Shown here piece by piece: positions 1 to 64,000 of a stretch of 64,000 nt of DNA (position 1 is its first letter; each line of letters starts with the position of its first letter). Both the position numbers and the translations under genes were made by a program. The notes under the pieces were generated by a model that ran no database searches, was not told where the DNA came from, and saw nothing but the letters and a program-made list of their open reading frames with translations. The stretch spans positions 434,001 to 498,000 of the forward strand of contig NZ_LHVH01000035.1 of assembly GCF_001269885.1 (NCBI RefSeq), in the 5' to 3' direction. The DNA comes from Pseudomonas kilonensis. Lineage in GTDB: Bacteria; Pseudomonadota; Gammaproteobacteria; Pseudomonadales; Pseudomonadaceae.

Positions 1-672
1 GTACGCGGCCTGTATCACTACCTCAATCGCGAAGGCCTGTGCGATCACGACCCGGCCACCGGCCTGGCGCCGCCCAAGGGCGAACGCCGATTGCCGAAGA
101 CTCTCGACACCGATCGCGCCCTGCAATTGCTTGAAGGTGCCGTCGAGGATGACTTCCTGGCACGGCGCGACCAGGCGATTCTCGAGCTGTTCTATTCTTC
201 CGGCCTGCGGCTTTCAGAGCTGACGGGGCTTAACCTGGATCAACTGGACCTGGCCGATGGCATGGTCCAGGTGCTCGGCAAGGGCAGCAAGACACGCCTG
301 TTGCCCGTTGGCCGCAAGGCCCGTGAAGCCCTGGAGCAATGGCTGGCGCTGCGGGCGCTGACCAACCCTGCCGACGACGCGGTCTTCGTCAGCCAACAGG
401 GGCGACGTCTCGGCCCGCGGGCGATTCAGTTGCGGGTCAAAGCTGCCGGCGAACGGGAGCTGGGACAGAACCTGCACCCGCACATGCTCCGGCACTCCTT
501 CGCCAGCCATCTGCTGGAGTCCTCCCAGGACCTGCGCGCCGTTCAAGAGCTGCTGGGGCACTCGGACATCAAGACCACACAGATCTACACCCACCTGGAT
601 TTCCAGCACCTGGCAACGGTCTATGACAGTGCCCACCCCAGGGCCAAACGCATCAAGGGCGACGAATCATGA
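1..672 (+). CDS. xerC: Tyrosine recombinase XerC (5' end outside window)
   Basis: This is the C-terminal 223 codons of a XerC-type tyrosine recombinase; the frame is open from base 1, so about 75 N-terminal residues lie upstream. XerC and XerD resolve chromosome dimers at dif during division. The catalytic domain shows the Arg in SSGLRLSEL, the Lys in the beta-hairpin GKGSKTRLL, the H-x-x-R box HMLRHSF, the second His in LLGHSD and the nucleophilic Tyr in QIYTH. It ends in an ATGA overlap with the HAD hydrolase gene, so the two are translationally coupled. This pair also adjoins in other Pseudomonas genomes. Confidence 0.95.
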
Positions 673-1373
673 CCATCGAGCTGATCACTTTCGACCTGGA
701 CGACACCCTGTGGGACACCGCCCCGGTGATCGCCAGCGCCGAAGCCATACTCCGCCAATGGCTCACCGACAACGCACCAAACCTGGGCGGCGTGCCGGTG
801 GAGCATCTTTTTTCGATTCGCGAGCAGGTGTTGCGCGAAGAGCCCGGCCTGAAGCATCGCATCAGTGCGTTGCGCCGGCGGGTGCTGTTCCGTGCCTTGC
901 AGGAAGCCGGCTACGATCAGTGGCAAGCGTCTGAGCTGGCGGACCAAGCCTTCGAGACGTTCCTGCACGCCCGCCATCAACTCGAAGTCTTTCCCGAGGT
1001 GCAGCCCACCCTGGAGATCCTGGCCAACCATTTCGCCCTCGGTGTGGTCACCAATGGCAACGCCGACGTGCGGCGCCTGGGGTTGGCGGACTATTTCAAG
1101 TTCGCCTTGTGCGCCGAAGACATCGGCATCGCCAAGCCTGACGCCCGGCTGTTCCACGAAGCCCTGCAACGCGGCGGCGCCACGGCGCAAACCGCCGTGC
1201 ACATTGGCGATCACCCGGGCGACGACATCGCCGGCGCCCAACAGGCCGGCCTGCGCGCCGTATGGTTCAACCCGGCAGGCAAACCCTGGAATGCCGACCA
1301 CGCGCCGGATGCAGAAATCCGCAGCCTCACCGAACTGCCGGGGTTATTGGCAGGGTGGCATCGCCAGCACTGA
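669..1373 (+). CDS. HAD-family hydrolase (YigB-like phosphatase)
   Basis: A 234-residue haloacid dehalogenase-superfamily phosphatase. Motif [11 protein letters not shown] at about residues 8-17 carries the nucleophilic Asp; motif II is VVTNGN, motif III the Lys of IAKPDARLF, and motif IV the acidic pair in GDHPGDD. The helical cap between motifs I and II fits a subclass I enzyme such as E. coli YigB, which also follows xerC there and can hydrolyse FMN. The substrate here is not shown by the sequence. The start codon overlaps the xerC stop (ATGA). Confidence 0.88.
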
Positions 1374-1400
1374 ACCCCCGCCCTGTAGCCCTACAACCTC

Positions 1401-1489
1401 TGTGGGAGCGGGCTTGCCCGCGAAGGCGGCGGCACCCCAACATCAATGCCACAGACCCACCGCTATCGCGAGCAAGCTCGCTCCCACAG
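1401..1489. repeat. REP doublet (REPIN-like), family A
   Basis: Two inverted copies of the Pseudomonas REP core (tgtgggagcg...cttgcccgcg and cgcgagcaagctcgctccca) face each other around a variable centre. The arms differ slightly (gggcttgcccgcg against cgagcttgctcgcg). It lies between the convergent HAD gene and sutA. Confidence 0.85.
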
Positions 1490-1513
1490 GTCCGAGACTT
1501 TATCTGGCTCATG

Positions 1514-1542
1514 AAAAAGCCCGCAGCGACGGCGGGCTTTTT
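1514..1542 (-). terminator. Rho-independent terminator after sutA
   Basis: An inverted repeat, aaaaagcccgc / gcgggcttttt, with a 7-base loop. Because it has A and T tracts on both sides it can serve sutA (minus strand, 22 bp away) and possibly the convergent HAD gene. Confidence 0.85.
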
Positions 1543-1564
1543 CAGCAAGCAATGAAGCCGATAC

Positions 1565-1888
1565 TCAGATAGGGCGGCTGCCGTACTTGTTGTCAGGCTT
1601 CTTGGGCGGATCAGCGACCACGTTGGCCTCCACTTCCTGCACCTTACCGCCCCTGGCCAGGAACTCCTCCATGGCCTTGGCGAGCGCATCACGCTCCTTG
1701 TTCTTGGCCTCTACACTCGGCAACTCGTCAACCGACACGGCTGCCTTGGCCTTGCCTTTGGCGGTAGGTGCCGGAACATCGGCCCCATCGTCGTCGGCAA
1801 CGTCTTCCGCTGCCGCTTCAAGGCCTTCTTCGGTCTCGTCTTCGTCGCCTACTTCGAGGTCGTCGTTTTCCAGATCATCGTCGCTCAT
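1565..1888 (-). CDS. sutA: Transcriptional regulator SutA (RNA polymerase-associated)
   Basis: A 107-residue protein with a very acidic, disordered N-terminal half (DDD/EED runs over residues 1-45), a short helical segment (about 55-80, KERDALAKAMEEFLARGGKV) and a basic tail ending KKPDNKYGSRPI. This matches SutA, described in P. aeruginosa as a small acidic factor that binds RNA polymerase and raises expression of housekeeping and ribosomal genes in slow growth. The neighbours (HAD gene and xerC on one side, YjbQ and amtB on the other) also match the PAO1 locus. GAGG six bases before the ATG supports the start. Confidence 0.9.
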   Translation of the reverse strand: MSDDDLENDDLEVGDEDETEEGLEAAAEDVADDDGADVPAPTAKGKAKAAVSVDELPSVEAKNKERDALAKAMEEFLARGGKVQEVEANVVADPPKKPDNKYGSRPI

Positions 1889-1990
1889 GTTCTACCTCAT
1901 GACTTGCGAAAAGCAGATTAGTTATAGCCCAGCTTCGCCATCTGTTCGAAGGCTGCCAGAAAAAATTCAATATCCGCCGGCAATCAGCGG

Positions 1991-2416
1991 TTATGCCCCT
2001 TCACCGTACAAGGTGACGAGGACTTTACGAGCACCACCGTGATCGCGGTGCTCGCCCAGATAAACACCTTGCCAGGTACCCAATGCCAGCCGTCCTGCCG
2101 TGACCGGCAGGCTGACCTGGCAACCGAGCACACTGGCCTTGAAGTGCGCCGGGAGGTCGTCCAAGCCTTCGTCGTTGTGCTCATAGTCGGCGGTTCCTTG
2201 TGGGATCAGCCGATTGAAAAATCGTTCGAAGTCTCGACGTACCGCCGGATCGGCGTTCTCGTTGATGCTCAACGAAGCCGAGGTATGCTGCAGCCACAGA
2301 TGCAACAGACCGACACGACACGCCTGGAGTTCAGGCAGGCCGGCAAGCAACTCGTCCGTCACCAGATGAAAGCCCCGGGGCCTTGCCTGCAGGGTTATCA
2401 GCGTCTGTTGCCACAT
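1991..2416 (-). CDS. YjbQ family protein (UPF0047, secondary thiamine-phosphate synthase-like)
   Basis: A 141-residue UPF0047/YjbQ protein. The family signature is clear: LHLWLQHTSASLSINENAD, HNDEGLDDLPAH and GTWQGVYLGEHRDHGG. E. coli YjbQ has weak thiamine-phosphate synthase activity; the true role is unsettled. The frame is open 27 bases further upstream, but the start at 2416 (MWQQTLI) has GGAG at a normal distance and matches the family N-terminus. It is a single gene on the minus strand, downstream of amtB. Confidence 0.88.
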   Translation of the reverse strand: MWQQTLITLQARPRGFHLVTDELLAGLPELQACRVGLLHLWLQHTSASLSINENADPAVRRDFERFFNRLIPQGTADYEHNDEGLDDLPAHFKASVLGCQVSLPVTAGRLALGTWQGVYLGEHRDHGGARKVLVTLYGEGA

Positions 2417-2586
2417 ACAGATCTCCACACGTTCGGCGCGCATTCTAGCGCGCTCAGGGAAAAAACAAAGGGCCTAATATTCTTGCTTCGGTGTAAGCCT
2501 TTGGCGGTATAAAACCCCATGTCGCATCCACAACAAAAGGCGTCGGAAAAACCACTGCACCTTGTGAGCAATGACAAATTCCAGGC

Positions 2587-2617
2587 AAAAAAATGCCCGG
2601 CGAACCGGGCATTTTTT
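2587..2617 (-). terminator. Rho-independent terminator after amtB
   Basis: aatgcccgg and ccgggcatt arms around a short loop, followed on the minus strand by a T run. It starts 11 bp after the amtB stop and closes the glnK-amtB operon. Confidence 0.9.
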
Positions 2618-2628
2618 ATTGCGCGTGC

Positions 2629-3963
2629 TTACAGGTTGTAACCACGCTCGTTGTGCTGGGCCAGGTCCAGGCCCACGGCTTCTTCTTCCTCGGTGACACG
2701 CAGACCCATGACGGCGTCCAGAACCTTGAGGATGATGAAGGTGACGATCGCGGTGTAGACCACCGTGAACGCCACGCCTTTGAACTGAATCCACACTTGC
2801 GCGCCGATATCGGTCACGGTGCCGAAGCCACCCAGTGCCGGAGCTGCGAACACACCGGTCAGGATCGCGCCGAGGATACCGCCGATGCCGTGTACGCCGA
2901 AGGCATCCAGGGAGTCGTCATAACCGAGTTTGCGCTTGAGGGTGGTGGCGCAGAAGAAGCACACCACGCCCGCCGCCAGGCCGATGACCAGGGCGCCCAT
3001 CGGGCCCACGGTGCCGGCAGCCGGGGTGATTGCAACCAGACCGGCGACCACACCCGAGGCAATGCCCAGTGCGCTTGGCTTGCCGTGGGTGATCCACTCG
3101 GCAAACATCCAGCCCAGCGCCGCCGCGGCGGTCGCGATCTGGGTCACCAGCATCGCCATGCCGGCGGTGCCGTTGGCGGCGACAGCGGAACCGGCGTTGA
3201 AGCCGAACCAGCCGACCCACAGCATGGCCGCGCCCATCAGGGTGTAACCCAGGTTATGCGGCGCCATTGGCGTGGTCGGGAAGCCTTTGCGCTTGCCCAA
3301 TACCAGGCACGCCACCAGGCCCGCGATACCGGCGTTGATGTGCACCACGGTGCCGCCGGCGAAGTCCAGCACGCCCCAGTCCCACAGCAGGCCACCGTTG
3401 CCGGACCAGACCATATGGGCAATCGGTGCATACACCAGGGTGAACCACACGCCCATGAAGATCAGCATGGCGGAGAACTTCATCCGCTCGGCAAATGCGC
3501 CGACGATCAGGGCCGGGGTGATGATGGCGAAGGTCATCTGGAAGGTGATGAACACCGCTTCAGGGAACAGCGCCGCCGGGCCGGTCAGGCTGGCTGGCGT
3601 GACGCCCGCCAAGAAGGCTTTGCCGAAACCGCCGATGAAGGAATTGAAGTTGACGACGCCCTGCTCCATGCCGGTGGTGTCGAACGCAATGCTGTAGCCA
3701 TAGATGACCCACAGGACGCTGATCAGACCGGTAATGGCAAAGCACTGCATCATCACGGAAAGAAGGTTTTTCGACCGAACCATGCCGCCGTAGAACAGCG
3801 CCAGGCCAGGAATGGTCATGAACAGTACAAGAATCGTTGCCGTGAGCATCCAGGCGGTGTCGCCGGAGTTCAGGACTGGGGCTGCCGCTTCTTCTGCCAT
3901 GGCCAGGCCAGGCATTGCGAAGGACAACAGGGCTCCTAGCCCTGCGAATTTACGCAGAGTCAT
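2629..3963 (-). CDS. amtB: Ammonium transporter AmtB
   Basis: A 444-residue Amt/Rh-family channel of the inner membrane that takes up ammonium under nitrogen limitation. A signal peptide (about residues 1-23, ending AMAEE) is followed by eleven membrane segments. Family signatures are present: FYGGMVRSKN in the first helices, WDWGVLDFAGGTVVHI with the first pore His, and DAFGVHGIGG with the second pore His. The C-terminal tail VTEEEEAVGLDLAQHNERGYNL is the segment that contacts GlnK. It lies 33 bp downstream of glnK in the same direction, the usual glnK-amtB operon. Confidence 0.96.
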   Translation of the reverse strand: MTLRKFAGLGALLSFAMPGLAMAEEAAAPVLNSGDTAWMLTATILVLFMTIPGLALFYGGMVRSKNLLSVMMQCFAITGLISVLWVIYGYSIAFDTTGMEQGVVNFNSFIGGFGKAFLAGVTPASLTGPAALFPEAVFITFQMTFAIITPALIVGAFAERMKFSAMLIFMGVWFTLVYAPIAHMVWSGNGGLLWDWGVLDFAGGTVVHINAGIAGLVACLVLGKRKGFPTTPMAPHNLGYTLMGAAMLWVGWFGFNAGSAVAANGTAGMAMLVTQIATAAAALGWMFAEWITHGKPSALGIASGVVAGLVAITPAAGTVGPMGALVIGLAAGVVCFFCATTLKRKLGYDDSLDAFGVHGIGGILGAILTGVFAAPALGGFGTVTDIGAQVWIQFKGVAFTVVYTAIVTFIILKVLDAVMGLRVTEEEEAVGLDLAQHNERGYNL

Positions 3964-3996
3964 ATTGTTTTCTCCTGGGGCGTTGGGTTTGGCGGC

Positions 3997-4659
<663 letters not shown>

Positions 4660-4694
4660 TCATGCGCGAAAAGCGTGCATCCCTTGCTTGCGAA

Positions 4695-4721
4695 TTGACT
4701 ATAGACACTGCGTGATACACT
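4695..4721 (+). promoter_or_regulatory. Putative sigma-70 promoter of ubiK
   Basis: TTGACT and an extended -10, TGATACACT, are separated by a short 15-bp spacer, 30 bp before the ubiK start. The rest of 4336-4750 holds only the glnK promoter candidate on the other strand; I see no gene in it. Confidence 0.4.
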
Positions 4722-4750
4722 GCCCGCCATTGTTTCCAGGACACCTGCAC

Positions 4751-5011
4751 ATGCTTGCGCCCAAAGACCTCCTCGACGCCCTGAGCGGCCACGCCTCCCG
4801 TATCTTGAGCGGTGACACGCCGCTGCCCAAAAGCGAAATCGAAAGCCAGTTCAAAGCCCTGCTGCAAAGCGGCTTCAGCAAGCTGGACCTGGTAAGCCGG
4901 GAAGAATTCGACAGTCAGATGGTCGTGCTGGCCCGGACCCGGGCGCGGCTTGAAAGCCTGGAGGCCAAGGTTGCCGAGCTGGAAGCGCGACTGGCTCCGG
5001 CCCAGCAATAA
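4751..5011 (+). CDS. ubiK: Ubiquinone biosynthesis accessory factor UbiK (BMFP family)
   Basis: An 86-residue protein of the BMFP/UbiK family. The N-terminal part (LAPKDLLDALSGHASRIL) is an amphipathic helix for membrane contact and the C-terminal part (about 50-82, LARTRARLESLEAKVAELEARL) a coiled coil that makes trimers. UbiK binds UbiJ and supports aerobic ubiquinone synthesis in E. coli. The in-frame open region extends far upstream, but the ATG at 4751 matches the family start. The position between glnK and comM is that of the PAO1 homologue. Confidence 0.85.
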   Translation: MLAPKDLLDALSGHASRILSGDTPLPKSEIESQFKALLQSGFSKLDLVSREEFDSQMVVLARTRARLESLEAKVAELEARLAPAQQ

Positions 5012-5029
5012 GCAACCCCTGCGGGCCAC

Positions 5030-6301
5030 TCAACCACTCGCAGCGTGTTGAGACGGGGCCAGTGCCAGCGGCAGCTCCAGGATAAACACCGCGCCCCTGC
5101 CCGGCCCGGCGCTCTGCACGGTCAGATCGCCGCCCATCTCGTGCGCAGCCAGGATGCAGCTGTGCAGGCCAAAGCCGTGACCGTCGACACGCGTGGTGAA
5201 GCCGTGCTCGAACACCCGCGCAAGATTGTCCTGCGAAATCCCCTCGCCATTGTCCTCGATCTCGACCCGCACGCGCTCATCGTCAATGGTCTTCAGGCGC
5301 AGGATGATCTGCGGCGGCCGGTTCGTACCCGCGTCCAGCGCCTGCTTGGCGTTGTTGATCAGATTGACCAGGATCTGCAGCACTCGGTGCTTGTCCAGCG
5401 GCATTTGCGGGATATCACTGAATTCCTTGATCAGCGTGATGTGGTGGCGGGCCAGGGACACATCACAAATGCGCACGACATCCTCGACCAGCTCTCGCAA
5501 CGAGCCCGGCTCCAGCACGCTGGCGTTGCCGGCGTAGGATTGCTGGGTGGCGACGATTTCCTTGATGTGGTCGATTCGGCGGGTCAACTGCGCCAACTCG
5601 GCGATCATGCCCTGCTGCTCGACGGCCAGCGCGTCGGCCAGCTTGTCGAGATAGTCGGGTAGCGCGCGCCCTTTCGGATCGCTGCTGATGAAGTCACCAA
5701 GATCATCGGGATGCTCCTTCATCAACTGAGCGACCTTGGCCACCCCTGGCCCCTTGGACGTATGCACCTTCTCGTAGAGGACCTGGGCTGACACATTCAC
5801 GCTATTGAGCACATTGCCCACGTTGTGCAGCACATTGGTGGCGATCTCCGCCATGCCGGCCCGGCGCGCGGTGGTGACCAGTTCGGCCTGTGCCTCGCGC
5901 AACTCGTCGTTGACCTTGGCCAATTGCTGCGGACTGGGGATCTTCAGGGCCGCCGGCACCAGCCGGACCAGCAGGATGGCGGTAATCACCGAGGCAATCG
6001 CGGTGATCACCTTGACCAGCGCCATCAGCCAGTAATAGGGCTGCCAGATGGTCAGGATCTCCATCACATGGCTGGTCCCGCAGGCCAGGATAAACACGCC
6101 AAAGGCCGCGAGCATCCAGTCAAACGGCACGTCCTTGCGCTTGTGGATAAAGTACAGGAGGGTGAAGGGGATGGTGACGTAGGACAGGGCGATCAAGCCA
6201 TCGGCGATCACATTGGTCCACAGCAGATCCGGACGCCACATGTAGCAATGCCCGTGGGGCATGAAGCGCTTGTCGGTTAACAGCGCCAGCAGATCGTTCA
6301 T
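5030..6301 (-). CDS. Sensor histidine kinase with ethylene-receptor-like membrane domain
   Basis: A 423-residue membrane histidine kinase. Three membrane helices (about residues 28-50, 62-82, 90-115) form a domain resembling the ethylene-binding domain of plant ETR1. Taking ETR1 from memory, its ligand/copper residues D25, Y32, I35, P36, I62, C65 and H69 all have counterparts here at a constant offset (D34, Y41, I44, P45, I71, C74, H78). The third helix also matches (KVITAI...LLVRLVP). A short linker leads to the H-box with His159 (NVLHNVGNVLNSV), then HATPase_c N, G1 and G2 boxes (NLINNAKQAL, DNGEGI, GHGFGLHS). There is no GAF, PAS or receiver domain, and no response regulator nearby. ATG 6301 has GAGGA seven bases upstream; GTG 6307 is the alternative. 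The gene is absent at this place in PAO1, as I recall. Ethylene binding is inferred. Confidence 0.85.
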   Translation of the reverse strand: MNDLLALLTDKRFMPHGHCYMWRPDLLWTNVIADGLIALSYVTIPFTLLYFIHKRKDVPFDWMLAAFGVFILACGTSHVMEILTIWQPYYWLMALVKVITAIASVITAILLVRLVPAALKIPSPQQLAKVNDELREAQAELVTTARRAGMAEIATNVLHNVGNVLNSVNVSAQVLYEKVHTSKGPGVAKVAQLMKEHPDDLGDFISSDPKGRALPDYLDKLADALAVEQQGMIAELAQLTRRIDHIKEIVATQQSYAGNASVLEPGSLRELVEDVVRICDVSLARHHITLIKEFSDIPQMPLDKHRVLQILVNLINNAKQALDAGTNRPPQIILRLKTIDDERVRVEIEDNGEGISQDNLARVFEHGFTTRVDGHGFGLHSCILAAHEMGGDLTVQSAGPGRGAVFILELPLALAPSQHAASG

Positions 6302-6567
6302 GGCCACTTCCTCGTTGTGCCGTTGATACCGCCAAGTGCCGACTGGGCAAATCGCAGTCTAGCAGAGGGTCCTTCCCGGGCATTTTGCGTGGCCAGGTGA
6401 GGCGGTGGTATCGGCTACCGCATCCCGCTTGCCGCCCCTTGGCTGTCACTTGCCCTCGAAACATCCTGCCAAATTTTCCCCCATCAATTTCCGCGCCCAA
6501 GTTCGTCCCCACGACTAACCTTCCAGAGCCGCAGGACGCGGCGCCCTATTCACTCAAGGAATGATTC

Positions 6568-8061
6568 ATGTCGCTTGCCATCGTCCACAGCCGCGCCCAA
6601 GTAGGTGTCGAGGCTCCTGCTGTTACCGTTGAAGTCCACCTGGCCAATGGCTTGCCGTCGCTGACGATGGTTGGCCTGCCGGAGGCGGCGGTGAAGGAAA
6701 GCAAGGATCGGGTGCGCAGCGCGATCATCAATTCGGGGCTGAACTTCCCGGCACGACGCATCACCCTGAACCTGGCGCCGGCAGACCTGCCAAAGGACGG
6801 CGGACGCTTCGACCTGGCCATCGCCCTGGGGATCCTGTCGGCCAGCGTGCAGGTGCCAACGCTGACGCTGGACGACGTGGAATGCCTTGGTGAACTGGCC
6901 TTGTCCGGCGCGGTACGACCGGTGCGCGGGGTATTGCCCGCGGCGCTGGCGGCGCGCAAGGCCGGGCGCATGCTGGTGGTGCCGCGGGCCAATGCCGAGG
7001 AGGCCTGCCTGGCCTCGGGGCTGAAGGTGATCGCCGTGGACCATCTGCTCGAAGCGGTGGCGCATTTCAACGGCCACACGCCGGTAGAGCCGTTCGTTTC
7101 CAATGGACTGCTCTCGGCCAGCAAGCCCTACCCCGACCTGAATGAAGTACAAGGCCAGGCCGGGGCCAAGCGGGCCTTGCTGATTGCCGCCGCGGGGGCT
7201 CATAACCTGCTGTTCAGTGGGCCACCGGGCACCGGCAAGACCCTGCTGGCGAGCCGTTTGCCAGGGCTGTTGCCACCGTTGGCCGAAAGCGAAGCCCTGG
7301 AGGTCGCGGCCATCCAGTCGGTGGCCAGTTGCATACCGTTGAGCCACTGGCCGCAACGCCCGTTTCGCCAACCACACCACTCGGCTTCCGGCCCGGCGCT
7401 GGTGGGTGGCGGGTCAAAGCCGCAGCCAGGGGAGATCACCCTCGCCCACCATGGCGTGCTGTTTCTGGATGAGCTGCCGGAATTTGACCGCAGGGTACTG
7501 GAGGTCTTGAGAGAGCCGCTGGAGTCTGGACACATCGTGGTGTCTCGCGCCCGTGACCGAGTACGCTTCCCGGCGCGTTTCCAGTTGGTGGCGGCAATGA
7601 ATCCTTGCCCCTGTGGATATCTTGGCGAGCCCAGCGGACGCTGCTGCTGTACACCGGACATGGTGCAGCGCTACCGCAACAAACTCTCCGGACCGCTGCT
7701 GGACCGCATCGACCTGCACCTGACCGTCGCCCGGGAAGCCACGGCGTTGAACCCCAAGCGCGAATCCGGAGACGATACCGCCACGGTCGCCGAGCAGGTG
7801 GCCGAGGCCCGGGAGCGTCAGCACAAGCGCCAGGGCTGCGCCAACGCCTTCCTCGATCTGCCGGGGTTGCGTCAGCATTGCAAGTTATCCACAACCGATG
7901 AAACCTGGCTGGAAACCGCCTGCGAACGGCTGACCCTGTCGTTGCGTGCCGCCCACCGCTTGCTCAAGGTCGCCCGGACGCTGGCGGACCTGGAGCAAGC
8001 GGGGTGTATCCGCCGCGAGCATCTGGCCGAAGCATTGCAGTATCGGCCGACTAACCCCTGA
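6568..8061 (+). CDS. comM: ComM/YifB family Mg-chelatase-like AAA+ ATPase
   Basis: A 497-residue YifB/ComM protein. The N-terminal ChlI-like domain (about 1-180) has the Lon-protease-like fold pattern LPSLTMVGLPEAAVKESKDRV. It is followed by an AAA+ module with Walker A GPPGTGKT, Walker B LFLDELPEF and arginine-finger region DRVRFPARF, and a four-cysteine cluster (CPCGYLGEPSGRCCC). ComM is a hexameric helicase that promotes branch migration when transformed DNA is integrated in naturally competent bacteria. Standard length and start, with AAGGA at eight bases. The 266 bp before it (6302-6567) show no gene. Confidence 0.93.
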   Translation: MSLAIVHSRAQVGVEAPAVTVEVHLANGLPSLTMVGLPEAAVKESKDRVRSAIINSGLNFPARRITLNLAPADLPKDGGRFDLAIALGILSASVQVPTLTLDDVECLGELALSGAVRPVRGVLPAALAARKAGRMLVVPRANAEEACLASGLKVIAVDHLLEAVAHFNGHTPVEPFVSNGLLSASKPYPDLNEVQGQAGAKRALLIAAAGAHNLLFSGPPGTGKTLLASRLPGLLPPLAESEALEVAAIQSVASCIPLSHWPQRPFRQPHHSASGPALVGGGSKPQPGEITLAHHGVLFLDELPEFDRRVLEVLREPLESGHIVVSRARDRVRFPARFQLVAAMNPCPCGYLGEPSGRCCCTPDMVQRYRNKLSGPLLDRIDLHLTVAREATALNPKRESGDDTATVAEQVAEARERQHKRQGCANAFLDLPGLRQHCKLSTTDETWLETACERLTLSLRAAHRLLKVARTLADLEQAGCIRREHLAEALQYRPTNP

Positions 8062-8067
8062 ACCGCC

Positions 8068-9282
8068 TTATGGTTTGCTCAGGTCCACCAACGGTGTTTC
8101 CCGGACTTCGGTTTTCTGACCGTTCTGGATGGCGTCGATGCGCTTGAGCGCCTTATCCACTGCGCCCTTGTCCGCCAACAGGCTGTAGTGGATCTGGAAC
8201 TGCTTGTGCTCTTTCGGCGCGATGGTAGGAACCAGACCCAGGGGGCGCTGATACCGGCGGTTATAGGAAAAACTGGTGCCTGGCTCCAGCCCGGTCACGT
8301 AGCCCTGGCCCTGGGTATCGGTGTTTTTCCACAGGGAGAACACCGGAAGCGTGCTGGTGTTGAAGCCCACAGACACACCGAGGCTACCGGCCTTGTTGTG
8401 CAGCACGGTGAGTGTGTCGCCCTTGGCGTCAGCGTATGGCACGACGTTGTAGACGGTTTCGTCGTAATCCTTGGTCGGGCCCCGGTAGGTTTGCCAATCG
8501 GACAAATCGCCCTTGGCCTTGTCGTTGAACGGCGAAACCTGCTTGACCGGTGCCACGAAACGGGCGCCCTGCTCCAGGAACGGCGTACTGAAGTTGCTGT
8601 GGTAGAGCGCTTGGTATTCCTTCGGATAATCGCCGTTGTTGGTCAGCGTATCGCTGAGCGCGAACGTCACGCTGCCGGGTTCGGTGACCAGTTCGGTCTG
8701 CACCGAGAAATCGACCTTCTTGAACGCCTGCTCCTTCAACTCGCCCCGCAGGGTGATGGCGTAGGGCGGCTTTTCGTCGATGTGCAAGGTGACTTTGTTG
8801 GCAGGAATATTGGCGGCGCGACCATGCAGGGTCAGCAGCTCACCGTTGTCCATGCCGGGATGGCCGACCCACTCGTAGCCGCAACGGGTGACCAGCTCAT
8901 TGAAACCTTCGAGCCAGCCCAACCCACCTCGGCCGTTGAGTTCGATGAACGCCGGATTGACCACTTCCTTGACGGGCGAATCCCAACCCATGCGCACCTT
9001 CCCGACCGAAGCCTGCAGCACGTTCATGCCACGGGTCGGGACGACCGAAAGTTTCAGGGTGCCATTGTCGATGTCGACGATGCTGACGCCTTCCTGCCGG
9101 CCGCCGTGCAGGGTGCGCATCGTCACGGAAAAGGGCTTGTCGGTTTTCACCCCGAGTTGCTGGCTGGTGATTTGCCAGGGTTGGGCGGCTTTATCCGTAT
9201 CCAGCAGGACGTAATCCCAAGCCATCGCCTGGGAGGCAGCGCCCAAGGCGCCAAGGGTAACGAGGAGTTTGAGCGGAGTCAT
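8068..9282 (-). CDS. Secreted DUF4432 family protein (aldose-1-epimerase-like fold)
   Basis: A 404-residue protein with a Sec signal peptide (about 1-21, ALGAASQAMA then WDYV) and a galactose-mutarotase-type beta-sandwich. The pattern LSVVPTRGMNVLQA, a GLGWLEGFNELVTRCGY segment, LHGRAANIPA and the late FSYNRRYQRPLG fit DUF4432. Members are thought to act on carbohydrates, but I cannot name a substrate. The periplasmic location is inferred from the leader. ATG 9282 has AAGG eight bases upstream; a GTG two codons earlier is less likely. It stands alone, convergent with comM seven bp away. Confidence 0.78.
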   Translation of the reverse strand: MTPLKLLVTLGALGAASQAMAWDYVLLDTDKAAQPWQITSQQLGVKTDKPFSVTMRTLHGGRQEGVSIVDIDNGTLKLSVVPTRGMNVLQASVGKVRMGWDSPVKEVVNPAFIELNGRGGLGWLEGFNELVTRCGYEWVGHPGMDNGELLTLHGRAANIPANKVTLHIDEKPPYAITLRGELKEQAFKKVDFSVQTELVTEPGSVTFALSDTLTNNGDYPKEYQALYHSNFSTPFLEQGARFVAPVKQVSPFNDKAKGDLSDWQTYRGPTKDYDETVYNVVPYADAKGDTLTVLHNKAGSLGVSVGFNTSTLPVFSLWKNTDTQGQGYVTGLEPGTSFSYNRRYQRPLGLVPTIAPKEHKQFQIHYSLLADKGAVDKALKRIDAIQNGQKTEVRETPLVDLSKP

Positions 9283-9394
9283 GGTCACGACCTTTTATTG
9301 GAGTTGTGCGGTTTTTATAGACTTGAAGAAACGTTTCAGCAAGCTTAAAAACAGCAATATCCTTAAAAAGGGAGATTCACAAGAATGGGGCTTT

Positions 9395-9483
9395 TGTGGG
9401 AGCGGGCTTGCTCGCGAAAGCGGTGGGTCAGTGAGCAGAGATGTGGCTGGAGAGCCGCCTTCGCGAGCAAGCCCGCCCCCACA
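9395..9483. repeat. REP doublet, family A
   Basis: Inverted REP cores (tgtgggagcgggcttgctcg and its complement, the right arm with ccgccccca in place of ccgctccca). It is the first of two doublets filling most of the 370-bp gap 9283-9652. Confidence 0.85.
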
Positions 9484-9528
9484 CTGATTCCGGGCGGACG
9501 CCAGGAGCGGGATCACCGCAAATTCCCT

Positions 9529-9618
9529 TGTGGGAGCGAGCTCGCTCGCGATAGCGGTGGGTCAGATTGAGATGATGTTGGCTGGGCAGCCGTCATCGCG
9601 AGCAAGCTCGCTCCCACA
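9529..9618. repeat. REP doublet, family A
   Basis: Inverted cores tgtgggagcgagctcgctcg and cgcgagcaagctcgctccca, 45 bp after the previous doublet and just downstream of the chemoreceptor gene on the opposite strand. Confidence 0.85.
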
Positions 9619-9652
9619 GGGGTATGGGTGAACTTGCTCGTGACGGGACGCT

Positions 9653-11629
9653 TCAGCGGAACCGATCAACCTCTTGGCGCAGGTCCTGGGCCAGTTTTTC
9701 CAGTTCCTTGGCGGTGAGTGCCAGGTTCGAGACCACTTGGCGCTGTTCGCTGTTGGCCATGGCAATGCTTTGCAGGTTGCTGCTGAGCAGGGTCGCGGTG
9801 CTGCTTTGTTCCTGGGTGGCGGTGGTGATCGCCGCAAATTGCTGGCCGGCCGAGCGGCTTTGCTCATCGATGCGGGCCAAGGCCGTGGCTACGTTGGCGT
9901 TGCGCGACAGGCCTTCCTGCATCAACACATTGCCCTGCTCCATCGTGCTGATGGCATTGCCGGTTTCCTGCTGGATGCTGTTGATCATGCTGGAGATTTC
10001 GTCCGTGGCCTGGCGAGTGCGGGAAGCCAGGCTGCGGACTTCATCGGCCACCACGGCGAAACCACGGCCCTGCTCGCCTGCGCGGGCAGCTTCGATGGCG
10101 GCGTTCAAGGCCAGCAGGTTGGTCTGCTCGGCGATCGAGGTGATCACACCCACGATGCCACCGATTTCCTGGGAACGCTGGCCCAGGGTGTTGATGACCG
10201 TGGCCGTGCTGTTCAGCGCACCGGCAATTTGCTCCAGGGACGACGACGCTTCGTCCATCGAGGTCCGGCCAATGCGGGTTTGCTGGGCGTTTTCCTGGGC
10301 CAGGCGCTCGGTGTTGCCCATGTTGTCGGCAATGTTCAATGAGGTCGCACTGAACTCTTCCACCGCGCCGGCCATGCTGGTGATTTCGCCGGATTGCTGC
10401 TCCATGCCTTCATACGCCCCGCTGGACAACCCGGACAGCGCCTGGGCGCGGCTGTTGACCTCCTGGGAGGCCTTGCGGATGTGCTCGACCATGGTCGACA
10501 AGGCCTGGCTCATCTGGTTGAAGGCACGGGCCAACTGACCGATTTCATCATGGCTCGACACGTTCAGGCGCACGCTCAGGTCGCCGGCGCCCAAGGCTTC
10601 GGCCTGGCGTACCAGGTCCCCAAGCGGAGCCAATTTGCTACGCAACAACCACATTGCCGAGCCGACCGCCAACAACATCGCCAGCAGGCTGCCAATGGCC
10701 AATTGCGTACCGACGCTCCAGGTCACGGCGCGAATCTCGGTTTTCGGCATGCTCGCCACCACGGCCCATGGCCCGCCTTCGAACGGTACGGCGACGCTGT
10801 AGAACGCTTCCGCGGTGTCGTCCCAGAACGCACCCTTGCCCGGTTTTTTGATCAAGCCCGTGATGGCCGCAGTAGCGTTGTCCAGCGCCTGTACGCCCGC
10901 CGGCGGCACCAGCCATTTGTTTTGTTCATCCAACAATGCCAGCGAACCGGTCTGGCCGATGCGGAAACGCTTGAGGTTCTCGAACTGCGCGTTCTGCGCA
11001 TCGGTGTAGTCGAAGCCTACATACAACACGGCAATGATCTTGCCGCCGCTGTCGCGTACAGGCGTGTACTGCGACATGTAGAAGCGTCCAAAAAGCAAGG
11101 CTCGACCGATGTAGCTCTGCCCGCTGATCACCGGACCGTAGGCTGGACCGGCGCGGTCGAGCACGGTACCAATGGCCCGCGTGCCGTCCTGTTTACTGAC
11201 GGAGGTACTGACGCGGATGAAATCGTCGCCGCTGCGCACGAATACCGTGGCAACCCCGGCGGTCATCGCCTTGAAGTCATCCACTTCCTTGAAGTTGTTA
11301 TTCAACACTTCGCTGCCCAGGTTCAAGCCTGGGGTCTGTACGCCCGCCACCGTCACCGGCTGGTCTGGATGCACGGTCAGGCCCGCGCTGAAGCGCTTTT
11401 CGAACAGACCGGCCAATCGCTGCGTGCTCTCGCGCAAGGTGCCGTGGAACGTATTGAGCTGATCGGCCATCAGACGCGCTTCGCTGGCCAGGTGTTCTTC
11501 ACGGGTGGCGAGGTTGGCAGCGTCCAGCGAACGCAGGGCGAAGACGGTACTGCCGGAGATCACGATCGCCAATATCACAGCGAGGGCAAGGCCTAGCTGT
11601 GAGGCGATCCGGGCACGGGGTTGAGACAT
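9653..11629 (-). CDS. Methyl-accepting chemotaxis protein with Cache_3/Cache_2-type sensor
   Basis: A 658-residue chemoreceptor. A first membrane helix (about 12-32), a large periplasmic double-Cache region (about 35-315) containing [17 protein letters not shown] and [12 protein letters not shown], and a second helix (about 318-340) lead to a HAMP domain ([27 protein letters not shown]). The cytoplasmic hairpin carries the MCP tip signature [20 protein letters not shown]. Small ligands such as organic acids are usual for this sensor type, but none can be named here. The frame is open 53 codons further upstream; ATG 11629 ([10 protein letters not shown]) with AGGAG five bases before it is chosen. 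No CheB/CheR-docking pentapeptide is seen at the C-terminus. Confidence 0.9.
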
Positions 11630-11814
11630 GACGGCTCCTGGCCGAGAGACCGGATCATCCTGATCACGCTCGCACGCTCGGCATTTTTCGAGTGAGGTGT
11701 AAGTTGGTCCTTTCTGCACGAAGGTTCCATCCCCACACATTCGGCGGCAAAACCAAATACTTGAGCGGCTTGGAAGGATTAATGCCAATTGGCTATCACA
11801 GCAACTGCAACGTT

Positions 11815-12735
11815 TTAGCCCAAACGCTGCACGTCGGGCAATTGCATGGCCTTCACCTCACCCTGGAGGAAGTCGCTGAGTCGGCGCAAACGTTCACCTC
11901 CCGGTCGGGTTTTCGGCCAGACCAGGTAATAGTGTTCACCGCTGGCGACAGCCGTCGGCCAGGGTAGGCTCAGGCGCCCCTGAGCGACGTCCTCGGCCAC
12001 CATCAGCAGGTCGCCCATGGAAACCCCATAGCCGCGTGCCGCTGCGATCATGCCCAGCTCCAGGGTATCGAACACTTGGCCCCCCTTGAGCGAGACCTTG
12101 TCAGACAGGCCCATGCGTTGCAGCCAATTGCGCCAGTCCCGGCGATCCGGCGTGGGGTGCAGCAATTCAGCGCTGGCCAACCGCGCCACATCCCAAGGCT
12201 GGTCGTTCAGCAGGTTCGGCGCGCCCACCGGGATCAATTCCTCGGGAAACAGCAAACTGGCCTCCCAGTCCGCCGGAAAATGCCCGTTGCCCAACAATAC
12301 GGCGCAATCGAAGGGCTCGACGTTGAAGTCCACCGAGTCGATGTCCATCCAGGCACTGGTCAGTTGCACCTCGTTGCCGGGCTGCAAATGCCGAAAGCGA
12401 CTCAGGCGCGCCAACAGCCAGCGCATGGTCAGCGTGGAAGGCGCTTTCATGCGCAGGATGCCATCCTCGCCATGCAAGGTATGGCAGGCGCGCTCCAGCG
12501 CCATGAAGCCCTCACGTACGCCCGGCAACAACAACCGCGCCGCCTCGGTCAATTGCAGGTTACGGCCGCTGCGCAGGAACAGCCGGCAGGCAAAGTGATC
12601 TTCCAGCGTGCGAATGTGCCGGCTGACGGCGCTCTGGGTGATCGACAGCTCTTCAGCGGCCCGGGTGAACGAGCTGTAGCGCGCCGCGGCTTCGAATGCC
12701 CGCAGCGCATAAAGAGGAGGAAGACGACGAGGCAT
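11815..12735 (-). CDS. LysR-family transcriptional regulator (GcvA-like)
   Basis: A 306-residue LysR regulator. The winged HTH sits at the start ([38 protein letters not shown]) and the remainder is the LysR substrate-binding domain; the sequence style ([30 protein letters not shown]) is that of the GcvA/AmpR branch. It is divergent from the MATE pump gene with a 158-bp gap, so it may control that gene. The start ATG 12735 has GGAG at eight bases; an open extension upstream overlaps the control region and is rejected. Confidence 0.9.
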
Positions 12736-12893
12736 CGCAGAAGCTCCATGGCGTTGTTCGCAAACCCTACCAGAAACCCATCCAGCATGAGTTTTAATCA
12801 TGCCAGCGATCTTTTTTATCCCTTTGTGCAATCCGCCGAGAGCGCCGAGAATCGTTGCTTTACTGCCTTGTTTGAACATGGAGCGTGATGATC

Positions 12894-14288
12894 ATGCGGC
12901 ATCCAGTGCGTACCGAACTCTGGGCCATCCTGCGGCTGGCGGGGCCGTTGATTGCCTCGCAGTTGGCGCACATGCTGATGGTGCTCACCGACACCGTGAT
13001 GATGGCACGCCTGAGCCCAGAAGCCCTGGCCGGCGGTGGGCTTGGGGCGGCCACCTATTCGTTCGTATCGATCTTCTGCATCGGCGTGATCGCCGCGGTA
13101 GGCACCCTGGTCGCGATCCGCCAGGGCGCAGGCGATGTCGAAGGCGCCACCCGGCTGACCCAAGCCGGACTGTGGCTGGCCTGGTTGATGGCGCTGATGG
13201 CCGGGTTGCTGTTGTGGAACCTCAAGCCGGTGCTGCTGATGTTCGGCCAGACCGAAACCAACGTGCTGTCCGCCGGACAGTTCCTGCTGGCGCTGCCATT
13301 CGCCCTGCCCGGCTACTTGAGCTTCATGGCCCTGCGCGGCTTCACCAGTGCCATCGGCCGGGCCACACCGGTCATGGTGATCAGCCTCGGCGGGACGGTG
13401 GCCAACTTCCTGCTCAACTACGCGCTCATCACCGGCATGTTCGGCCTGCCAAAACTCGGCTTGATGGGGATCGGCCTGGTCACGGCCATCGTCGCCAACT
13501 GCATGGCCCTGACGCTGGCCTGGCATATCCATCGGCACCCGGCCTACCGTGCCTATCCGCTGCTCGACGGCCTGTCGCGGCCCAATCGCCAGTACCTCAA
13601 GGAGCTGTGGCGCCTGGGCCTGCCGATTGGCGGCACTTACGCGGTGGAGGTCGGGCTGTTTGCGTTCGCTGCGCTGTGCATGGGCACCATGGGCAGCACG
13701 CCGTTGGCAGCCCACCAGATCGCGCTGCAGATCGTCTCGGTGGCGTTCATGGTGCCGGCGGGAATGTCCTACGCCATCACCATGCGCATCGGCCATCACT
13801 ATGGCGCCGGGCAGTTGCTGATGGCGCGCCTGGCGGGTCGGGTCGGGATTGGCTTTGGCGCGGCCGCCATGCTGGCGTTCGCCATGGTGTTCTGGTTGCT
13901 GCCCCATCCATTGGTCGGCTTGTTCCTGGACCACGACGACCCGGCGTTTCGCGATGTGATCAACCTGGCCGTGAGCCTGCTGGCGGTGGCGGCGTGGTTC
14001 GAGCTGTTCGATGGCACGCAAACCATCGCCATGGGCTGCATTCGCGGGCTCAAGGACGCCAAGACCACTTTCCTGGTCGGTCTGGGTTGCTATTGGCTGA
14101 TCGGCGCGCCAGCGGCGTGGTGGATGGCGTTCCACCTGAACTGGGGACCGACCGGTGTCTGGTGGGGCCTGGCCCTGGGGCTGGCCTGCGCGGCCGTGAG
14201 CCTGACGGCGGCGTTTGAATGGAAGATGAAGCGGATGATTCGCAGTGAGCCTGGGCTGAGGCGTTTCGAAAGCATCCAAGCCGACTGA
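12894..14288 (+). CDS. MATE-family multidrug efflux transporter (NorM-like)
   Basis: A 464-residue transporter with twelve hydrophobic segments and the two-fold MATE repeat. The family pattern is visible in LAGPLIASQLAHMLMVLTDTVM at the N-terminus and in PIGGTYAVEVGLFAFAALCMG plus LAAHQIALQIVSVAFMVPAG in the second half. These pumps exchange cations for drugs or dyes across the inner membrane. GGAG at 12880-12883 could serve ATG 12894 (ten bases), ATG 12888 or GTG 12885; 12894 fits the family N-terminus. Neighbours on both sides (LysR gene, GGDEF/EAL gene) match PAO1 order as I recall it. Confidence 0.92.
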   Translation: MRHPVRTELWAILRLAGPLIASQLAHMLMVLTDTVMMARLSPEALAGGGLGAATYSFVSIFCIGVIAAVGTLVAIRQGAGDVEGATRLTQAGLWLAWLMALMAGLLLWNLKPVLLMFGQTETNVLSAGQFLLALPFALPGYLSFMALRGFTSAIGRATPVMVISLGGTVANFLLNYALITGMFGLPKLGLMGIGLVTAIVANCMALTLAWHIHRHPAYRAYPLLDGLSRPNRQYLKELWRLGLPIGGTYAVEVGLFAFAALCMGTMGSTPLAAHQIALQIVSVAFMVPAGMSYAITMRIGHHYGAGQLLMARLAGRVGIGFGAAAMLAFAMVFWLLPHPLVGLFLDHDDPAFRDVINLAVSLLAVAAWFELFDGTQTIAMGCIRGLKDAKTTFLVGLGCYWLIGAPAAWWMAFHLNWGPTGVWWGLALGLACAAVSLTAAFEWKMKRMIRSEPGLRRFESIQAD

Positions 14289-14297
14289 GATTCCCTA

Positions 14298-14386
14298 TGT
14301 GGGAGCGGGCTTGCTCGCGAAGGCGGTGTATCAGCCAGACATATATCGACTGACCCACCGCCTTCGCGAGCAAGCCCGCTCCCACA
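14298..14386. repeat. REP doublet, family A
   Basis: Inverted cores tgtgggagcgggcttgctcg and cgcgagcaagcccgctccca sit between the convergent MATE and GGDEF/EAL genes. Confidence 0.88.
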
Positions 14387-14396
14387 GGGTTTTGAG

Positions 14397-16067
14397 TCAG
14401 CTGATTTCCAGCATCGACTGCTGATCACCCTCGAAGGTCAAGTACTCAACCAACTCCGGCAACGGCAACGGCTTGCTGATCAGGAAACCCTGCACCTGGT
14501 CACAACCGAAACCGCGTAGCAGGTCCAGTTGCTCCCGGGTTTCCACACCTTCGGCCACCACTTCCAGGTTGAGGTTGTGCGCCAGGTTGATCATTGCGTG
14601 CACCAGTTTGCGGTTCTCTTCGCGCTGCTCCATGCCGCCGACGAAGCTCTTGTCGATCTTGAGCAGGGCGATGGGCAGGCTGTTGAGGTGCACGAACGAG
14701 GAGAATCCGGTACCGAAGTCGTCCAGGGAGAAGCGCACTCCCAGGCGGCCCAGGGCATCCATGGTCTGCTTGACCAGCTCGCTACGGCGCATGACGGCGG
14801 TTTCGGTGAGTTCGAACTCCAGCCATTGGGCCTCGACACCCCGCTCGGCGATCAACCGGCTCAGGGTCGGCAGCAACTGGCTGTCCTGGAACTGCCGGAA
14901 CGACAGGTTGACCGCCATGTGCAACGGCGCCAGCCCCCGCTCGCGCAGGGCCTGCATGTCCCGCAGCGCGCGGGAAATCACCCAGTAGCCCAACGGCACG
15001 ATCAGGCCGCTCTGTTCGGCCAGCGGCACGAACTCACTGGGTGGCAGCAAGCCACGTTCGCCGTGACGCCAGCGCACCAGGGCTTCGAGACCGACGATGT
15101 GGCCGCCATCGAGGTTCAGCCGTGGCTGGTAATGCAGTTCCAACTCGTCACGGCGCAGTGCCCGGCGCAGCTCGCTTTCCAGGTCGGCGAGGCTGCGGGC
15201 ATTGCGATTGATGCGCTCGTTGAAGATATGAAAGGTGCAGCCCTGGGTGCTCTTGGCCTGCTGCATGGCGATATGGGCGTGCCACATCAGTGGATCGGCG
15301 CCGGCCTGGGCGCGGGCGTGGGCAACGCCCAGGCTGCAGCCGATCAGCAGGCTTTCACCGTCCACCCAGTAGGGCTCGGCCAAAGCTTCGGTAATACGCT
15401 CGGCCATCCACTCGGCCCGCTGTGGTGCGCGGCGGGTGTCGATCAACAGGGCGAATTCATCACTGCCCAATCGCGCCAATTGATCGCCGGCCTCGAGCGA
15501 GCTCTTGAGCCGCGACACCACTTGCAGGATCAAGCGGTCACCGGCCTGGTGGCCGAGGGCGTCGTTGGCGTGACGAAAGTTGTCCAGGTCCAGGTGACCG
15601 AGCGCCAGGCCACGGCCGTCGTTTTCCGCCAGGCGCGCCGCCAGCAGCGTCTGGAAACCCTGGCGATTGGCAATGCCCGTCAACGGGTCCTGTTCGGCGA
15701 GGCGCTGCAAGGTGTTTTCCAGCACGCCGCGTTCGCGCACATGGCGCAGGCAACGACGCAGGGTCGCGCTGTCGAGCACGTCGCGCACCAGCCAGTCGCT
15801 GACGCCGTCGGGGGCAGCCGCCGGCTCGTGTTCGAGCAACAGGATGGTCGGCAGGCTGCAACGACCCGGCGCCGGTTGCAACGTCGCAACGGTCAGCAAC
15901 ACCGCGTTGCGATTGTCTTCGAACAGGCTGCTGACGGACTCCCAGCTCGGCGCGCTGATCAACACGACCGAGGGCCCCAAGGGCACCAGGCACTCGCGCA
16001 AAATTGCTGACCACGCAGGCTCTTCGGCCAATAACAGCAAACGCAAGGGTTCGACAGGCGTTGACAA
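14397..16067 (-). CDS. GGDEF/EAL cyclic-di-GMP protein (ProE-like)
   Basis: A 556-residue protein with an N-terminal receiver-like or pseudo-receiver part (about 1-115), a GGDEF domain (about 125-285) and an EAL domain (about 300-545). The GGDEF signature is altered to GSDEF, while the phosphodiesterase residues are intact: GLEALVRW, the Asn of NLSFRQF, ELTETAV, DDFGTGFSS, KIDKSFV, AEGVET and QGFLISKPLP. That predicts net c-di-GMP hydrolysis. Its place beside the LysR-MATE pair and rep is that of PA5295/ProE in PAO1. The start is read as TTG at 16067, because GGGAG lies five bases upstream. Confidence 0.88.
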   Translation of the reverse strand: MSTPVEPLRLLLLAEEPAWSAILRECLVPLGPSVVLISAPSWESVSSLFEDNRNAVLLTVATLQPAPGRCSLPTILLLEHEPAAAPDGVSDWLVRDVLDSATLRRCLRHVRERGVLENTLQRLAEQDPLTGIANRQGFQTLLAARLAENDGRGLALGHLDLDNFRHANDALGHQAGDRLILQVVSRLKSSLEAGDQLARLGSDEFALLIDTRRAPQRAEWMAERITEALAEPYWVDGESLLIGCSLGVAHARAQAGADPLMWHAHIAMQQAKSTQGCTFHIFNERINRNARSLADLESELRRALRRDELELHYQPRLNLDGGHIVGLEALVRWRHGERGLLPPSEFVPLAEQSGLIVPLGYWVISRALRDMQALRERGLAPLHMAVNLSFRQFQDSQLLPTLSRLIAERGVEAQWLEFELTETAVMRRSELVKQTMDALGRLGVRFSLDDFGTGFSSFVHLNSLPIALLKIDKSFVGGMEQREENRKLVHAMINLAHNLNLEVVAEGVETREQLDLLRGFGCDQVQGFLISKPLPLPELVEYLTFEGDQQSMLEIS

Positions 16068-16340
16068 GCTGACTCCCTAGACTCTGCAAGGTGGTAGGCG
16101 CCGGGCATTATGACCTGCCCATGGGCAATGACCAATGCCAATGGTTCTCAAACACGCGGTTTAGGTGGTTTTTTTCCACTCCAAATCCTGCGCGGGACGC
16201 GATTGGCCCCACATCCTGCGTGAAAGTAACAAAAGCGGCAAATGACAATGCGCTGTGCGTCACAAGTCGGAGAGAGCAGCACAATTCTCAGAGCCTGTTA
16301 AAATGCCGGCCCATTTCGCAAACGACTCCCTGACTCTGTC

Positions 16341-18350
16341 ATGTCCCGACTCAATCCCCGGCAGCAAGAAGCCGTGAACTATGTCGGCGGCCCTCTTTTG
16401 GTGCTCGCCGGTGCAGGCTCCGGCAAGACCAGCGTAATCACCCGCAAGATCGCGCACCTGGTCCAGAATTGTGGCATCCGCGCCCAGTACATCGTCGCCA
16501 TGACCTTCACCAACAAAGCCGCCCGGGAAATGAAGGAACGGGTCGGCGGCCTGCTGCGCGCCGGCGAAGGCCGCGGCCTGACGGTCTGCACCTTCCACAA
16601 CCTGGGCTTGAACATCATCCGCAAGGAACACGCGCGGCTGGGCTACAAACCGGGCTTCTCGATTTTCGACGAGACCGACGTCAAGGCCCTGATGACCGAC
16701 ATCATGCAAAAGGAGTACTCGGGCGACGACGGCGTGGATGAGATCAAGAACATGATCGGCGCCTGGAAAAACGACCTGATCCTGCCGCCCGAGGCCCTGG
16801 AAAACGCCCGCAACCCCAAGGAGCAGACTGCCGCCATCGTCTACACCCACTACCAGCGCACGCTCAAGGCGTTCAACGCGGTGGACTTCGACGACCTGAT
16901 CCTGTTGCCGGTCAAGCTGTTCCAGGACCACGCCGACATTCTCGAGAAATGGCAGAACAAGGTCCGCTACCTGCTCGTGGACGAATACCAGGACACCAAC
17001 GCCAGCCAGTATTTGCTGGTGAAGCTGCTGATCGGTACGCGCAACCAGTTCACCGTGGTAGGCGACGACGATCAGTCGATCTATGCCTGGCGCGGCGCGC
17101 GGCCGGAAAACCTGATGTTGCTCAAGGAAGACTACCCGTCGCTCAAAGTGGTGATGCTGGAGCAGAACTACCGCTCCACCAGCCGCATCCTGCGCTGTGC
17201 CAACGTGTTGATTTCCAACAACCCCCACGAGTTCGAAAAGCAACTGTGGAGCGAGATGGGCCACGGCGACGAGATCCGCGTGATCCGTTGCCGCAACGAA
17301 GACGCCGAAGCCGAGCGCGTGGCCATGGAAATCCTCAGCCTGCACCTGCGCACCGACCGGCCGTACAGCGATTTTGCGATCCTGTACCGCGGCAACTACC
17401 AGGCCAAGCTGATCGAGCTGAAACTGCAGCATCACCAGATCCCTTATCGCCTGTCGGGGGGCAACAGCTTTTTCGGACGCCAGGAAGTGAAGGACCTGAT
17501 GGCCTACTTCCGTCTGATCGTGAACCCGGACGACGACAACGCCTTCCTGCGGGTAATCAATGTGCCGCGCCGGGAAATCGGTTCCACCACCCTGGAAAAG
17601 CTCGGCAACTACGCCACCGAACGCAAGATCTCGATGTATGCCGCCACCGACGAAATCGGCCTGGGCGAGCATCTGGATAGCCGCTTCACCGACCGCCTGG
17701 CGCGCTTCAAGCGCTTCATGGACAAGGTTCGCGAACAGTGCGCCGGGGAAGATCCGATTTCGGCGCTGCGCAGCATGGTGATGGACATCGACTACGAGAA
17801 CTGGCTGCGCACCAACAGCTCCAGCGACAAGGCTGCCGACTACCGCATGAGCAACGTCTGGTTCCTGATCGAGGCGTTGAAGAACACCCTGGAAAAAGAC
17901 GAAGACGGCGACATGACGGTCGAGGACGCCATCGGCAAACTCGTGCTGCGCGACATGCTCGAGCGCCAGCAGGAAGAGGAAGACGGCGCCGAAGGTGTGC
18001 AGATGATGACGCTGCACGCCTCCAAGGGCCTGGAATTCCCCTACGTGTTCATCATGGGCATGGAAGAAGAAATCCTGCCGCACCGCTCCAGCATCGAGGC
18101 CGACACCATCGAGGAAGAACGGCGCCTGGCGTACGTCGGGATTACCCGGGCCCGTCAGACGCTGGCCTTCACCTTCGCCGCCAAGCGCAAGCAATACGGC
18201 GAAGTGATCGACTGTGCCCCCAGCCGCTTTCTCGATGAACTGCCGCCGGACGACCTGGCCTGGGAAGGCAACGACGACACGCCGACGGAAGTCAAAGTCG
18301 TTCGCGGCAACAGCGCCCTGGCGGATATACGCGCGATGTTAAAGCGCTAG
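16341..18350 (+). CDS. rep: ATP-dependent DNA helicase Rep
   Basis: A 669-residue UvrD/Rep superfamily 1A helicase. Motif I LAGAGSGKTSVITRKI, motif Ia AMTFTNKAAREMKER, motif II VDEYQDTN, motif III GDDDQSIYAWRGA, motif IV EQNYRST, motif V TLHASKGLEFPYVFIMG and motif VI YVGITRARQTL are all intact. Rep unwinds 3'-5' and removes proteins ahead of the replication fork. Length equals the usual Rep (about 670), shorter than UvrD. An extended -10 (TGTTAAAAT, ending 16304) stands 36 bp upstream of the ATG; the rest of 16068-16340 shows nothing. Confidence 0.95.
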   Translation: MSRLNPRQQEAVNYVGGPLLVLAGAGSGKTSVITRKIAHLVQNCGIRAQYIVAMTFTNKAAREMKERVGGLLRAGEGRGLTVCTFHNLGLNIIRKEHARLGYKPGFSIFDETDVKALMTDIMQKEYSGDDGVDEIKNMIGAWKNDLILPPEALENARNPKEQTAAIVYTHYQRTLKAFNAVDFDDLILLPVKLFQDHADILEKWQNKVRYLLVDEYQDTNASQYLLVKLLIGTRNQFTVVGDDDQSIYAWRGARPENLMLLKEDYPSLKVVMLEQNYRSTSRILRCANVLISNNPHEFEKQLWSEMGHGDEIRVIRCRNEDAEAERVAMEILSLHLRTDRPYSDFAILYRGNYQAKLIELKLQHHQIPYRLSGGNSFFGRQEVKDLMAYFRLIVNPDDDNAFLRVINVPRREIGSTTLEKLGNYATERKISMYAATDEIGLGEHLDSRFTDRLARFKRFMDKVREQCAGEDPISALRSMVMDIDYENWLRTNSSSDKAADYRMSNVWFLIEALKNTLEKDEDGDMTVEDAIGKLVLRDMLERQQEEEDGAEGVQMMTLHASKGLEFPYVFIMGMEEEILPHRSSIEADTIEEERRLAYVGITRARQTLAFTFAAKRKQYGEVIDCAPSRFLDELPPDDLAWEGNDDTPTEVKVVRGNSALADIRAMLKR

Positions 18351-18384
18351 AATCGACTACTTTTTTACCGACTTCAGGCGCTGA

Positions 18385-18978
<594 letters not shown>

Positions 18979-18992
18979 CCCCCTCATACCCC

Positions 18993-19096
18993 TGTGGGAG
19001 CGGCGGTGCGGCGATCCGACTTGCTCGCGAAGGCGGTGTATCAGTTAGCATTGATGTGGCTGACACACCGCCTTCGCGAGCAAGCCCGCTCCCACA
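18993..19096. repeat. REP doublet with internal insertion, family A
   Basis: A standard inverted REP pair, except that the left core is split: after tgtgggagcg about 16 extra bases (ggcggtgcggcgatccga region) precede cttgctcgcgaaggcgg. The right arm is intact. Confidence 0.8.
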
Positions 19097-19113
19097 GGGG
19101 AAGGTGCACGCCT

Positions 19114-21036
19114 TTATGGCGCAGTCGCCTTGAGCCCCGCCAGCAACAACCGCTGAAACAACTCCTCCTTCAGCCCTTCAGGGCTGGCCAGCTGCATCCG
19201 TTCCAGATGCCCGGCAAACTCCCAGGGCTGCGGCGCATCGAGCGCGGCTTTGCCCAGCTCCAGGATCTCGGTGAGCTTGAATTTGCTCTTGAGCCAGTTC
19301 AACGCCCGCAGCAGGTCCCGCTCGACCTCATCGAAATCACACCCCAGCGGGTATTCGGGAAACAGGTTCGGATGGCGTGCCTGGATCGCCTGCAAGCGTT
19401 CCGATGTGTTGTCGGCGAAGCGCGGGTCGAGGCGGAAATCCTTCGGCAACTTGCCGGCACTTTGCGCCTGCTCGATCAACCCGGGCTGGAAGCGTGAATC
19501 GCTGATATTCAGCAACGCCTCGATCACCGCAGCGTCGGTCTTGCCTCGCAGGTCGGCGATGCCGTACTCGGTCACCACGATGTCGCGCAGGTGCCGGGGA
19601 ATCGTGCAATGACCGTATTCCCAGACGATGTTCGAGCTGATCTCGCCCCCGGCCTCACGCCAACTGCGCAGCAGCAGGATCGAACGTCCGCCCTCCAGCG
19701 CATGACCCTGGGCAACGAAGTTGTACTGCCCGCCCACGCCGCTGAGCACCCGCCCGTCTGCCAACTGATCGGCCACCCCGGCCCCCATCAGGGTCATGGT
19801 GAAGACCGTGTTGATGAAACGGGCGTCGAGGCGCTGCAGGCGCTTGAGCTGTTCCTGGCCGTACAGCTCGTTGATGTAGCTGATGCGCGTCATGTCGAAT
19901 TCGAGAAGACGGCTTGGCGGCAACTCGCGCAGGCGCTCATAAAAACTGCGCGGCCCGAGGAAAAATCCACCGTGGATGCAGATGCCGTCAGGTTGCGCTG
20001 CCTCGTCGAGGGTGCCGGCGTTGGCCCGTTCCTGGGTCGGAACGTCGGGGTAGACCTTGCGCCGGACAATTCCGGCCTCGGCCAGCACCAACAAACCGTT
20101 GACGAACATTTCACTGCAACCGTACAGCCCTTTGGCAAACGGCTCGACTCCACCCTCGCGCTCGATCAGTTGCGTCCACTGGCTAAGGTTCAGGTCCGCC
20201 AGCAGCGCCTGGTAACCGGCATTATCGGCCTGGCGTGCGAGCAGCGCCGCCGTCAGCGCATCGCCCATGGCGCCGATGCCGATCTGCAGCGTCCCGCCGT
20301 CGCGCACCAGGGTACTGGCGTGCAGACCGATCAGATGATCCTGGAAACCCACCGGCATGTTCGGCGTGGAAAACAACGTGTGGCTGTCCTTCTCGTCGAT
20401 CAACAGGTCGAAAGCGTCGATGCCGACTTCCGCGTCGCCCGGCATGTAGGGCAAATCGTTGTGCACCTGGCCGACCAGGAGGATGGTCTCTCCGGCCGCG
20501 CGCCTCTTGGCGATCATCGGCAGCAGGTCGAGGGTGATATCCGGGTTGCAGCTCAGGCTCAGGCGATCCGGGTGCTGGGGCTCGCTCGCCACCAACTGCG
20601 CCACCAGGTTCAAGCCGGCAGCGTTGATGTCCCGGGCCGCGTGGCTGTAGTTGCTGCTGACGTAGTTCTGCTGGGCCGACGCACTGTGCAGCAGGCTGCC
20701 GGGCTGCATGAAGAACTGCTCGACCCGTATGTTGGCCGGCAGGCTGTCCTGATGCAGATCGGCCAGGTAATCCAGTTCGGGATAGTCGCCGAAGACCCGT
20801 TCGATAAAGGGTTCGAGGAAGCGCTTCTGCAAACCGTCGCCCAGGTTCGGCCGGCCCAGGCTCAGGGCCGTGTAGATGGTCAGCTGTCGCTCGGGCAGTT
20901 GTGCGATGCGCCGGTACAGCGCGTTGGCAAACAGGTTGGGTTTGCCCAACCCCAGGGGCATGCCGAGATGAATATGCGCGGGCAGACGCTCGAGCACGTC
21001 ATCCACCGCCTGTTCGATTGAACACAATTGCACCAT
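19114..21036 (-). CDS. Acetyl-CoA hydrolase/transferase family protein
   Basis: A 640-residue member of the acetyl-CoA hydrolase/CoA-transferase family, longer than the usual 500. Visible family blocks are the glycine-rich GIGAMGDALTAALL (about 270), GVGGQYNFVAQGHALEGGRS (about 455) and VVTEYGIADLRGKTD (about 505), where the Glu of EYG is a candidate catalytic residue. Such enzymes move CoA between acetate, succinate or other acids; the substrate is unknown. AGGAGG before ATG 21036 fixes the start; the 60-codon open extension upstream is rejected. Confidence 0.82.
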   Translation of the reverse strand: MVQLCSIEQAVDDVLERLPAHIHLGMPLGLGKPNLFANALYRRIAQLPERQLTIYTALSLGRPNLGDGLQKRFLEPFIERVFGDYPELDYLADLHQDSLPANIRVEQFFMQPGSLLHSASAQQNYVSSNYSHAARDINAAGLNLVAQLVASEPQHPDRLSLSCNPDITLDLLPMIAKRRAAGETILLVGQVHNDLPYMPGDAEVGIDAFDLLIDEKDSHTLFSTPNMPVGFQDHLIGLHASTLVRDGGTLQIGIGAMGDALTAALLARQADNAGYQALLADLNLSQWTQLIEREGGVEPFAKGLYGCSEMFVNGLLVLAEAGIVRRKVYPDVPTQERANAGTLDEAAQPDGICIHGGFFLGPRSFYERLRELPPSRLLEFDMTRISYINELYGQEQLKRLQRLDARFINTVFTMTLMGAGVADQLADGRVLSGVGGQYNFVAQGHALEGGRSILLLRSWREAGGEISSNIVWEYGHCTIPRHLRDIVVTEYGIADLRGKTDAAVIEALLNISDSRFQPGLIEQAQSAGKLPKDFRLDPRFADNTSERLQAIQARHPNLFPEYPLGCDFDEVERDLLRALNWLKSKFKLTEILELGKAALDAPQPWEFAGHLERMQLASPEGLKEELFQRLLLAGLKATAP

Positions 21037-21126
21037 CGGACCCTCCTGGACATTCCATGAATGTGGGTTGGACCGAGCTTGCCGGGTCTTGGTTGCGATG
21101 AACAGCCCTGGAAAAACCCCAGGCAC

Positions 21127-21154
21127 AAAAAAGCCGCTCGTAAGCGGCTTTTTT
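21127..21154 (-). terminator. Rho-independent terminator after cytochrome c5 gene
   Basis: aaaaaagccgct and agcggctttttt arms with a tight loop; on the minus strand it lies 19 bp after the cytochrome gene stop. Confidence 0.88.
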
Positions 21155-21172
21155 GCGCGGGATATCGGCGTA

Positions 21173-21595
21173 TTACAGGCCGGACATCTCTTTGATGGCG
21201 CCCTTGAGGTCGTCATCCGAGCAATCGGCGCAGGTGCCTTTAGGCGGCATGGCGTTCACGCCAGTAATGGCCTTGGCCAGGATGCCATCGAGACCGCCCT
21301 GGTGGTCGGCGCGCTCTTTCCAGGCAGCCTTGTCACCGATTTTCGGTGCGCCCAGCAGGCCGGTGCCGTGGCAAGCGTTGCAGTGTTTTGCAATCACGTC
21401 TTTCGGCGTCTTGGCAGCCCCGCCGCCAGCCGAGGCCACGACTTCCATACCCTTGCATTCCTTGCCCTGGACGCAGACCTGGCCGACGGGTTCAAGGCGC
21501 TTGGCGATTTCGTCGTTGGGCGCAGCTTGAGCGCTCGCAGCCCATAGGGCCAATACGGTTGCTGGTGCAGCCAGCATTTTCATAATTAGGTTCAC
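21173..21595 (-). CDS. cycB: Cytochrome c5 family protein (CycB)
   Basis: A 140-residue exported c-type cytochrome. The signal peptide (about 1-24) ends ASAQA; the haem is attached through CNACH at about residues 71-75, with the axial Met probably in NAMPPKG. Two further cysteines in CADC are the disulfide pair seen in the c5 subgroup. It carries electrons in the periplasm; the partner is not shown. The GTG start at 21595 has GAGGG seven bases upstream, better placed than the internal ATGs. Confidence 0.9.
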   Translation of the reverse strand: MNLIMKMLAAPATVLALWAASAQAAPNDEIAKRLEPVGQVCVQGKECKGMEVVASAGGGAAKTPKDVIAKHCNACHGTGLLGAPKIGDKAAWKERADHQGGLDGILAKAITGVNAMPPKGTCADCSDDDLKGAIKEMSGL

Positions 21596-21765
21596 GCGTA
21601 CACCCTCAATGGTGGCTAGTCACGCCTGCGGCCACGGTTTGCAGGCGGGCGCAAGTATAGCGGTAAGCCCGTCACACTGAAACAACCCCAAAGTCGCAAG
21701 GGTCTTGTTTGCGATGACGGTGCCTTCCCTGGGCGCCTTTGCCGTACGGGCCGGCGCCGCTTTTT

Positions 21766-22314
21766 CTAGAAATTGGCCGGTGTGGCTGCGCTGATCAGTC
21801 GCGCCGGCACGTCGAACGGATTACGGAAACGGTGGGGCTTGGTGCTTTCGAAATAGTAGCTGTCGCCGGCTTCGAGCACGAAGGTTTCGACACCCACCAC
21901 CAGTTCCAGCCGCCCTTCCACCAGGATCCCGGTTTCCTCGCCCTCATGGGTGAGCATCTCTTCACCGGTGTCGGCGCCAGGCGGATAGATTTCGTTGAGG
22001 AAGGCGATCGCCCGGCTCGGATGTGCCCTGCCCACCAGCTTCATGGTCACGGCGCCGTCGGAGATGTCGATCAGTTCGTTGGCTTTATAGACGATCTGGG
22101 TCGGTTTCTCCTGAAGGATTTCTTCGGAGAAAAACTCGACCATGGACATGGGAATCCCGCCAAGGACCTTACGCAGCGAGCTGATCGAGGGGCTGACGCT
22201 GTTCTTCTCGATCATCGAAATAGTGCTGTTGGTGACGCCCGCGCGCTTGGCGAGTTCACGCTGGGAAAGGCCTTTGAGTTTACGAATGGATTGCAGTCGT
22301 TCACCGACGTCCAA
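21766..22314 (-). CDS. pauR: XRE/cupin transcriptional regulator PauR
   Basis: A 182-residue regulator with an N-terminal Cro/C1-type HTH (GERLQSIRKLKGLSQRELAKRAGVTNS) and a C-terminal cupin (about 110-175, EETGILVEGRLELVVG...GDSYYF...PHRFRN). It matches PauR, the repressor of polyamine catabolism genes in P. aeruginosa, which lies in the same place between cycB and dadX. Putrescine and cadaverine release the repressor there. The start is TTG at 22314, with GGAGG eight bases before it. The target genes at 26468 and 32889 in this window are consistent with local regulation, which remains inference. Confidence 0.85.
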   Translation of the reverse strand: MDVGERLQSIRKLKGLSQRELAKRAGVTNSTISMIEKNSVSPSISSLRKVLGGIPMSMVEFFSEEILQEKPTQIVYKANELIDISDGAVTMKLVGRAHPSRAIAFLNEIYPPGADTGEEMLTHEGEETGILVEGRLELVVGVETFVLEAGDSYYFESTKPHRFRNPFDVPARLISAATPANF

Positions 22315-22442
22315 TGCTGGAGCCTCCAGGGAATCAGGTTGTGAGGAAAGTGAGCGTTATCATGGCGACAGCGTTCAGTATTTACAACACTTTGACCCGA
22401 ATCCTGTGCGGTGAAGCGACTTTCGGTAGCTGGCGCCGCGCG

Positions 22443-23516
22443 TCAATGCCCGGAATAGAGCCGTGGCACCCGTCGCAGGTTGCAGAAAATCTGATAGGGG
22501 ATCATGTCGGCGGCCTTGGCAACATCGCTGGCCAGGATGTTCTTGCCCCACAACTCCACGGTCGAGCCGAGCCCGGCCAGGGGGACGTCGGTCAAGTCGA
22601 CACAGAGCATGTCCATCGACACCCGTCCGACCAGTTGGCTGTGCTGCCCATCCACCAGCACCGGTGTACCGGTGGGCGCCTGGCGTGGGTAGCCGTCGGC
22701 ATACCCCATGGCGACCACGCCGACCCGGGTCGGTTGCGTGGTCACGAAGCGGGCGCCATAGCCCACCGGCTCTCCAGCGGGCAATTCGCGCACGCTGATG
22801 ATCTTCGACTCCAGGGTCATCACCGGTTGCAGGCGCGAGGCGACGGCGTTGGGTTCGTCAAAGGGCGTGGCCCCGTAGAGCATGATGCCCGGGCGCACCC
22901 AGTCGCTGGGTATCTGCGGCCAGCCCAGCACAGCCGGTGAGTTGCGCAGGCTGATCTGCGCCACCAGGCCCTGGCGGGCCTTGTCGAATATCGCCAGCTG
23001 CTCAGTGCTGCTGGGATCGTGCAGTTCATCGGCACGGGCGAAGTGGCTCATCAAGACAATCTTCGCCACCTTGCCGCTGGCGAGCAGGCGACGGTAGGCC
23101 GCCTGGTAATCCGCCGGATGCAGGCCGACCCGGTGCATGCCGGAATCGAGCTTGAGCCAGACCGTGATCGGCTGGCTCAGCGCGGCTTTTTCAATCGCTT
23201 CGAGCTGCCACAACGAATGCACCACGCACCAGAAATCGTGCTCGACGATCAACGGCAGCTCACTGGCCTCGAAAAAACCCTCCAGCAGCAGGATCGGTCC
23301 GCGGATCCCACCGGCCCGCAGTTCCAGGGCTTCTTCGATGCAGGCCACCGCGAACCCGTCAGCCGTGTCCTGCAGCGCCTCGGCGCAACGCACCGCTCCA
23401 TGCCCGTAGGCGTCGGCCTTGATCACCGCAAGGGCCTTGGCCCCCGTGACTTCGCGGGCCAATTGGTAGTTGTGACGCAGGGCTTGCAGATCGATCAGGG
23501 CACGGGCAGGACGCAT
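22443..23516 (-). CDS. dadX: Catabolic alanine racemase DadX
   Basis: A 357-residue PLP-dependent alanine racemase. PLP binds Lys33 in [11 protein letters not shown], and the catalytic Tyr is in PVGYGARF at about 253. [11 protein letters not shown] and [13 protein letters not shown] are further family blocks. Association with dadA and lrp marks it as the catabolic DadX, not the biosynthetic Alr. It converts L-alanine to the D form for oxidation by DadA. A terminator-like hairpin lies between ridA and this gene, 27-73 bp before the start. Confidence 0.93.
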
Positions 23517-23542
23517 GGCGGCAGGCTTCTAGGCGGTCATGA

Positions 23543-23589
23543 ATAAAAAACCGGTGCTGGCTGACAGCATGAACCACCAACAGCACCGG
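23543..23589 (-). terminator. Terminator-like hairpin between ridA and dadX
   Basis: On the minus strand a 9-bp perfect stem (CCGGTGCTG / CAGCACCGG) with a 21-base loop is followed at once by TTTTTTATTC. It sits 25 bp after the ridA stop and 27 bp before dadX, inside the dadA-ridA-dadX series. Confidence 0.75.
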
Positions 23590-23613
23590 GAGAGGGATCG
23601 TTTGGGCCGGTAT

Positions 23614-23967
23614 TTAAGGCAACGCGGCCACGACGGACAGCTCCACCAGAATCTCCGGTTCGCACAGCTTGGCTTCCACCGTGGCACGGGCCGGGGCGAC
23701 GCCCTTGGGCAACCATTTGTCCCAGACGGCGTTCATGCCTTCGAAGTGGGCGTCGATGTCTTTCAGGTAAATCGTCACCGACAGCAAACGATTCTTGTCG
23801 GTCCCGGCCAGGTCCAGCAAGCGCTCGATATTGGCCAGACTTTCGCGGGTCTGCTGTTCGATACCGGCGTTCATGTCGTCGCCGACCTGCCCGGCCAGGT
23901 AAACGGTGCCGTTGTGCACGACAACCTGGCTCATGCGGTCATTGGTGAGCTGGCGCTGGATTGACAT
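23614..23967 (-). CDS. RidA family protein of the dad cluster
   Basis: A 117-residue YjgF/YER057c/RidA protein. The conserved block [27 protein letters not shown] carries the Arg that contacts the imine/enamine carboxylate. RidA proteins hydrolyse reactive 2-iminoacids, which fits DadA making iminopyruvate. The first bases overlap dadA by 29 bp (dadA ends at 23939), so translation is coupled. ATG 23967 is preceded by AGGAG at ten bases; the ten-codon upstream extension is rejected. Confidence 0.9.
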
Positions 23968-25243
23968 GTTTTGCAGACTCCTGGTGTTTGCTGCCATAAC
24001 GGGAAATATCGAGGCCTTCGGCGCTGATCTGCGGCTTTTTCTTCGCCATCAGGTCGGCCAACAGGCGACCGGAACCACAAGCCATGGTCCATCCGAGGGT
24101 GCCATGGCCGGTGTTCAGGAACAGATTCTTGAAGGGCGTGGCCCCCACGATTGGCGTGCCATCCGGGGTGGTCGGGCGCAAGCCGGTCCAGAAACTGGCC
24201 TGGGCCAGGTCGCCGCCCTGAGGATAAAGGTCGTTGACGATCATCTCCAGGGTTTCGCGCCGGCGCGGGTTGAGGGACAGGTCAAAACCGGCGATTTCCG
24301 CCATGCCGCCCACCCGAATGCGGTTGTCGAACCGGGTGATCGCGACCTTGTAGGTTTCGTCGAGAATGGTCGAAGTCGGCGCCATCGCCGGGTTGGTGAT
24401 CGGCACGGTCAGGGAGTAGCCCTTGAGCGGATACACCGGTGCACGGATCCCGAGGGGCTTGAGCAGTTGCGGCGAATAGCTGCCCAGGGCGAGGACGTAG
24501 CGGTCGGCGGTTTCCAGCTTGCCGTCGATCCAGACGCCGTTGATGCGATCACCGGCGAAGTCCAGGCGCTGGATATCCTGGCCGAAGCGGAATTGCACAC
24601 CGAGCTTCTCGGCCATTTCCGCCAGGCGCGCGGTAAACATCTGACAGTCGCCGGTCTGGTCGTTGGGCAGGCGCAGGGCGCCGGCCAGGATGTCGGTGAC
24701 ATTCGCCAGGGCCGGTTCAACCCGGGCAATGCCCTCGCGGTCGAGTACTTCGAACGGCACACCCGACTCTTTCAGCACGGCGATGTCTTTTGCCGCGCCA
24801 TCGAGCTGGGCCTGGGTGCGGAACAGCTGGGTGGTCCCCAGGCTACGGCCCTCGTAGGCTATGCCGGTTTCGGCGCGCAGCTCGTCGAGGCAGTCACGGC
24901 TGTACTCGGACAGGCGCACCATGCGCTCCTTGTTGATGGCATAGCGGCTGGCGGTGCAGTTGCGCAGCATCTGTGCCATCCACAGGTATTGGTCAATGTC
25001 GGCAGTGGCCTTGATCGCCAGCGGCGCGTGGCGCTGCAGCAGCCACTTGATGGCCTTGAGCGGTACGCCCGGTGCGGCCCACGGCGAGGCATAACCCGGC
25101 GACACCTGGCCGGCGTTGGCGAAACTGGTTTCCATGGCTGGCGCCGGCTGACGGTCGACCACCACCACTTCAAACCCGGCACGGGCCAGATAATAAGCAC
25201 TGACGGTGCCGATGACGCCGCTACCCAAGACCAGAACGCGCAT
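23939..25243 (-). CDS. dadA: D-amino acid dehydrogenase small subunit DadA
   Basis: A 434-residue FAD enzyme of the inner membrane that oxidises D-alanine and other D-amino acids to 2-oxoacids and ammonia, passing electrons to quinones. The Rossmann motif [19 protein letters not shown] is at the N-terminus; [22 protein letters not shown] and the late [15 protein letters not shown] are DadA signatures. It overlaps ridA and is divergent from lrp, with 155 bp between, so lrp is the obvious regulator. Confidence 0.95.
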
Positions 25244-25398
25244 GTTGATGCCCTCATCGCGGATAACCGCTGACGTTTGTTGTACATAGCTTTGATGGTC
25301 GCAGTGTAAAAAAGATCAGCCAGTGCTTTTCACTATATAAACGCCTATATTTGGCGAGAATTCTCGGCAAAAACCCTTTTCACGGAGGCGCATCACCT

Positions 25399-25887
25399 GT
25401 GCGTACCAACACCCAGACCAAACGTGAGCTGGACAAGATCGACCGCAATATCCTGCGCATTCTCCAGGCGGACGGACGCATCTCCTTCACCGAGCTGGGG
25501 GAAAAGGTCGGCCTCTCCACCACGCCCTGCACCGAGCGGGTACGGCGCCTGGAGCGCGAAGGCATCATCATGGGCTACAACGCCCGGCTCAATCCGCAGC
25601 ACTTGAAGGGTAGCCTGCTGGTGTTTGTCGAGATCAGCCTCGACTACAAATCCGGCGACACGTTCGAAGAGTTCCGACGCGCCGTGCTGAAACTGCCTCA
25701 CGTGCTGGAATGTCACCTGGTGTCAGGAGACTTCGACTATCTGGTGAAAGCACGGATTTCCGAGATGGCTTCGTACCGCAAGCTGCTGGGGGACATCCTG
25801 CTCAAACTGCCCCATGTGCGCGAATCCAAGAGCTACATCGTGATGGAAGAGGTGAAGGAGAGCTTGAACCTGCCGATTCCGGATTGA
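25399..25887 (+). CDS. lrp: Lrp-family transcriptional regulator
   Basis: A 162-residue Lrp/AsnC regulator with an N-terminal HTH (ISFTELGEKVGLSTTPCTERVRRLEREGII) and a C-terminal RAM domain (VFVEISLDYK, VLECHLVSGDFDYLVKARI, SKSYIVMEEVKE). In P. aeruginosa the orthologue at this place activates dadAX in response to L-alanine. The start is GTG 25399 (VRTNTQTKREL), with GGAGG ten bases before it; an upstream in-frame extension runs into the dadA promoter region. Confidence 0.92.
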   Translation: MRTNTQTKRELDKIDRNILRILQADGRISFTELGEKVGLSTTPCTERVRRLEREGIIMGYNARLNPQHLKGSLLVFVEISLDYKSGDTFEEFRRAVLKLPHVLECHLVSGDFDYLVKARISEMASYRKLLGDILLKLPHVRESKSYIVMEEVKESLNLPIPD

Positions 25888-25923
25888 GCCTGGCTCAAGG
25901 CAATGGTTGTCTGGACGGACGCT

Positions 25924-25943
25924 TTCGCGAGCAAGCTCGCGAA
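25924..25943. repeat. Truncated REP core
   Basis: A 20-bp near-perfect palindrome, ttcgcgag/caag/ctcgcgaa, is all that remains of a family A element just after lrp. Confidence 0.6.
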
Positions 25944-25968
25944 GGCCGCGACTCGGTATCCCTGCCTG

Positions 25969-26322
25969 CTAGACCAACACCTGGCGAGTGCTGGCCATGT
26001 ATTCATGAATCTGCTTCTCGACCCGCGGATGAATCAGTTCCACCGGTCGCCGGCCATTGGGACAAGGCAAGGTCGCGGTGGTGCCGAACAGCCGGCAGAT
26101 CAGCGGGCGCTCGTCGTAGACGGTGCAACCGTTGGGCCCCAGGTGCACGCAGTCGAGTGCGTCCATGGCCGCGTCCTGTTCAGCGCGGGTCTTGCGGGGC
26201 AAGCGGGCCATTTCCTCCGGCGAGGTGGTCACCGGACCACAGCAGTCATGGCAGCCCGGTACGCACTCGAACGAGGGAATCTGCTGGCGTAGCGTGCGGA
26301 TTTTTTGACTGTTGCAGCTCAT
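25969..26322 (-). CDS. YkgJ family cysteine-cluster protein
   Basis: A 117-residue protein of the YkgJ (UPF0153) family with a zinc- or iron-binding cysteine cluster: CVPGCHDCCG near residue 20 and DCVHLGPNGCTVYDERPLICRLFG at 55-80. The function of this family is not established. It lies between lrp and the polyamine oxidase gene, on the opposite strand to both. Confidence 0.85.
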   Translation of the reverse strand: MSCNSQKIRTLRQQIPSFECVPGCHDCCGPVTTSPEEMARLPRKTRAEQDAAMDALDCVHLGPNGCTVYDERPLICRLFGTTATLPCPNGRRPVELIHPRVEKQIHEYMASTRQVLV

Positions 26323-26467
26323 CGAGGCGGTTACCGAAGGAGACGGTCCAGGATTCTGCCTTAAAAGCCTCGCACCAGACAGCGCCAGCCGACCGGTGTT
26401 GCCCAGTAAGGAATCGCCAGCTTATGCTCCGTAAAATTTCTCAAACACAAAAATCAGGATTACGCAC

Positions 26468-27781
26468 ATGAACGCCCGTGTTCAGCAACCTGTCCCGAGC
26501 CACGCGCACGCCGCCTCTTATTACGCCGCCAGCAGCCTGCCGCAACCGGACCATCCGCTGCTGCAGGGTGAATTGCTGGCGGATGTCTGCGTGGTCGGCG
26601 GCGGGTTCTCCGGGTTGAACACGGCGATCGAACTGGCCGAGCGCGGCATGAGCGTGGTGCTGCTGGAAGCGCACCGGATCGGCTGGGGCGCCAGCGGGCG
26701 CAACGGCGGCCAATTGATTCGTGGCGTCGGCCATGGCCTCGATCAGTTTGCGCCGATCATCGGTGCCGACGGCGTACGCCAGATGAAGCTCATGGGCCTT
26801 GAGGCCGTGGAAATCGTCCGACAGCGCGTCGAGCGTTTCCAGATTCCGTGCGACCTCACCTGGGGTTACTGCGACCTCGCCAACAAGCCCAGCGACCTGG
26901 AAGGCTTCGCCGAAGACGCCGAAGAACTGCGCAGCCTGGGTTATCGCCACCCGACCCGACTGCTGCAAGCCAACGAAATGCACAGCGTCGTGGGTTCGGA
27001 TCGTTACGTCGGCGGGTTGATCGACATGGGCTCGGGGCATCTGCATCCGCTGAACCTGGCCCTGGGCGAAGCCGCCGCCGCGCAGCAACTGGGTGTCAGG
27101 CTGTTCGAGCAATCGGCGGTCACACGTATCGACTACGGTCCTGAAGTGAGGGTGCACACCCAGCAGGGCTCAGTCCGCGCCAAGACGCTGGTGCTGGGCT
27201 GCAACGCTTACCTCAATGGACTCAATCCGCAACTGGGCGGCAAAGTGCTGCCCGCTGGCAGCTACATCATCGCCACCGAACCCTTGAGCCAGGCCCAGGC
27301 ACAGGCGCTGTTGCCACAGAACATGGCGGTCTGCGATCAACGCGTGGCGCTGGACTACTACCGGCTTTCAGCGGATCGACGCTTGCTGTTTGGTGGGGCC
27401 TGTCACTATTCCGGCCGCGACCCACAGGACATCGGCGCGTACATGCGGCCGAAGATGCTCAAGGTTTTCCCGCAATTGGCGGATGTGAAAATCGATTATC
27501 AATGGGGCGGGATGATTGGCATCGGTGCCAACCGTTTGCCGCAGATCGGCCGGCTCAAGGACCAACCTAATGTGTATTACGCCCAGGCCTATTCCGGCCA
27601 TGGGGTGAATGCCACGCACCTGGCCGGCAAATTGTTGGCCGAAGCGATCAGCGGGCAGCACAGCAGCGGCTTCGATCTGTTCGCCCAGGTCCCGCACATG
27701 ACCTTCCCTGGCGGCAAGCACCTGCGCTCACCACTGTTGGCGCTGGGGATGTTGTGGCATCGGCTGAAAGAGTTGGTCTAA
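26468..27781 (+). CDS. FAD-dependent oxidoreductase, PuuB/PauB type (polyamine catabolism)
   Basis: A 437-residue DAO-family flavoenzyme. The FAD motif VCVVGGGFSGLNTAIELAERG is at about 39-60 and IGWGASGRNGGQL follows, as in gamma-glutamylputrescine oxidase PuuB. PAO1 has pauB4 at the equivalent place, and the adjoining pauR and kauB-like genes support a role in oxidising gamma-glutamyl-polyamines to aldehydes. The C-terminal AQAYSGHGVNATHLAGKLLAEAI closes the FAD domain. TCAGGAT lies about nine bases before the ATG. The particular polyamine is not shown. Confidence 0.87.
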   Translation: MNARVQQPVPSHAHAASYYAASSLPQPDHPLLQGELLADVCVVGGGFSGLNTAIELAERGMSVVLLEAHRIGWGASGRNGGQLIRGVGHGLDQFAPIIGADGVRQMKLMGLEAVEIVRQRVERFQIPCDLTWGYCDLANKPSDLEGFAEDAEELRSLGYRHPTRLLQANEMHSVVGSDRYVGGLIDMGSGHLHPLNLALGEAAAAQQLGVRLFEQSAVTRIDYGPEVRVHTQQGSVRAKTLVLGCNAYLNGLNPQLGGKVLPAGSYIIATEPLSQAQAQALLPQNMAVCDQRVALDYYRLSADRRLLFGGACHYSGRDPQDIGAYMRPKMLKVFPQLADVKIDYQWGGMIGIGANRLPQIGRLKDQPNVYYAQAYSGHGVNATHLAGKLLAEAISGQHSSGFDLFAQVPHMTFPGGKHLRSPLLALGMLWHRLKELV

Positions 27782-27804
27782 AGAACTTCAGCACTACGGA
27801 TGAC

Positions 27805-27893
27805 GCTATCGCGGGCAAGCCTTGCTCCCACAGATCAATTTCAAATCTGTGGGAGCAAGCAAATCTGTGGGAGCAAGGCTTGCCCGCGATAGC
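27805..27893. repeat. REP doublet with duplicated inner half, family A variant
   Basis: gctatcgcgggcaagccttgctcccacag and its inverse flank the element. Between them an extra partial copy (aatctgtgggagcaagc at 27844-27860, repeated at 27862) suggests slipped duplication of one arm. Confidence 0.8.
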
Positions 27894-27914
27894 AATCTCA
27901 GGACCCACACCGCT

Positions 27915-28160
27915 TCAAAGCCGCCAGAACGGCTTCAAGCCCTCCTCCCGCGCCTGCTCCCGACTCAGCCCGATGTCACGCAACTGTTCGGGTGTAAGTT
28001 CCAGCAAGGCTTGGCGTGTATGCAGACGATGCCAGAACAGGGCCCAACGGCTCAGGCCGGATGGCGGCTTGCGCAACATCGCACTACGCAGCCCCCTCTC
28101 CTGCCCTGCCGCCAGTTCCTGACTGTGTAACGTCAGCCGCACATCGCTCAAGCCGTTCAT
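27915..28160 (-). CDS. DUF1127 domain-containing small protein
   Basis: An 81-residue protein with the DUF1127 core, WHRLHTRQALLELTPEQLRDIGLSREQAREEGLKPFW, in its C-terminal half. In other bacteria small DUF1127 proteins bind RNA or affect phosphate and carbon metabolism; nothing specific can be said here. It is divergent from the MocR gene and shares its 179-bp control region. AGGAGCGATCAAA before the ATG supports the start. Confidence 0.82.
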   Translation of the reverse strand: MNGLSDVRLTLHSQELAAGQERGLRSAMLRKPPSGLSRWALFWHRLHTRQALLELTPEQLRDIGLSREQAREEGLKPFWRL

Positions 28161-28222
28161 TTTGATCGCTCCTGTTTACTTGGGTAGCCAGAGGTTTCAT
28201 GATGCGCGGACGGTCAAAAGCA

Positions 28223-28305
28223 ATACAGATTCAACTCATTTTTTTTATAAGCATACAGATTCGGTATTTCCAGCACTGAATTGTCATTTTCCACCCCAAC
28301 TGTAT
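28223..28305 (+). promoter_or_regulatory. Putative MocR-type operator (ATACAG repeats)
   Basis: Two identical 10-bp direct repeats, ATACAGATTC, start at 28223 and 28253, exactly 30 bp apart, and an inverted half-site CTGTAT is at 28300. GabR and PdxR, known MocR regulators, bind spaced direct repeats in front of their own genes. The assignment to the MocR gene at 28340 is inferred from position. Confidence 0.5.
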
Positions 28306-28339
28306 CGGTTGCAGTGGGCCATCTCATCGGGAGCGCACC

Positions 28340-29773
28340 ATGACCCTCTACGTGAACCTCGCCGAATTGCTCGGTACCCGCATCGAACAGGGCTTCTACC
28401 GCCCCGGCGACCGGCTGCCGTCAGTGCGGGCATTGAGCACGGAACATGGGGTCAGCTTGAGTACGGTGCAGCAGGCCTATCGCGTGCTGGAAGACAGTGG
28501 GCTGGCGATGCCGAGACCCAAGTCCGGCTATTTCGTCCCCGTGGGCCGCGAACTGCCGGACCTGCCGGTGGTAGGCCGTCCGGCCCAGCGCCCAGTGGAT
28601 ATTTCCCAGTGGGACCAGGTGCTGGAGCTGATCCGCGCCGTGCCGCGCCCGGACGTGGTGCAACTGGGACGCGGCATGCCGGATATCAATTCGCCGACCA
28701 TGAAACCGCTGCTGCGCAGCCTGGCGCAGATCAGCCGTCGACAAGACATGCCCGGCCTGTATTACGACAACATCTACGGCAACCTCGCGCTACGTGAACA
28801 GATCGCCCGGCTGTCGCTGGACTCCGGCTGCCAGCTGGGGCCCAACGATTTGATCGTCACCACTGGTTGCCATGAGGCCCTGTCGGTCAGCATCCGCGCC
28901 ACCTGCGAACAAGGCGATATCGTCGCGGTGGACTCACCCAGTTTTCACGGGGCCATGCAAACCCTCAAGGGCCTGGGCATGAAGGCTTTGGAGATCCCCA
29001 CCGACCCGCTCACCGGCATCAGCCTGGATGCCCTGGAACTGGCGCTGGAGCAATGGCCGATCAAGGCCATACAGTTGACCCCCAGCTGCAATAACCCGCT
29101 GGGCTACATCATGCCCGACGCTAATAAACGCGCGCTGCTGACCCTGGCACAGCGCTTCGACGTGGCGATCATCGAAGATGATGTGTATGGCGAGTTGGCC
29201 TACACCTACCCTCGCCCGCGCACCATCAAGTCCTTCGATGAAGACGGCCGCGTCCTGCTCTGCAGTTCTTTTTCCAAGACCCTGGCGCCAGGCCTGCGCA
29301 TTGGCTGGGTCGCGCCGGGCCGGTATCTGGAGCGAGCGCTGCACATGAAATACATCAGCACCGGCTCCACCGCGCCACAACCGCAGATCGCCATTGCCGA
29401 ATTTCTCAAGGGTGGGCATTTCGAACCCCATTTGCGCCGGATGCGTACGCAATACCAGCGCAATCGCGACATGATGATCGATTGGGTCAGCCGTTATTTT
29501 CCACCGGGTACCCGGGCCAGTCGCCCGCGGGGCAGCTTCATGCTGTGGGTCGAATTGCCCGACGGTTTCGACACGCTGAAGCTCAATCGGGTCCTGCTCG
29601 ACCAAGGCGTGCAGGTCGCCGTCGGCAGCATTTTTTCGGCATCGGGCAAGTACCGCAACTGCCTGCGGATGAACTACGCTGCCAAGCCAACGGCCCAGAT
29701 CGAAGAGGCTGTACGCAAGGTAGGAACCGCCGCTATCGCGTTGTTGAACGAAACCCAGCGCGACGTCGTCTGA
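28340..29773 (+). CDS. MocR-type regulator (GntR HTH fused to aminotransferase)
   Basis: A 477-residue fusion: an N-terminal GntR winged helix (about 1-75, RPGDRLPSVRALSTEHGVSLSTVQQAYRVLEDSGL) and a fold type I aminotransferase domain (about 100-465). The PLP Lys is in SSFSKTLAPGLRIGW, with the Asp/Tyr pair in IIEDDVYGELAY and the Asn in SCNNPLG. MocR proteins use PLP to sense amino acids or vitamin B6; the effector cannot be read from the sequence. Direct repeats upstream are candidate binding sites. The nearby PLD gene follows after 61 bp on the same strand. Confidence 0.9.
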   Translation: MTLYVNLAELLGTRIEQGFYRPGDRLPSVRALSTEHGVSLSTVQQAYRVLEDSGLAMPRPKSGYFVPVGRELPDLPVVGRPAQRPVDISQWDQVLELIRAVPRPDVVQLGRGMPDINSPTMKPLLRSLAQISRRQDMPGLYYDNIYGNLALREQIARLSLDSGCQLGPNDLIVTTGCHEALSVSIRATCEQGDIVAVDSPSFHGAMQTLKGLGMKALEIPTDPLTGISLDALELALEQWPIKAIQLTPSCNNPLGYIMPDANKRALLTLAQRFDVAIIEDDVYGELAYTYPRPRTIKSFDEDGRVLLCSSFSKTLAPGLRIGWVAPGRYLERALHMKYISTGSTAPQPQIAIAEFLKGGHFEPHLRRMRTQYQRNRDMMIDWVSRYFPPGTRASRPRGSFMLWVELPDGFDTLKLNRVLLDQGVQVAVGSIFSASGKYRNCLRMNYAAKPTAQIEEAVRKVGTAAIALLNETQRDVV

Positions 29774-29834
29774 ACTTTACCCAGGGAAGCAGCACCCAAC
29801 AGCCGATCAACGTGAACAAGCGGAACGATCCTAC

Positions 29835-31400
29835 GTGAGATCCAGACCGATCCTGACTGCTCTGCTGCTAGTCGCCTCGCTGCTGAGCGGCTGCGCCAGT
29901 CTTGATGTCACCCGCGAGCCCTCCCAGGCCTTACCGGCCGCCGAATCTTCGTTCGGCCGCTCGGTCCAGGCCCAGGCTGCCACCCATGAAGGGCGCTCGG
30001 GCTTTCGGCTGCTGTCGGACAGCACCGACGCGTTCATCGCCCGGGCCGAGTTGATTCGTCACGCCCAAGGCAGCCTGGATTTGCAGTACTACATCGTCCA
30101 CGACGGCATCAGCACGCGGATGCTGGTGGATGAATTGCTCAAGGCCGCCGACCGGGGCGTGCGCGTGCGCATCCTGCTGGACGACACCACCAGCGATGGC
30201 CTCGATCAGATCATCGCGACCCTCGCCGCTCATCCGCAGATCCAGATTCGCCTGTTCAACCCACTGCACCTGGGACGCGCCACCGGCGTGACCCGCAGCC
30301 TCGGGCGCCTGCTCAACCTGTCACAGCAACACCGCCGCATGCACAACAAGTTGTGGCTGGCGGACAACAGCATGGCCATCGTCGGCGGCCGCAACCTGGG
30401 CGACGAGTATTTCGACGCCGAACCCAACCTGAACTTCACCGACATCGACCTGCTCGGTGTCGGCCCGGTGGCCGAACAATTGGGGCACAGCTTCGACCAA
30501 TACTGGAACAGCGCCCTGAGCAAACCCATCGAACAGTTCCTGTCCCATCGCCCCACGTCCGAGGACCTGGCCAATAGTCGCCTGCGCCTGCAAGAGTCCC
30601 TGGAGCAGACCCAACAGGAGAATCAAGCGCTCTACCAGCAGTTGACCGCCTACAAGACCCAACCGCGCCTGGACACTTGGCGTGACCAGTTGATCTGGGC
30701 GTGGAACAAGGCGCTGTGGGACGCGCCCAGCAAAGTGCTGGCCAAGGACGAGCCGGATCCGCAGCTATTGCTGACGACCCAACTGGCGCCGGAACTGACG
30801 GGGGTCAGCAAAGAACTGATCATGATTTCCGCCTACTTCGTCCCCGGTCAGCCAGGTTTGGTGTACCTGACCAGTCGCGCCGATGCCGGCGTGTCGGTGA
30901 GCCTGCTGACCAACTCCCTGGAAGCCACCGACGTGCCCGCCGTGCATGGCGGCTATGCGCCGTACCGCAAGGCTCTGCTGCAACACGGCGTACGTCTGTT
31001 CGAGCTGCGACGCCAACCGGGCGACACCGGCAGCAGCCCTCACCTGTTCTACAGTAAATCCTACGGCCAATCGGACTCCAGCCTGCACAGCAAGGCGATC
31101 ATCTTCGACCAGCAGAAATCGTTCATCGGCTCGTTCAATTTCGACCCGCGCTCGGTCCTGTGGAACACCGAAGTCGGCGTGCTGGTGGACAGCCCTGAAC
31201 TCGCCGGCCAAGTGCGCGATCTGGCCTTGCAGGGCATGGCGCCAGCCCTGAGCTATCAGGCCAGGCTGGAGGATGGAACGCTAGTATGGACCACCGAAGA
31301 CAACGGCCAGACGCACGACCTGGACCGCGAACCGGGCAGCTGGTGGCGCCGGTTCAATGCTTGGTTCAGCACGACGATCGGGCTGGAGCGGATGCTTTAG
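29835..31400 (+). CDS. Phospholipase D family lipoprotein (cardiolipin synthase C-like)
   Basis: A 521-residue PLD-superfamily protein with a lipoprotein signal (LLSGCAS, Cys at about 21). Both HKD motifs are intact: HNKLWLADNSMAIVGGRN near 172 and LHSKAIIFDQQKSFIGSFNFD near 418. The layout resembles E. coli YmdC/ClsC, which makes cardiolipin from phosphatidylethanolamine and phosphatidylglycerol. The lipobox suggests the active part faces the periplasm. The start is GTG 29835. The cluster context (MocR gene upstream) gives no clue to regulation. Confidence 0.85.
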   Translation: MRSRPILTALLLVASLLSGCASLDVTREPSQALPAAESSFGRSVQAQAATHEGRSGFRLLSDSTDAFIARAELIRHAQGSLDLQYYIVHDGISTRMLVDELLKAADRGVRVRILLDDTTSDGLDQIIATLAAHPQIQIRLFNPLHLGRATGVTRSLGRLLNLSQQHRRMHNKLWLADNSMAIVGGRNLGDEYFDAEPNLNFTDIDLLGVGPVAEQLGHSFDQYWNSALSKPIEQFLSHRPTSEDLANSRLRLQESLEQTQQENQALYQQLTAYKTQPRLDTWRDQLIWAWNKALWDAPSKVLAKDEPDPQLLLTTQLAPELTGVSKELIMISAYFVPGQPGLVYLTSRADAGVSVSLLTNSLEATDVPAVHGGYAPYRKALLQHGVRLFELRRQPGDTGSSPHLFYSKSYGQSDSSLHSKAIIFDQQKSFIGSFNFDPRSVLWNTEVGVLVDSPELAGQVRDLALQGMAPALSYQARLEDGTLVWTTEDNGQTHDLDREPGSWWRRFNAWFSTTIGLERML

Positions 31401-31447
31401 GGGGCGACCGCGTTCATGACAACCCGCTTGTGGAGGCAGACCGCTTT

Positions 31448-31540
31448 TGTGGCGAGGGAGCTTGCTCCCGCTGGACTGCGAAGCGGTCCCGGCTTTTGCG
31501 GTTGCTGCGCAACCGAGCGGGAGCAAGCTCCCTCGCCACA
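31448..31540. repeat. REP doublet, family B
   Basis: A second repeat class, tgtggcgagggagcttgctc and its inverse, with inner arms ctgcgaagcggtc / ttgctgcgcaacc. Two other windows (42934 and 62141) carry the same class. Confidence 0.82.
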
Positions 31541-31555
31541 GGGGTTTCGGGGTTT

Positions 31556-32698
31556 TCAAGCGGGTTCTGTTGCCCCGAACGCCCCTTGGCGCAACAGCAG
31601 GATCACCAGGCCAAACGCCCCTGCCGCCATGAACAAAGGCAGCGCATGCCCGCTGATCCACTGGCTGCCCGCTCCCGCCGCCAGCGGGCCGACCAGGCAA
31701 CCAAGGCCCCACAGTTGCGCGACATGGGCGTTGGCCCGCACCAGCGCATCGTCGCGGTAACGCTCGCCGATCAGGATCAGCGACAAGGTGAACAAACCGC
31801 CGGCACTGGCGCCGAACAGCACCCACAGCGGCCAGATCAACAGGGTATCGATCAACAGCGGAACCGCCAGGCTCGATAACGTCAGCGCCACCGCACAGCC
31901 CGTCAACAGGGCCCGGCGAGACACGCGATCGGCCAGGGCACCGATGGGCAACTGCAACAGGGCATCACCGACCACCACGGTGCTGACCATCGCCAGCGCG
32001 ATGTCGGCGGTGAAGCCCTGGCGCAGGCAATACACCGGCAGCAACGTGAGGATCATGGCCTCGAACGCGGCGAACAACGAGACCGCCCAGGCAATCGCCG
32101 GCAAGCCTCGGCAAAACGTCCACAAATCGCCAAACGTAACGCTGCCGGCCTCGCTGCTCGGCGCACCGCTACGGCCCAGCAACAGCAAGGGTGCGACCAA
32201 CAGCAGGCCGACGCCCACCCAGAACCCGTAGTCATGATCGGTCCCCAGTGCGCCCAGCAGCAGCGGACCGGACAACTGGCTCAGGGCATAGCTGCTGCCG
32301 TACAGCGCCACCAGTCGCCCACGCCATTTCTCAATGACCAGTTGATTGATCCAGCTTTCACCCAGAATGAACACCAGGGTCAGGACCACGCCAATCACCA
32401 GGCGCAGCAGCAACCAGACCGAATAGCTCGGCAGCAGCGCCAGCAGGCCGATGGACACCGCGCCGCCCCACAGGCACAGACGCATCAACGCCGCCGTGCC
32501 AAACCGCGCCGCCAGCCGGCTGGACACCTTGGCCCCGAGCAATACCCCCACGGCCGGCATGGCGGCCATCACACCAATGGCGAACGAGCCATAGCCCCAG
32601 CCCTCCAGGCGCAGCGACACCAGCGGCATGCTCACGCCCAAGGCCAGGCCGACGCTCAGGACAGACGCCAACACGGCGAAATAGGTCGCCCAACGCAT
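31556..32698 (-). CDS. MFS transporter (YcaD-like)
   Basis: A 380-residue major facilitator with twelve predicted membrane helices. The inter-helix 2-3 loop reads GAKVSSRLAARFGTAAL and the matching loop in the second half GALADRVSRRALLTG. The substrate is unknown. It has the place of PA5311, next to the kauB-like gene but on the same strand and separated by a REP doublet. ATG 32698 (MRWATYFAVL) has AGGAG seven bases upstream; the 31-codon open extension runs into the REP. Confidence 0.87.
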   Translation of the reverse strand: MRWATYFAVLASVLSVGLALGVSMPLVSLRLEGWGYGSFAIGVMAAMPAVGVLLGAKVSSRLAARFGTAALMRLCLWGGAVSIGLLALLPSYSVWLLLRLVIGVVLTLVFILGESWINQLVIEKWRGRLVALYGSSYALSQLSGPLLLGALGTDHDYGFWVGVGLLLVAPLLLLGRSGAPSSEAGSVTFGDLWTFCRGLPAIAWAVSLFAAFEAMILTLLPVYCLRQGFTADIALAMVSTVVVGDALLQLPIGALADRVSRRALLTGCAVALTLSSLAVPLLIDTLLIWPLWVLFGASAGGLFTLSLILIGERYRDDALVRANAHVAQLWGLGCLVGPLAAGAGSQWISGHALPLFMAAGAFGLVILLLRQGAFGATEPA

Positions 32699-32747
32699 TT
32701 CCACGCTCCTGTGGAGGGTTATCAATCTCAGCCATCCCCCAAAACAC

Positions 32748-32837
32748 TGTGGGAGCGAGCTTGCTCGCGATAGCGGCGCAACATTCAACAAAGTCGTCGA
32801 CTGTCATACCGCTATCGCGAGCAAGCTCGCTCCCACA
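32748..32837. repeat. REP doublet, family A
   Basis: Inverted cores tgtgggagcgagcttgctcg and cgcgagcaagctcgctccca lie between the MFS gene and the aldehyde dehydrogenase gene. Confidence 0.88.
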
Positions 32838-32888
32838 GGGGGGATCAGCGCTGTTTGAAGCCCCGGACAGGATCCGGGGCCATCATCC

Positions 32889-34382
32889 TCAGAGCTTGAT
32901 CCAGGTCGACTTCAGCTCGGTGTATTTGTCGAACGCATGCAGCGACTTGTCGCGACCGTTGCCCGACTGCTTGAAGCCACCGAACGGCGCGGTCATGTCG
33001 CCGCCGTCGTACTGGTTGACCCAGACGCTGCCGGCACGCAAGGCCTTGGCGGTCAGGTGGGCCTTGGAGATGTCCTTGGTCCATACCGCAGCGGCCAGGC
33101 CGTACGGTGTGTCGTTGGCAATCTCGATGGCCTGCTCGGCAGTGTCGAAGGCAATGACCGACAACACCGGGCCGAAAATCTCTTCCTGAGCGATTTTCAT
33201 CGCGTTGCTCACGCCATCGAAAATCGTCGGCTCGACGTATGTACCGCCCGTTTCCTCAAGGATGCGCTTGCCGCCGGCCACCAGTTTGGCGCCGTCGCTG
33301 TGCCCGGCCTCGATGTAGGACAGCACGGTGTTCATCTGCTGGGTATCGACCAGGGCGCCGACATTGGTGGCCGGGTCCAGGGGGTTGCCAGGCTTCCAAC
33401 CCTTGAGGGCTTCGATCACCAGTGGCAGGAAGGTGTCCTTGATGGAACGCTCCACCAACAGCCGCGAGCCGGCGGTGCAGACTTCGCCCTGGTTGAAGGC
33501 GATGGCGCTGGCGGCGGATTCGGCGGCAGCTTGCAGGTCCGGGGCATCGGCGAACACGATGTTCGGGCTCTTGCCGCCGGCCTCCAGCCAGATGCGCTTC
33601 ATGTTCGATTCGCCGGAGTAAATCATCAGTTGCTTGGCGATCTTGGTAGAGCCGGTGAACACCAGCGTATCGACGTCCATATGCAGGGCCAAAGCCTTGC
33701 CGACGGTGTGGCCGTAGCCTGGCAGCACGTTCAGCACGCCTTTCGGAATGCCGGCCTCGATCGCCAGTGCGGCGATGCGGATAGCGGTCAACGGGGATTT
33801 TTCCGACGGTTTTAGCACCACCGAGTTACCGGTGGACAGCGCCGGGCCTAGCTTCCAGCAGGCCATCATCAACGGGAAGTTCCAAGGCACGATAGCGCCC
33901 ACGACCCCCACCGGCTCACGGGTTACCAGACCCAACTGGTCGTGCGGCGTGGCCGCCACTTCGTCGTAGAGCTTGTCGATGGCTTCGCCGCTCCAGCTCA
34001 AGGCTTGGGCCGCGCCGGGAACGTCGATGTTCAGGGAATCACTGATTGGCTTGCCCATGTCCAGGGTTTCGAGCAGGGCCAGCTCTTCGGCATGCTGCTT
34101 GAGCAGGCCGGCGAAACGAATCATGGTGGCTTTGCGCTTGCTCGGTGCCAGGCGCGACCAGACGCCGGAATGGAACGTGGCACGGGCGTTTTCGACCGCA
34201 CGCTGGGCGTCGGCGACGTCACAGCTGGCGATCTTGCCCAACAGACGGCCATCAACCGGGCTGAGGCAATCGAAGGTTTCGCCGGACACCGCATCGGTGT
34301 ACTCGCCATTGATGAAGGCGCGGCCTTCGATCTTCAGGTCGCGGGCGCGTTGTTCCCAATCGGCACGAGTCAGGGTGGTCAT
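32889..34382 (-). CDS. Aldehyde dehydrogenase PuuC/KauB type
   Basis: A 497-residue NAD(P)-dependent aldehyde dehydrogenase. The NAD loop FTGSTKIAKQ, the general-base Glu in LEAGGKSPNIVF and the nucleophilic Cys in NQGEVCTAGSRLL are intact. The closest pathway is polyamine and 4-aminobutyrate catabolism (gamma-glutamyl-gamma-aminobutyraldehyde dehydrogenase; KauB in PAO1). That job fits the adjacent oxidase and PauR. It probably acts in the cytoplasm as a tetramer. A dyad-symmetric site lies 134-154 bp upstream. Confidence 0.88.
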   Translation of the reverse strand: MTTLTRADWEQRARDLKIEGRAFINGEYTDAVSGETFDCLSPVDGRLLGKIASCDVADAQRAVENARATFHSGVWSRLAPSKRKATMIRFAGLLKQHAEELALLETLDMGKPISDSLNIDVPGAAQALSWSGEAIDKLYDEVAATPHDQLGLVTREPVGVVGAIVPWNFPLMMACWKLGPALSTGNSVVLKPSEKSPLTAIRIAALAIEAGIPKGVLNVLPGYGHTVGKALALHMDVDTLVFTGSTKIAKQLMIYSGESNMKRIWLEAGGKSPNIVFADAPDLQAAAESAASAIAFNQGEVCTAGSRLLVERSIKDTFLPLVIEALKGWKPGNPLDPATNVGALVDTQQMNTVLSYIEAGHSDGAKLVAGGKRILEETGGTYVEPTIFDGVSNAMKIAQEEIFGPVLSVIAFDTAEQAIEIANDTPYGLAAAVWTKDISKAHLTAKALRAGSVWVNQYDGGDMTAPFGGFKQSGNGRDKSLHAFDKYTELKSTWIKL

Positions 34383-34515
34383 GCGTGTGTCCTCCTCTTA
34401 TTGAGTACGAACGCCGCGCGGTGCGCAGCGCTTCAAAAGAATTCTGCCCGGCCAGCCTGCTTTCGGCGCTCTTTTCGGCATAGGGCACCCGCCACCCTAA
34501 ACCAGCGGCTGGTCA

Positions 34516-34536
34516 TGTTTCAATATATTTGACACA
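34516..34536. promoter_or_regulatory. Inverted repeat, candidate operator
   Basis: TGTTTCAA-TATAT-TTGACACA has seven of eight bases paired in the arms. It lies in the 235-bp gap between the divergent aldehyde dehydrogenase and cupin genes, so one bound protein could act on both. PauR is a natural candidate, but I know no confirmed consensus to compare. Confidence 0.4.
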
Positions 34537-34617
34537 ACGCTGGCAAACGGCCTTGCGATGTTCGTTTTAATAAACATAGACTCGAGGCCTTCCAAGCGAT
34601 CACTGGGGATCACCCGC

Positions 34618-34980
34618 ATGAGCATTCAGGACATCGTCGATTTCAGCCAGGCCAATACCACCGCCGAACGTTATCGCCCGGACCCGGCCAAGGTGTTCAA
34701 GGGCGATCCCGAGCAAACCGTGTTCAACCACTACAGCAGCCCCTGTGGGCAAATGAACGCGGGCGTATGGGAAGGCGCCGTCGGCCAGTGGACGGTCAAT
34801 TACACCGAGCATGAGTATTGCGAGATCGTCCAGGGCGTTTCCGTGCTGCGGGACGACGATGGCAATGCCAAGACCCTGCGAGCCGGCGACCGTTTCGTGA
34901 TTCCAGCGGGGTTCAAGGGTACTTGGGAAGTGCTGGAGCCGTGCCGCAAGATTTACGTGGTGTTCGAGCAGAAGGCTTGA
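34618..34980 (+). CDS. Cupin domain-containing protein (DUF861-like)
   Basis: A 120-residue single-domain cupin. The two cupin motifs are NYTEHEYCEIVQGVSVLRDDDG and GDRFVIPAGFKGTWEV. The family resembles the ethanolamine/ureidoglycine-type small cupins (DUF861). No catalytic role can be assigned. It starts at ATG 34618 (GGGGA before it) and is divergent from the aldehyde dehydrogenase gene, which suggests a link to polyamine or amine use. Confidence 0.82.
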   Translation: MSIQDIVDFSQANTTAERYRPDPAKVFKGDPEQTVFNHYSSPCGQMNAGVWEGAVGQWTVNYTEHEYCEIVQGVSVLRDDDGNAKTLRAGDRFVIPAGFKGTWEVLEPCRKIYVVFEQKA

Positions 34981-35002
34981 GGATTTGTGCGGCCTGGGCC
35001 GG

Positions 35003-35084
35003 CCTCATCGCGAGCAAGCTCGCTCCCACAGGGATCTGAGGCGTCATAAGGTCCAGTGTGGGAGCGAGCTTGCTCGCGATGAGG
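35003..35084. repeat. REP doublet in reversed order, family A
   Basis: Here the two cores point outward-in the other way: cctcatcgcgagcaagctcg...ccca first, then tgtgggagcgagcttgctcg...gatgagg. It fills the gap between the cupin gene and the rpmG terminator. Confidence 0.82.
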
Positions 35085-35098
35085 TCCTGACAGGCAAC

Positions 35099-35133
35099 AA
35101 AAAAGGCCCGTATCTCGCGATACGGGCCTTTTT
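35099..35133 (-). terminator. Rho-independent terminator after rpmG
   Basis: aaaaaaggcccgtatc and gatacgggccttttt form a long stem with a short loop; it lies about 21 bp after the rpmG stop. Confidence 0.9.
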
Positions 35134-35153
35134 CGTAAGAAGGGAAAAATCAA

Positions 35154-35309
35154 TTACTTGATTTTGCCTTCCTTGTAGATCACGTGCTTGCGAACAACCG
35201 GATCATATTTCTTGATCTCGATTTTGTCCGGGGTAGTACGCTTGTTCTTGTCGGTAGTGTAGAAGTGACCAGTACCGGCGCTCGAGATCAAACGAATCAA
35301 TTCACGCAT
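35154..35309 (-). CDS. rpmG: 50S ribosomal protein L33
   Basis: A 51-residue L33 read directly from the minus strand: it begins [19 protein letters not shown] and ends YKEGKIK. It is the four-cysteine-free (zinc-independent) form, since no CxxC pair is present. AGGGAGCTAATC lies before the ATG. It follows rpmB by 11 bp, the usual rpmBG operon. Confidence 0.95.
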
Positions 35310-35320
35310 GATTAGCTCCC

Positions 35321-35554
35321 TTAAACCTTGCCATCGCGACGAAGTTCGGCCAGCACGACACTGATGCCACGCTTGTCGATGATGCGCATGCCCTTGGCAG
35401 ATACGCGCAGACGCACAAAACGTTTCTCTTCTTCAACCCAGAAGCGGTGATGCTGCAGGTTCGGCAGGAAACGACGACGGGTTTTGTTGTTTGCGTGGGA
35501 AATGTTATTCCCAGTCACCGGACCCTTACCGGTAACTTGACAGACTCTCGACAT
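35321..35554 (-). CDS. rpmB: 50S ribosomal protein L28
   Basis: A 77-residue L28: the N-terminus [16 protein letters not shown] and [12 protein letters not shown] are family signatures. It is the first gene of rpmB-rpmG. The 436-bp region upstream (35555-35990) has no gene I can support on either strand; it must hold the rpmBG promoter and a GGCGCCAGGCGCC-type dyad near 35622, plus the leader of the peptide-binding gene. Confidence 0.95.
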
Positions 35555-35990
35555 GCCTCAGCCCTCTAAAACCACATGCCCAACCCGGCATGGGTTGGCC
35601 GCTTAATCTCTCAGTCATTTGGCGCCAGGCGCCGCGTTTCTTTAAGGGTCTTACCGGCTACACCTACAGTGAAGGAACCGGGCCCCTAGAAAAGAGCGCT
35701 GCTTTATACCAGAAAGACCACAGTGCAACAACAGCCGATGTGATTTGTCTTCGTAGGATATCCTCGACCAACCGCCCCGAGCGGCGGGGGCAGAGGCTGG
35801 CGCAGCCCCTTACCGCTCGTCGCTGCACGCAGGTTTTTTTCACTTGCGCCGGGTTTTGGCCATCGATACGTCGCCGCAGAGTGCCGGAAAATGCAAAAAG
35901 GGGATAGTCATTTAGCAGCGAGCCCACTAGGGTAGGCCTTTTCCAGACTGCACTCGCAGATGGGCCTTCGACTTGCACAGGAAACCGACC

Positions 35991-37577
35991 ATGCGCCTCG
36001 CTGCCCTACCATTGTTGCTCGCCCCTCTGCTGATCACCCCGCAGGCCTTGGCCGCCGCCCTGAGCGTCTGCACCGAAGCCAGCCCGGAAGGGTTCGATGT
36101 CGTCCAGTACAACTCCCTGACGACCACCAACGCCTCCGCCGACGTGCTGATGAACCGCCTGGTGGACTTCGACACCGCCAGCGGCAAAGTGGTCCCCAGC
36201 CTGGCCGAGCGCTGGGAAGTCTCCACCGATGGCCTGGCCTACGTGTTCAAGCTGCGGCCACAGGTCAAGTTCCACCGCACCGACTACTTCACACCGCGCC
36301 GCGACCTGACCGCCGAGGACGTGAAGTTCAGCTTCGAGCGCATGCTCGACCCGGCGAACCCCTGGCACAAGGTGGCGCAAAGCGGCTTCCCCCACGCCCA
36401 ATCCATGCAATTGCCGGCGCTGATCAAGAAAGTCGACGCACTGGACCCGCTGACCGTGCGCTTCACCCTCGATCACGCCGACTCGACCTTCCTGGCGACG
36501 TTGAGCATGGGCTTTGCCTCCATTTATTCGGCCGAATACGCCGATCAGCTGATGCAGGCCGGCACGCCGGAAAAACTCAACAGCCAACCGGTCGGCACCG
36601 GCCCGTTCATTTTCAGCCGGTTCCAGAAGGACGCCTCGATTCGCTACAAGGCCAACGACGCCTACTTCGGCGGCAAGCCCCAAGTGGATCCGCTGGTCTT
36701 CGCCATCACGCCGGACGCCAACGTACGATTGCAGAAACTGCGCCGCAACGAATGCCAGATCGCCCTGTCGCCCAAGCCGCTGGACGTACAAGCCGCCAAG
36801 CAAGAACCCACGCTGAAGGTCGAGCAGACCGACGCCTTCATGACCGCGTTCGTGGCGATCAACAGCCAGCATCCGCCACTGGACAAGCCTGAGGTGCGCC
36901 AAGCCATCAACCTGGCCTTCGACAAGCCCAGCTACCTCAAGACCGTCTTCGAAGGCACCGCCGAAGCCGCCAACGGCCCTTATCCACCGAACACCTGGAG
37001 CTATGCCAAGCACTTGCCGGGCTACGCCCATGACCCGGCCAAGGCCCGTGACCTGCTGGCCAAGGCCGGCTTGAAGGAAGGCTTCAAGACCACCATCTGG
37101 ACTCGCCCCTCCGGCAGCCTGCTCAATCCCAACCCGAGCCTTGGCGCGCAGTTGCTGCAATCGGACCTGGCGGAAATCGGCATCCAGGCGGAAATCCGCG
37201 TGATCGAATGGGGCGAACTGATCCGGCGCGCCAAGGCCGGCGAACATGACCTGCTGTTCATGGGGTGGGCCGGCGACAACGGCGACCCGGACAACTTCCT
37301 CACGCCACAATTTTCCTGCGCGGCGGTCAAGTCCGGCACCAACTTCGCCCGCTACTGCAACCCCGACCTGGACAAACTGATCAGCGCCGGCAAAACCACC
37401 GGCGAACAAGGCGTGCGTGCCAAGCTCTACGAGCAGGCCCAGGCCCAGATCCAGCAACAAGCCTTGTGGCTGCCCCTGGCGCACCCGACCGCCTTCGCGC
37501 TCACCCGCAAGGATGTGCAGGGTTATGCGGTGAGCCCGTTTGGGCGCCAGGATTACTCCAAGGTCAACCTCAAGTAA
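35991..37577 (+). CDS. ABC transporter substrate-binding protein (peptide/dipeptide type)
   Basis: A 528-residue family 5 solute-binding protein. The signal peptide (about 1-20, LAALPLLLAPLLITPQALA) is followed by SVCTEASPEGFDVVQYN, the two-lobed binding domain and the late FMGWAGDNGDPDNFL motif shared with DppA. It should capture di- or oligopeptides in the periplasm. No permease or ATPase gene lies beside it, so it must use components encoded elsewhere. ATG 35991 has AGGA eight bases upstream; an ATG six codons earlier is less likely. Confidence 0.9.
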   Translation: MRLAALPLLLAPLLITPQALAAALSVCTEASPEGFDVVQYNSLTTTNASADVLMNRLVDFDTASGKVVPSLAERWEVSTDGLAYVFKLRPQVKFHRTDYFTPRRDLTAEDVKFSFERMLDPANPWHKVAQSGFPHAQSMQLPALIKKVDALDPLTVRFTLDHADSTFLATLSMGFASIYSAEYADQLMQAGTPEKLNSQPVGTGPFIFSRFQKDASIRYKANDAYFGGKPQVDPLVFAITPDANVRLQKLRRNECQIALSPKPLDVQAAKQEPTLKVEQTDAFMTAFVAINSQHPPLDKPEVRQAINLAFDKPSYLKTVFEGTAEAANGPYPPNTWSYAKHLPGYAHDPAKARDLLAKAGLKEGFKTTIWTRPSGSLLNPNPSLGAQLLQSDLAEIGIQAEIRVIEWGELIRRAKAGEHDLLFMGWAGDNGDPDNFLTPQFSCAAVKSGTNFARYCNPDLDKLISAGKTTGEQGVRAKLYEQAQAQIQQQALWLPLAHPTAFALTRKDVQGYAVSPFGRQDYSKVNLK

Positions 37578-37614
37578 CCCCGGCCCCACAGCGCCCCTCC
37601 TGTGGGAGCCTGTG

Positions 37615-37657
37615 GAGCTGAGGAGCTGAGGAGCTGAGGAGCTGAGGAGCTGAGGAG
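37615..37657. repeat. 8-bp tandem repeat (gagctgag x5)
   Basis: Five perfect head-to-tail copies of GAGCTGAG occupy 37615-37654 and a further GAG follows. They lie between the peptide-binding gene and a REP doublet, outside any gene. Confidence 0.9.
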
Positions 37658-37659
37658 TC

Positions 37660-37751
37660 TGTGGGAGCAAAGCTTGCTCGCGATAGCGGTTTTACAGCCA
37701 ACAGAAGTGTTGTATGTGACGACGGCATCGCGAGCAAGCTTTGCTCCCACA
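37660..37751. repeat. REP doublet, family A variant
   Basis: Arms tgtgggagcaaagcttgctcg and cgcgagcaagctttgctccca (with aaagc/gcttt in the stem) directly follow the tandem repeat and precede the radC stop. Confidence 0.85.
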
Positions 37752-37776
37752 AGGGATTACTCAAGCCTGATCGTGC

Positions 37777-38451
37777 CTACATCCACCCACTCTCCGCCAT
37801 CGACAACGGCTCCCCATCGCCAACGATGAAATGGTCGAGCACCCGCACATCGATCAACTCCAGCGCCTCCTGAAGCCGCTCAGTGAGCACCCGGTCGGCC
37901 TGGCTGGGCTCGGTGTTGCCGGAGGGGTGGTTGTGGCACAGGATCAGCGCAGCGGCGTTGTGGGCCAGGGCCCTCTTGACCACCTGCCGGGGATGGACAC
38001 TGGCGCTGTCGATAGAGCCCCGAAACAGCGCCTCGAAGGTCAGCACCTGGTGCTTGGAATTGAGAAACAGGCAACCGAACACCTCGTGGGGTTCGTGGCG
38101 CAGCATCGATTTCAGGTACTCACGCACCGCGAACGGGCTTTCCAGCGACGTTTTTTCCCGTGCCCGCTCAGCCAAATGCCGACGGCTCATTTCCTGAACC
38201 GCTTGCAGCTGGGCAAACTTCGCCGGCCCGAGCCCCATATGATTACTGAATGTGATCTGATCGGCTTCAAGCAGCGCGCGCAGGCTGCCAAATTGAATCA
38301 ATAGTTGTCGCGCCAGATCCACCGCGCTTTTGCCCGACACGCCGGTTCGTAAAAAAATCGCCAGCAGCTCGGCGTCCGAAAGACTCCCAGCCCCCAGCGC
38401 CAATAACCTCTCCCGCGGCCGCTCGGCGGCGGGCCAATCGCGAATACTCAT
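37777..38451 (-). CDS. radC: DNA repair protein RadC family (JAMM domain)
   Basis: A 224-residue RadC/YeeS protein: an N-terminal helix-hairpin-helix region (about 15-100, including [12 protein letters not shown]) and a C-terminal MPN/JAMM domain whose metal motif [15 protein letters not shown] has the two His and the Asp. Despite its name, direct repair activity is not established. ATG 38451 ([17 protein letters not shown]) is the family start; a 65-codon open extension upstream is rejected because it covers the divergent coaBC leader. Confidence 0.9.
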
Positions 38452-38596
38452 GGCATCTCCCTGATTGTGGGCGCCGCTGTTCCGTAGCGGTCGCTGTGAT
38501 ATCGTAGCCCATCTTTTTTGCAGGCGATTTGCACCCTGGCAGGCTGCTGCCAAGGGGTTCGCCCTGCACTGACCACTGAAATCGAAAGGCAGGCCT

Positions 38597-39805
38597 ATGC
38601 AGCGGCTGTATCGGAAACGCATCGTTCTGGGCGTCGGCGGCGGCATTGCCGCCTACAAGAGCGCCGAGCTGGTTCGCAGGCTTATCGACCAGGGCGCGGA
38701 AGTTCGGGTCGTCATGACCCGCGGTGGCAGCGAGTTCATTACTCCGCTGACCATGCAAGCCCTGTCCGGGCACCCGGTCCACCTGGACTTGCTCGACCCG
38801 GCGGCCGAAGCCGCCATGGGTCATATCGAACTGGCCAAGTGGGCCGACCTGGTGCTGATCGCCCCGGCCACGGCCGACCTGATCGCCCGCTTGGCCCAAG
38901 GCATCGCCGACGACCTGCTGACCACCCTGGTGCTCGCCACCGACGCAGTGGTCGCCGTGGCGCCGGCCATGAACCAGGCCATGTGGCGCGACCCGGCCAC
39001 CCAGGCCAACCTGCAACTGCTGGAAAGCCGCGCCCTGAAAGTCTTCGGCCCGGCCTCTGGCAGCCAGGCCTGCGGCGATGTCGGCATGGGCCGCATGCTC
39101 GAAGCCACCGACCTGGCCCAGTGCGCCGCCGACTGCTTCCAGCGCCAGGTCCTGACCGGCAAGCACGTGCTGATCACCGCCGGACCGACCCAGGAAAACA
39201 TCGACCCGGTGCGCTACATCACCAACCACAGCTCCGGGAAAATGGGCTTCGCCCTGGCCGAAGCTGCCGTGGAAGCCGGCGCCCGGGTGACGCTGATCAC
39301 CGGTCCCGTGCACTTGCCGACCCCGGACCGGGTCACGCGCATCGACGTGGTCAGCGCCCGGGACATGCTCGCGGCCTGCGAAGCGGCCATCCCGTGTGAC
39401 CTGTTCATCGCCTCGGCGGCAGTGGCGGACTACCGCCCCGAAGTCGTTGCCCCGCAAAAATTGAAGAAAGACCCTACAAGCGGCGACGGCCTGCTACTGC
39501 AAATGGTGCGCAACCCGGACATCCTGGCCAGCATCGCCACCCGCCCCGACCGCCCGTTCAGTGTCGGCTTTGCCGCCGAGACCGAACACCTGCTCGATTA
39601 CGCCGCCCGCAAGCTCAAGGACAAGAACCTCGACTTGATCGTCGCCAACGACGTGGCCAACCCGAGCATCGGCTTCAACAGCGAAGAAAACGCCTGCAGC
39701 GTGATCGACCGCCAGTTGCACGCCACACTTTTCGCCCAGACCAGCAAGAGCAAGATTGCCCGCCAGCTGATCACTTTTATCGCCGAACGTCTGAACCAGG
39801 TTTAA
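38597..39805 (+). CDS. coaBC: Bifunctional phosphopantothenoylcysteine synthetase/decarboxylase CoaBC
   Basis: A 402-residue fusion for coenzyme A synthesis. The N-terminal CoaC flavoprotein has [16 protein letters not shown], the active-site His in [11 protein letters not shown] and the Cys in [14 protein letters not shown]. The C-terminal CoaB half starts at the nucleotide motif [15 protein letters not shown], with NHSSGKMG and QKLKKDP. It converts 4'-phosphopantothenate to 4'-phosphopantetheine. It is divergent from radC and four bases upstream of dut, with which it is probably co-transcribed. Confidence 0.95.
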
Positions 39806-39809
39806 TGTC

Positions 39810-40265
39810 ATGCACGCCCTACAAGCCAAGATCCTCGACCCACGCATCGGCAACGAATTCCCGCTGCCGCAATACGCCACACCGGGCTCCGCCGGCCTCG
39901 ACCTGCGGGCGATGCTCAAGCAGGACACGATCCTGGAACCGGGCCAGACCCTGCTGATTCCTACCGGCCTGTCGGTGTACATCGGCGATCCGGGCCTGGC
40001 CGCGCTGATCCTGCCGCGCTCGGGCCTGGGCCACAAGCACGGCATCGTGCTGGGCAACCTGGTGGGCCTGATCGACTCCGACTACCAGGGCGAACTGATG
40101 GTGTCGTGCTGGAACCGCGGCCAAACGGCCTTCAACATTGCCGTGGGCGAACGCATCGCGCAGTTGGTGCTGGTGCCGGTGGTCCAGGCCCACTTCGAAC
40201 TGGTCGAAGAATTCGACGAAAGCCAGCGCGGCGCGGGTGGTTTCGGGCACTCCGGCAGCCATTGA
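39810..40265 (+). CDS. dut: dUTP diphosphatase
   Basis: A 151-residue trimeric dUTPase that hydrolyses dUTP to dUMP. The five motifs are visible: [47 protein letters not shown] and [10 protein letters not shown]. In motif V the usual Ser-Thr is His-Ser; whether this matters is unknown. It follows coaBC by four bases, and a 258-bp gap without a recognisable gene separates it from algC. Confidence 0.95.
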
Positions 40266-40523
40266 CCGGTGGTTTACAGGCCGGGCGTCCTGCCCGGCTC
40301 GTTTGTGAAGCTTGTGTTTCAGGACAAAAAATGCGCAATGGCTTTCTGCTAGGTTTCCCACCCGGAATCAATGTATTAGGCGAGCGAGGCCGGGGTAACG
40401 CTATCTCATGGCACTTTCCCACCACGAACTCTCTGTCAAAAACGCCGTCATACCCTTCAGCTTGAGCCTGCCGACGCTAACCGTCGGCCTGTCCAGTCAC
40501 TTTCCTGATAGAGCGCCCCGCCC

Positions 40524-41921
40524 ATGAACACCCCAGCCGCAATCGCCCCGATCTTCCCTGACAGCATCTTCCGCGCCTACGACATCCGTGGCGTGGTACC
40601 GGAAACCCTCACCGCCGAAACCGCCTACTGGATCGGCCGCGCCATCGGCTCCCAAAGCCTGGCCCAGGGCGAACCGAATGTGAGCGTCGGCCGTGATGGC
40701 CGCTTGTCGGGCCCCGAGCTGGTCGAACAACTGATCAAAGGCGTTGCCGACAGTGGCTGCCACGTCAGCGACGTGGGCCTGGTGCCGACCCCGGCGCTGT
40801 ACTACGCCGCCAACGTGTTGGCCGGCAAGTCCGGGGTGATGCTCACCGGCAGCCACAACCCATCGAACTACAACGGCTTCAAGATCGTCATCGCCGGCGA
40901 CACCCTCGCCAACGAGCAGATCCAGGCCCTGCATACCCGCCTCAAGACCAACGACCTGAGCAGCGGCCAGGGCAGCGTGACCAAGGTCGATATCCTTCCT
41001 CGCTACAACGACGAGATCGTCAAGGACGTGAAACTCGCCCGGCGCCTGAAAGTCGTGGTCGATTGCGGCAACGGCGCGGCTGGCGTGATCGCCCCGCAAC
41101 TGATCGAAGCCCTGAACTGCGAAGTCATCCCACTGTTTTGCGACGTGGACGGCAACTTCCCTAACCACCACCCGGACCCGGGCAAGCTGGAAAACCTCGA
41201 AGACCTGATCGCCAAGGTCAAGGAAACCAACGCCGACCTGGGCCTGGCCTTCGACGGCGACGGCGACCGCGTGGGCGTGGTGACCAATACCGGTAGCGTG
41301 GTGTTCCCGGACCGCCTGCTGATGCTGTTTGCCAAGGACGTGGTGGCGCGCAACCCGGATGCCGAGATCATTTTCGACGTCAAATGCACCCGTCGCCTGG
41401 TGCCGCTGATCAAGGAATATGGCGGTCGTCCATTGATGTGGAAAACTGGTCATTCGTTGATCAAGAAGAAAATGAAACAGAGCGGCGCCCTGCTGGCCGG
41501 CGAAATGAGCGGCCACATCTTCTTCAAGGAACGCTGGTTCGGTTTTGACGACGGCATCTACAGCGCCGCGCGCCTGCTGGAAATCCTCAGCAAGGAGAAA
41601 TCCACGGCCGAAGAGCTGTTCGCAACCTTCCCGAACGATATTTCTACGCCAGAAATCAATATCCATGTGACCGAAGAGAGCAAATTCAGCATCATTGATG
41701 CACTGCACGACGCTCAATGGGGCGAAGGCGCCGAACTGACCACCATCGATGGTGTGCGGGTCGACTATCCCCACGGCTGGGGCCTGGTTCGCGCATCCAA
41801 CACCACACCGGTGCTGGTACTGCGTTTCGAGGCCGACAACGAGGCTGAACTGCAGCGCATCAAGGATGTGTTCCACACCCAACTCAAACGTGTTGCACCT
41901 GATCTCCAACTACCGTTTTGA
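40524..41921 (+). CDS. algC: Phosphomannomutase/phosphoglucomutase AlgC
   Basis: A 465-residue alpha-D-phosphohexomutase. The phosphoserine loop MLTGSHNPSNYNG is at about 104-117, the Mg loop AFDGDGDRVGVV near 240, the sugar-binding GEMSGHIFF near 325 and the phosphate loop RASNTTPVLVLRFEA near 420. It interconverts mannose/glucose 1- and 6-phosphates for alginate, LPS, Psl and rhamnolipid precursors. This is the short form; no N-terminal membrane extension is fused to it. GATAGAGCGCCCC precedes the ATG. Confidence 0.95.
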   Translation: MNTPAAIAPIFPDSIFRAYDIRGVVPETLTAETAYWIGRAIGSQSLAQGEPNVSVGRDGRLSGPELVEQLIKGVADSGCHVSDVGLVPTPALYYAANVLAGKSGVMLTGSHNPSNYNGFKIVIAGDTLANEQIQALHTRLKTNDLSSGQGSVTKVDILPRYNDEIVKDVKLARRLKVVVDCGNGAAGVIAPQLIEALNCEVIPLFCDVDGNFPNHHPDPGKLENLEDLIAKVKETNADLGLAFDGDGDRVGVVTNTGSVVFPDRLLMLFAKDVVARNPDAEIIFDVKCTRRLVPLIKEYGGRPLMWKTGHSLIKKKMKQSGALLAGEMSGHIFFKERWFGFDDGIYSAARLLEILSKEKSTAEELFATFPNDISTPEINIHVTEESKFSIIDALHDAQWGEGAELTTIDGVRVDYPHGWGLVRASNTTPVLVLRFEADNEAELQRIKDVFHTQLKRVAPDLQLPF

Positions 41922-41948
41922 TTTTTTGAAGCACTACCGGAGCCCTGA

Positions 41949-42854
<906 letters not shown>

Positions 42855-42865
42855 GCGATACCGGT

Positions 42866-42908
42866 AAAAAAAGACCCCGCTCAACCTGGTTGAGCGGGGT
42901 CTTTTTTT
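42866..42908 (+). terminator. Rho-independent terminator after argB
   Basis: gaccccgctcaacc / ggttgagcggggtc stem with a short loop and flanking A and T runs; it is the strongest hairpin in the window. Confidence 0.95.
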
Positions 42909-42933
42909 ACACCTCTTTTCCAGATGATGCTTT

Positions 42934-43028
42934 TGTGGCGAGGGAGCTTGCTCCCGCTCGGTCGCGCAGCGACCGCAAAAATGTTGGGGCCGCTGCGCAG
43001 CCCAGCGGGAGCAAGCTCCCTCGCCACA
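42934..43028. repeat. REP doublet, family B
   Basis: Inverted arms tgtggcgagggagcttgctc and gagcaagctccctcgccaca, with inner partly paired ggtcgcgcagcgacc and gccgctgcgcagc segments, between the convergent argB and pyrE genes. Confidence 0.85.
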
Positions 43029-43049
43029 AGATCAAAATCAGCGGGCTTC

Positions 43050-43694
43050 TTAGACGCCGAACTGCGCCCGATAAGCCTCAACCGCCGGCAAATGCTGCTT
43101 GAGCTGCGGATCGTCGGCCAAAAACTCCAGCACCTGGTTCAGCGAGACAATGCTGATCACCGGAATACCGAAGTCGCGCTCCACTTCCTGGATCGCCGAC
43201 AGCTCACCGTTGCCGCGCTCCTGACGGTTCAGGGCAATCAGCACGCCAGCGGCCTTGGCGCCTTCCTGGGAACCGATGATCTGCATCACTTCACGAATGG
43301 CAGTACCGGCAGTGATGACGTCGTCGATGATCAACACGTCGCCGGTCAGCGGTGCACCCACCAGGCTGCCGCCTTCGCCGTGGGCCTTGGCTTCCTTGCG
43401 GTTGAAGCACCAAGGCAGGTCGCGGCCGTGGTGTTCGGCCAGGGCGACGGCAGTGGTGGCGGCCAGCGGGATGCCTTTGTAGGCCGGGCCGAACAGCACA
43501 TCGAACGGGATACCGCTCTCAACGATGGCCGCCGCATAGAAACGACCCAGTTGCGCCAGGGCGGAACCAGTGTTGAACAGGCCGGCATTGAAGAAGTACG
43601 GGCTGGTGCGCCCGGACTTGAGGGTGAACTCACCGAAGCGCAAAACGCCGCGATCGATGGCAAAGCGAATGAAATCGCGCTGATACGCCTGCAT
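43050..43694 (-). CDS. pyrE: Orotate phosphoribosyltransferase
   Basis: A 214-residue type I phosphoribosyltransferase that makes OMP in pyrimidine synthesis. [14 protein letters not shown] near 25-40, [10 protein letters not shown] near 70 and the PRPP loop [13 protein letters not shown] near 120 are the family signatures. It is divergent from crc with 83 bp between. ATG 43694 ([13 protein letters not shown]) has GAGG before it; the five-codon extension is rejected. Confidence 0.95.
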
Positions 43695-43733
43695 GAAAAA
43701 AAGCCTCAAATACCGCGGATTTAGCTAAATAGG

Positions 43734-43754
43734 TACACGCCGTGTATCATACAC
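43734..43754. promoter_or_regulatory. Nested dyad repeats between pyrE and crc
   Basis: TACAC-GCC-GTGTA at 43734-43746 overlaps GTGTAT-C-ATACAC at 43742-43754, two perfect inverted repeats in one 21-bp stretch of an 83-bp gap. TATCAT inside the second could be the crc -10. Which protein, if any, binds is unknown. Confidence 0.4.
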
Positions 43755-43777
43755 GCACGTGATTTTTGGGGCCATTT

Positions 43778-44557
43778 ATGCGGATCATCAGTGTGAACGT
43801 CAATGGTATTCAGGCTGCAGTGGAGCGAGGTTTGCTCAGTTGGCTGCAAGCACAGAATGCCGACGTCATCTGCCTGCAGGACACCCGCGCCTCCGCCTTT
43901 GAACTGGACGATGCAGCCTTCCAACTGGACGGTTACTTCCTTTATGCCTGCGATGCCGAAGTCCCCGCCCAGGGTGGCGTGGCTTTGTACTCGCGGCTGC
44001 AACCGAAGGCTGTCATCAACGGTCTCGGTTTCGAGACGGCGGACCGCTACGGGCGCTACCTGCAAGCCGATTTCGACAAGGTCAGCATCGCGACCTTACT
44101 GCTTCCTTCGGGGCAGAACGGCGATGAAGATTTGAATCAGAAATTCAAGTTGATGGACGACTTCGCCCGCTATCTGGATAAACAGCGGCGCAAACGTCGC
44201 GAGTACATCTATTGTGGCTCGCTGTACGTGGCGCAACAGAAGCTGGATATCAAGAACTGGCGCGACAGCCAACAATCTCCTGGTTTCCTGGCGCCGGAGC
44301 GGGCCTGGATGGACGAGATCATTGGCAACATGGGTTATGTCGACGCCCTGCGCGAAGTCAGCCGTGAAGGCGACCAGTACAGCTGGTGGCCGGACAACGA
44401 ACAGGCCGAGATGCTCAACCTTGGCTGGCGCTTCGACTACCAGTTGCTGACACCTGGGCTGCGCCGCTTCGTACGCAGCGCCCGCCTGCCGCGCCAGCCA
44501 CGGTTCTCGCAGCATGCGCCGCTGATCGTGGATTACGACTGGACGCTGACCATCTAA
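43778..44557 (+). CDS. crc: Catabolite repression control protein Crc
   Basis: A 259-residue member of the endonuclease/exonuclease/phosphatase fold: MRIISVNVNGIQAAVERGL at the start, ICLQDTR, YIYCGSLYVAQQ and HAPLIVDYDWTL at the end. In Pseudomonas Crc works with Hfq to block translation of catabolic mRNAs, under control of CrcZ-type RNAs. In place of the usual catalytic Asp-Asn-pair regions it has altered residues (GSLYVAQ where active enzymes have GDxN), in keeping with no nuclease activity. It is divergent from pyrE, as in PAO1. Confidence 0.93.
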   Translation: MRIISVNVNGIQAAVERGLLSWLQAQNADVICLQDTRASAFELDDAAFQLDGYFLYACDAEVPAQGGVALYSRLQPKAVINGLGFETADRYGRYLQADFDKVSIATLLLPSGQNGDEDLNQKFKLMDDFARYLDKQRRKRREYIYCGSLYVAQQKLDIKNWRDSQQSPGFLAPERAWMDEIIGNMGYVDALREVSREGDQYSWWPDNEQAEMLNLGWRFDYQLLTPGLRRFVRSARLPRQPRFSQHAPLIVDYDWTLTI

Positions 44558-44589
44558 GCGTATCGACGACCGCCTCAAGCCGGCCGAAC

Positions 44590-44625
44590 AAAAAATGCCC
44601 GTATCGCAAGATACGGGCATTTTTT
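44590..44625. terminator. Bidirectional terminator between crc and gltS
   Basis: aaaaatgcccgtatc and gatacgggcattttt arms with a cgca loop, 33 bp after crc and 26 bp after the convergent gltS stop; it can serve both. Confidence 0.9.
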
Positions 44626-44650
44626 ATGGCGAACGCTACTGCGCGGAACC

Positions 44651-45859
44651 TCAAGCCGTGGCAAAAAACGGCAGGGCAAGGTACAACTTGATGACGATGA
44701 CGTTAATGATATCGATGAAGAACGCCCCCACCATCGGCACCACCAGAAACGCTATCTGCGAAGGTCCGTAGCGCTGCGTCACTGCCTGCATGTTGGCGAT
44801 GGCCGTCGGCGTGGCACCCAATCCAAAACCGCAATGCCCTGCCGCCAAGACGGCTGCATCGTAATGACTGCCCATGAGCCTGAACGTCACGAAAATCGCA
44901 AACAACGCCATGACCAATGTCTGGGCCACCAGAATGATGAAGATCGGTAGGGCCAGTGACGCCAGGTCCCACAATTTGAGTGACATCAAGGCGATCGCCA
45001 GGAACAGTGACAGGCTGACATTGCCAAGTACGGACACTTCTCGCTCAAAGACCTGATACAAGCCGAGTGCCGAAAGTCCATTACGCAGGACCACCCCCAC
45101 GAACAAGACACAAACGAATGTCGGCAACTCGAATGCGGTGTCGTGGAGCTGCCCATTCAAGAGCGTACCGACCAACAGGCTGACCGCAATCAGCGCCAGC
45201 GTCTCGATAAACGAAAACGGTGTAATCGAGCGCTCTTTGTTCGGCTGTTCGAAGCCCTTGGGTATCCGGGGCTTTTCTGATTCAAGGCCGCCGGGTGACT
45301 GGACACGCTTGATGAGCAGGCGCGCAACCGGTCCACCGATCAAGCCACCCAACACCAAACCAAACGTCGCGGAAGCCATCGCAAGTTCGGAGGCGGAAGC
45401 CAGACCGTACTTCTCACTGAACACCGTCCCCCACGCCGCGCCGGTACCGTGACCGCCCGCCAAGCTGATCGAGCCAGTCAGCAACCCCATTAACGGATCG
45501 AGCCCCAGCGCTTTTGCGAGCCCGATGCCCATGGCATTCTGGACCACCAACAGGCCGACGACCGCCAGCAGGAAAATCCCAACTATGCGCCCGCCTTTCT
45601 TCAGGCTCGCGAAGTCTGCGCTCAGGCCAATCGTGGCAAAAAATGCCAGCATCAACGGGGTCTGCAATGAAGTATCAAATCGAACTTCAACTTCAAGCCC
45701 CCGCAAAGCCAGGAGCACCAGGGCAACTACCAGCCCGCCCGCTACAGGCTCAGGGATATTGTAGGCGCGTAGAAAACCAACACGTGTAACAAGTCCGCGC
45801 CCCAGCAAAAGCACTAGAGAGGCGGCGACAAGTGTTCCATAGAAATCGAGCTGAAACAT
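44651..45859 (-). CDS. gltS: Sodium/glutamate symporter
   Basis: A 402-residue GltS (ESS) family carrier with about ten membrane segments. Two-fold re-entrant loops read TGSISLAGGHGTGAAWG in the first half and AAVLAAGHCGFGLGATPTAIANMQ in the second, and ESS family helices flank them. It takes up glutamate with sodium. In PAO1, as I recall, this place between crc and the DUF4870 gene has no such gene, so it may be an insertion. GTTCAAAG precedes the ATG; a good ribosome site is not obvious. Confidence 0.93.
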   Translation of the reverse strand: MFQLDFYGTLVAASLVLLLGRGLVTRVGFLRAYNIPEPVAGGLVVALVLLALRGLEVEVRFDTSLQTPLMLAFFATIGLSADFASLKKGGRIVGIFLLAVVGLLVVQNAMGIGLAKALGLDPLMGLLTGSISLAGGHGTGAAWGTVFSEKYGLASASELAMASATFGLVLGGLIGGPVARLLIKRVQSPGGLESEKPRIPKGFEQPNKERSITPFSFIETLALIAVSLLVGTLLNGQLHDTAFELPTFVCVLFVGVVLRNGLSALGLYQVFEREVSVLGNVSLSLFLAIALMSLKLWDLASLALPIFIILVAQTLVMALFAIFVTFRLMGSHYDAAVLAAGHCGFGLGATPTAIANMQAVTQRYGPSQIAFLVVPMVGAFFIDIINVIVIKLYLALPFFATA

Positions 45860-46163
45860 GAGTGTTTATTCTTTGAACATATATTCAGGGGCGAACTTTT
45901 TACCTGGACACGCCTCTTGAACAGGTTGATTGTCTCAACACTGATTGGCTTTGAATTCAAGGACCTTCAATGGTCCGAATATATCGAAATATTTCGGATG
46001 GAATATAACTTGGCGCAACTCTATCAATCGAAGCGTCTTATTGCCAAGCATAGAGACCACACTAAAACTGTGCAGTTGTGACTAGAAGTGTAAGAGCGGT
46101 ATAAGCGCACAATAACGCTCTACGCAATGAGATACCGTACATAAAGAGAAACATTTATGGCTT
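45860..46163. other. Gene-poor AT-rich gap upstream of gltS
   Basis: I see no gene in about 300 bp. The gap is plainly richer in A and T than its neighbours. It contains an inverted repeat GGACC/GGTCC at 45961-45976 and the 12-bp palindrome CGAAATATTTCG at 45985-45996 inside a larger near-dyad CCGAATAT...ATATTTCGG. It must carry the gltS promoter on the minus strand. Confidence 0.6.
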
Positions 46164-46198
46164 CAAAAAAGACAATGCCCCGATAAACCGGGGCATTG
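46164..46198 (-). terminator. Rho-independent terminator after the DUF4870 gene
   Basis: caatgcccc / ggggcattg arms with a T-rich tail (ttttttgaag) on the minus strand, 24 bp from the stop. Confidence 0.85.
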
Positions 46199-46221
46199 TT
46201 CTTGAATCGCAGCGCTGATCG

Positions 46222-46590
46222 TTATTTGACCAAGCGCCAGGTAAACGGATACCGATACGGCTGCCCTTCATTGGCCTTCACGCCACCAATGATCGTCAGC
46301 ACCAGCGCACCGATGGCCACCAGGCCAAACAGGAAGAAGCCGATCACCACGACCATCAGCAGCAAGCTGATCGCCGAGGCAATCGCCACGGTGATCTGGA
46401 AGTTCAGCGCTTCCTTGCCCTGGGCATCAATGAACGGGTCGGACTCACGCTTGAGCTGCCAGAGCACCAACGGCCCGATCAGCGTACCGAACGGAATCCA
46501 GATCCCCAACAAGGCGGACAGGTGACAAAACATTGCCCATTGACGCGCCTCTTTGCTCGGCTGGGGCAGCAGGATTTGCTCATCACTCAT
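46222..46590 (-). CDS. DUF4870 domain-containing membrane protein
   Basis: A 122-residue protein with three or four membrane segments: ARQWAMFCHLSALLGIWIPFGTLIGPLVLW at about 15-45 and a second block LLLMVVVIGFFLFGLVAIGALVLTIIGG at about 77-105. The pattern LKRESDPFIDAQGKEALNFQIT is the DUF4870 signature. No function is established. In PAO1 a similar gene lies between crc and rph. Confidence 0.85.
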   Translation of the reverse strand: MSDEQILLPQPSKEARQWAMFCHLSALLGIWIPFGTLIGPLVLWQLKRESDPFIDAQGKEALNFQITVAIASAISLLLMVVVIGFFLFGLVAIGALVLTIIGGVKANEGQPYRYPFTWRLVK

Positions 46591-46621
46591 GACGCTCTCC
46601 TTGTCTTGAAGCGGGAATCGA

Positions 46622-47344
46622 TCAGTCAGCCAAGGCGGCCTTTTGCAGTTCGAAGATCTCGTTCATGCCTTTCTTCGCCAACTCCAGCATAGCGTTCAAT
46701 TCTTCCGGCTGGAACGGTGCGCCCTCGGCAGTGCCCTGGACTTCGATGAAACCGCCGGCACTGGTCATGACCACGTTCAGGTCAGTCTCGGCAGCGGAGT
46801 CTTCCAGGTAATCCAGGTCCAGCACCGGCTCGCCCTGGTACATGCCCACGGACACAGCGGCGATCATTTGCTTGAGCGGGTCGCCGCCCTTGAGGCCGCC
46901 GCGCTTCTTGATCACTTTCAAGGCATCGACCAGGGCGACCATGGCCCCAGTGATGGAGGCAGTACGGGTACCGCCGTCGGCCTGGATCACGTCGCAATCG
47001 ACATACAGCGTCACATCGCCCAACTTGGACATGTCCAGAGCAGCACGCAGCGAACGGCCGATCAGGCGTTGGATTTCCAGGGTACGGCCGCCCTGCTTGC
47101 CACGGCTGGCCTCACGCTGGTTCCGCTCACCGGTGGCACGCGGCAGCATGCCGTATTCGGCTGTCAGCCAGCCTTGGCCCTGGCCCTTGAGGAACCGTGG
47201 CACGCCGTTTTCGACACTGACAGTGCAGATGACTTTGGTATCACCGAATTCGACCAGTACAGATCCCTCGGCGTGTTTGGTGTAGTTGCGGGTAATGCGG
47301 ATCGAGCGAAGCTGATCGGCAGCGCGACCACTTGGACGTTTCAT
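46622..47344 (-). CDS. rph: Ribonuclease PH
   Basis: A 240-residue phosphorolytic 3'-5' exoribonuclease that trims tRNA ends. [26 protein letters not shown], the phosphate-binding [33 protein letters not shown] and the C-terminal [16 protein letters not shown] are signatures. ATG 47344 (MKRPSGRAA) is the family start; the open 20-codon extension is rejected. It is divergent from yicC. Confidence 0.95.
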
Positions 47345-47616
47345 AGGGAATACCTGTACGGAGGACGGAAAACTGCCGAGCATTATAGAGCCGTGAATCG
47401 TCATAGGGCAGTTAAACGTCGCTCGGTTCTAAAAGCCGGCGCGAGCGAAGCCGCGCAAAGGCCCGCCCGACGGGCTGCCACGCTTTGTCGCAAGCGCGGT
47501 TGGGGCATACGCGTCACTGCGCTACAATCCTGCGCCTTTGCTGCCCTTGGGCTTTTAATTTACAGATCCCAGGCCCACGACCACCGTCGTGCCGGCCTGC
47601 ATTGCGAGGAACCTCC

Positions 47617-49111
<1,495 letters not shown>

Positions 49112-49278
49112 ACAGCCCTTCCCAAAACCGCTGCGACGGCTTTACATTGGTAGTCGCAGCGCGCCGAGGGGTTTGGTTAAAAAATCAGCGCTTCCCTAAA
49201 CGCTGGTGTTTTTTTAAACTGTCGAGTCCGCTCGCCCAACCGGGCAGCGCGCATATTGCATTCGCTCCGAGGAATACC

Positions 49279-49542
49279 ATGGCCCGCGTAACCGTTGAAG
49301 ACTGCCTAGAACACGTGGAAAACCGCTTTGAGCTGGTCATGCTCTCTACCAAGCGTGCCCGTCAACTGGCCACCGGTGGCAAAGAGCCGTTGGTCCAGTG
49401 GGAAAACGACAAGCCTACCGTAGTAGCGCTGCGTGAAATCGCCGAAGGCCTGATGAGCTACGAGTTCATCGCCAACGCTGAAATCGTCGAAGACGAACCG
49501 CTGTTCGCAGCGTTCGAGGACGAGTCCAACGAGGCGGTCTAA
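49279..49542 (+). CDS. rpoZ: DNA-directed RNA polymerase subunit omega
   Basis: An 87-residue omega subunit: [35 protein letters not shown] is the family signature. It supports RNA polymerase assembly and ppGpp binding, which fits its operon with spoT, 60 bp downstream. The 44-codon open extension upstream is rejected because CGAGGAA seven bases before ATG 49279 gives the standard size. Confidence 0.95.
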
Positions 49543-49602
49543 GCCTATGCCTGGTCGACGTAGCACGGCGCGGGGTCACAGCAAACGGCAGGAGTCATCA
49601 TC

Positions 49603-51708
49603 ATGCCGAGCATAGACGCCCTCGCCGATCGCTTATCGGCCTACCTCGGCACGGACCAGGTCAATCTGGTCCGCCGAGCCTATTTCTACGCCGAACAAGC
49701 CCACGACGGCCAGCGCCGCCGCAGCGGCGAGGCGTACGTCACGCATCCCCTTGCGGTGGCGAATATTCTTGCCGACATGCACATGGACCATCAGAGCCTG
49801 ATGGCGGCGATGCTGCATGACGTGATCGAAGACACCGGCATTGCCAAGGAAGCGCTGCAAGCGCAGTTCGGCGAAACCGTGGCCGAACTGGTCGACGGGG
49901 TCAGCAAGCTGACCCAGATGAACTTCGAGACCAAGGCCGAGGCCCAGGCCGAAAACTTCCAGAAAATGGCCATGGCCATGGCCCGCGACATTCGCGTGAT
50001 CCTGGTCAAGCTCGCCGACCGCCTGCACAACATGCGCACCCTGGAAGTGCTGTCCGGCGAAAAACGCCGGCGCATCGCCAAGGAAACCCTGGAAATCTAC
50101 GCCCCCATCGCCAATCGCCTGGGTATGCACGCGATCCGCATCGAGTTCGAAGACCTGGGCTTCAAGGCCATGCACCCGATGCGTTCGGCGCGGATCAACC
50201 AGGCCGTCAAGCGCGCCCGGGGCAACCGCAAGGAAATCGTCAACAAGATCGAAGAGTCCCTGAGCCACTGCCTGGCCATCGACGGCATCGAAGGCGAAGT
50301 CAGCGGGCGGCAGAAACACCTCTACGGCATCTACAAGAAAATGCGCGGCAAGCGTCGGGCCTTCAACGAGATCATGGACGTCTACGCGTTCCGGATCATC
50401 GTCGACAAGGTCGATACCTGCTACCGCGTGCTGGGCGCTGTACATAATTTGTACAAACCGTTGCCGGGGCGCTTCAAGGATTACATCGCGATCCCCAAGG
50501 CCAACGGCTATCAATCGCTGCACACCACGCTGTTCGGCATGCACGGCGTACCGATCGAGATCCAGATCCGCACCCGTGAAATGGAAGAAATGGCCAACAA
50601 CGGCATCGCCGCCCATTGGCTGTACAAATCCAGCGGTGACGAACAGCCCAAGAGCACCCACGCCCGCGCCCGACAATGGGTCAAGGGCGTGCTGGAAATG
50701 CAGCAGCGTGCCGGCAACTCCCTGGAATTCATCGAGAGCGTGAAGATCGACCTGTTCCCGGACGAGGTCTACGTCTTCACACCCAAGGGCCGGATCATGG
50801 AGCTGCCCAAAGGCTCCACGGCCGTGGACTTTGCCTATGCGGTGCACACCGACGTCGGCAACAGTTGCATCGCCTGCCGGATCAACCGCCGCCTGGCGCC
50901 GTTGTCCGAGCCGCTGCAAAGCGGCTCCACGGTGGAAATCGTCAGCGCCCCGGGCGCCCGGCCCAACCCGGCGTGGCTCAATTTCGTGGTCACCGGCAAG
51001 GCCCGCACCCATATCCGTCACGCCCTGAAACTGCAACGCCGCTCCGAATCCATCAGCCTCGGCGAACGCCTGCTGAACAAGGTGCTGAACGGTTTCGACA
51101 GCTCGCTGGACAAGATCCCGGCCGAGCGCGTGCAACTGATGCTCCACGAATACCGTCTCGAATTGATCGAAGACCTGCTCGAAGACATCGGCCTGGGCAA
51201 TCGCATGGCCTACGTCGTTGCCCGTCGCCTGCTCGGCGAAGGCGAACAGTTGCCAAGCCCCGAAGGCCCGCTGGCGATTCGCGGCACCGAAGGCCTGGTG
51301 CTCAGTTATGCCAAGTGCTGTACGCCGATCCCGGGCGACCCGATTGTCGGCCATTTGTCCGCCGGCAAAGGGATGGTCGTGCACTTGGACAACTGCCGCA
51401 ACATCAGCGAAATCCGGCACAACCCGGAAAAATGCATCCAGCTCTCCTGGGCCAAGGATGTCACCGGCGAATTCAACGTCGAGCTGCGGGTCGAGCTGGA
51501 GCACCAGCGCGGCCTGATCGCCCTGCTGGCCAGCAGCGTCAATGCCGCCGACGGCAATATCGAAAAAATCAGCATGGATGAACGCGATGGCCGCATCAGC
51601 GTCGTTCAATTGGTGGTCAGCGTACACGACCGTGTGCACCTGGCCCGTGTGATCAAGAAACTGCGCGCCCTGACCGGCGTTATCCGCATCACCCGCATGC
51701 GCGCGTAG
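49603..51708 (+). CDS. spoT: Bifunctional (p)ppGpp synthetase/hydrolase SpoT
   Basis: A 701-residue RSH protein. The hydrolase domain has an intact HD motif (MLHDVIEDTG near 72) and VKLADRLHNMRTL; the synthetase domain contains YRVLGAVHNLYKPLPGRFKDYIA and EIQIRTREMEEMANNGIAAHW. TGS (about 385-445, VYVFTPKGRIMELPKGSTAVDFAYAVHT), helical and ACT domains follow. It keeps ppGpp balanced in stress and carbon starvation. AGGAG before the ATG; ridA follows after 24 bp. Confidence 0.95.
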   Translation: MPSIDALADRLSAYLGTDQVNLVRRAYFYAEQAHDGQRRRSGEAYVTHPLAVANILADMHMDHQSLMAAMLHDVIEDTGIAKEALQAQFGETVAELVDGVSKLTQMNFETKAEAQAENFQKMAMAMARDIRVILVKLADRLHNMRTLEVLSGEKRRRIAKETLEIYAPIANRLGMHAIRIEFEDLGFKAMHPMRSARINQAVKRARGNRKEIVNKIEESLSHCLAIDGIEGEVSGRQKHLYGIYKKMRGKRRAFNEIMDVYAFRIIVDKVDTCYRVLGAVHNLYKPLPGRFKDYIAIPKANGYQSLHTTLFGMHGVPIEIQIRTREMEEMANNGIAAHWLYKSSGDEQPKSTHARARQWVKGVLEMQQRAGNSLEFIESVKIDLFPDEVYVFTPKGRIMELPKGSTAVDFAYAVHTDVGNSCIACRINRRLAPLSEPLQSGSTVEIVSAPGARPNPAWLNFVVTGKARTHIRHALKLQRRSESISLGERLLNKVLNGFDSSLDKIPAERVQLMLHEYRLELIEDLLEDIGLGNRMAYVVARRLLGEGEQLPSPEGPLAIRGTEGLVLSYAKCCTPIPGDPIVGHLSAGKGMVVHLDNCRNISEIRHNPEKCIQLSWAKDVTGEFNVELRVELEHQRGLIALLASSVNAADGNIEKISMDERDGRISVVQLVVSVHDRVHLARVIKKLRALTGVIRITRMRA

Positions 51709-51732
51709 CCCATTCGTTATCAGGAGTCATTC

Positions 51733-52113
51733 ATGACCAAGACCGTTATCACCAGCGACAAGGCCCCGGCCGCCATCGGTACTTATTCCCAGGCGATCAA
51801 GGCCGGCAACACCGTGTACATGTCGGGCCAGATTCCACTGGACCCCAAGACCATGGAGCTGGTGGAAGGCTTCGAAGCCCAGACCGTGCAGGTGTTCGAA
51901 AACCTCAAGGCCGTGGCCGAGGCCGCCGGTGGTTCGTTCAAGGACATCGTCAAGCTGAACATCTTCCTCACCGACCTGAGCCACTTCGCCAAGGTCAACG
52001 AGGTGATGGGCAAGTACTTCGACCAGCCTTACCCTGCCCGCGCCGCCATCGGCGTGGCGGCCCTGCCCAAGGGCGCTCAGGTTGAGATGGATGCCATCCT
52101 GGTCATCGAGTAA
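51733..52113 (+). CDS. ridA: RidA family deaminase
   Basis: A 126-residue RidA (YjgF) protein closer to the canonical enzyme than the copy in the dad cluster. [22 protein letters not shown] and [25 protein letters not shown] carry the key Arg and Glu. It hydrolyses 2-aminoacrylate and other reactive enamines. It is 24 bp behind spoT, so it may be co-transcribed; CAGGAG stands before the ATG. Confidence 0.95.
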
Positions 52114-52168
52114 TAAGGCCGGCGCAGCCTCCCCCGCTGCGCCGTTTTCGTCTTGAAAGGATTCCACC

Positions 52169-52909
52169 ATGCGCAAAGCGCTTGCTCTCTCGTTGGCAGC
52201 CCTGCTTCTGGGCGGCTGTGCCAGCGACCCTGCCGACCGTGACATCAGCGGCACCTGGATCAACCAGGCAGCCATCGACGCTGCCGCCAAGGGCGGCCCG
52301 CTTCGCGAAGCGCTGCAGGGCTATGGCCCGAACCTGGAATGGGACGTCAACACCCGTGCCGGCCAGGCGCGCTACACCAACGGTTTTGAAAACGTCGAAG
52401 GCAAATTGCTGGGTGAAGAAGACGGCGCCTGGAAAGTCGATTTCTACGGCAGCTCCGCCAGCGAACTCAAGCGCGATGGCGACCAGTTGAGCCAGGCCGC
52501 CACCGAGAACGAACCGCAGCAGGTGTTCGATCGCGCACAAGTCCAGGTCCCGGAAGGCGCGCCCATCGGCGCCAGTTTCGAGCGTGCGCTGTATGCCGCC
52601 TACCTGGGCGGCACCTGGAACATCGCCAGCGGCCCCGGCCAGGGCGCCACCGTGCAATTCCAGCCCGACGGCCAGGTCAGCGGCCTGCCGGGTGCCGATC
52701 GCTATGCCTTGTGCCTGGCCGGCGATTGCGCCTCCATGAGCGGTGGAAACGACAACATCTGGCTGCAACAGAACGGCCAGGGCAACACCTGGATCTTTGC
52801 CCGCGACGGCAAGAAGCTGGAGATCTTCCAGACCGTCAACGCCGCGCTGGCCGATGAAATGCCTTCGTTCACGCCGGGCACTCGGCAGTGGGTGCTGGAA
52901 AAGCAGTAA
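52169..52909 (+). CDS. Lipoprotein of unknown function
   Basis: A 246-residue predicted lipoprotein: the signal peptide ends at the lipobox LLGGCAS (Cys at about 17). The mature part has no domain I can name. The segment GTWNIASGPGQGATVQFQPDGQVSGLPGADRY followed by a two-cysteine loop (CLAGDC) resembles the META/HslJ style of small lipoproteins, but only loosely. It follows ridA with 55 bp between and is convergent with the transporter gene. PAO1 has a hypothetical gene at the same place. Confidence 0.78.
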   Translation: MRKALALSLAALLLGGCASDPADRDISGTWINQAAIDAAAKGGPLREALQGYGPNLEWDVNTRAGQARYTNGFENVEGKLLGEEDGAWKVDFYGSSASELKRDGDQLSQAATENEPQQVFDRAQVQVPEGAPIGASFERALYAAYLGGTWNIASGPGQGATVQFQPDGQVSGLPGADRYALCLAGDCASMSGGNDNIWLQQNGQGNTWIFARDGKKLEIFQTVNAALADEMPSFTPGTRQWVLEKQ

Positions 52910-52960
52910 GAGATAGGGCGCTTTGAACTAACTGTACGAGCGCCCCCTCCCGGCAAAGGT

Positions 52961-53860
52961 TCACGCGCGAGACGCAACAGGCTTTTTTCTACCCAGGCGG
53001 ATCAGCTCATTGGAGAAACACAGCCCAATGATGATCAGCAGTGCGCCCGGGTACAGGCTTTCGCGCGGCACTTCATTGAGCACAACAAATGCCAGCAGTG
53101 CGGCGAACAGCGGCTCGGTCAGCTCCAAGGCTTGCACCTGGGATGGCTTGAGGTACTCGATTGCCTTGGTGGTACAGAAAAAGCCGAGGATGGTCGGCAG
53201 CGCGGCCAGCGCCAGCAGTGCGGCAATCGCCCAGGGCGACAGCTCACCGATCACGAAGCCGTCGGCCGAAGCCGGCATCAGCAAGTACAGGCTGCCGAAG
53301 AACAGCAACTGACGAGTGAAGTGCAGCCCACCGGACACGCCCATCCGTTTCATGGCTACCGAAAACGCCCCATAGCCGCAGCCCGCCATGGACGCGAGCG
53401 CAACGCCTTGGAGCGTGAAGCCCTGCTGCAGATCGGCGCCAAAGATCACCGCGATTCCGGCGATCGCCAAGGCGGCACCCACAGTGGCGTTCGCGGTGAT
53501 CGGATCCTTGAGGATTATGCGCCCGAGCACGATCGAGGAAATGGAAGCGCTGGCCATCAGCATCACGACTACCCCCGCCGCAGCGTAATGCCGATAGGCA
53601 GCCGTTTCGAAGTGGAACAGCACAAAGATACCGAGAAACGCGCAGATCGCCGCCTGGGTCCATTTGGCCGTCGTCGCCGGACGCTTGATAAACAGCAGCA
53701 AGGCCGAGAGCAGCAGACAACCCAGGACGGTCTTTATGACGGCGACACTGCTGGCGGTGAAACCATTGCTCATGAGCACTTTGCTGAGCACGCCTATCGT
53801 GGCGTTAAGTGCGGCGGCGGAGAGTGCAAAGATAACGCCTTTGCTGAAACTGGCTTGCAT
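52961..53860 (-). CDS. EamA/DMT family transporter
   Basis: A 299-residue transporter with ten predicted membrane helices, two EamA repeats (about 8-135 and 150-285). The first repeat ends SISSIVLGRIILKDPITANATVG and the second contains ALELTEPLFAALLAFVVLNEVP. Such carriers export metabolites such as amino acids, but none can be named here. No regulator is recognised next to it. The 246 bp beyond its start (53861-54106) have no gene I would support. Confidence 0.87.
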   Translation of the reverse strand: MQASFSKGVIFALSAAALNATIGVLSKVLMSNGFTASSVAVIKTVLGCLLLSALLLFIKRPATTAKWTQAAICAFLGIFVLFHFETAAYRHYAAAGVVVMLMASASISSIVLGRIILKDPITANATVGAALAIAGIAVIFGADLQQGFTLQGVALASMAGCGYGAFSVAMKRMGVSGGLHFTRQLLFFGSLYLLMPASADGFVIGELSPWAIAALLALAALPTILGFFCTTKAIEYLKPSQVQALELTEPLFAALLAFVVLNEVPRESLYPGALLIIIGLCFSNELIRLGRKKPVASRA

Positions 53861-54106
53861 TGATGACGGTCCTTGTCGCTGTCAGGTCGTTCGATAGGAT
53901 GTTGGCCCACCGACGACGCAAAAGATGACTGAAACGGTTGCGGGTGGCCTGCAGATCACTCTTGGCTTCGGCAAGCAGCGGATAATGCTCGGCGAGCTCG
54001 ATGAACCAAGTCAAGACCCGGAAGGTACTCAGGACGGTAAGCGCCCATAGAGAACTAGCCCTTGGCGCCGAACCCCATCATCGAGCACACGCCGAGCAGG
54101 CCAGTG

Positions 54107-54964
54107 TCAGCAGCGCCCTTCCAGGATCGCCGCATACCCCTCGCGAAAACTCGGATACCGCGGCGTCCAGCCCAAGGCCTTCGCCCGGGCATTGCTGCAG
54201 CGCTTGCTGCCGGCGCGACGCACGCTGGCGTCTTCGGCCCACTCGGTCACGCCCATGAATTCGCGCAACCAGCCCACCACCTCGGCCAGTGGCGCAGGGG
54301 CGTCGTCGACGCCGATGTAGCAATCGTCCAGCACCTGGCCCTGGCGATCGGCCTCCAGCAGAAACGCCAACAAGCCGGCCGCATCGTCGGCGTGGATGCG
54401 ATTGGCGTACAGCGGCGGGTCGATCACGACGCGATACCCTTGGCGGACCTGGCTCAGCAGCCACTCCCGTCCCGGCCCATAGATGCCGGTCAGGCGCACG
54501 CGGCTGGCCGGGATGCCACTGTCCAAGGCGACTTGCTCGGCTTCGAGCATCAGGCGACCGGAATACCCGCCGGCCACGGTTGGCGAGGTTTCATCCACCC
54601 ATTCGCCCTGCTGTTGCCCATAAACGCTGCTGCTGGACACAAAAAGCAGGCGCTTGGGCCGCTGGCCATGCTGCTTCAGCCAACTCAACACATGCTGCAA
54701 CCCTTCGACATAAGCCGTGCGATAGCCCGCTTCGTCATGGTCGGTGGCTGCGGCGCTGTACACCAGGTAATCCAGCGACCCGGTGGGCCAGTCAGCGGGG
54801 CATTGCTCGCTGAACAAATCCCCCGCCACCCCGATAACGCCGGCCGGCAGGTTCGAAACCGTGCGCCGCAGGCCATGGACTTGCCAATGCTCGGCCACTA
54901 ACTGGCTGGCCAGGCGGCCGCCGATATCACCGCAGCCGGCGATCAAAACAGAAGGCGCGGACAT
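54107..54964 (-). CDS. NAD(P)-binding SDR/epimerase-like protein (YeeZ-like)
   Basis: A 285-residue extended SDR-type protein with the Rossmann motif LIAGCGDIGGRLASQLV at the N-terminus, LLFVSSSSVYG (Ser) and later GGYSGRLMLEAE where a canonical enzyme has YxxxK; the Lys is not obvious, so catalytic activity is uncertain. RLTGIYGPGREWLL is shared with epimerases. ATG 54964 has GAGGAG six bases before it. It is divergent from exbB. Confidence 0.85.
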   Translation of the reverse strand: MSAPSVLIAGCGDIGGRLASQLVAEHWQVHGLRRTVSNLPAGVIGVAGDLFSEQCPADWPTGSLDYLVYSAAATDHDEAGYRTAYVEGLQHVLSWLKQHGQRPKRLLFVSSSSVYGQQQGEWVDETSPTVAGGYSGRLMLEAEQVALDSGIPASRVRLTGIYGPGREWLLSQVRQGYRVVIDPPLYANRIHADDAAGLLAFLLEADRQGQVLDDCYIGVDDAPAPLAEVVGWLREFMGVTEWAEDASVRRAGSKRCSNARAKALGWTPRYPSFREGYAAILEGRC

Positions 54965-55052
54965 CAAGAACTCCTCTGGCAAAGCCGCAGACTAGCCTTC
55001 GCAGGGGACGAGCGGCTAGCCATGTGAGAAAAAAAGTAACTGTATTACTTTT

Positions 55053-55071
55053 GTTAACAAGAATTAATTGC
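55053..55071. promoter_or_regulatory. Putative Fur box upstream of exbB
   Basis: GTTAACAAGAATTAATTGC matches the 19-bp Fur consensus at 12 positions and lies in an AT-rich patch 82 bp before exbB. Iron control of exbB-exbD-tonB is well known; binding here is inferred. Confidence 0.4.
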
Positions 55072-55153
55072 AATAATGCCCACCACTTTTGTTCTCGGCC
55101 CCACGAGGCCTGGAAGAACATCAACCTTCTTTTTCCTCTCAGGTCCGGCCAGC

Positions 55154-56125
55154 ATGAAACGCTCTCTATCCCCCGCTTCGCCAACCAATCGACCTCGTGC
55201 CTGGAGCACGGTAGCCGCCCTGCTGTTCAGCCTGCTGCTGGCACCTGTCGCCGCGTTCGCCGATGCACAGACGCCGACCACGACGCCGGCCACCGCACCG
55301 GCTGCTGCCCAGGCACCGGCCGACCCGGCCGCTCCCGTTGCAACGCCTGTCGCCACCGACCCGGCCCAAGCCGTCGAAGCCGACGCACCTGAAGTGCTCG
55401 AAGCCGACAATACCCTGGGCATGGCTCACGACCTGTCGCCATGGGGCATGTACAAGAACGCCGACATCATCGTGAAAATCGTGATGATCGGCCTGGCCAT
55501 CGCCTCGATCATCACCTGGACCATCTGGATTGCCAAAGGCTTCGAGCTGCTGGGTGCCAAGCGTCGCTTGCGTGGTGAAATCGCCGCCCTGAAAAAAGCC
55601 ACCACCCTCAAGGAAGCCAGCGCCACCGCCGCGAAGGCCGGCACTCTTGCCAACCTGCTGGTGCATGACGCACTCGAAGAGATGCGCCTGTCGGCCAACA
55701 GCCGCGAAAAAGAAGGCATCAAGGAACGTGTGAGCTTCCGCCTCGAGCGCCTGGTCGCCGCCTGTGGTCGCAGCATGAGCAGCGGCACCGGCGTGCTCGC
55801 CACCATCGGCTCTACCGCGCCATTTGTCGGCCTGTTCGGCACCGTGTGGGGCATCATGAACAGCTTCATCGGCATCGCCAAGACCCAGACCACCAACCTC
55901 GCCGTTGTCGCGCCCGGCATCGCCGAAGCCCTGCTGGCAACAGCCTTGGGCCTGGTCGCAGCGATCCCGGCCGTGGTGATCTACAACGTCTTCGCCCGCT
56001 CCATTGCCGGCTACAAGGCCCAGGTCTCCGACGCTTCGGCCGAAGTCCTGCTGCTGGTCAGCCGCGACCTCGACCACTTGCCGCCCGAGCGTGGCTCGCA
56101 ACCGCACATGGTGAAAGTGGGGTAA
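55154..56125 (+). CDS. exbB: TonB-system energizer ExbB
   Basis: A 323-residue ExbB. It has a signal-like N-terminus (about 12-35, AALLFSLLLAPVAAFADA), an Ala/Pro-rich periplasmic linker (about 36-85), and then the MotA/TolQ/ExbB domain with three membrane segments. Signatures are GTVWGIMNSFIG and ALGLVAAIPAVVIYNVFAR. With ExbD it couples the proton gradient to TonB for uptake of siderophores. The long extension is common in Pseudomonas. ATG 55154 (MKRSLSPAS) is chosen over an ATG 26 codons earlier. Confidence 0.93.
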   Translation: MKRSLSPASPTNRPRAWSTVAALLFSLLLAPVAAFADAQTPTTTPATAPAAAQAPADPAAPVATPVATDPAQAVEADAPEVLEADNTLGMAHDLSPWGMYKNADIIVKIVMIGLAIASIITWTIWIAKGFELLGAKRRLRGEIAALKKATTLKEASATAAKAGTLANLLVHDALEEMRLSANSREKEGIKERVSFRLERLVAACGRSMSSGTGVLATIGSTAPFVGLFGTVWGIMNSFIGIAKTQTTNLAVVAPGIAEALLATALGLVAAIPAVVIYNVFARSIAGYKAQVSDASAEVLLLVSRDLDHLPPERGSQPHMVKVG

Positions 56126-56131
56126 TCGGCC

Positions 56132-56560
56132 ATGGGCCTGCATTTGAAAGAAGGCGCAGACGACGATCTGGCCGAGAACCACGAAATCAACGTCACACCG
56201 TTCATCGACGTGATGCTGGTGCTGTTGATCATCTTCATGGTGGCGGCCCCGCTCGCCACCGTGGACATCAAGGTTGACCTGCCGGCATCGACGGCCAAGC
56301 CTTCGCCACGGCCGGAGAAACCGGTGTTCCTCAGCGTCAAGGCCGACCAGCGCCTATTCCTGGGTGAAGACGAGGTCAAGGCCGAAACCCTCGGCGCGAC
56401 CCTCGACGCCAAGACCCAAGGCAAGAAAGACACGACAATCTTCTTCCAGGCCGACAAAGGCGTGGACTACGGCGACCTGATGAGCGTGATGGACGCGCTG
56501 CGGGGCGCCGGTTACCTGAAGGTCGGTTTGGTCGGACTCGAGACGGCGCCCAAGAAATGA
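56132..56560 (+). CDS. exbD: TonB-system energizer ExbD
   Basis: A 142-residue ExbD: one membrane helix (about 20-42, VTPFIDVMLVLLIIFMVAAPLAT) with the proton-conducting Asp in FIDVML, and a periplasmic domain. Six bases separate it from exbB and its last codons overlap tonB by four (ATGA), so the three are translated together. Confidence 0.95.
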   Translation: MGLHLKEGADDDLAENHEINVTPFIDVMLVLLIIFMVAAPLATVDIKVDLPASTAKPSPRPEKPVFLSVKADQRLFLGEDEVKAETLGATLDAKTQGKKDTTIFFQADKGVDYGDLMSVMDALRGAGYLKVGLVGLETAPKK

Positions 56561-57312
56561 TCACGACGCGCCAAAAGCTGACGCGTTACAGCGGTAGCCT
56601 GGCAGTGGTGCTGGGCGTACATGCGCTCGCCATCGCCGTGGCGCTGAACTGGACATCACGCGCGCCCATCGAATTGCCTCCCCAGGCAATGATGGTCGAG
56701 CTGGCGCCGGTACCAGCCCCGCCGCCACCGGCACCGCCCAAAGTCGTCACACCGCCGCAACCTCCCGAGCCGGTCGAAGAATTGCCGCTACCCAAGCTTG
56801 CCGAAGCGCCGAAGCCGGAGATTTCCGTGCCCAAGCCGGTCAAGCCCAAGCCAAAGCCGCAACCGCCCAAGCCCAAACCGGTGGAGAAAAAGCCCGAGCC
56901 GCCGAAGGAACAGCCGTCGGAGCAGAAGCCCAGCGACACCCCGCCAACCCAGTCAGTGGCCGAGAAGTCCGCACAACCGGCTCCTGGCCCGTCGCCCGCG
57001 CAATCGGCGGCCAAGGCCAATTGGCAGGGCACGCTGCTGGCGCACCTGGGCAAGTACAAGAAGTACCCGCCCAGGGCCCAGCAGATGAACAAGGAAGGCA
57101 CCAACCGCCTGCGCTTCGTGGTGGATGCCGAAGGCAACGTGTTGTCATTCGAACTGGTGGGCAGCTCCGGCACGGAGTTGCTGGACAAGGCCACCCTGGA
57201 AATGATCCGCAAAGCCCAACCGCTGCCCAAGCCGCCGGCCGAGCTGCTGACCAACGGCACCATCGAACTGACGGCACCGTTTGTGTACTCCATCGACAAG
57301 CGCCGGCGTTGA
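56557..57312 (+). CDS. tonB: Energy transducer TonB
   Basis: A 251-residue TonB: an N-terminal membrane anchor (about 14-34), a long Pro/Lys-rich spacer (about 50-135, repeats of PKPxP type) and the C-terminal receptor-binding domain (about 160-250, LLAHLGKYKKYPPRAQQM ... GTNRLRFVVDAEGNVLSFELVGSS). It spans the periplasm to contact TonB-dependent outer-membrane receptors. The start overlaps exbD. Confidence 0.94.
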   Translation: MITTRQKLTRYSGSLAVVLGVHALAIAVALNWTSRAPIELPPQAMMVELAPVPAPPPPAPPKVVTPPQPPEPVEELPLPKLAEAPKPEISVPKPVKPKPKPQPPKPKPVEKKPEPPKEQPSEQKPSDTPPTQSVAEKSAQPAPGPSPAQSAAKANWQGTLLAHLGKYKKYPPRAQQMNKEGTNRLRFVVDAEGNVLSFELVGSSGTELLDKATLEMIRKAQPLPKPPAELLTNGTIELTAPFVYSIDKRRR

Positions 57313-57323
57313 TCTCAATTACC

Positions 57324-57341
57324 AGCCCCTTAACAGGGGCT
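57324..57341 (+). terminator. Weak hairpin after tonB
   Basis: agcccc / ggggct stem with a ttaaca loop, 12 bp after the tonB stop; the following tract is only ttcctgttcc, so termination is doubtful. Confidence 0.4.
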
Positions 57342-57410
57342 TCCTGTTCCAGGTAAGCGTTTTGGAGCACAGGGGATTGGGAGCAAAGCCATCTGTGGAG
57401 CCAGGGCATC

Positions 57411-57498
57411 TGTGGGAGCAAAGCTTGCTCGCGATACAGGCACCTCGGTTCCAGCGAACACCGCGTTAACTTCATCGCGGGCAAGCTTTGCTCCCACA
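57411..57498. repeat. REP doublet, family A variant
   Basis: Arms tgtgggagcaaagcttgctcg and gggcaagctttgctccca, the same aaagc variant as at 37660. It lies in the 320-bp gap tonB-oxyR (57313-57632), which holds only this, the weak hairpin above and the oxyR leader. Confidence 0.85.
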
Positions 57499-57632
57499 GA
57501 CAATTCCACATTCTTAAATAAATCCCTGACCACACAGACATTGGACAGTGTCACACCGCACCCCCAGTCTGATAACGTGCGTCTATCGATTGCAGCCGGT
57601 ATGCTTGGCTCGCAACTTCACGGACGCTCGCC

Positions 57633-58553
57633 ATGACCCTCACAGAATTACGCTACATCGTGACCCTCGCCCAAGAGCAGCATTTCGGCCATGCGGCCGA
57701 GCGTTGCCACGTCAGCCAGCCGACGCTGTCGGTGGGCGTGAAAAAGCTTGAAGACGAACTCGGTGTGCTGATTTTCGAGCGCAGCAAAAGCGCCGTGCGC
57801 CTGACCCCCGTGGGCGAAGGCATCGTGGCCCAGGCACAAAAGGTCCTGGAGCAGGCCCAGGGCATTCGCGAACTGGCCCAGGCCGGCAAGAACCAACTGA
57901 CCGCCCCGCTGAAAGTCGGCGCGATCTACACCGTCGGCCCGTACCTGTTCCCGCACCTGATTCCGCAACTGCACCGGGTCGCCCCGCAGATGCCGTTGTA
58001 CATCGAAGAAAACTTCACCCATGTGCTGCGCGACAAGCTGCGCAACGGCGAGCTGGACGCGATCATCATCGCCCTGCCGTTCAACGAAGCCGACGTCCTG
58101 ACCCTGCCGCTCTACGACGAACCGTTCTACGTCCTGATGCCGGCCCAGCACCCCTGGACCCAGAAAAAAACCATCGACGCCGCCCTGCTCAACGACAAGA
58201 GCCTGCTGTTGCTCGGCGAAGGCCACTGCTTCCGCGACCAGGTGCTCGAAGCCTGCCCGACCCTGACCAAGGGCAGCGAAGGCGCCAAGCACACTACGGT
58301 GGAGTCCAGCTCCCTGGAAACCATCCGCCACATGGTCGCCTCGGGCCTGGGCATTTCGATCCTGCCGCTGTCGGCAGTGGACAGCCATCATTACGCCCCG
58401 GGCGTGATCGAAGTCCGCCCGCTGACGCCGCCCGTGCCGTTCCGCACCGTCGCCATCGCCTGGCGCGCCAGTTTCCCGCGGCCCAAGGCCATCGAGATCC
58501 TCGCTGACTCGATCCGTCTGTGCTCCGTGGCCAAGCCGCCCGCTGGCAAGTAA
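57633..58553 (+). CDS. oxyR: Hydrogen peroxide-inducible regulator OxyR
   Basis: A 306-residue LysR regulator. The HTH starts MTLTELRYIVTLAQEQHFGHAAERCHVSQPTLS; the redox pair is in GEGHCFRDQVLEAC, with Cys-Cys spacing of nine as in C199/C208 of E. coli OxyR. It senses peroxide by forming that disulfide and activates catalase and peroxiredoxin genes. It is nine bases upstream of recG, probably in one operon, as in PAO1. Confidence 0.94.
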   Translation: MTLTELRYIVTLAQEQHFGHAAERCHVSQPTLSVGVKKLEDELGVLIFERSKSAVRLTPVGEGIVAQAQKVLEQAQGIRELAQAGKNQLTAPLKVGAIYTVGPYLFPHLIPQLHRVAPQMPLYIEENFTHVLRDKLRNGELDAIIIALPFNEADVLTLPLYDEPFYVLMPAQHPWTQKKTIDAALLNDKSLLLLGEGHCFRDQVLEACPTLTKGSEGAKHTTVESSSLETIRHMVASGLGISILPLSAVDSHHYAPGVIEVRPLTPPVPFRTVAIAWRASFPRPKAIEILADSIRLCSVAKPPAGK

Positions 58554-58562
58554 GCCACGGCC

Positions 58563-60638
58563 ATGACGGAGCTGTCGAAAGTGCCGGTCACGACACTCAA
58601 GGGTGTCGGTGAAGCCATGGCCGAGAAACTGGCCAAGGTCGGCCTGGAAAACCTCCAGGACGTGCTGTTCCACCTGCCGCTGCGTTACCAGGACCGCACC
58701 CGCGTGGTGCCCATCGGCCATTTGCGCCCGGGGCAGGATGCGGTGATCGAAGGCACCGTCAGCGGCGCCGACGTAGTCATGGGCCGCCGTCGCAGCCTGG
58801 TGGTGCGCCTGCAGGACGGCACCGGCGGGCTCAGCCTGCGCTTCTACCATTTCAGCAATGCACAAAAGGAAGGCCTCAAGCGCGGCACCCGCGTACGCTG
58901 CTACGGCGAGGCGCGGCCCGGGGCTTCGGGGCTGGAGATCTATCACCCGGAATACCGCGCCATCACCGGCGACGAACCGCCGCCGGTGGACGAAACCCTG
59001 ACCCCGGTCTATCCGCTCACCGAAGGCCTGACCCAACAACGCTTGCGCCAGCTCTGCCAGCAAACCCTGACCCTGCTCGGCCCCAGCAGCCTGCCCGACT
59101 GGCTGCCCACGGAACTGGCCCGGGATTACCACCTGGCACCCCTGGCCGATGCGATCCGCTACCTGCACCATCCGCCCGCCGATGCCGACGTCGACGAACT
59201 CGCCCTCGGCCATCACTGGGCCCAGCATCGCCTGGCGTTCGAAGAACTGCTGACCCATCAACTGTCGCAGCAACGCCTGCGCGAAAGCCTGCGTTCCCTG
59301 CGCGCCCCGGCCATGCCCAAGGCCAGGGATCTGCCGGCCCGCTACCTGGCCAACCTCGGTTTCGCCCCCACCGGTGCCCAGCAACGGGTCGGCAACGAAA
59401 TCGCCTACGACCTGAGCCAGCCGGAGCCGATGCTGCGGCTGATCCAGGGCGATGTCGGCGCCGGCAAGACCGTGGTCGCCGCCCTGGCGGCGCTGCAGGC
59501 CTTGGAGGCCGGTTATCAGGTGGCGCTGATGGCGCCCACCGAGATCCTGGCCGAACAACATTTCATCACCTTCCAGCGCTGGCTCGAACCGTTGGGCATC
59601 GAAGTCGCCTGGCTGGCCGGTAAGCTCAAGGGCAAGAACCGCGTCGCCGCCCTGGCACAGATCGCCGAAGGCGCACCGATGGTGGTCGGCACCCATGCGC
59701 TGTTCCAGGACGAAGTGCAGTTCAAGAACCTGGCCCTGGTGATCATCGACGAACAGCACCGCTTCGGCGTGCAACAGCGCCTGGCCTTGCGGCAGAAAGG
59801 CGTGGGTGGGCGGATGTGCCCTCATCAACTGATCATGACCGCGACGCCGATCCCGCGGACCCTGGCGATGAGCGCCTACGCCGACCTCGACACCTCGATC
59901 CTCGACGAACTGCCCCCCGGCCGCACACCGGTCAATACCGTGCTGGTCACCGACACCCGACGAGTGGAGGTGATCGAGCGCGTGCGCGGCGCCTGTGCCG
60001 AAGGGCGGCAGGCCTATTGGGTGTGCACGTTGATTGAAGAGTCGGAAGAGCTGACCTGCCAGGCGGCCGAAACCACCTTTGAAGACCTCACTGCCGCCCT
60101 CGGCGAGTTGAAGGTCGGGCTGATCCACGGCCGCATGAAGCCCGCCGAGAAAGCCGCCGTCATGGCTGAGTTCAAGGCCGGCGCCCTGCAACTTTTGGTT
60201 GCCACCACGGTAATCGAGGTGGGCGTCGACGTGCCCAATGCCAGCCTGATGATCATCGAGAACCCCGAGCGCCTGGGCCTGGCGCAGCTGCACCAACTGC
60301 GCGGCCGGGTGGGCCGGGGCAGCGCCGCCAGCCATTGCGTCTTGCTCTATCACCCGCCGTTGTCGCAGATCGGGCGCCAGCGGCTGGGGATCATGCGCGA
60401 AACCAACGACGGTTTCATCATCGCTGAAAAAGACCTCGAGTTGCGCGGCCCCGGTGAAATGCTCGGCACACGCCAGACGGGTCTGCTTCAATTCAAGGTA
60501 GCCGACCTGATGCGCGACGCCGATCTGCTCCCCGCCGTACGCGACGCCGCCCAGGCCCTGCTGGAACGCTGGCCCGACCACGTCAGCCCGCTGCTGGATC
60601 GCTGGCTGCGTCATGGGCAGCAATACGGCCAAGTGTGA
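58563..60638 (+). CDS. recG: ATP-dependent DNA helicase RecG
   Basis: A 691-residue RecG. The N-terminal wedge OB domain (about 1-150, TLKGVGEAMAEKLAKVGLENLQDVLFHLP) is followed by Walker A IQGDVGAGKTVVAAL near 300, DEQH in IIDEQHRFGVQQR near 400, and a second helicase lobe ending LVATTVIEVGVDVPNASLM plus LHQLRGRVGRG. It drives fork regression and Holliday-junction branch migration. The gene follows oxyR with nine bases between. Confidence 0.95.
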   Translation: MTELSKVPVTTLKGVGEAMAEKLAKVGLENLQDVLFHLPLRYQDRTRVVPIGHLRPGQDAVIEGTVSGADVVMGRRRSLVVRLQDGTGGLSLRFYHFSNAQKEGLKRGTRVRCYGEARPGASGLEIYHPEYRAITGDEPPPVDETLTPVYPLTEGLTQQRLRQLCQQTLTLLGPSSLPDWLPTELARDYHLAPLADAIRYLHHPPADADVDELALGHHWAQHRLAFEELLTHQLSQQRLRESLRSLRAPAMPKARDLPARYLANLGFAPTGAQQRVGNEIAYDLSQPEPMLRLIQGDVGAGKTVVAALAALQALEAGYQVALMAPTEILAEQHFITFQRWLEPLGIEVAWLAGKLKGKNRVAALAQIAEGAPMVVGTHALFQDEVQFKNLALVIIDEQHRFGVQQRLALRQKGVGGRMCPHQLIMTATPIPRTLAMSAYADLDTSILDELPPGRTPVNTVLVTDTRRVEVIERVRGACAEGRQAYWVCTLIEESEELTCQAAETTFEDLTAALGELKVGLIHGRMKPAEKAAVMAEFKAGALQLLVATTVIEVGVDVPNASLMIIENPERLGLAQLHQLRGRVGRGSAASHCVLLYHPPLSQIGRQRLGIMRETNDGFIIAEKDLELRGPGEMLGTRQTGLLQFKVADLMRDADLLPAVRDAAQALLERWPDHVSPLLDRWLRHGQQYGQV

Positions 60639-60717
60639 GCACGCGCTCAGTTTTCAAGACGCGCGTACCGGACAAGCTGGTTATACTGACCAACTTGTAT
60701 GAAAACGGATACAGACC

Positions 60718-62115
60718 ATGACAGAAGCTGCCCTCGTCCCCGAAGCCCCGCACGCTCCGTCTGTTATTCGGCTGTTGCTCGAAAAGTTGGGCATCGGCTA
60801 TGACGAAGTACTCGAACGACCCGGCCTGAACCCAGCCCGCAAAGTGCAGGCGGTGTTGTTGCACGATGCCGTTGGCGCGCTCATGGTGCTGTTTCCGCAA
60901 AGCCAGTTGCTGGACCTCAATCGCCTGGCCGAACTCACCGGTCGCAAGCTCACGGCGGTGCCGACCGAACGCCTGGAGCGCATGCTCGGCAAACACAGCC
61001 TGAGCCTGCTGCCCGGCCTGCCGGCGCTGACCAGCTCGCCGTGCCTGTACGAAGAAAGCCTGCTGCGCGAACCGAAGTTGCTGATCAACTCCGGTGAGCC
61101 GGGGCTGTTGCTGGAAGTCACCAGCGAAGCGTTCAAGACCATGCTCACCAAGGCCAGCGCCGCGACGTTCGGTGAACCCGTGAGCAACATCACCCCCAAC
61201 CTGGACCGCCCGCACGACGACCGCAAGGAAATCACCCAGGCCGTACAGGCGTTCACCGCCCGGCGTATCCAGCAACGGCTGGAAGAAACCATCGAGATCC
61301 CGCCGCTGGCTGAAACCGCGCAGAAAATCATCAAGCTGCGGGTCGACCCCGACGCGACCATCGATGACATCACCGGCGTGGTGGAAACCGACCCGGCCCT
61401 GGCCGCGCAAGTGGTGAGCTGGGCGGCATCGCCCTACTACGCATCACCCGGCAAGATTCGTTCGGTGGAAGATGCCATCGTCCGGGTACTGGGCTTCGAC
61501 CTGGTGATCAACCTGGCGCTGGGCCTGGCCCTGGGCAAGACCCTGAGCCTGCCCAAGGACCACCCGCAACACACCACGCCGTACTGGCACCAGTCGATCT
61601 ACACCGCCGCCGTCATCGAAGGCCTGACCCGCGCCATGCCGCGCGCCCAGCGACCCGAAGGCGGCCTGACCTACCTGTCCGGCCTGCTGCACAACTTCGG
61701 TTACCTGCTGCTGGCCCACGTGTTCCCGCCGCACTTCTCGTTGATCTGCCGGCACCTGGAGGTCAACCCGCACCTGTGCCACAGCTACGTGGAACAGCAC
61801 CTGCTGGGCATCAGTCGCGAGCAGATCGGCGCCTGGCTGATGCGCTACTGGGACATGCCCGACGAACTGGCCACCGCCCTGCGCTTCCAGCACGACCCGC
61901 ACTACGACGGCGAATATGCCGAATATCCGAACCTGGTGTGCCTGGCGGTGCGCCTGCTGCGCTCGCGCAGCATCGGCTCCGGCCCGGATGAAGAAATCCC
62001 GGACGCGCTGCTTGAACGCGTGGGCTTGACCCGGGAAAAGGCCAACGATGTAGTCAGCAAAGTGCTGGACGCGGAAGTGTTGCTGCGGGAGCTGGCTTCG
62101 CAGTTTGGCCATTGA
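60718..62115 (+). CDS. HDOD domain protein with YbaK-like N-terminal domain
   Basis: A 465-residue two-domain protein. Residues about 15-160 resemble the YbaK/aminoacyl-tRNA deacylase domain (LLEKLGIGYDEVLERP...LTGRKLTAVPTERLERML), though the catalytic residues are not clear. Residues about 195-400 form an HDOD domain (PPLAETAQKIIKLRVDPDATIDDITGVVETDPALAAQVV...IRSVEDAIVRVLG...LSGLLHNFGYLLL) used in signalling and c-di-GMP-linked control. The HD dyad is degenerate. It is 79 bp after recG, as in PAO1. Confidence 0.85.
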   Translation: MTEAALVPEAPHAPSVIRLLLEKLGIGYDEVLERPGLNPARKVQAVLLHDAVGALMVLFPQSQLLDLNRLAELTGRKLTAVPTERLERMLGKHSLSLLPGLPALTSSPCLYEESLLREPKLLINSGEPGLLLEVTSEAFKTMLTKASAATFGEPVSNITPNLDRPHDDRKEITQAVQAFTARRIQQRLEETIEIPPLAETAQKIIKLRVDPDATIDDITGVVETDPALAAQVVSWAASPYYASPGKIRSVEDAIVRVLGFDLVINLALGLALGKTLSLPKDHPQHTTPYWHQSIYTAAVIEGLTRAMPRAQRPEGGLTYLSGLLHNFGYLLLAHVFPPHFSLICRHLEVNPHLCHSYVEQHLLGISREQIGAWLMRYWDMPDELATALRFQHDPHYDGEYAEYPNLVCLAVRLLRSRSIGSGPDEEIPDALLERVGLTREKANDVVSKVLDAEVLLRELASQFGH

Positions 62116-62140
62116 TGGCCAACACTGGCAACTGAGCTTT

Positions 62141-62273
62141 TGTGGCGAGGGGATTTATCCCCGCTGGGCTGCGAAGCAGCCCTAAAACCTGATTCACCGC
62201 TTATGCAGGCTCGCCGCAGTTAGTCCTTTGGGGCCTGCTGCGCAGTCCAGCGGGGATAAATCCCCTCGCCACA
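62141..62273. repeat. REP doublet, family B (long form)
   Basis: Arms tgtggcgaggggatttatcc and ggataaatcccctcgccaca, with inner segments gctgggctgcgaagcagcc and gggcctgctgcgcagtc. At 133 bp it is longer than the other family B elements. Confidence 0.82.
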
Positions 62274-62311
62274 CTAATCCCTTTGCCCTTTGGCACAAGG
62301 GTCTGCGCGGC

Positions 62312-62692
62312 TCAAACTTTCTTGGCCTTCCTCGGCTTCAAATACTTCATCAGCCCCTGGAACCAGATCACCAGCGCCGGGTTGCCCTTGATCTGGATCG
62401 ACTTGTCCTGAATCCCCGTCATGAACGCCAGCTGCTTGTTCTTGGCCTGCATCGTGGCGAAGCCATAGGCGGCGTCCTTGAAGGCAATGGCGAACGCAGG
62501 CTCCGGGTAAGTGCCGGACTGGCTAGTGATGCGCTGGTTTTTCACCGTGAAATGCCGGGCGACCTTGCCGTCCAGGGTTTGCAGCTGAAACACCAATTCC
62601 TTGTCGCCCAACTGCTGCTGGAACGCCGGATTGGTCCGACTGGCCTTGCCCATCAACAACCCCAGCATCCACAGCAGAAAACGAAATTTCAT
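62312..62692 (-). CDS. SCP2-like sterol-carrier domain protein
   Basis: A 126-residue protein. The N-terminal 15 residues are hydrophobic (FRFLLWMLGLLMG) and the rest resembles the SCP2 lipid-binding fold: FQLQTLDGKVARHFTVKNQRI, EPAFAIAFKDAAYGFATM and IQIKGNPALVIWFQGLMKYL. The basic tail KPRKAKKV may be a localisation feature. The ligand is unknown. ATG 62692 has GAGG eight bases upstream; a GTG two codons before is less likely. Convergent with the HDOD gene across a REP. Confidence 0.75.
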   Translation of the reverse strand: MKFRFLLWMLGLLMGKASRTNPAFQQQLGDKELVFQLQTLDGKVARHFTVKNQRITSQSGTYPEPAFAIAFKDAAYGFATMQAKNKQLAFMTGIQDKSIQIKGNPALVIWFQGLMKYLKPRKAKKV

Positions 62693-62828
62693 GGGCACAG
62701 CCTCGTGATGAAAGATGATTGGCTGGCAGTTTAGCGATTCCTCGGCGTAACACCATCATCGGATCGCTTTGTCGGAAGATAAGCTGATTTTCGCGAAAGA
62801 TGACTGCCAAGTCACAAAACTCAAAAGC

Positions 62829-62896
62829 AAAAGATCGCAGCCTTCGGCAGCTCCTACATCGATTTCCGTAGGAGCTGCCGAAGGCTGCGATCTTTT
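62829..62896. repeat. Inverted repeat, family C (gatcgcagccttcggcagctcc)
   Basis: A third class: aaaagatcgcagccttcggc and its complement form a 29-bp perfect inverted repeat around a ten-base centre. It is unrelated in sequence to families A and B. Confidence 0.85.
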
Positions 62897-63013
62897 GATC
62901 TTTTTGCTCTCCTGTTCCTCGGACATTTCCTTCAAAACGCCGGGCTGTTCATGAACTAGGCAGCGCTTACGAGCGCCGCTAACCTCTGTTCGTCATCGCA
63001 AAAAACGGTGACA

Positions 63014-63029
63014 CGGACGTGCAAGTCCG
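63014..63029 (+). other. Small leader hairpin
   Basis: CGGAC / GTCCG with a six-base loop, the first of several hairpins before the DUF6124 gene. Confidence 0.45.
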
Positions 63030-63060
63030 ACCTGGAGCACAATTGGTTATAGCTATTGGA

Positions 63061-63166
63061 CGAGCATTTTTTTATGCTCGCGCCCCGTTATGGCAACTGT
63101 GCGTGGGAGACCTTCGGGTCTGCCGGATACTCCGGGCCGGTCTTGCACACTTACGCACAGTTGCCA
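63061..63166 (+). ncRNA. Structured leader RNA of the DUF6124 gene (candidate)
   Basis: A short hairpin CGAGCAT-TTTTTT-ATGCTCG (63061-63080) is followed by a perfect 14-bp stem joining 63091-63104 and 63153-63166 (TGGCAACTGTGCGT with its complement). Inside it lie AGACC-TTCG-GGTCT (63108-63121) and CCGGA-TAC-TCCGG (63123-63135). A second GGTCT at 63139-63143 can also pair with AGACC, so two exclusive folds exist. This is far more paired than neighbouring gaps. It is read as a cis-acting RNA; expression and function are unknown. Confidence 0.6.
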
Positions 63167-63218
63167 CCCTTTTCGAATGCAAGCGAGAGGATGTCAGCCC
63201 CAATACCGGAAAAATAAT

Positions 63219-63602
63219 ATGTTCAAGGTCACTCCCAATCCACCGCAAAACGGCCACAAATCCCGCGTCCAAGCGCAGGAAGAAAAAAAGCTCGATGACG
63301 CCGCCACCCGCGCCCTCGACTACTACCTCAACCCCAAGCCCGCCTCACCGCCCGAACCCGACAGCACCAAGCTGTTCATCGTCGCCCCCCACATCGACAC
63401 CGAAACCTTGCTGGCCAACGCTTCCGAAGACCTGCTCTCCATCAGCACCATCGCCGCCGACCTGGCTGACGACGTGGATGACTCACGCCGCTGTGTCGCC
63501 CTGGCGATCAGTCGCATGGCCGATGGGGTGCAGTTGTTGGTTGAGCGGGCGTTGGATCATCTGGAAACCAAGGAGGCGGTGGCGCCCGGCGCCAAGGTAT
63601 AG
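63219..63602 (+). CDS. DUF6124 family protein (formerly DUF3077-like)
   Basis: A 127-residue soluble protein. The N-terminal MFKVTPNPP and the core LDDAATRALDYYLNPKP are typical of a Pseudomonas family often present in several copies per genome. The middle part is a predicted helical bundle (LLANASEDLLSISTIAADLADDVDDSRRCVALAISRMADGVQLLVERALDHL). No function is established. The frame stays open to an ATG at 63090, but that extension coincides with the paired leader, so ATG 63219, with GGAAA before it, is preferred. Confidence 0.8.
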   Translation: MFKVTPNPPQNGHKSRVQAQEEKKLDDAATRALDYYLNPKPASPPEPDSTKLFIVAPHIDTETLLANASEDLLSISTIAADLADDVDDSRRCVALAISRMADGVQLLVERALDHLETKEAVAPGAKV

Positions 63603-63631
63603 AGCTTTGCATTGATGCAGGCTGAACCGGC

Positions 63632-63660
63632 GCCATCGCGAGCAAGCTCGCTCCCACAGG
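63632..63660. repeat. Single REP core, family A
   Basis: gccatcgcgagcaagctcgctcccacag without a facing partner, 30 bp after the DUF6124 gene. Confidence 0.75.
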
Positions 63661-63701
63661 GTTCTGTGTCGAACCGAATCTCAAGTTCAACGCCAATCCA
63701 T

Positions 63702-63791
63702 TGTGGGAGCGGGCTTGCTCGCGAAAGCGGAGTATCAGGCAACATCGATACCGACTGAACAGACGCCTTCGCGAGCAAGCCCGCTCCCACA
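63702..63791. repeat. REP doublet, family A
   Basis: Inverted cores tgtgggagcgggcttgctcg and cgcgagcaagcccgctccca separated by a variable centre. Confidence 0.88.
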
Positions 63792-63818
63792 GTTGGATTG
63801 GGGTACGGCTGGAGAGAT

Positions 63819-64000
63819 AGGTCGGCTATAAGGCCGCCTCGCGAGCAAGCTTTGCTCCCACAGGTCCTGCTCAAACAGATCTGACGGGTGTACGACCGGG
63901 AGAACCAGGTCGGCTATAAGGCCGCCTCGCGAGCAAGCTTTGCTCCCACAGGTCCTGCTCAAACAGATCTGAGGGGTGTACGACCGCAAGAGCCAGGCCG
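63819..64000. repeat. 88-bp tandem array with embedded half-REPs
   Basis: Two nearly identical 88-bp units begin at 63819 and 63907 (both start aggtcggctataaggccgcctc) and a third begins at 63995. Each holds one REP half, cgcgagcaagctttgctccca. A more diverged start (gggtacggctggagagat, about 63800) precedes the first. The array runs off the window. Confidence 0.88.

Follow-up and report, generated by a model that had tools for sequence, protein, structure and literature searches.

Which ligand does an orphan histidine kinase of Pseudomonas kilonensis sense through a membrane domain that recalls the plant ethylene receptors, and to which protein would it pass its signal? The gene lies at 5030–6301 on the minus strand of the window, the 64,000-nucleotide stretch of DNA that was analysed, and its open reading frame runs from an ATG at 6301 to a stop codon ending at 5030, encoding 423 amino acids. 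The assignment is supported by Pfam matches to PF25487 and PF02518 and by relatives in 23 of 398 sampled Pseudomonas genomes (hereafter the carriers). GAGGAA (6308–6313, minus strand), six bases before the ATG, is a probable ribosome-binding site, and a GTG two codons upstream provides an alternative start that would give a 425-residue version.

The membrane domain belongs to the ETR1_N family

A Pfam search matched residues 26–121 (5939–6226, minus strand) to ETR1_N (PF25487) with 126 bits against a cut-off of 27 (E = 5.5e-37), and the alignment covered positions 2–97 of the 97 in the profile. The first-pass annotation had placed the protein among ethylene-binding domains (EBDs) because of seven ethylene- and copper-binding residues, and had proposed a profile search, which bears this placement out. 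All seven (D34, Y41, I44, P45, I71, C74 and H78) are present in the 423-residue frame at the positions it gave, and all seven are kept in 23 of 23 carriers. A chance pattern was considered, and is ruled out by the profile match together with this conservation. By profile and residues, therefore, the EBD kinase is a member of the ethylene-binding-domain family. This is unsurprising, since proteobacterial EBDs are known and one of them, in Azospirillum, is described as binding ethylene (PMC11819568).

In Arabidopsis ETR1, the copper site is described as D25, C65 and H69 (PMC12643061), and ethylene binding as requiring I35, P36 and I62 in addition to C65 and H69 (PMC6586836). D34 (6200–6202, minus strand) is the counterpart of D25, while C74 (6080–6082, minus strand) and H78 (6068–6070, minus strand) are the counterparts of the Cu(I) ligands C65 and H69. 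A constant offset of nine to ETR1, as claimed earlier, fits six residues when published residue numbers are compared. For the seventh, we take Y32 of ETR1 to be the counterpart of Y41.

We obtained an AlphaFold2 model of the whole protein (mean pLDDT 66, pTM 0.49, 17 sequences). It predicts three helices in the EBD (24–54, 61–86 and 90–120), followed by a linker helix (124–147) and long paired helices at 151–181, which include H159, and 213–258. With modest confidence, the model places D34 in helix 1; C74 and H78 are both in helix 2, separated by one turn, and would thus lie on the same helix face. The best 50 of 713 fold matches were kinase catalytic parts, with mitochondrial protein kinases of that fold, and included no EBD; phmmer against solved chains gave no best stretch reaching residues 1–183 at E ≤ 1.

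Directly before helix 1 lies a P-H-G-x-C-x-x-W motif (residues 15–22; 6236–6259, minus strand) that is shared by bacterial EBDs. Each of 33 Pseudomonas rows (33 of 33) has both H16 and C19. Outside Pseudomonas, both are kept in 36 of 39 loci that have C74/H78, versus one of five that do not (Fisher p = 0.001, from rows that are not independent). The motif may contribute to the copper site, or may be a built-in copper-loading site absent from plant receptors; to our knowledge, ETR1 lacks it. The five loci without both ligands, from 44 EBD loci outside Pseudomonas, indicate that an ethylene sensor cannot be assumed from EBD membership alone. In one genus (g377), two related 555-residue EBD proteins (L132 and L133) carry Arg in place of H78 and are missing the I-P pair; other members of the genus retain all seven residues. 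These two proteins may descend from a receptor and now serve another function.

The kinase half is shared with other sensors

GAF, PAS and HisKA were absent among the eight Pfam families that matched the protein at E ≤ 1. The absence of GAF and PAS noted in the first-pass annotation thus stands, but it does not make the architecture unique. EBD kinases lacking both occur elsewhere, both by Pfam (L026 and L029, the latter with a HisKA match below cut-off) and, judged by sequence, in L138, L141, L142 and L145.

The ATP-binding domain (residues 303–413; 5063–5395, minus strand) matched HATPase_c (PF02518) with 71 bits against a cut-off of 26.4. No Pfam phosphoacceptor domain of the HisKA type was matched at E ≤ 1, and the H-box reads LHNVGN. 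By this motif, H159 (5825–5827, minus strand) is the H-box His, which the first-pass annotation called phosphorylated; it is kept in 23 of 23 carriers, and we regard it as the presumed phosphoacceptor.

The linker and kinase module (residues 128–423; 5030–5920, minus strand) has four paralogues in its own genome, with 55–56% identity (353–334 bits); the next match scored 67 bits. Two of these paralogues carry DAHL sensors, a third has a region that matches dCache at a sub-threshold score, and the fourth is a long hybrid kinase with the shared module at its end. The sequence AGMAEIAT.VLHNVGN is common to the EBD kinase and all four. Identity to the paralogues was 53–63% around H159 versus 50–52% in the ATP domain, values near enough that shared partner choice is weakly tested by them. 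HN[VIL]GN was found in none of 44 EBD loci outside Pseudomonas, many of which end at 3.3 kb. We read the kinase half as belonging to a set of interchangeable modules whose H-box is unusual.

In a tree of 34 modules, ten EBD modules fell into two groups, one of them sister to the hybrid-kinase modules, and the EBD and hybrid-kinase modules together formed one branch (support 96/90). A single joining of EBD and module is not supported by this division, which implies either two joinings or one joining with later module transfer. The hybrid kinase of the P. kilonensis genome (C9:1130774-1136296, partly L090) has the end module nearest to those of the EBD kinases. In another carrier, G123, an in-frame TAG interrupts the kinase part of the EBD kinase gene (G123:C23:302591-303466), leaving an open frame of 253 amino acids.

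The H-box also bears on the direction of phosphate flow. The residue after H159 is Asn rather than Glu or Asp, so that H-N-V-G-N replaces H-E/D-x-x-N/T, and Asn160 and Asn163 (HNxGN) are kept, with H159, in 23 of 23 carriers. By the roles of the H-box positions in HisKA kinases, an Asn after the His would weaken autophosphorylation and an Asn four residues after it would serve dephosphorylation. The Asn after H159 makes a mostly phosphatase role of the EBD kinase conceivable. In its full form, such a reading would make the protein mainly an ethylene-controlled phosphatase of regulators phosphorylated by other kinases with the same module, and we think this improbable. The same H-box occurs in all the paralogues, including one beside regulators, and some of these must be kinases, or the family would never phosphorylate its regulators. 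In addition, the ATP-binding domain looks intact, and in one carrier (G148) the EBD kinase is the sole member of the family.

The kinase family is linked to one receiver family

The first-pass annotation had reported that no response regulator is adjacent and that the target is unknown. We searched the 64-kb window by tblastn with four receiver queries, a search that other receiver types would escape and that alone covers the window beyond about 13 kb, and found no response regulator. The first statement is thus sustained within that search. The second is revised, since the genomic neighbourhoods of related kinases suggest a target.

In the P. kilonensis genome, one of the DAHL kinases clusters with genes for REC-PAS-GGDEF-EAL, REC-GGDEF-EAL and REC-HisKA-HATPase proteins, the last of 469 amino acids. 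Using the receiver domain of the REC-GGDEF-EAL protein as query, we defined a receiver family; the four members scanned by Pfam (three in this genome and one in G148) comprised REC-(PAS)-GGDEF-EAL proteins and one REC-kinase. Among 149 sampled Pseudomonas genomes, the kinase family occurred in 58, the receiver family in 60 and both in 58 (Fisher p = 1.5e-39, which is descriptive only as the genomes share ancestry), and the two receiver-only genomes had weak matches of 42–44% identity. A kinase-family gene lay within 6 kb of a receiver-family gene in 58 of 58 genomes, and the same was true of the sole kinase gene in all 38 single-kinase genomes. Counted by gene over 101 kinase and 65 receiver places, 59 of the 101 kinase-family genes were within 6 kb of a receiver and 42 were near no entered receiver place.

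Three receivers of the family were found in 22 of the 23 carriers and one in G148. G148 has a single kinase of the family, its EBD kinase (69% identity to the P. kilonensis protein), and a single receiver, a REC-PAS-GGDEF-EAL protein encoded by the convergent neighbour of the kinase gene; the coding ends, without stop codons, overlap by eight bases. Being convergent, the two genes do not form one transcription unit, and G148 is the only one of the 23 carriers in which the EBD kinase adjoins a receiver-family regulator. In the three other carriers in which the gene is away from its common location, no receiver of the family was found within the 15–16 kb inspected. A CheY-like gene near the EBD kinase in two of these (G069 and G078) was considered as a partner and rejected: it sits in a chemotaxis-like cluster, and no such gene turned up in the other 15 sources examined.

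Alternatively, the protein might be an ethylene receptor that is coupled to a different phosphate acceptor, either the REC-HisKA-HATPase protein encoded in the DAHL cluster (a relay) or some unrelated receiver, and c-di-GMP would then not be its direct output. That the receiver family includes a REC-kinase, that the EBD kinase stands alone in the window as far as the four queries reach, and that AzoEtr1 of Azospirillum brasilense is described as followed by a 135-residue receiver (PMC11819568) are all in keeping with this. So is a locus from another family of the class (L063 6292-7930, genome G615), in which the gene for an EBD-HisKA kinase overlaps that for a small single-receiver protein, an arrangement that resembles AzoEtr1 and its receiver. 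In G148, however, the search for the receiver family brought up the REC-PAS-GGDEF-EAL protein alone and no REC-kinase, and we consider this route unlikely, if less so than the phosphatase role.

Distribution, gene location and link to plant ethylene

The first-pass annotation had suggested looking for the gene across Pseudomonas, which identified the 23 carriers. In a family sample of 148 genomes, which included other Pseudomonas, the EBD protein was found in the P. kilonensis genome only; 12 of 369 genomes in a class sample and 28 of 398 in a phylum sample passed the EBD cut-off. Ten named Pseudomonas records hold relatives of the EBD kinase with 84–97% identity, in a search that finds close relatives only. 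They are P. brassicacearum (two subspecies), P. thivervalensis, P. frederiksbergensis, P. mediterranea, P. tehranensis, P. agronomica, P. uvaldensis, P. zanjanensis and one Pseudomonas without a species name. Among the open-licence papers found, judged by title and the start of the abstract, none reported an EBD protein in Pseudomonas, and an earlier listing is possible. The available text of the genome paper of P. thivervalensis SC5 names acdS together with a homologue of tlpQ in connection with ethylene, and the term 'ethylene receptor' occurs in it zero times (PMC8515041).

In 11 of 17 compared flanks, the EBD kinase gene lies beside one gene that we take to be yifB, with a presumed ubiK on the other side. 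About 2.7 kb separates it from yifB in L045, and up to about 6 kb from ubiK in L042, L044, L050 and L065. At this spot (5011–6568 in the window), the intervals to either side of the gene carry about 1–6 kb of additional DNA in some relatives, namely these five loci, as if insertions were taken up here. The gene is at other locations in G069, G078, G148 and G394, in the first three near genes resembling what we take to be dnaN-recF-gyrB; the flanks L063 and L064 belong to other families. Neighbours that we take to be amtB and glnK were rejected as a hint to the target, as none of these neighbours was seen in the stretch inspected in G069, G078, G148 and G394.

ACC deaminase served as an indirect measure of plant association, which the first-pass annotation had proposed to compare with presence of the gene. 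The enzyme (TIGR01274, above cut-off) was present in 13 of 23 carriers versus 5 of 57 non-carriers (Fisher p = 1.4e-5, weakened by shared ancestry), and absent from 10 carriers, including G069, G078 and G394. The hybrid kinase gene mentioned above lies 4.5 kb, start to start, from an ACC deaminase gene, and the two are within 5 kb in four of the 13 acdS-positive carriers (G000, G280, G388 and G266).

The greater frequency of ACC deaminase in carriers also speaks to the ligand. The EBD might detect copper, or else a different soft metal or a small alkene, at the same site: its residues define a Cu(I) site first, and in 5 of the 44 loci outside Pseudomonas C74 and H78 are not both kept. We regard such a sensor as marginally more improbable than the phosphatase role, given the association with ACC deaminase, the retention of all seven residues throughout the carriers and the ethylene binding described for AzoEtr1 with the same seven (PMC11819568).

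A proposed route from ethylene to c-di-GMP

Taken together, we favour, at a probability of roughly 55%, a bacterial ethylene receptor comparable to ETR1, SynEtr1 and AzoEtr1, with a kinase that exchanges phosphate with REC-(PAS)-GGDEF-EAL regulators and so shifts c-di-GMP. By analogy with ETR1, C74 and H78 would hold a Cu(I) ion within the membrane helices, with D34 close by; ethylene would bind to this ion, and binding would alter how active the attached kinase is. Phosphate would be exchanged between this kinase and regulators encoded elsewhere, beside a DAHL kinase that carries the same module, and ethylene would thereby shift c-di-GMP, and hence attachment and biofilm. Ethylene is described as inhibiting ETR1 kinase activity, with indirect evidence for SynEtr1 (PMC11819568), and by the same analogy a fall in kinase output might be expected. 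The sign of the change in c-di-GMP would depend on which of the two domains, GGDEF or EAL, prevails.

Known receptors share parts of this design. ETR1 resembles the Pseudomonas protein in having an EBD with Cu(I) at C65/H69 and D25 (PMC6586836, PMC12643061) and a kinase-type C-terminal part. It differs in containing GAF and receiver domains. ETR1 is also described as signalling mostly without phosphotransfer (PMC11819568). SynEtr1 of Synechocystis is likewise an EBD histidine kinase and signals by phosphotransfer; unlike what we propose here, it is also a light receptor and acts via a transcription-type regulator and a small RNA (PMC11819568). AzoEtr1 is, like the Pseudomonas protein, a proteobacterial histidine kinase with an N-terminal three-helix EBD and the seven residues, but it has 525 amino acids and a PAS domain, and the receiver that follows is without an output domain (PMC11819568).

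For the output, CfcA of Pseudomonas putida offers a likeness, being an unlinked kinase proposed to phosphorylate the c-di-GMP-making regulator CfcR (PMC4951495, PMC6849547). As a response regulator, CfcR combines REC, PAS and GGDEF/EAL domains, whereas CfcA itself is a CHASE3/GAF hybrid kinase (PMC4951495). In Vibrio furnissii, a ligand lowers the activity of the kinase AsrK and thereby c-di-GMP via the partner regulator AsrR, but the sensor is a dCache domain for AI-2 and the output is HD-GYP (PMC11796354).

We stop just short of even odds for the broader idea of an attachment switch with several sensors, ethylene being one of its inputs, in which a kinase module common to these sensors leads to shared REC-(PAS)-GGDEF-EAL enzymes, because 42 of the 101 kinase-family genes lie near no entered receiver place and three of the four relocated carriers lack a receiver neighbour. 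Bacterial EBDs were already known, and other EBD kinases without GAF or PAS exist; what is new here is the likely target. In A. brasilense, ethylene is described as lowering biofilm and c-di-GMP by a route stated as unknown, and direct evidence for bacterial ethylene receptors is described for very few species (PMC11819568). If the proposed route is true, it would provide a direct link for the unexplained fall in c-di-GMP under ethylene in Azospirillum. The genome evidence ties an ethylene-receptor-type kinase of Pseudomonas to particular c-di-GMP enzymes and makes the question of ethylene and biofilm testable. As ACC deaminase lowers plant ethylene and is commoner in carriers, some of these bacteria may both read and edit the ethylene of their host.
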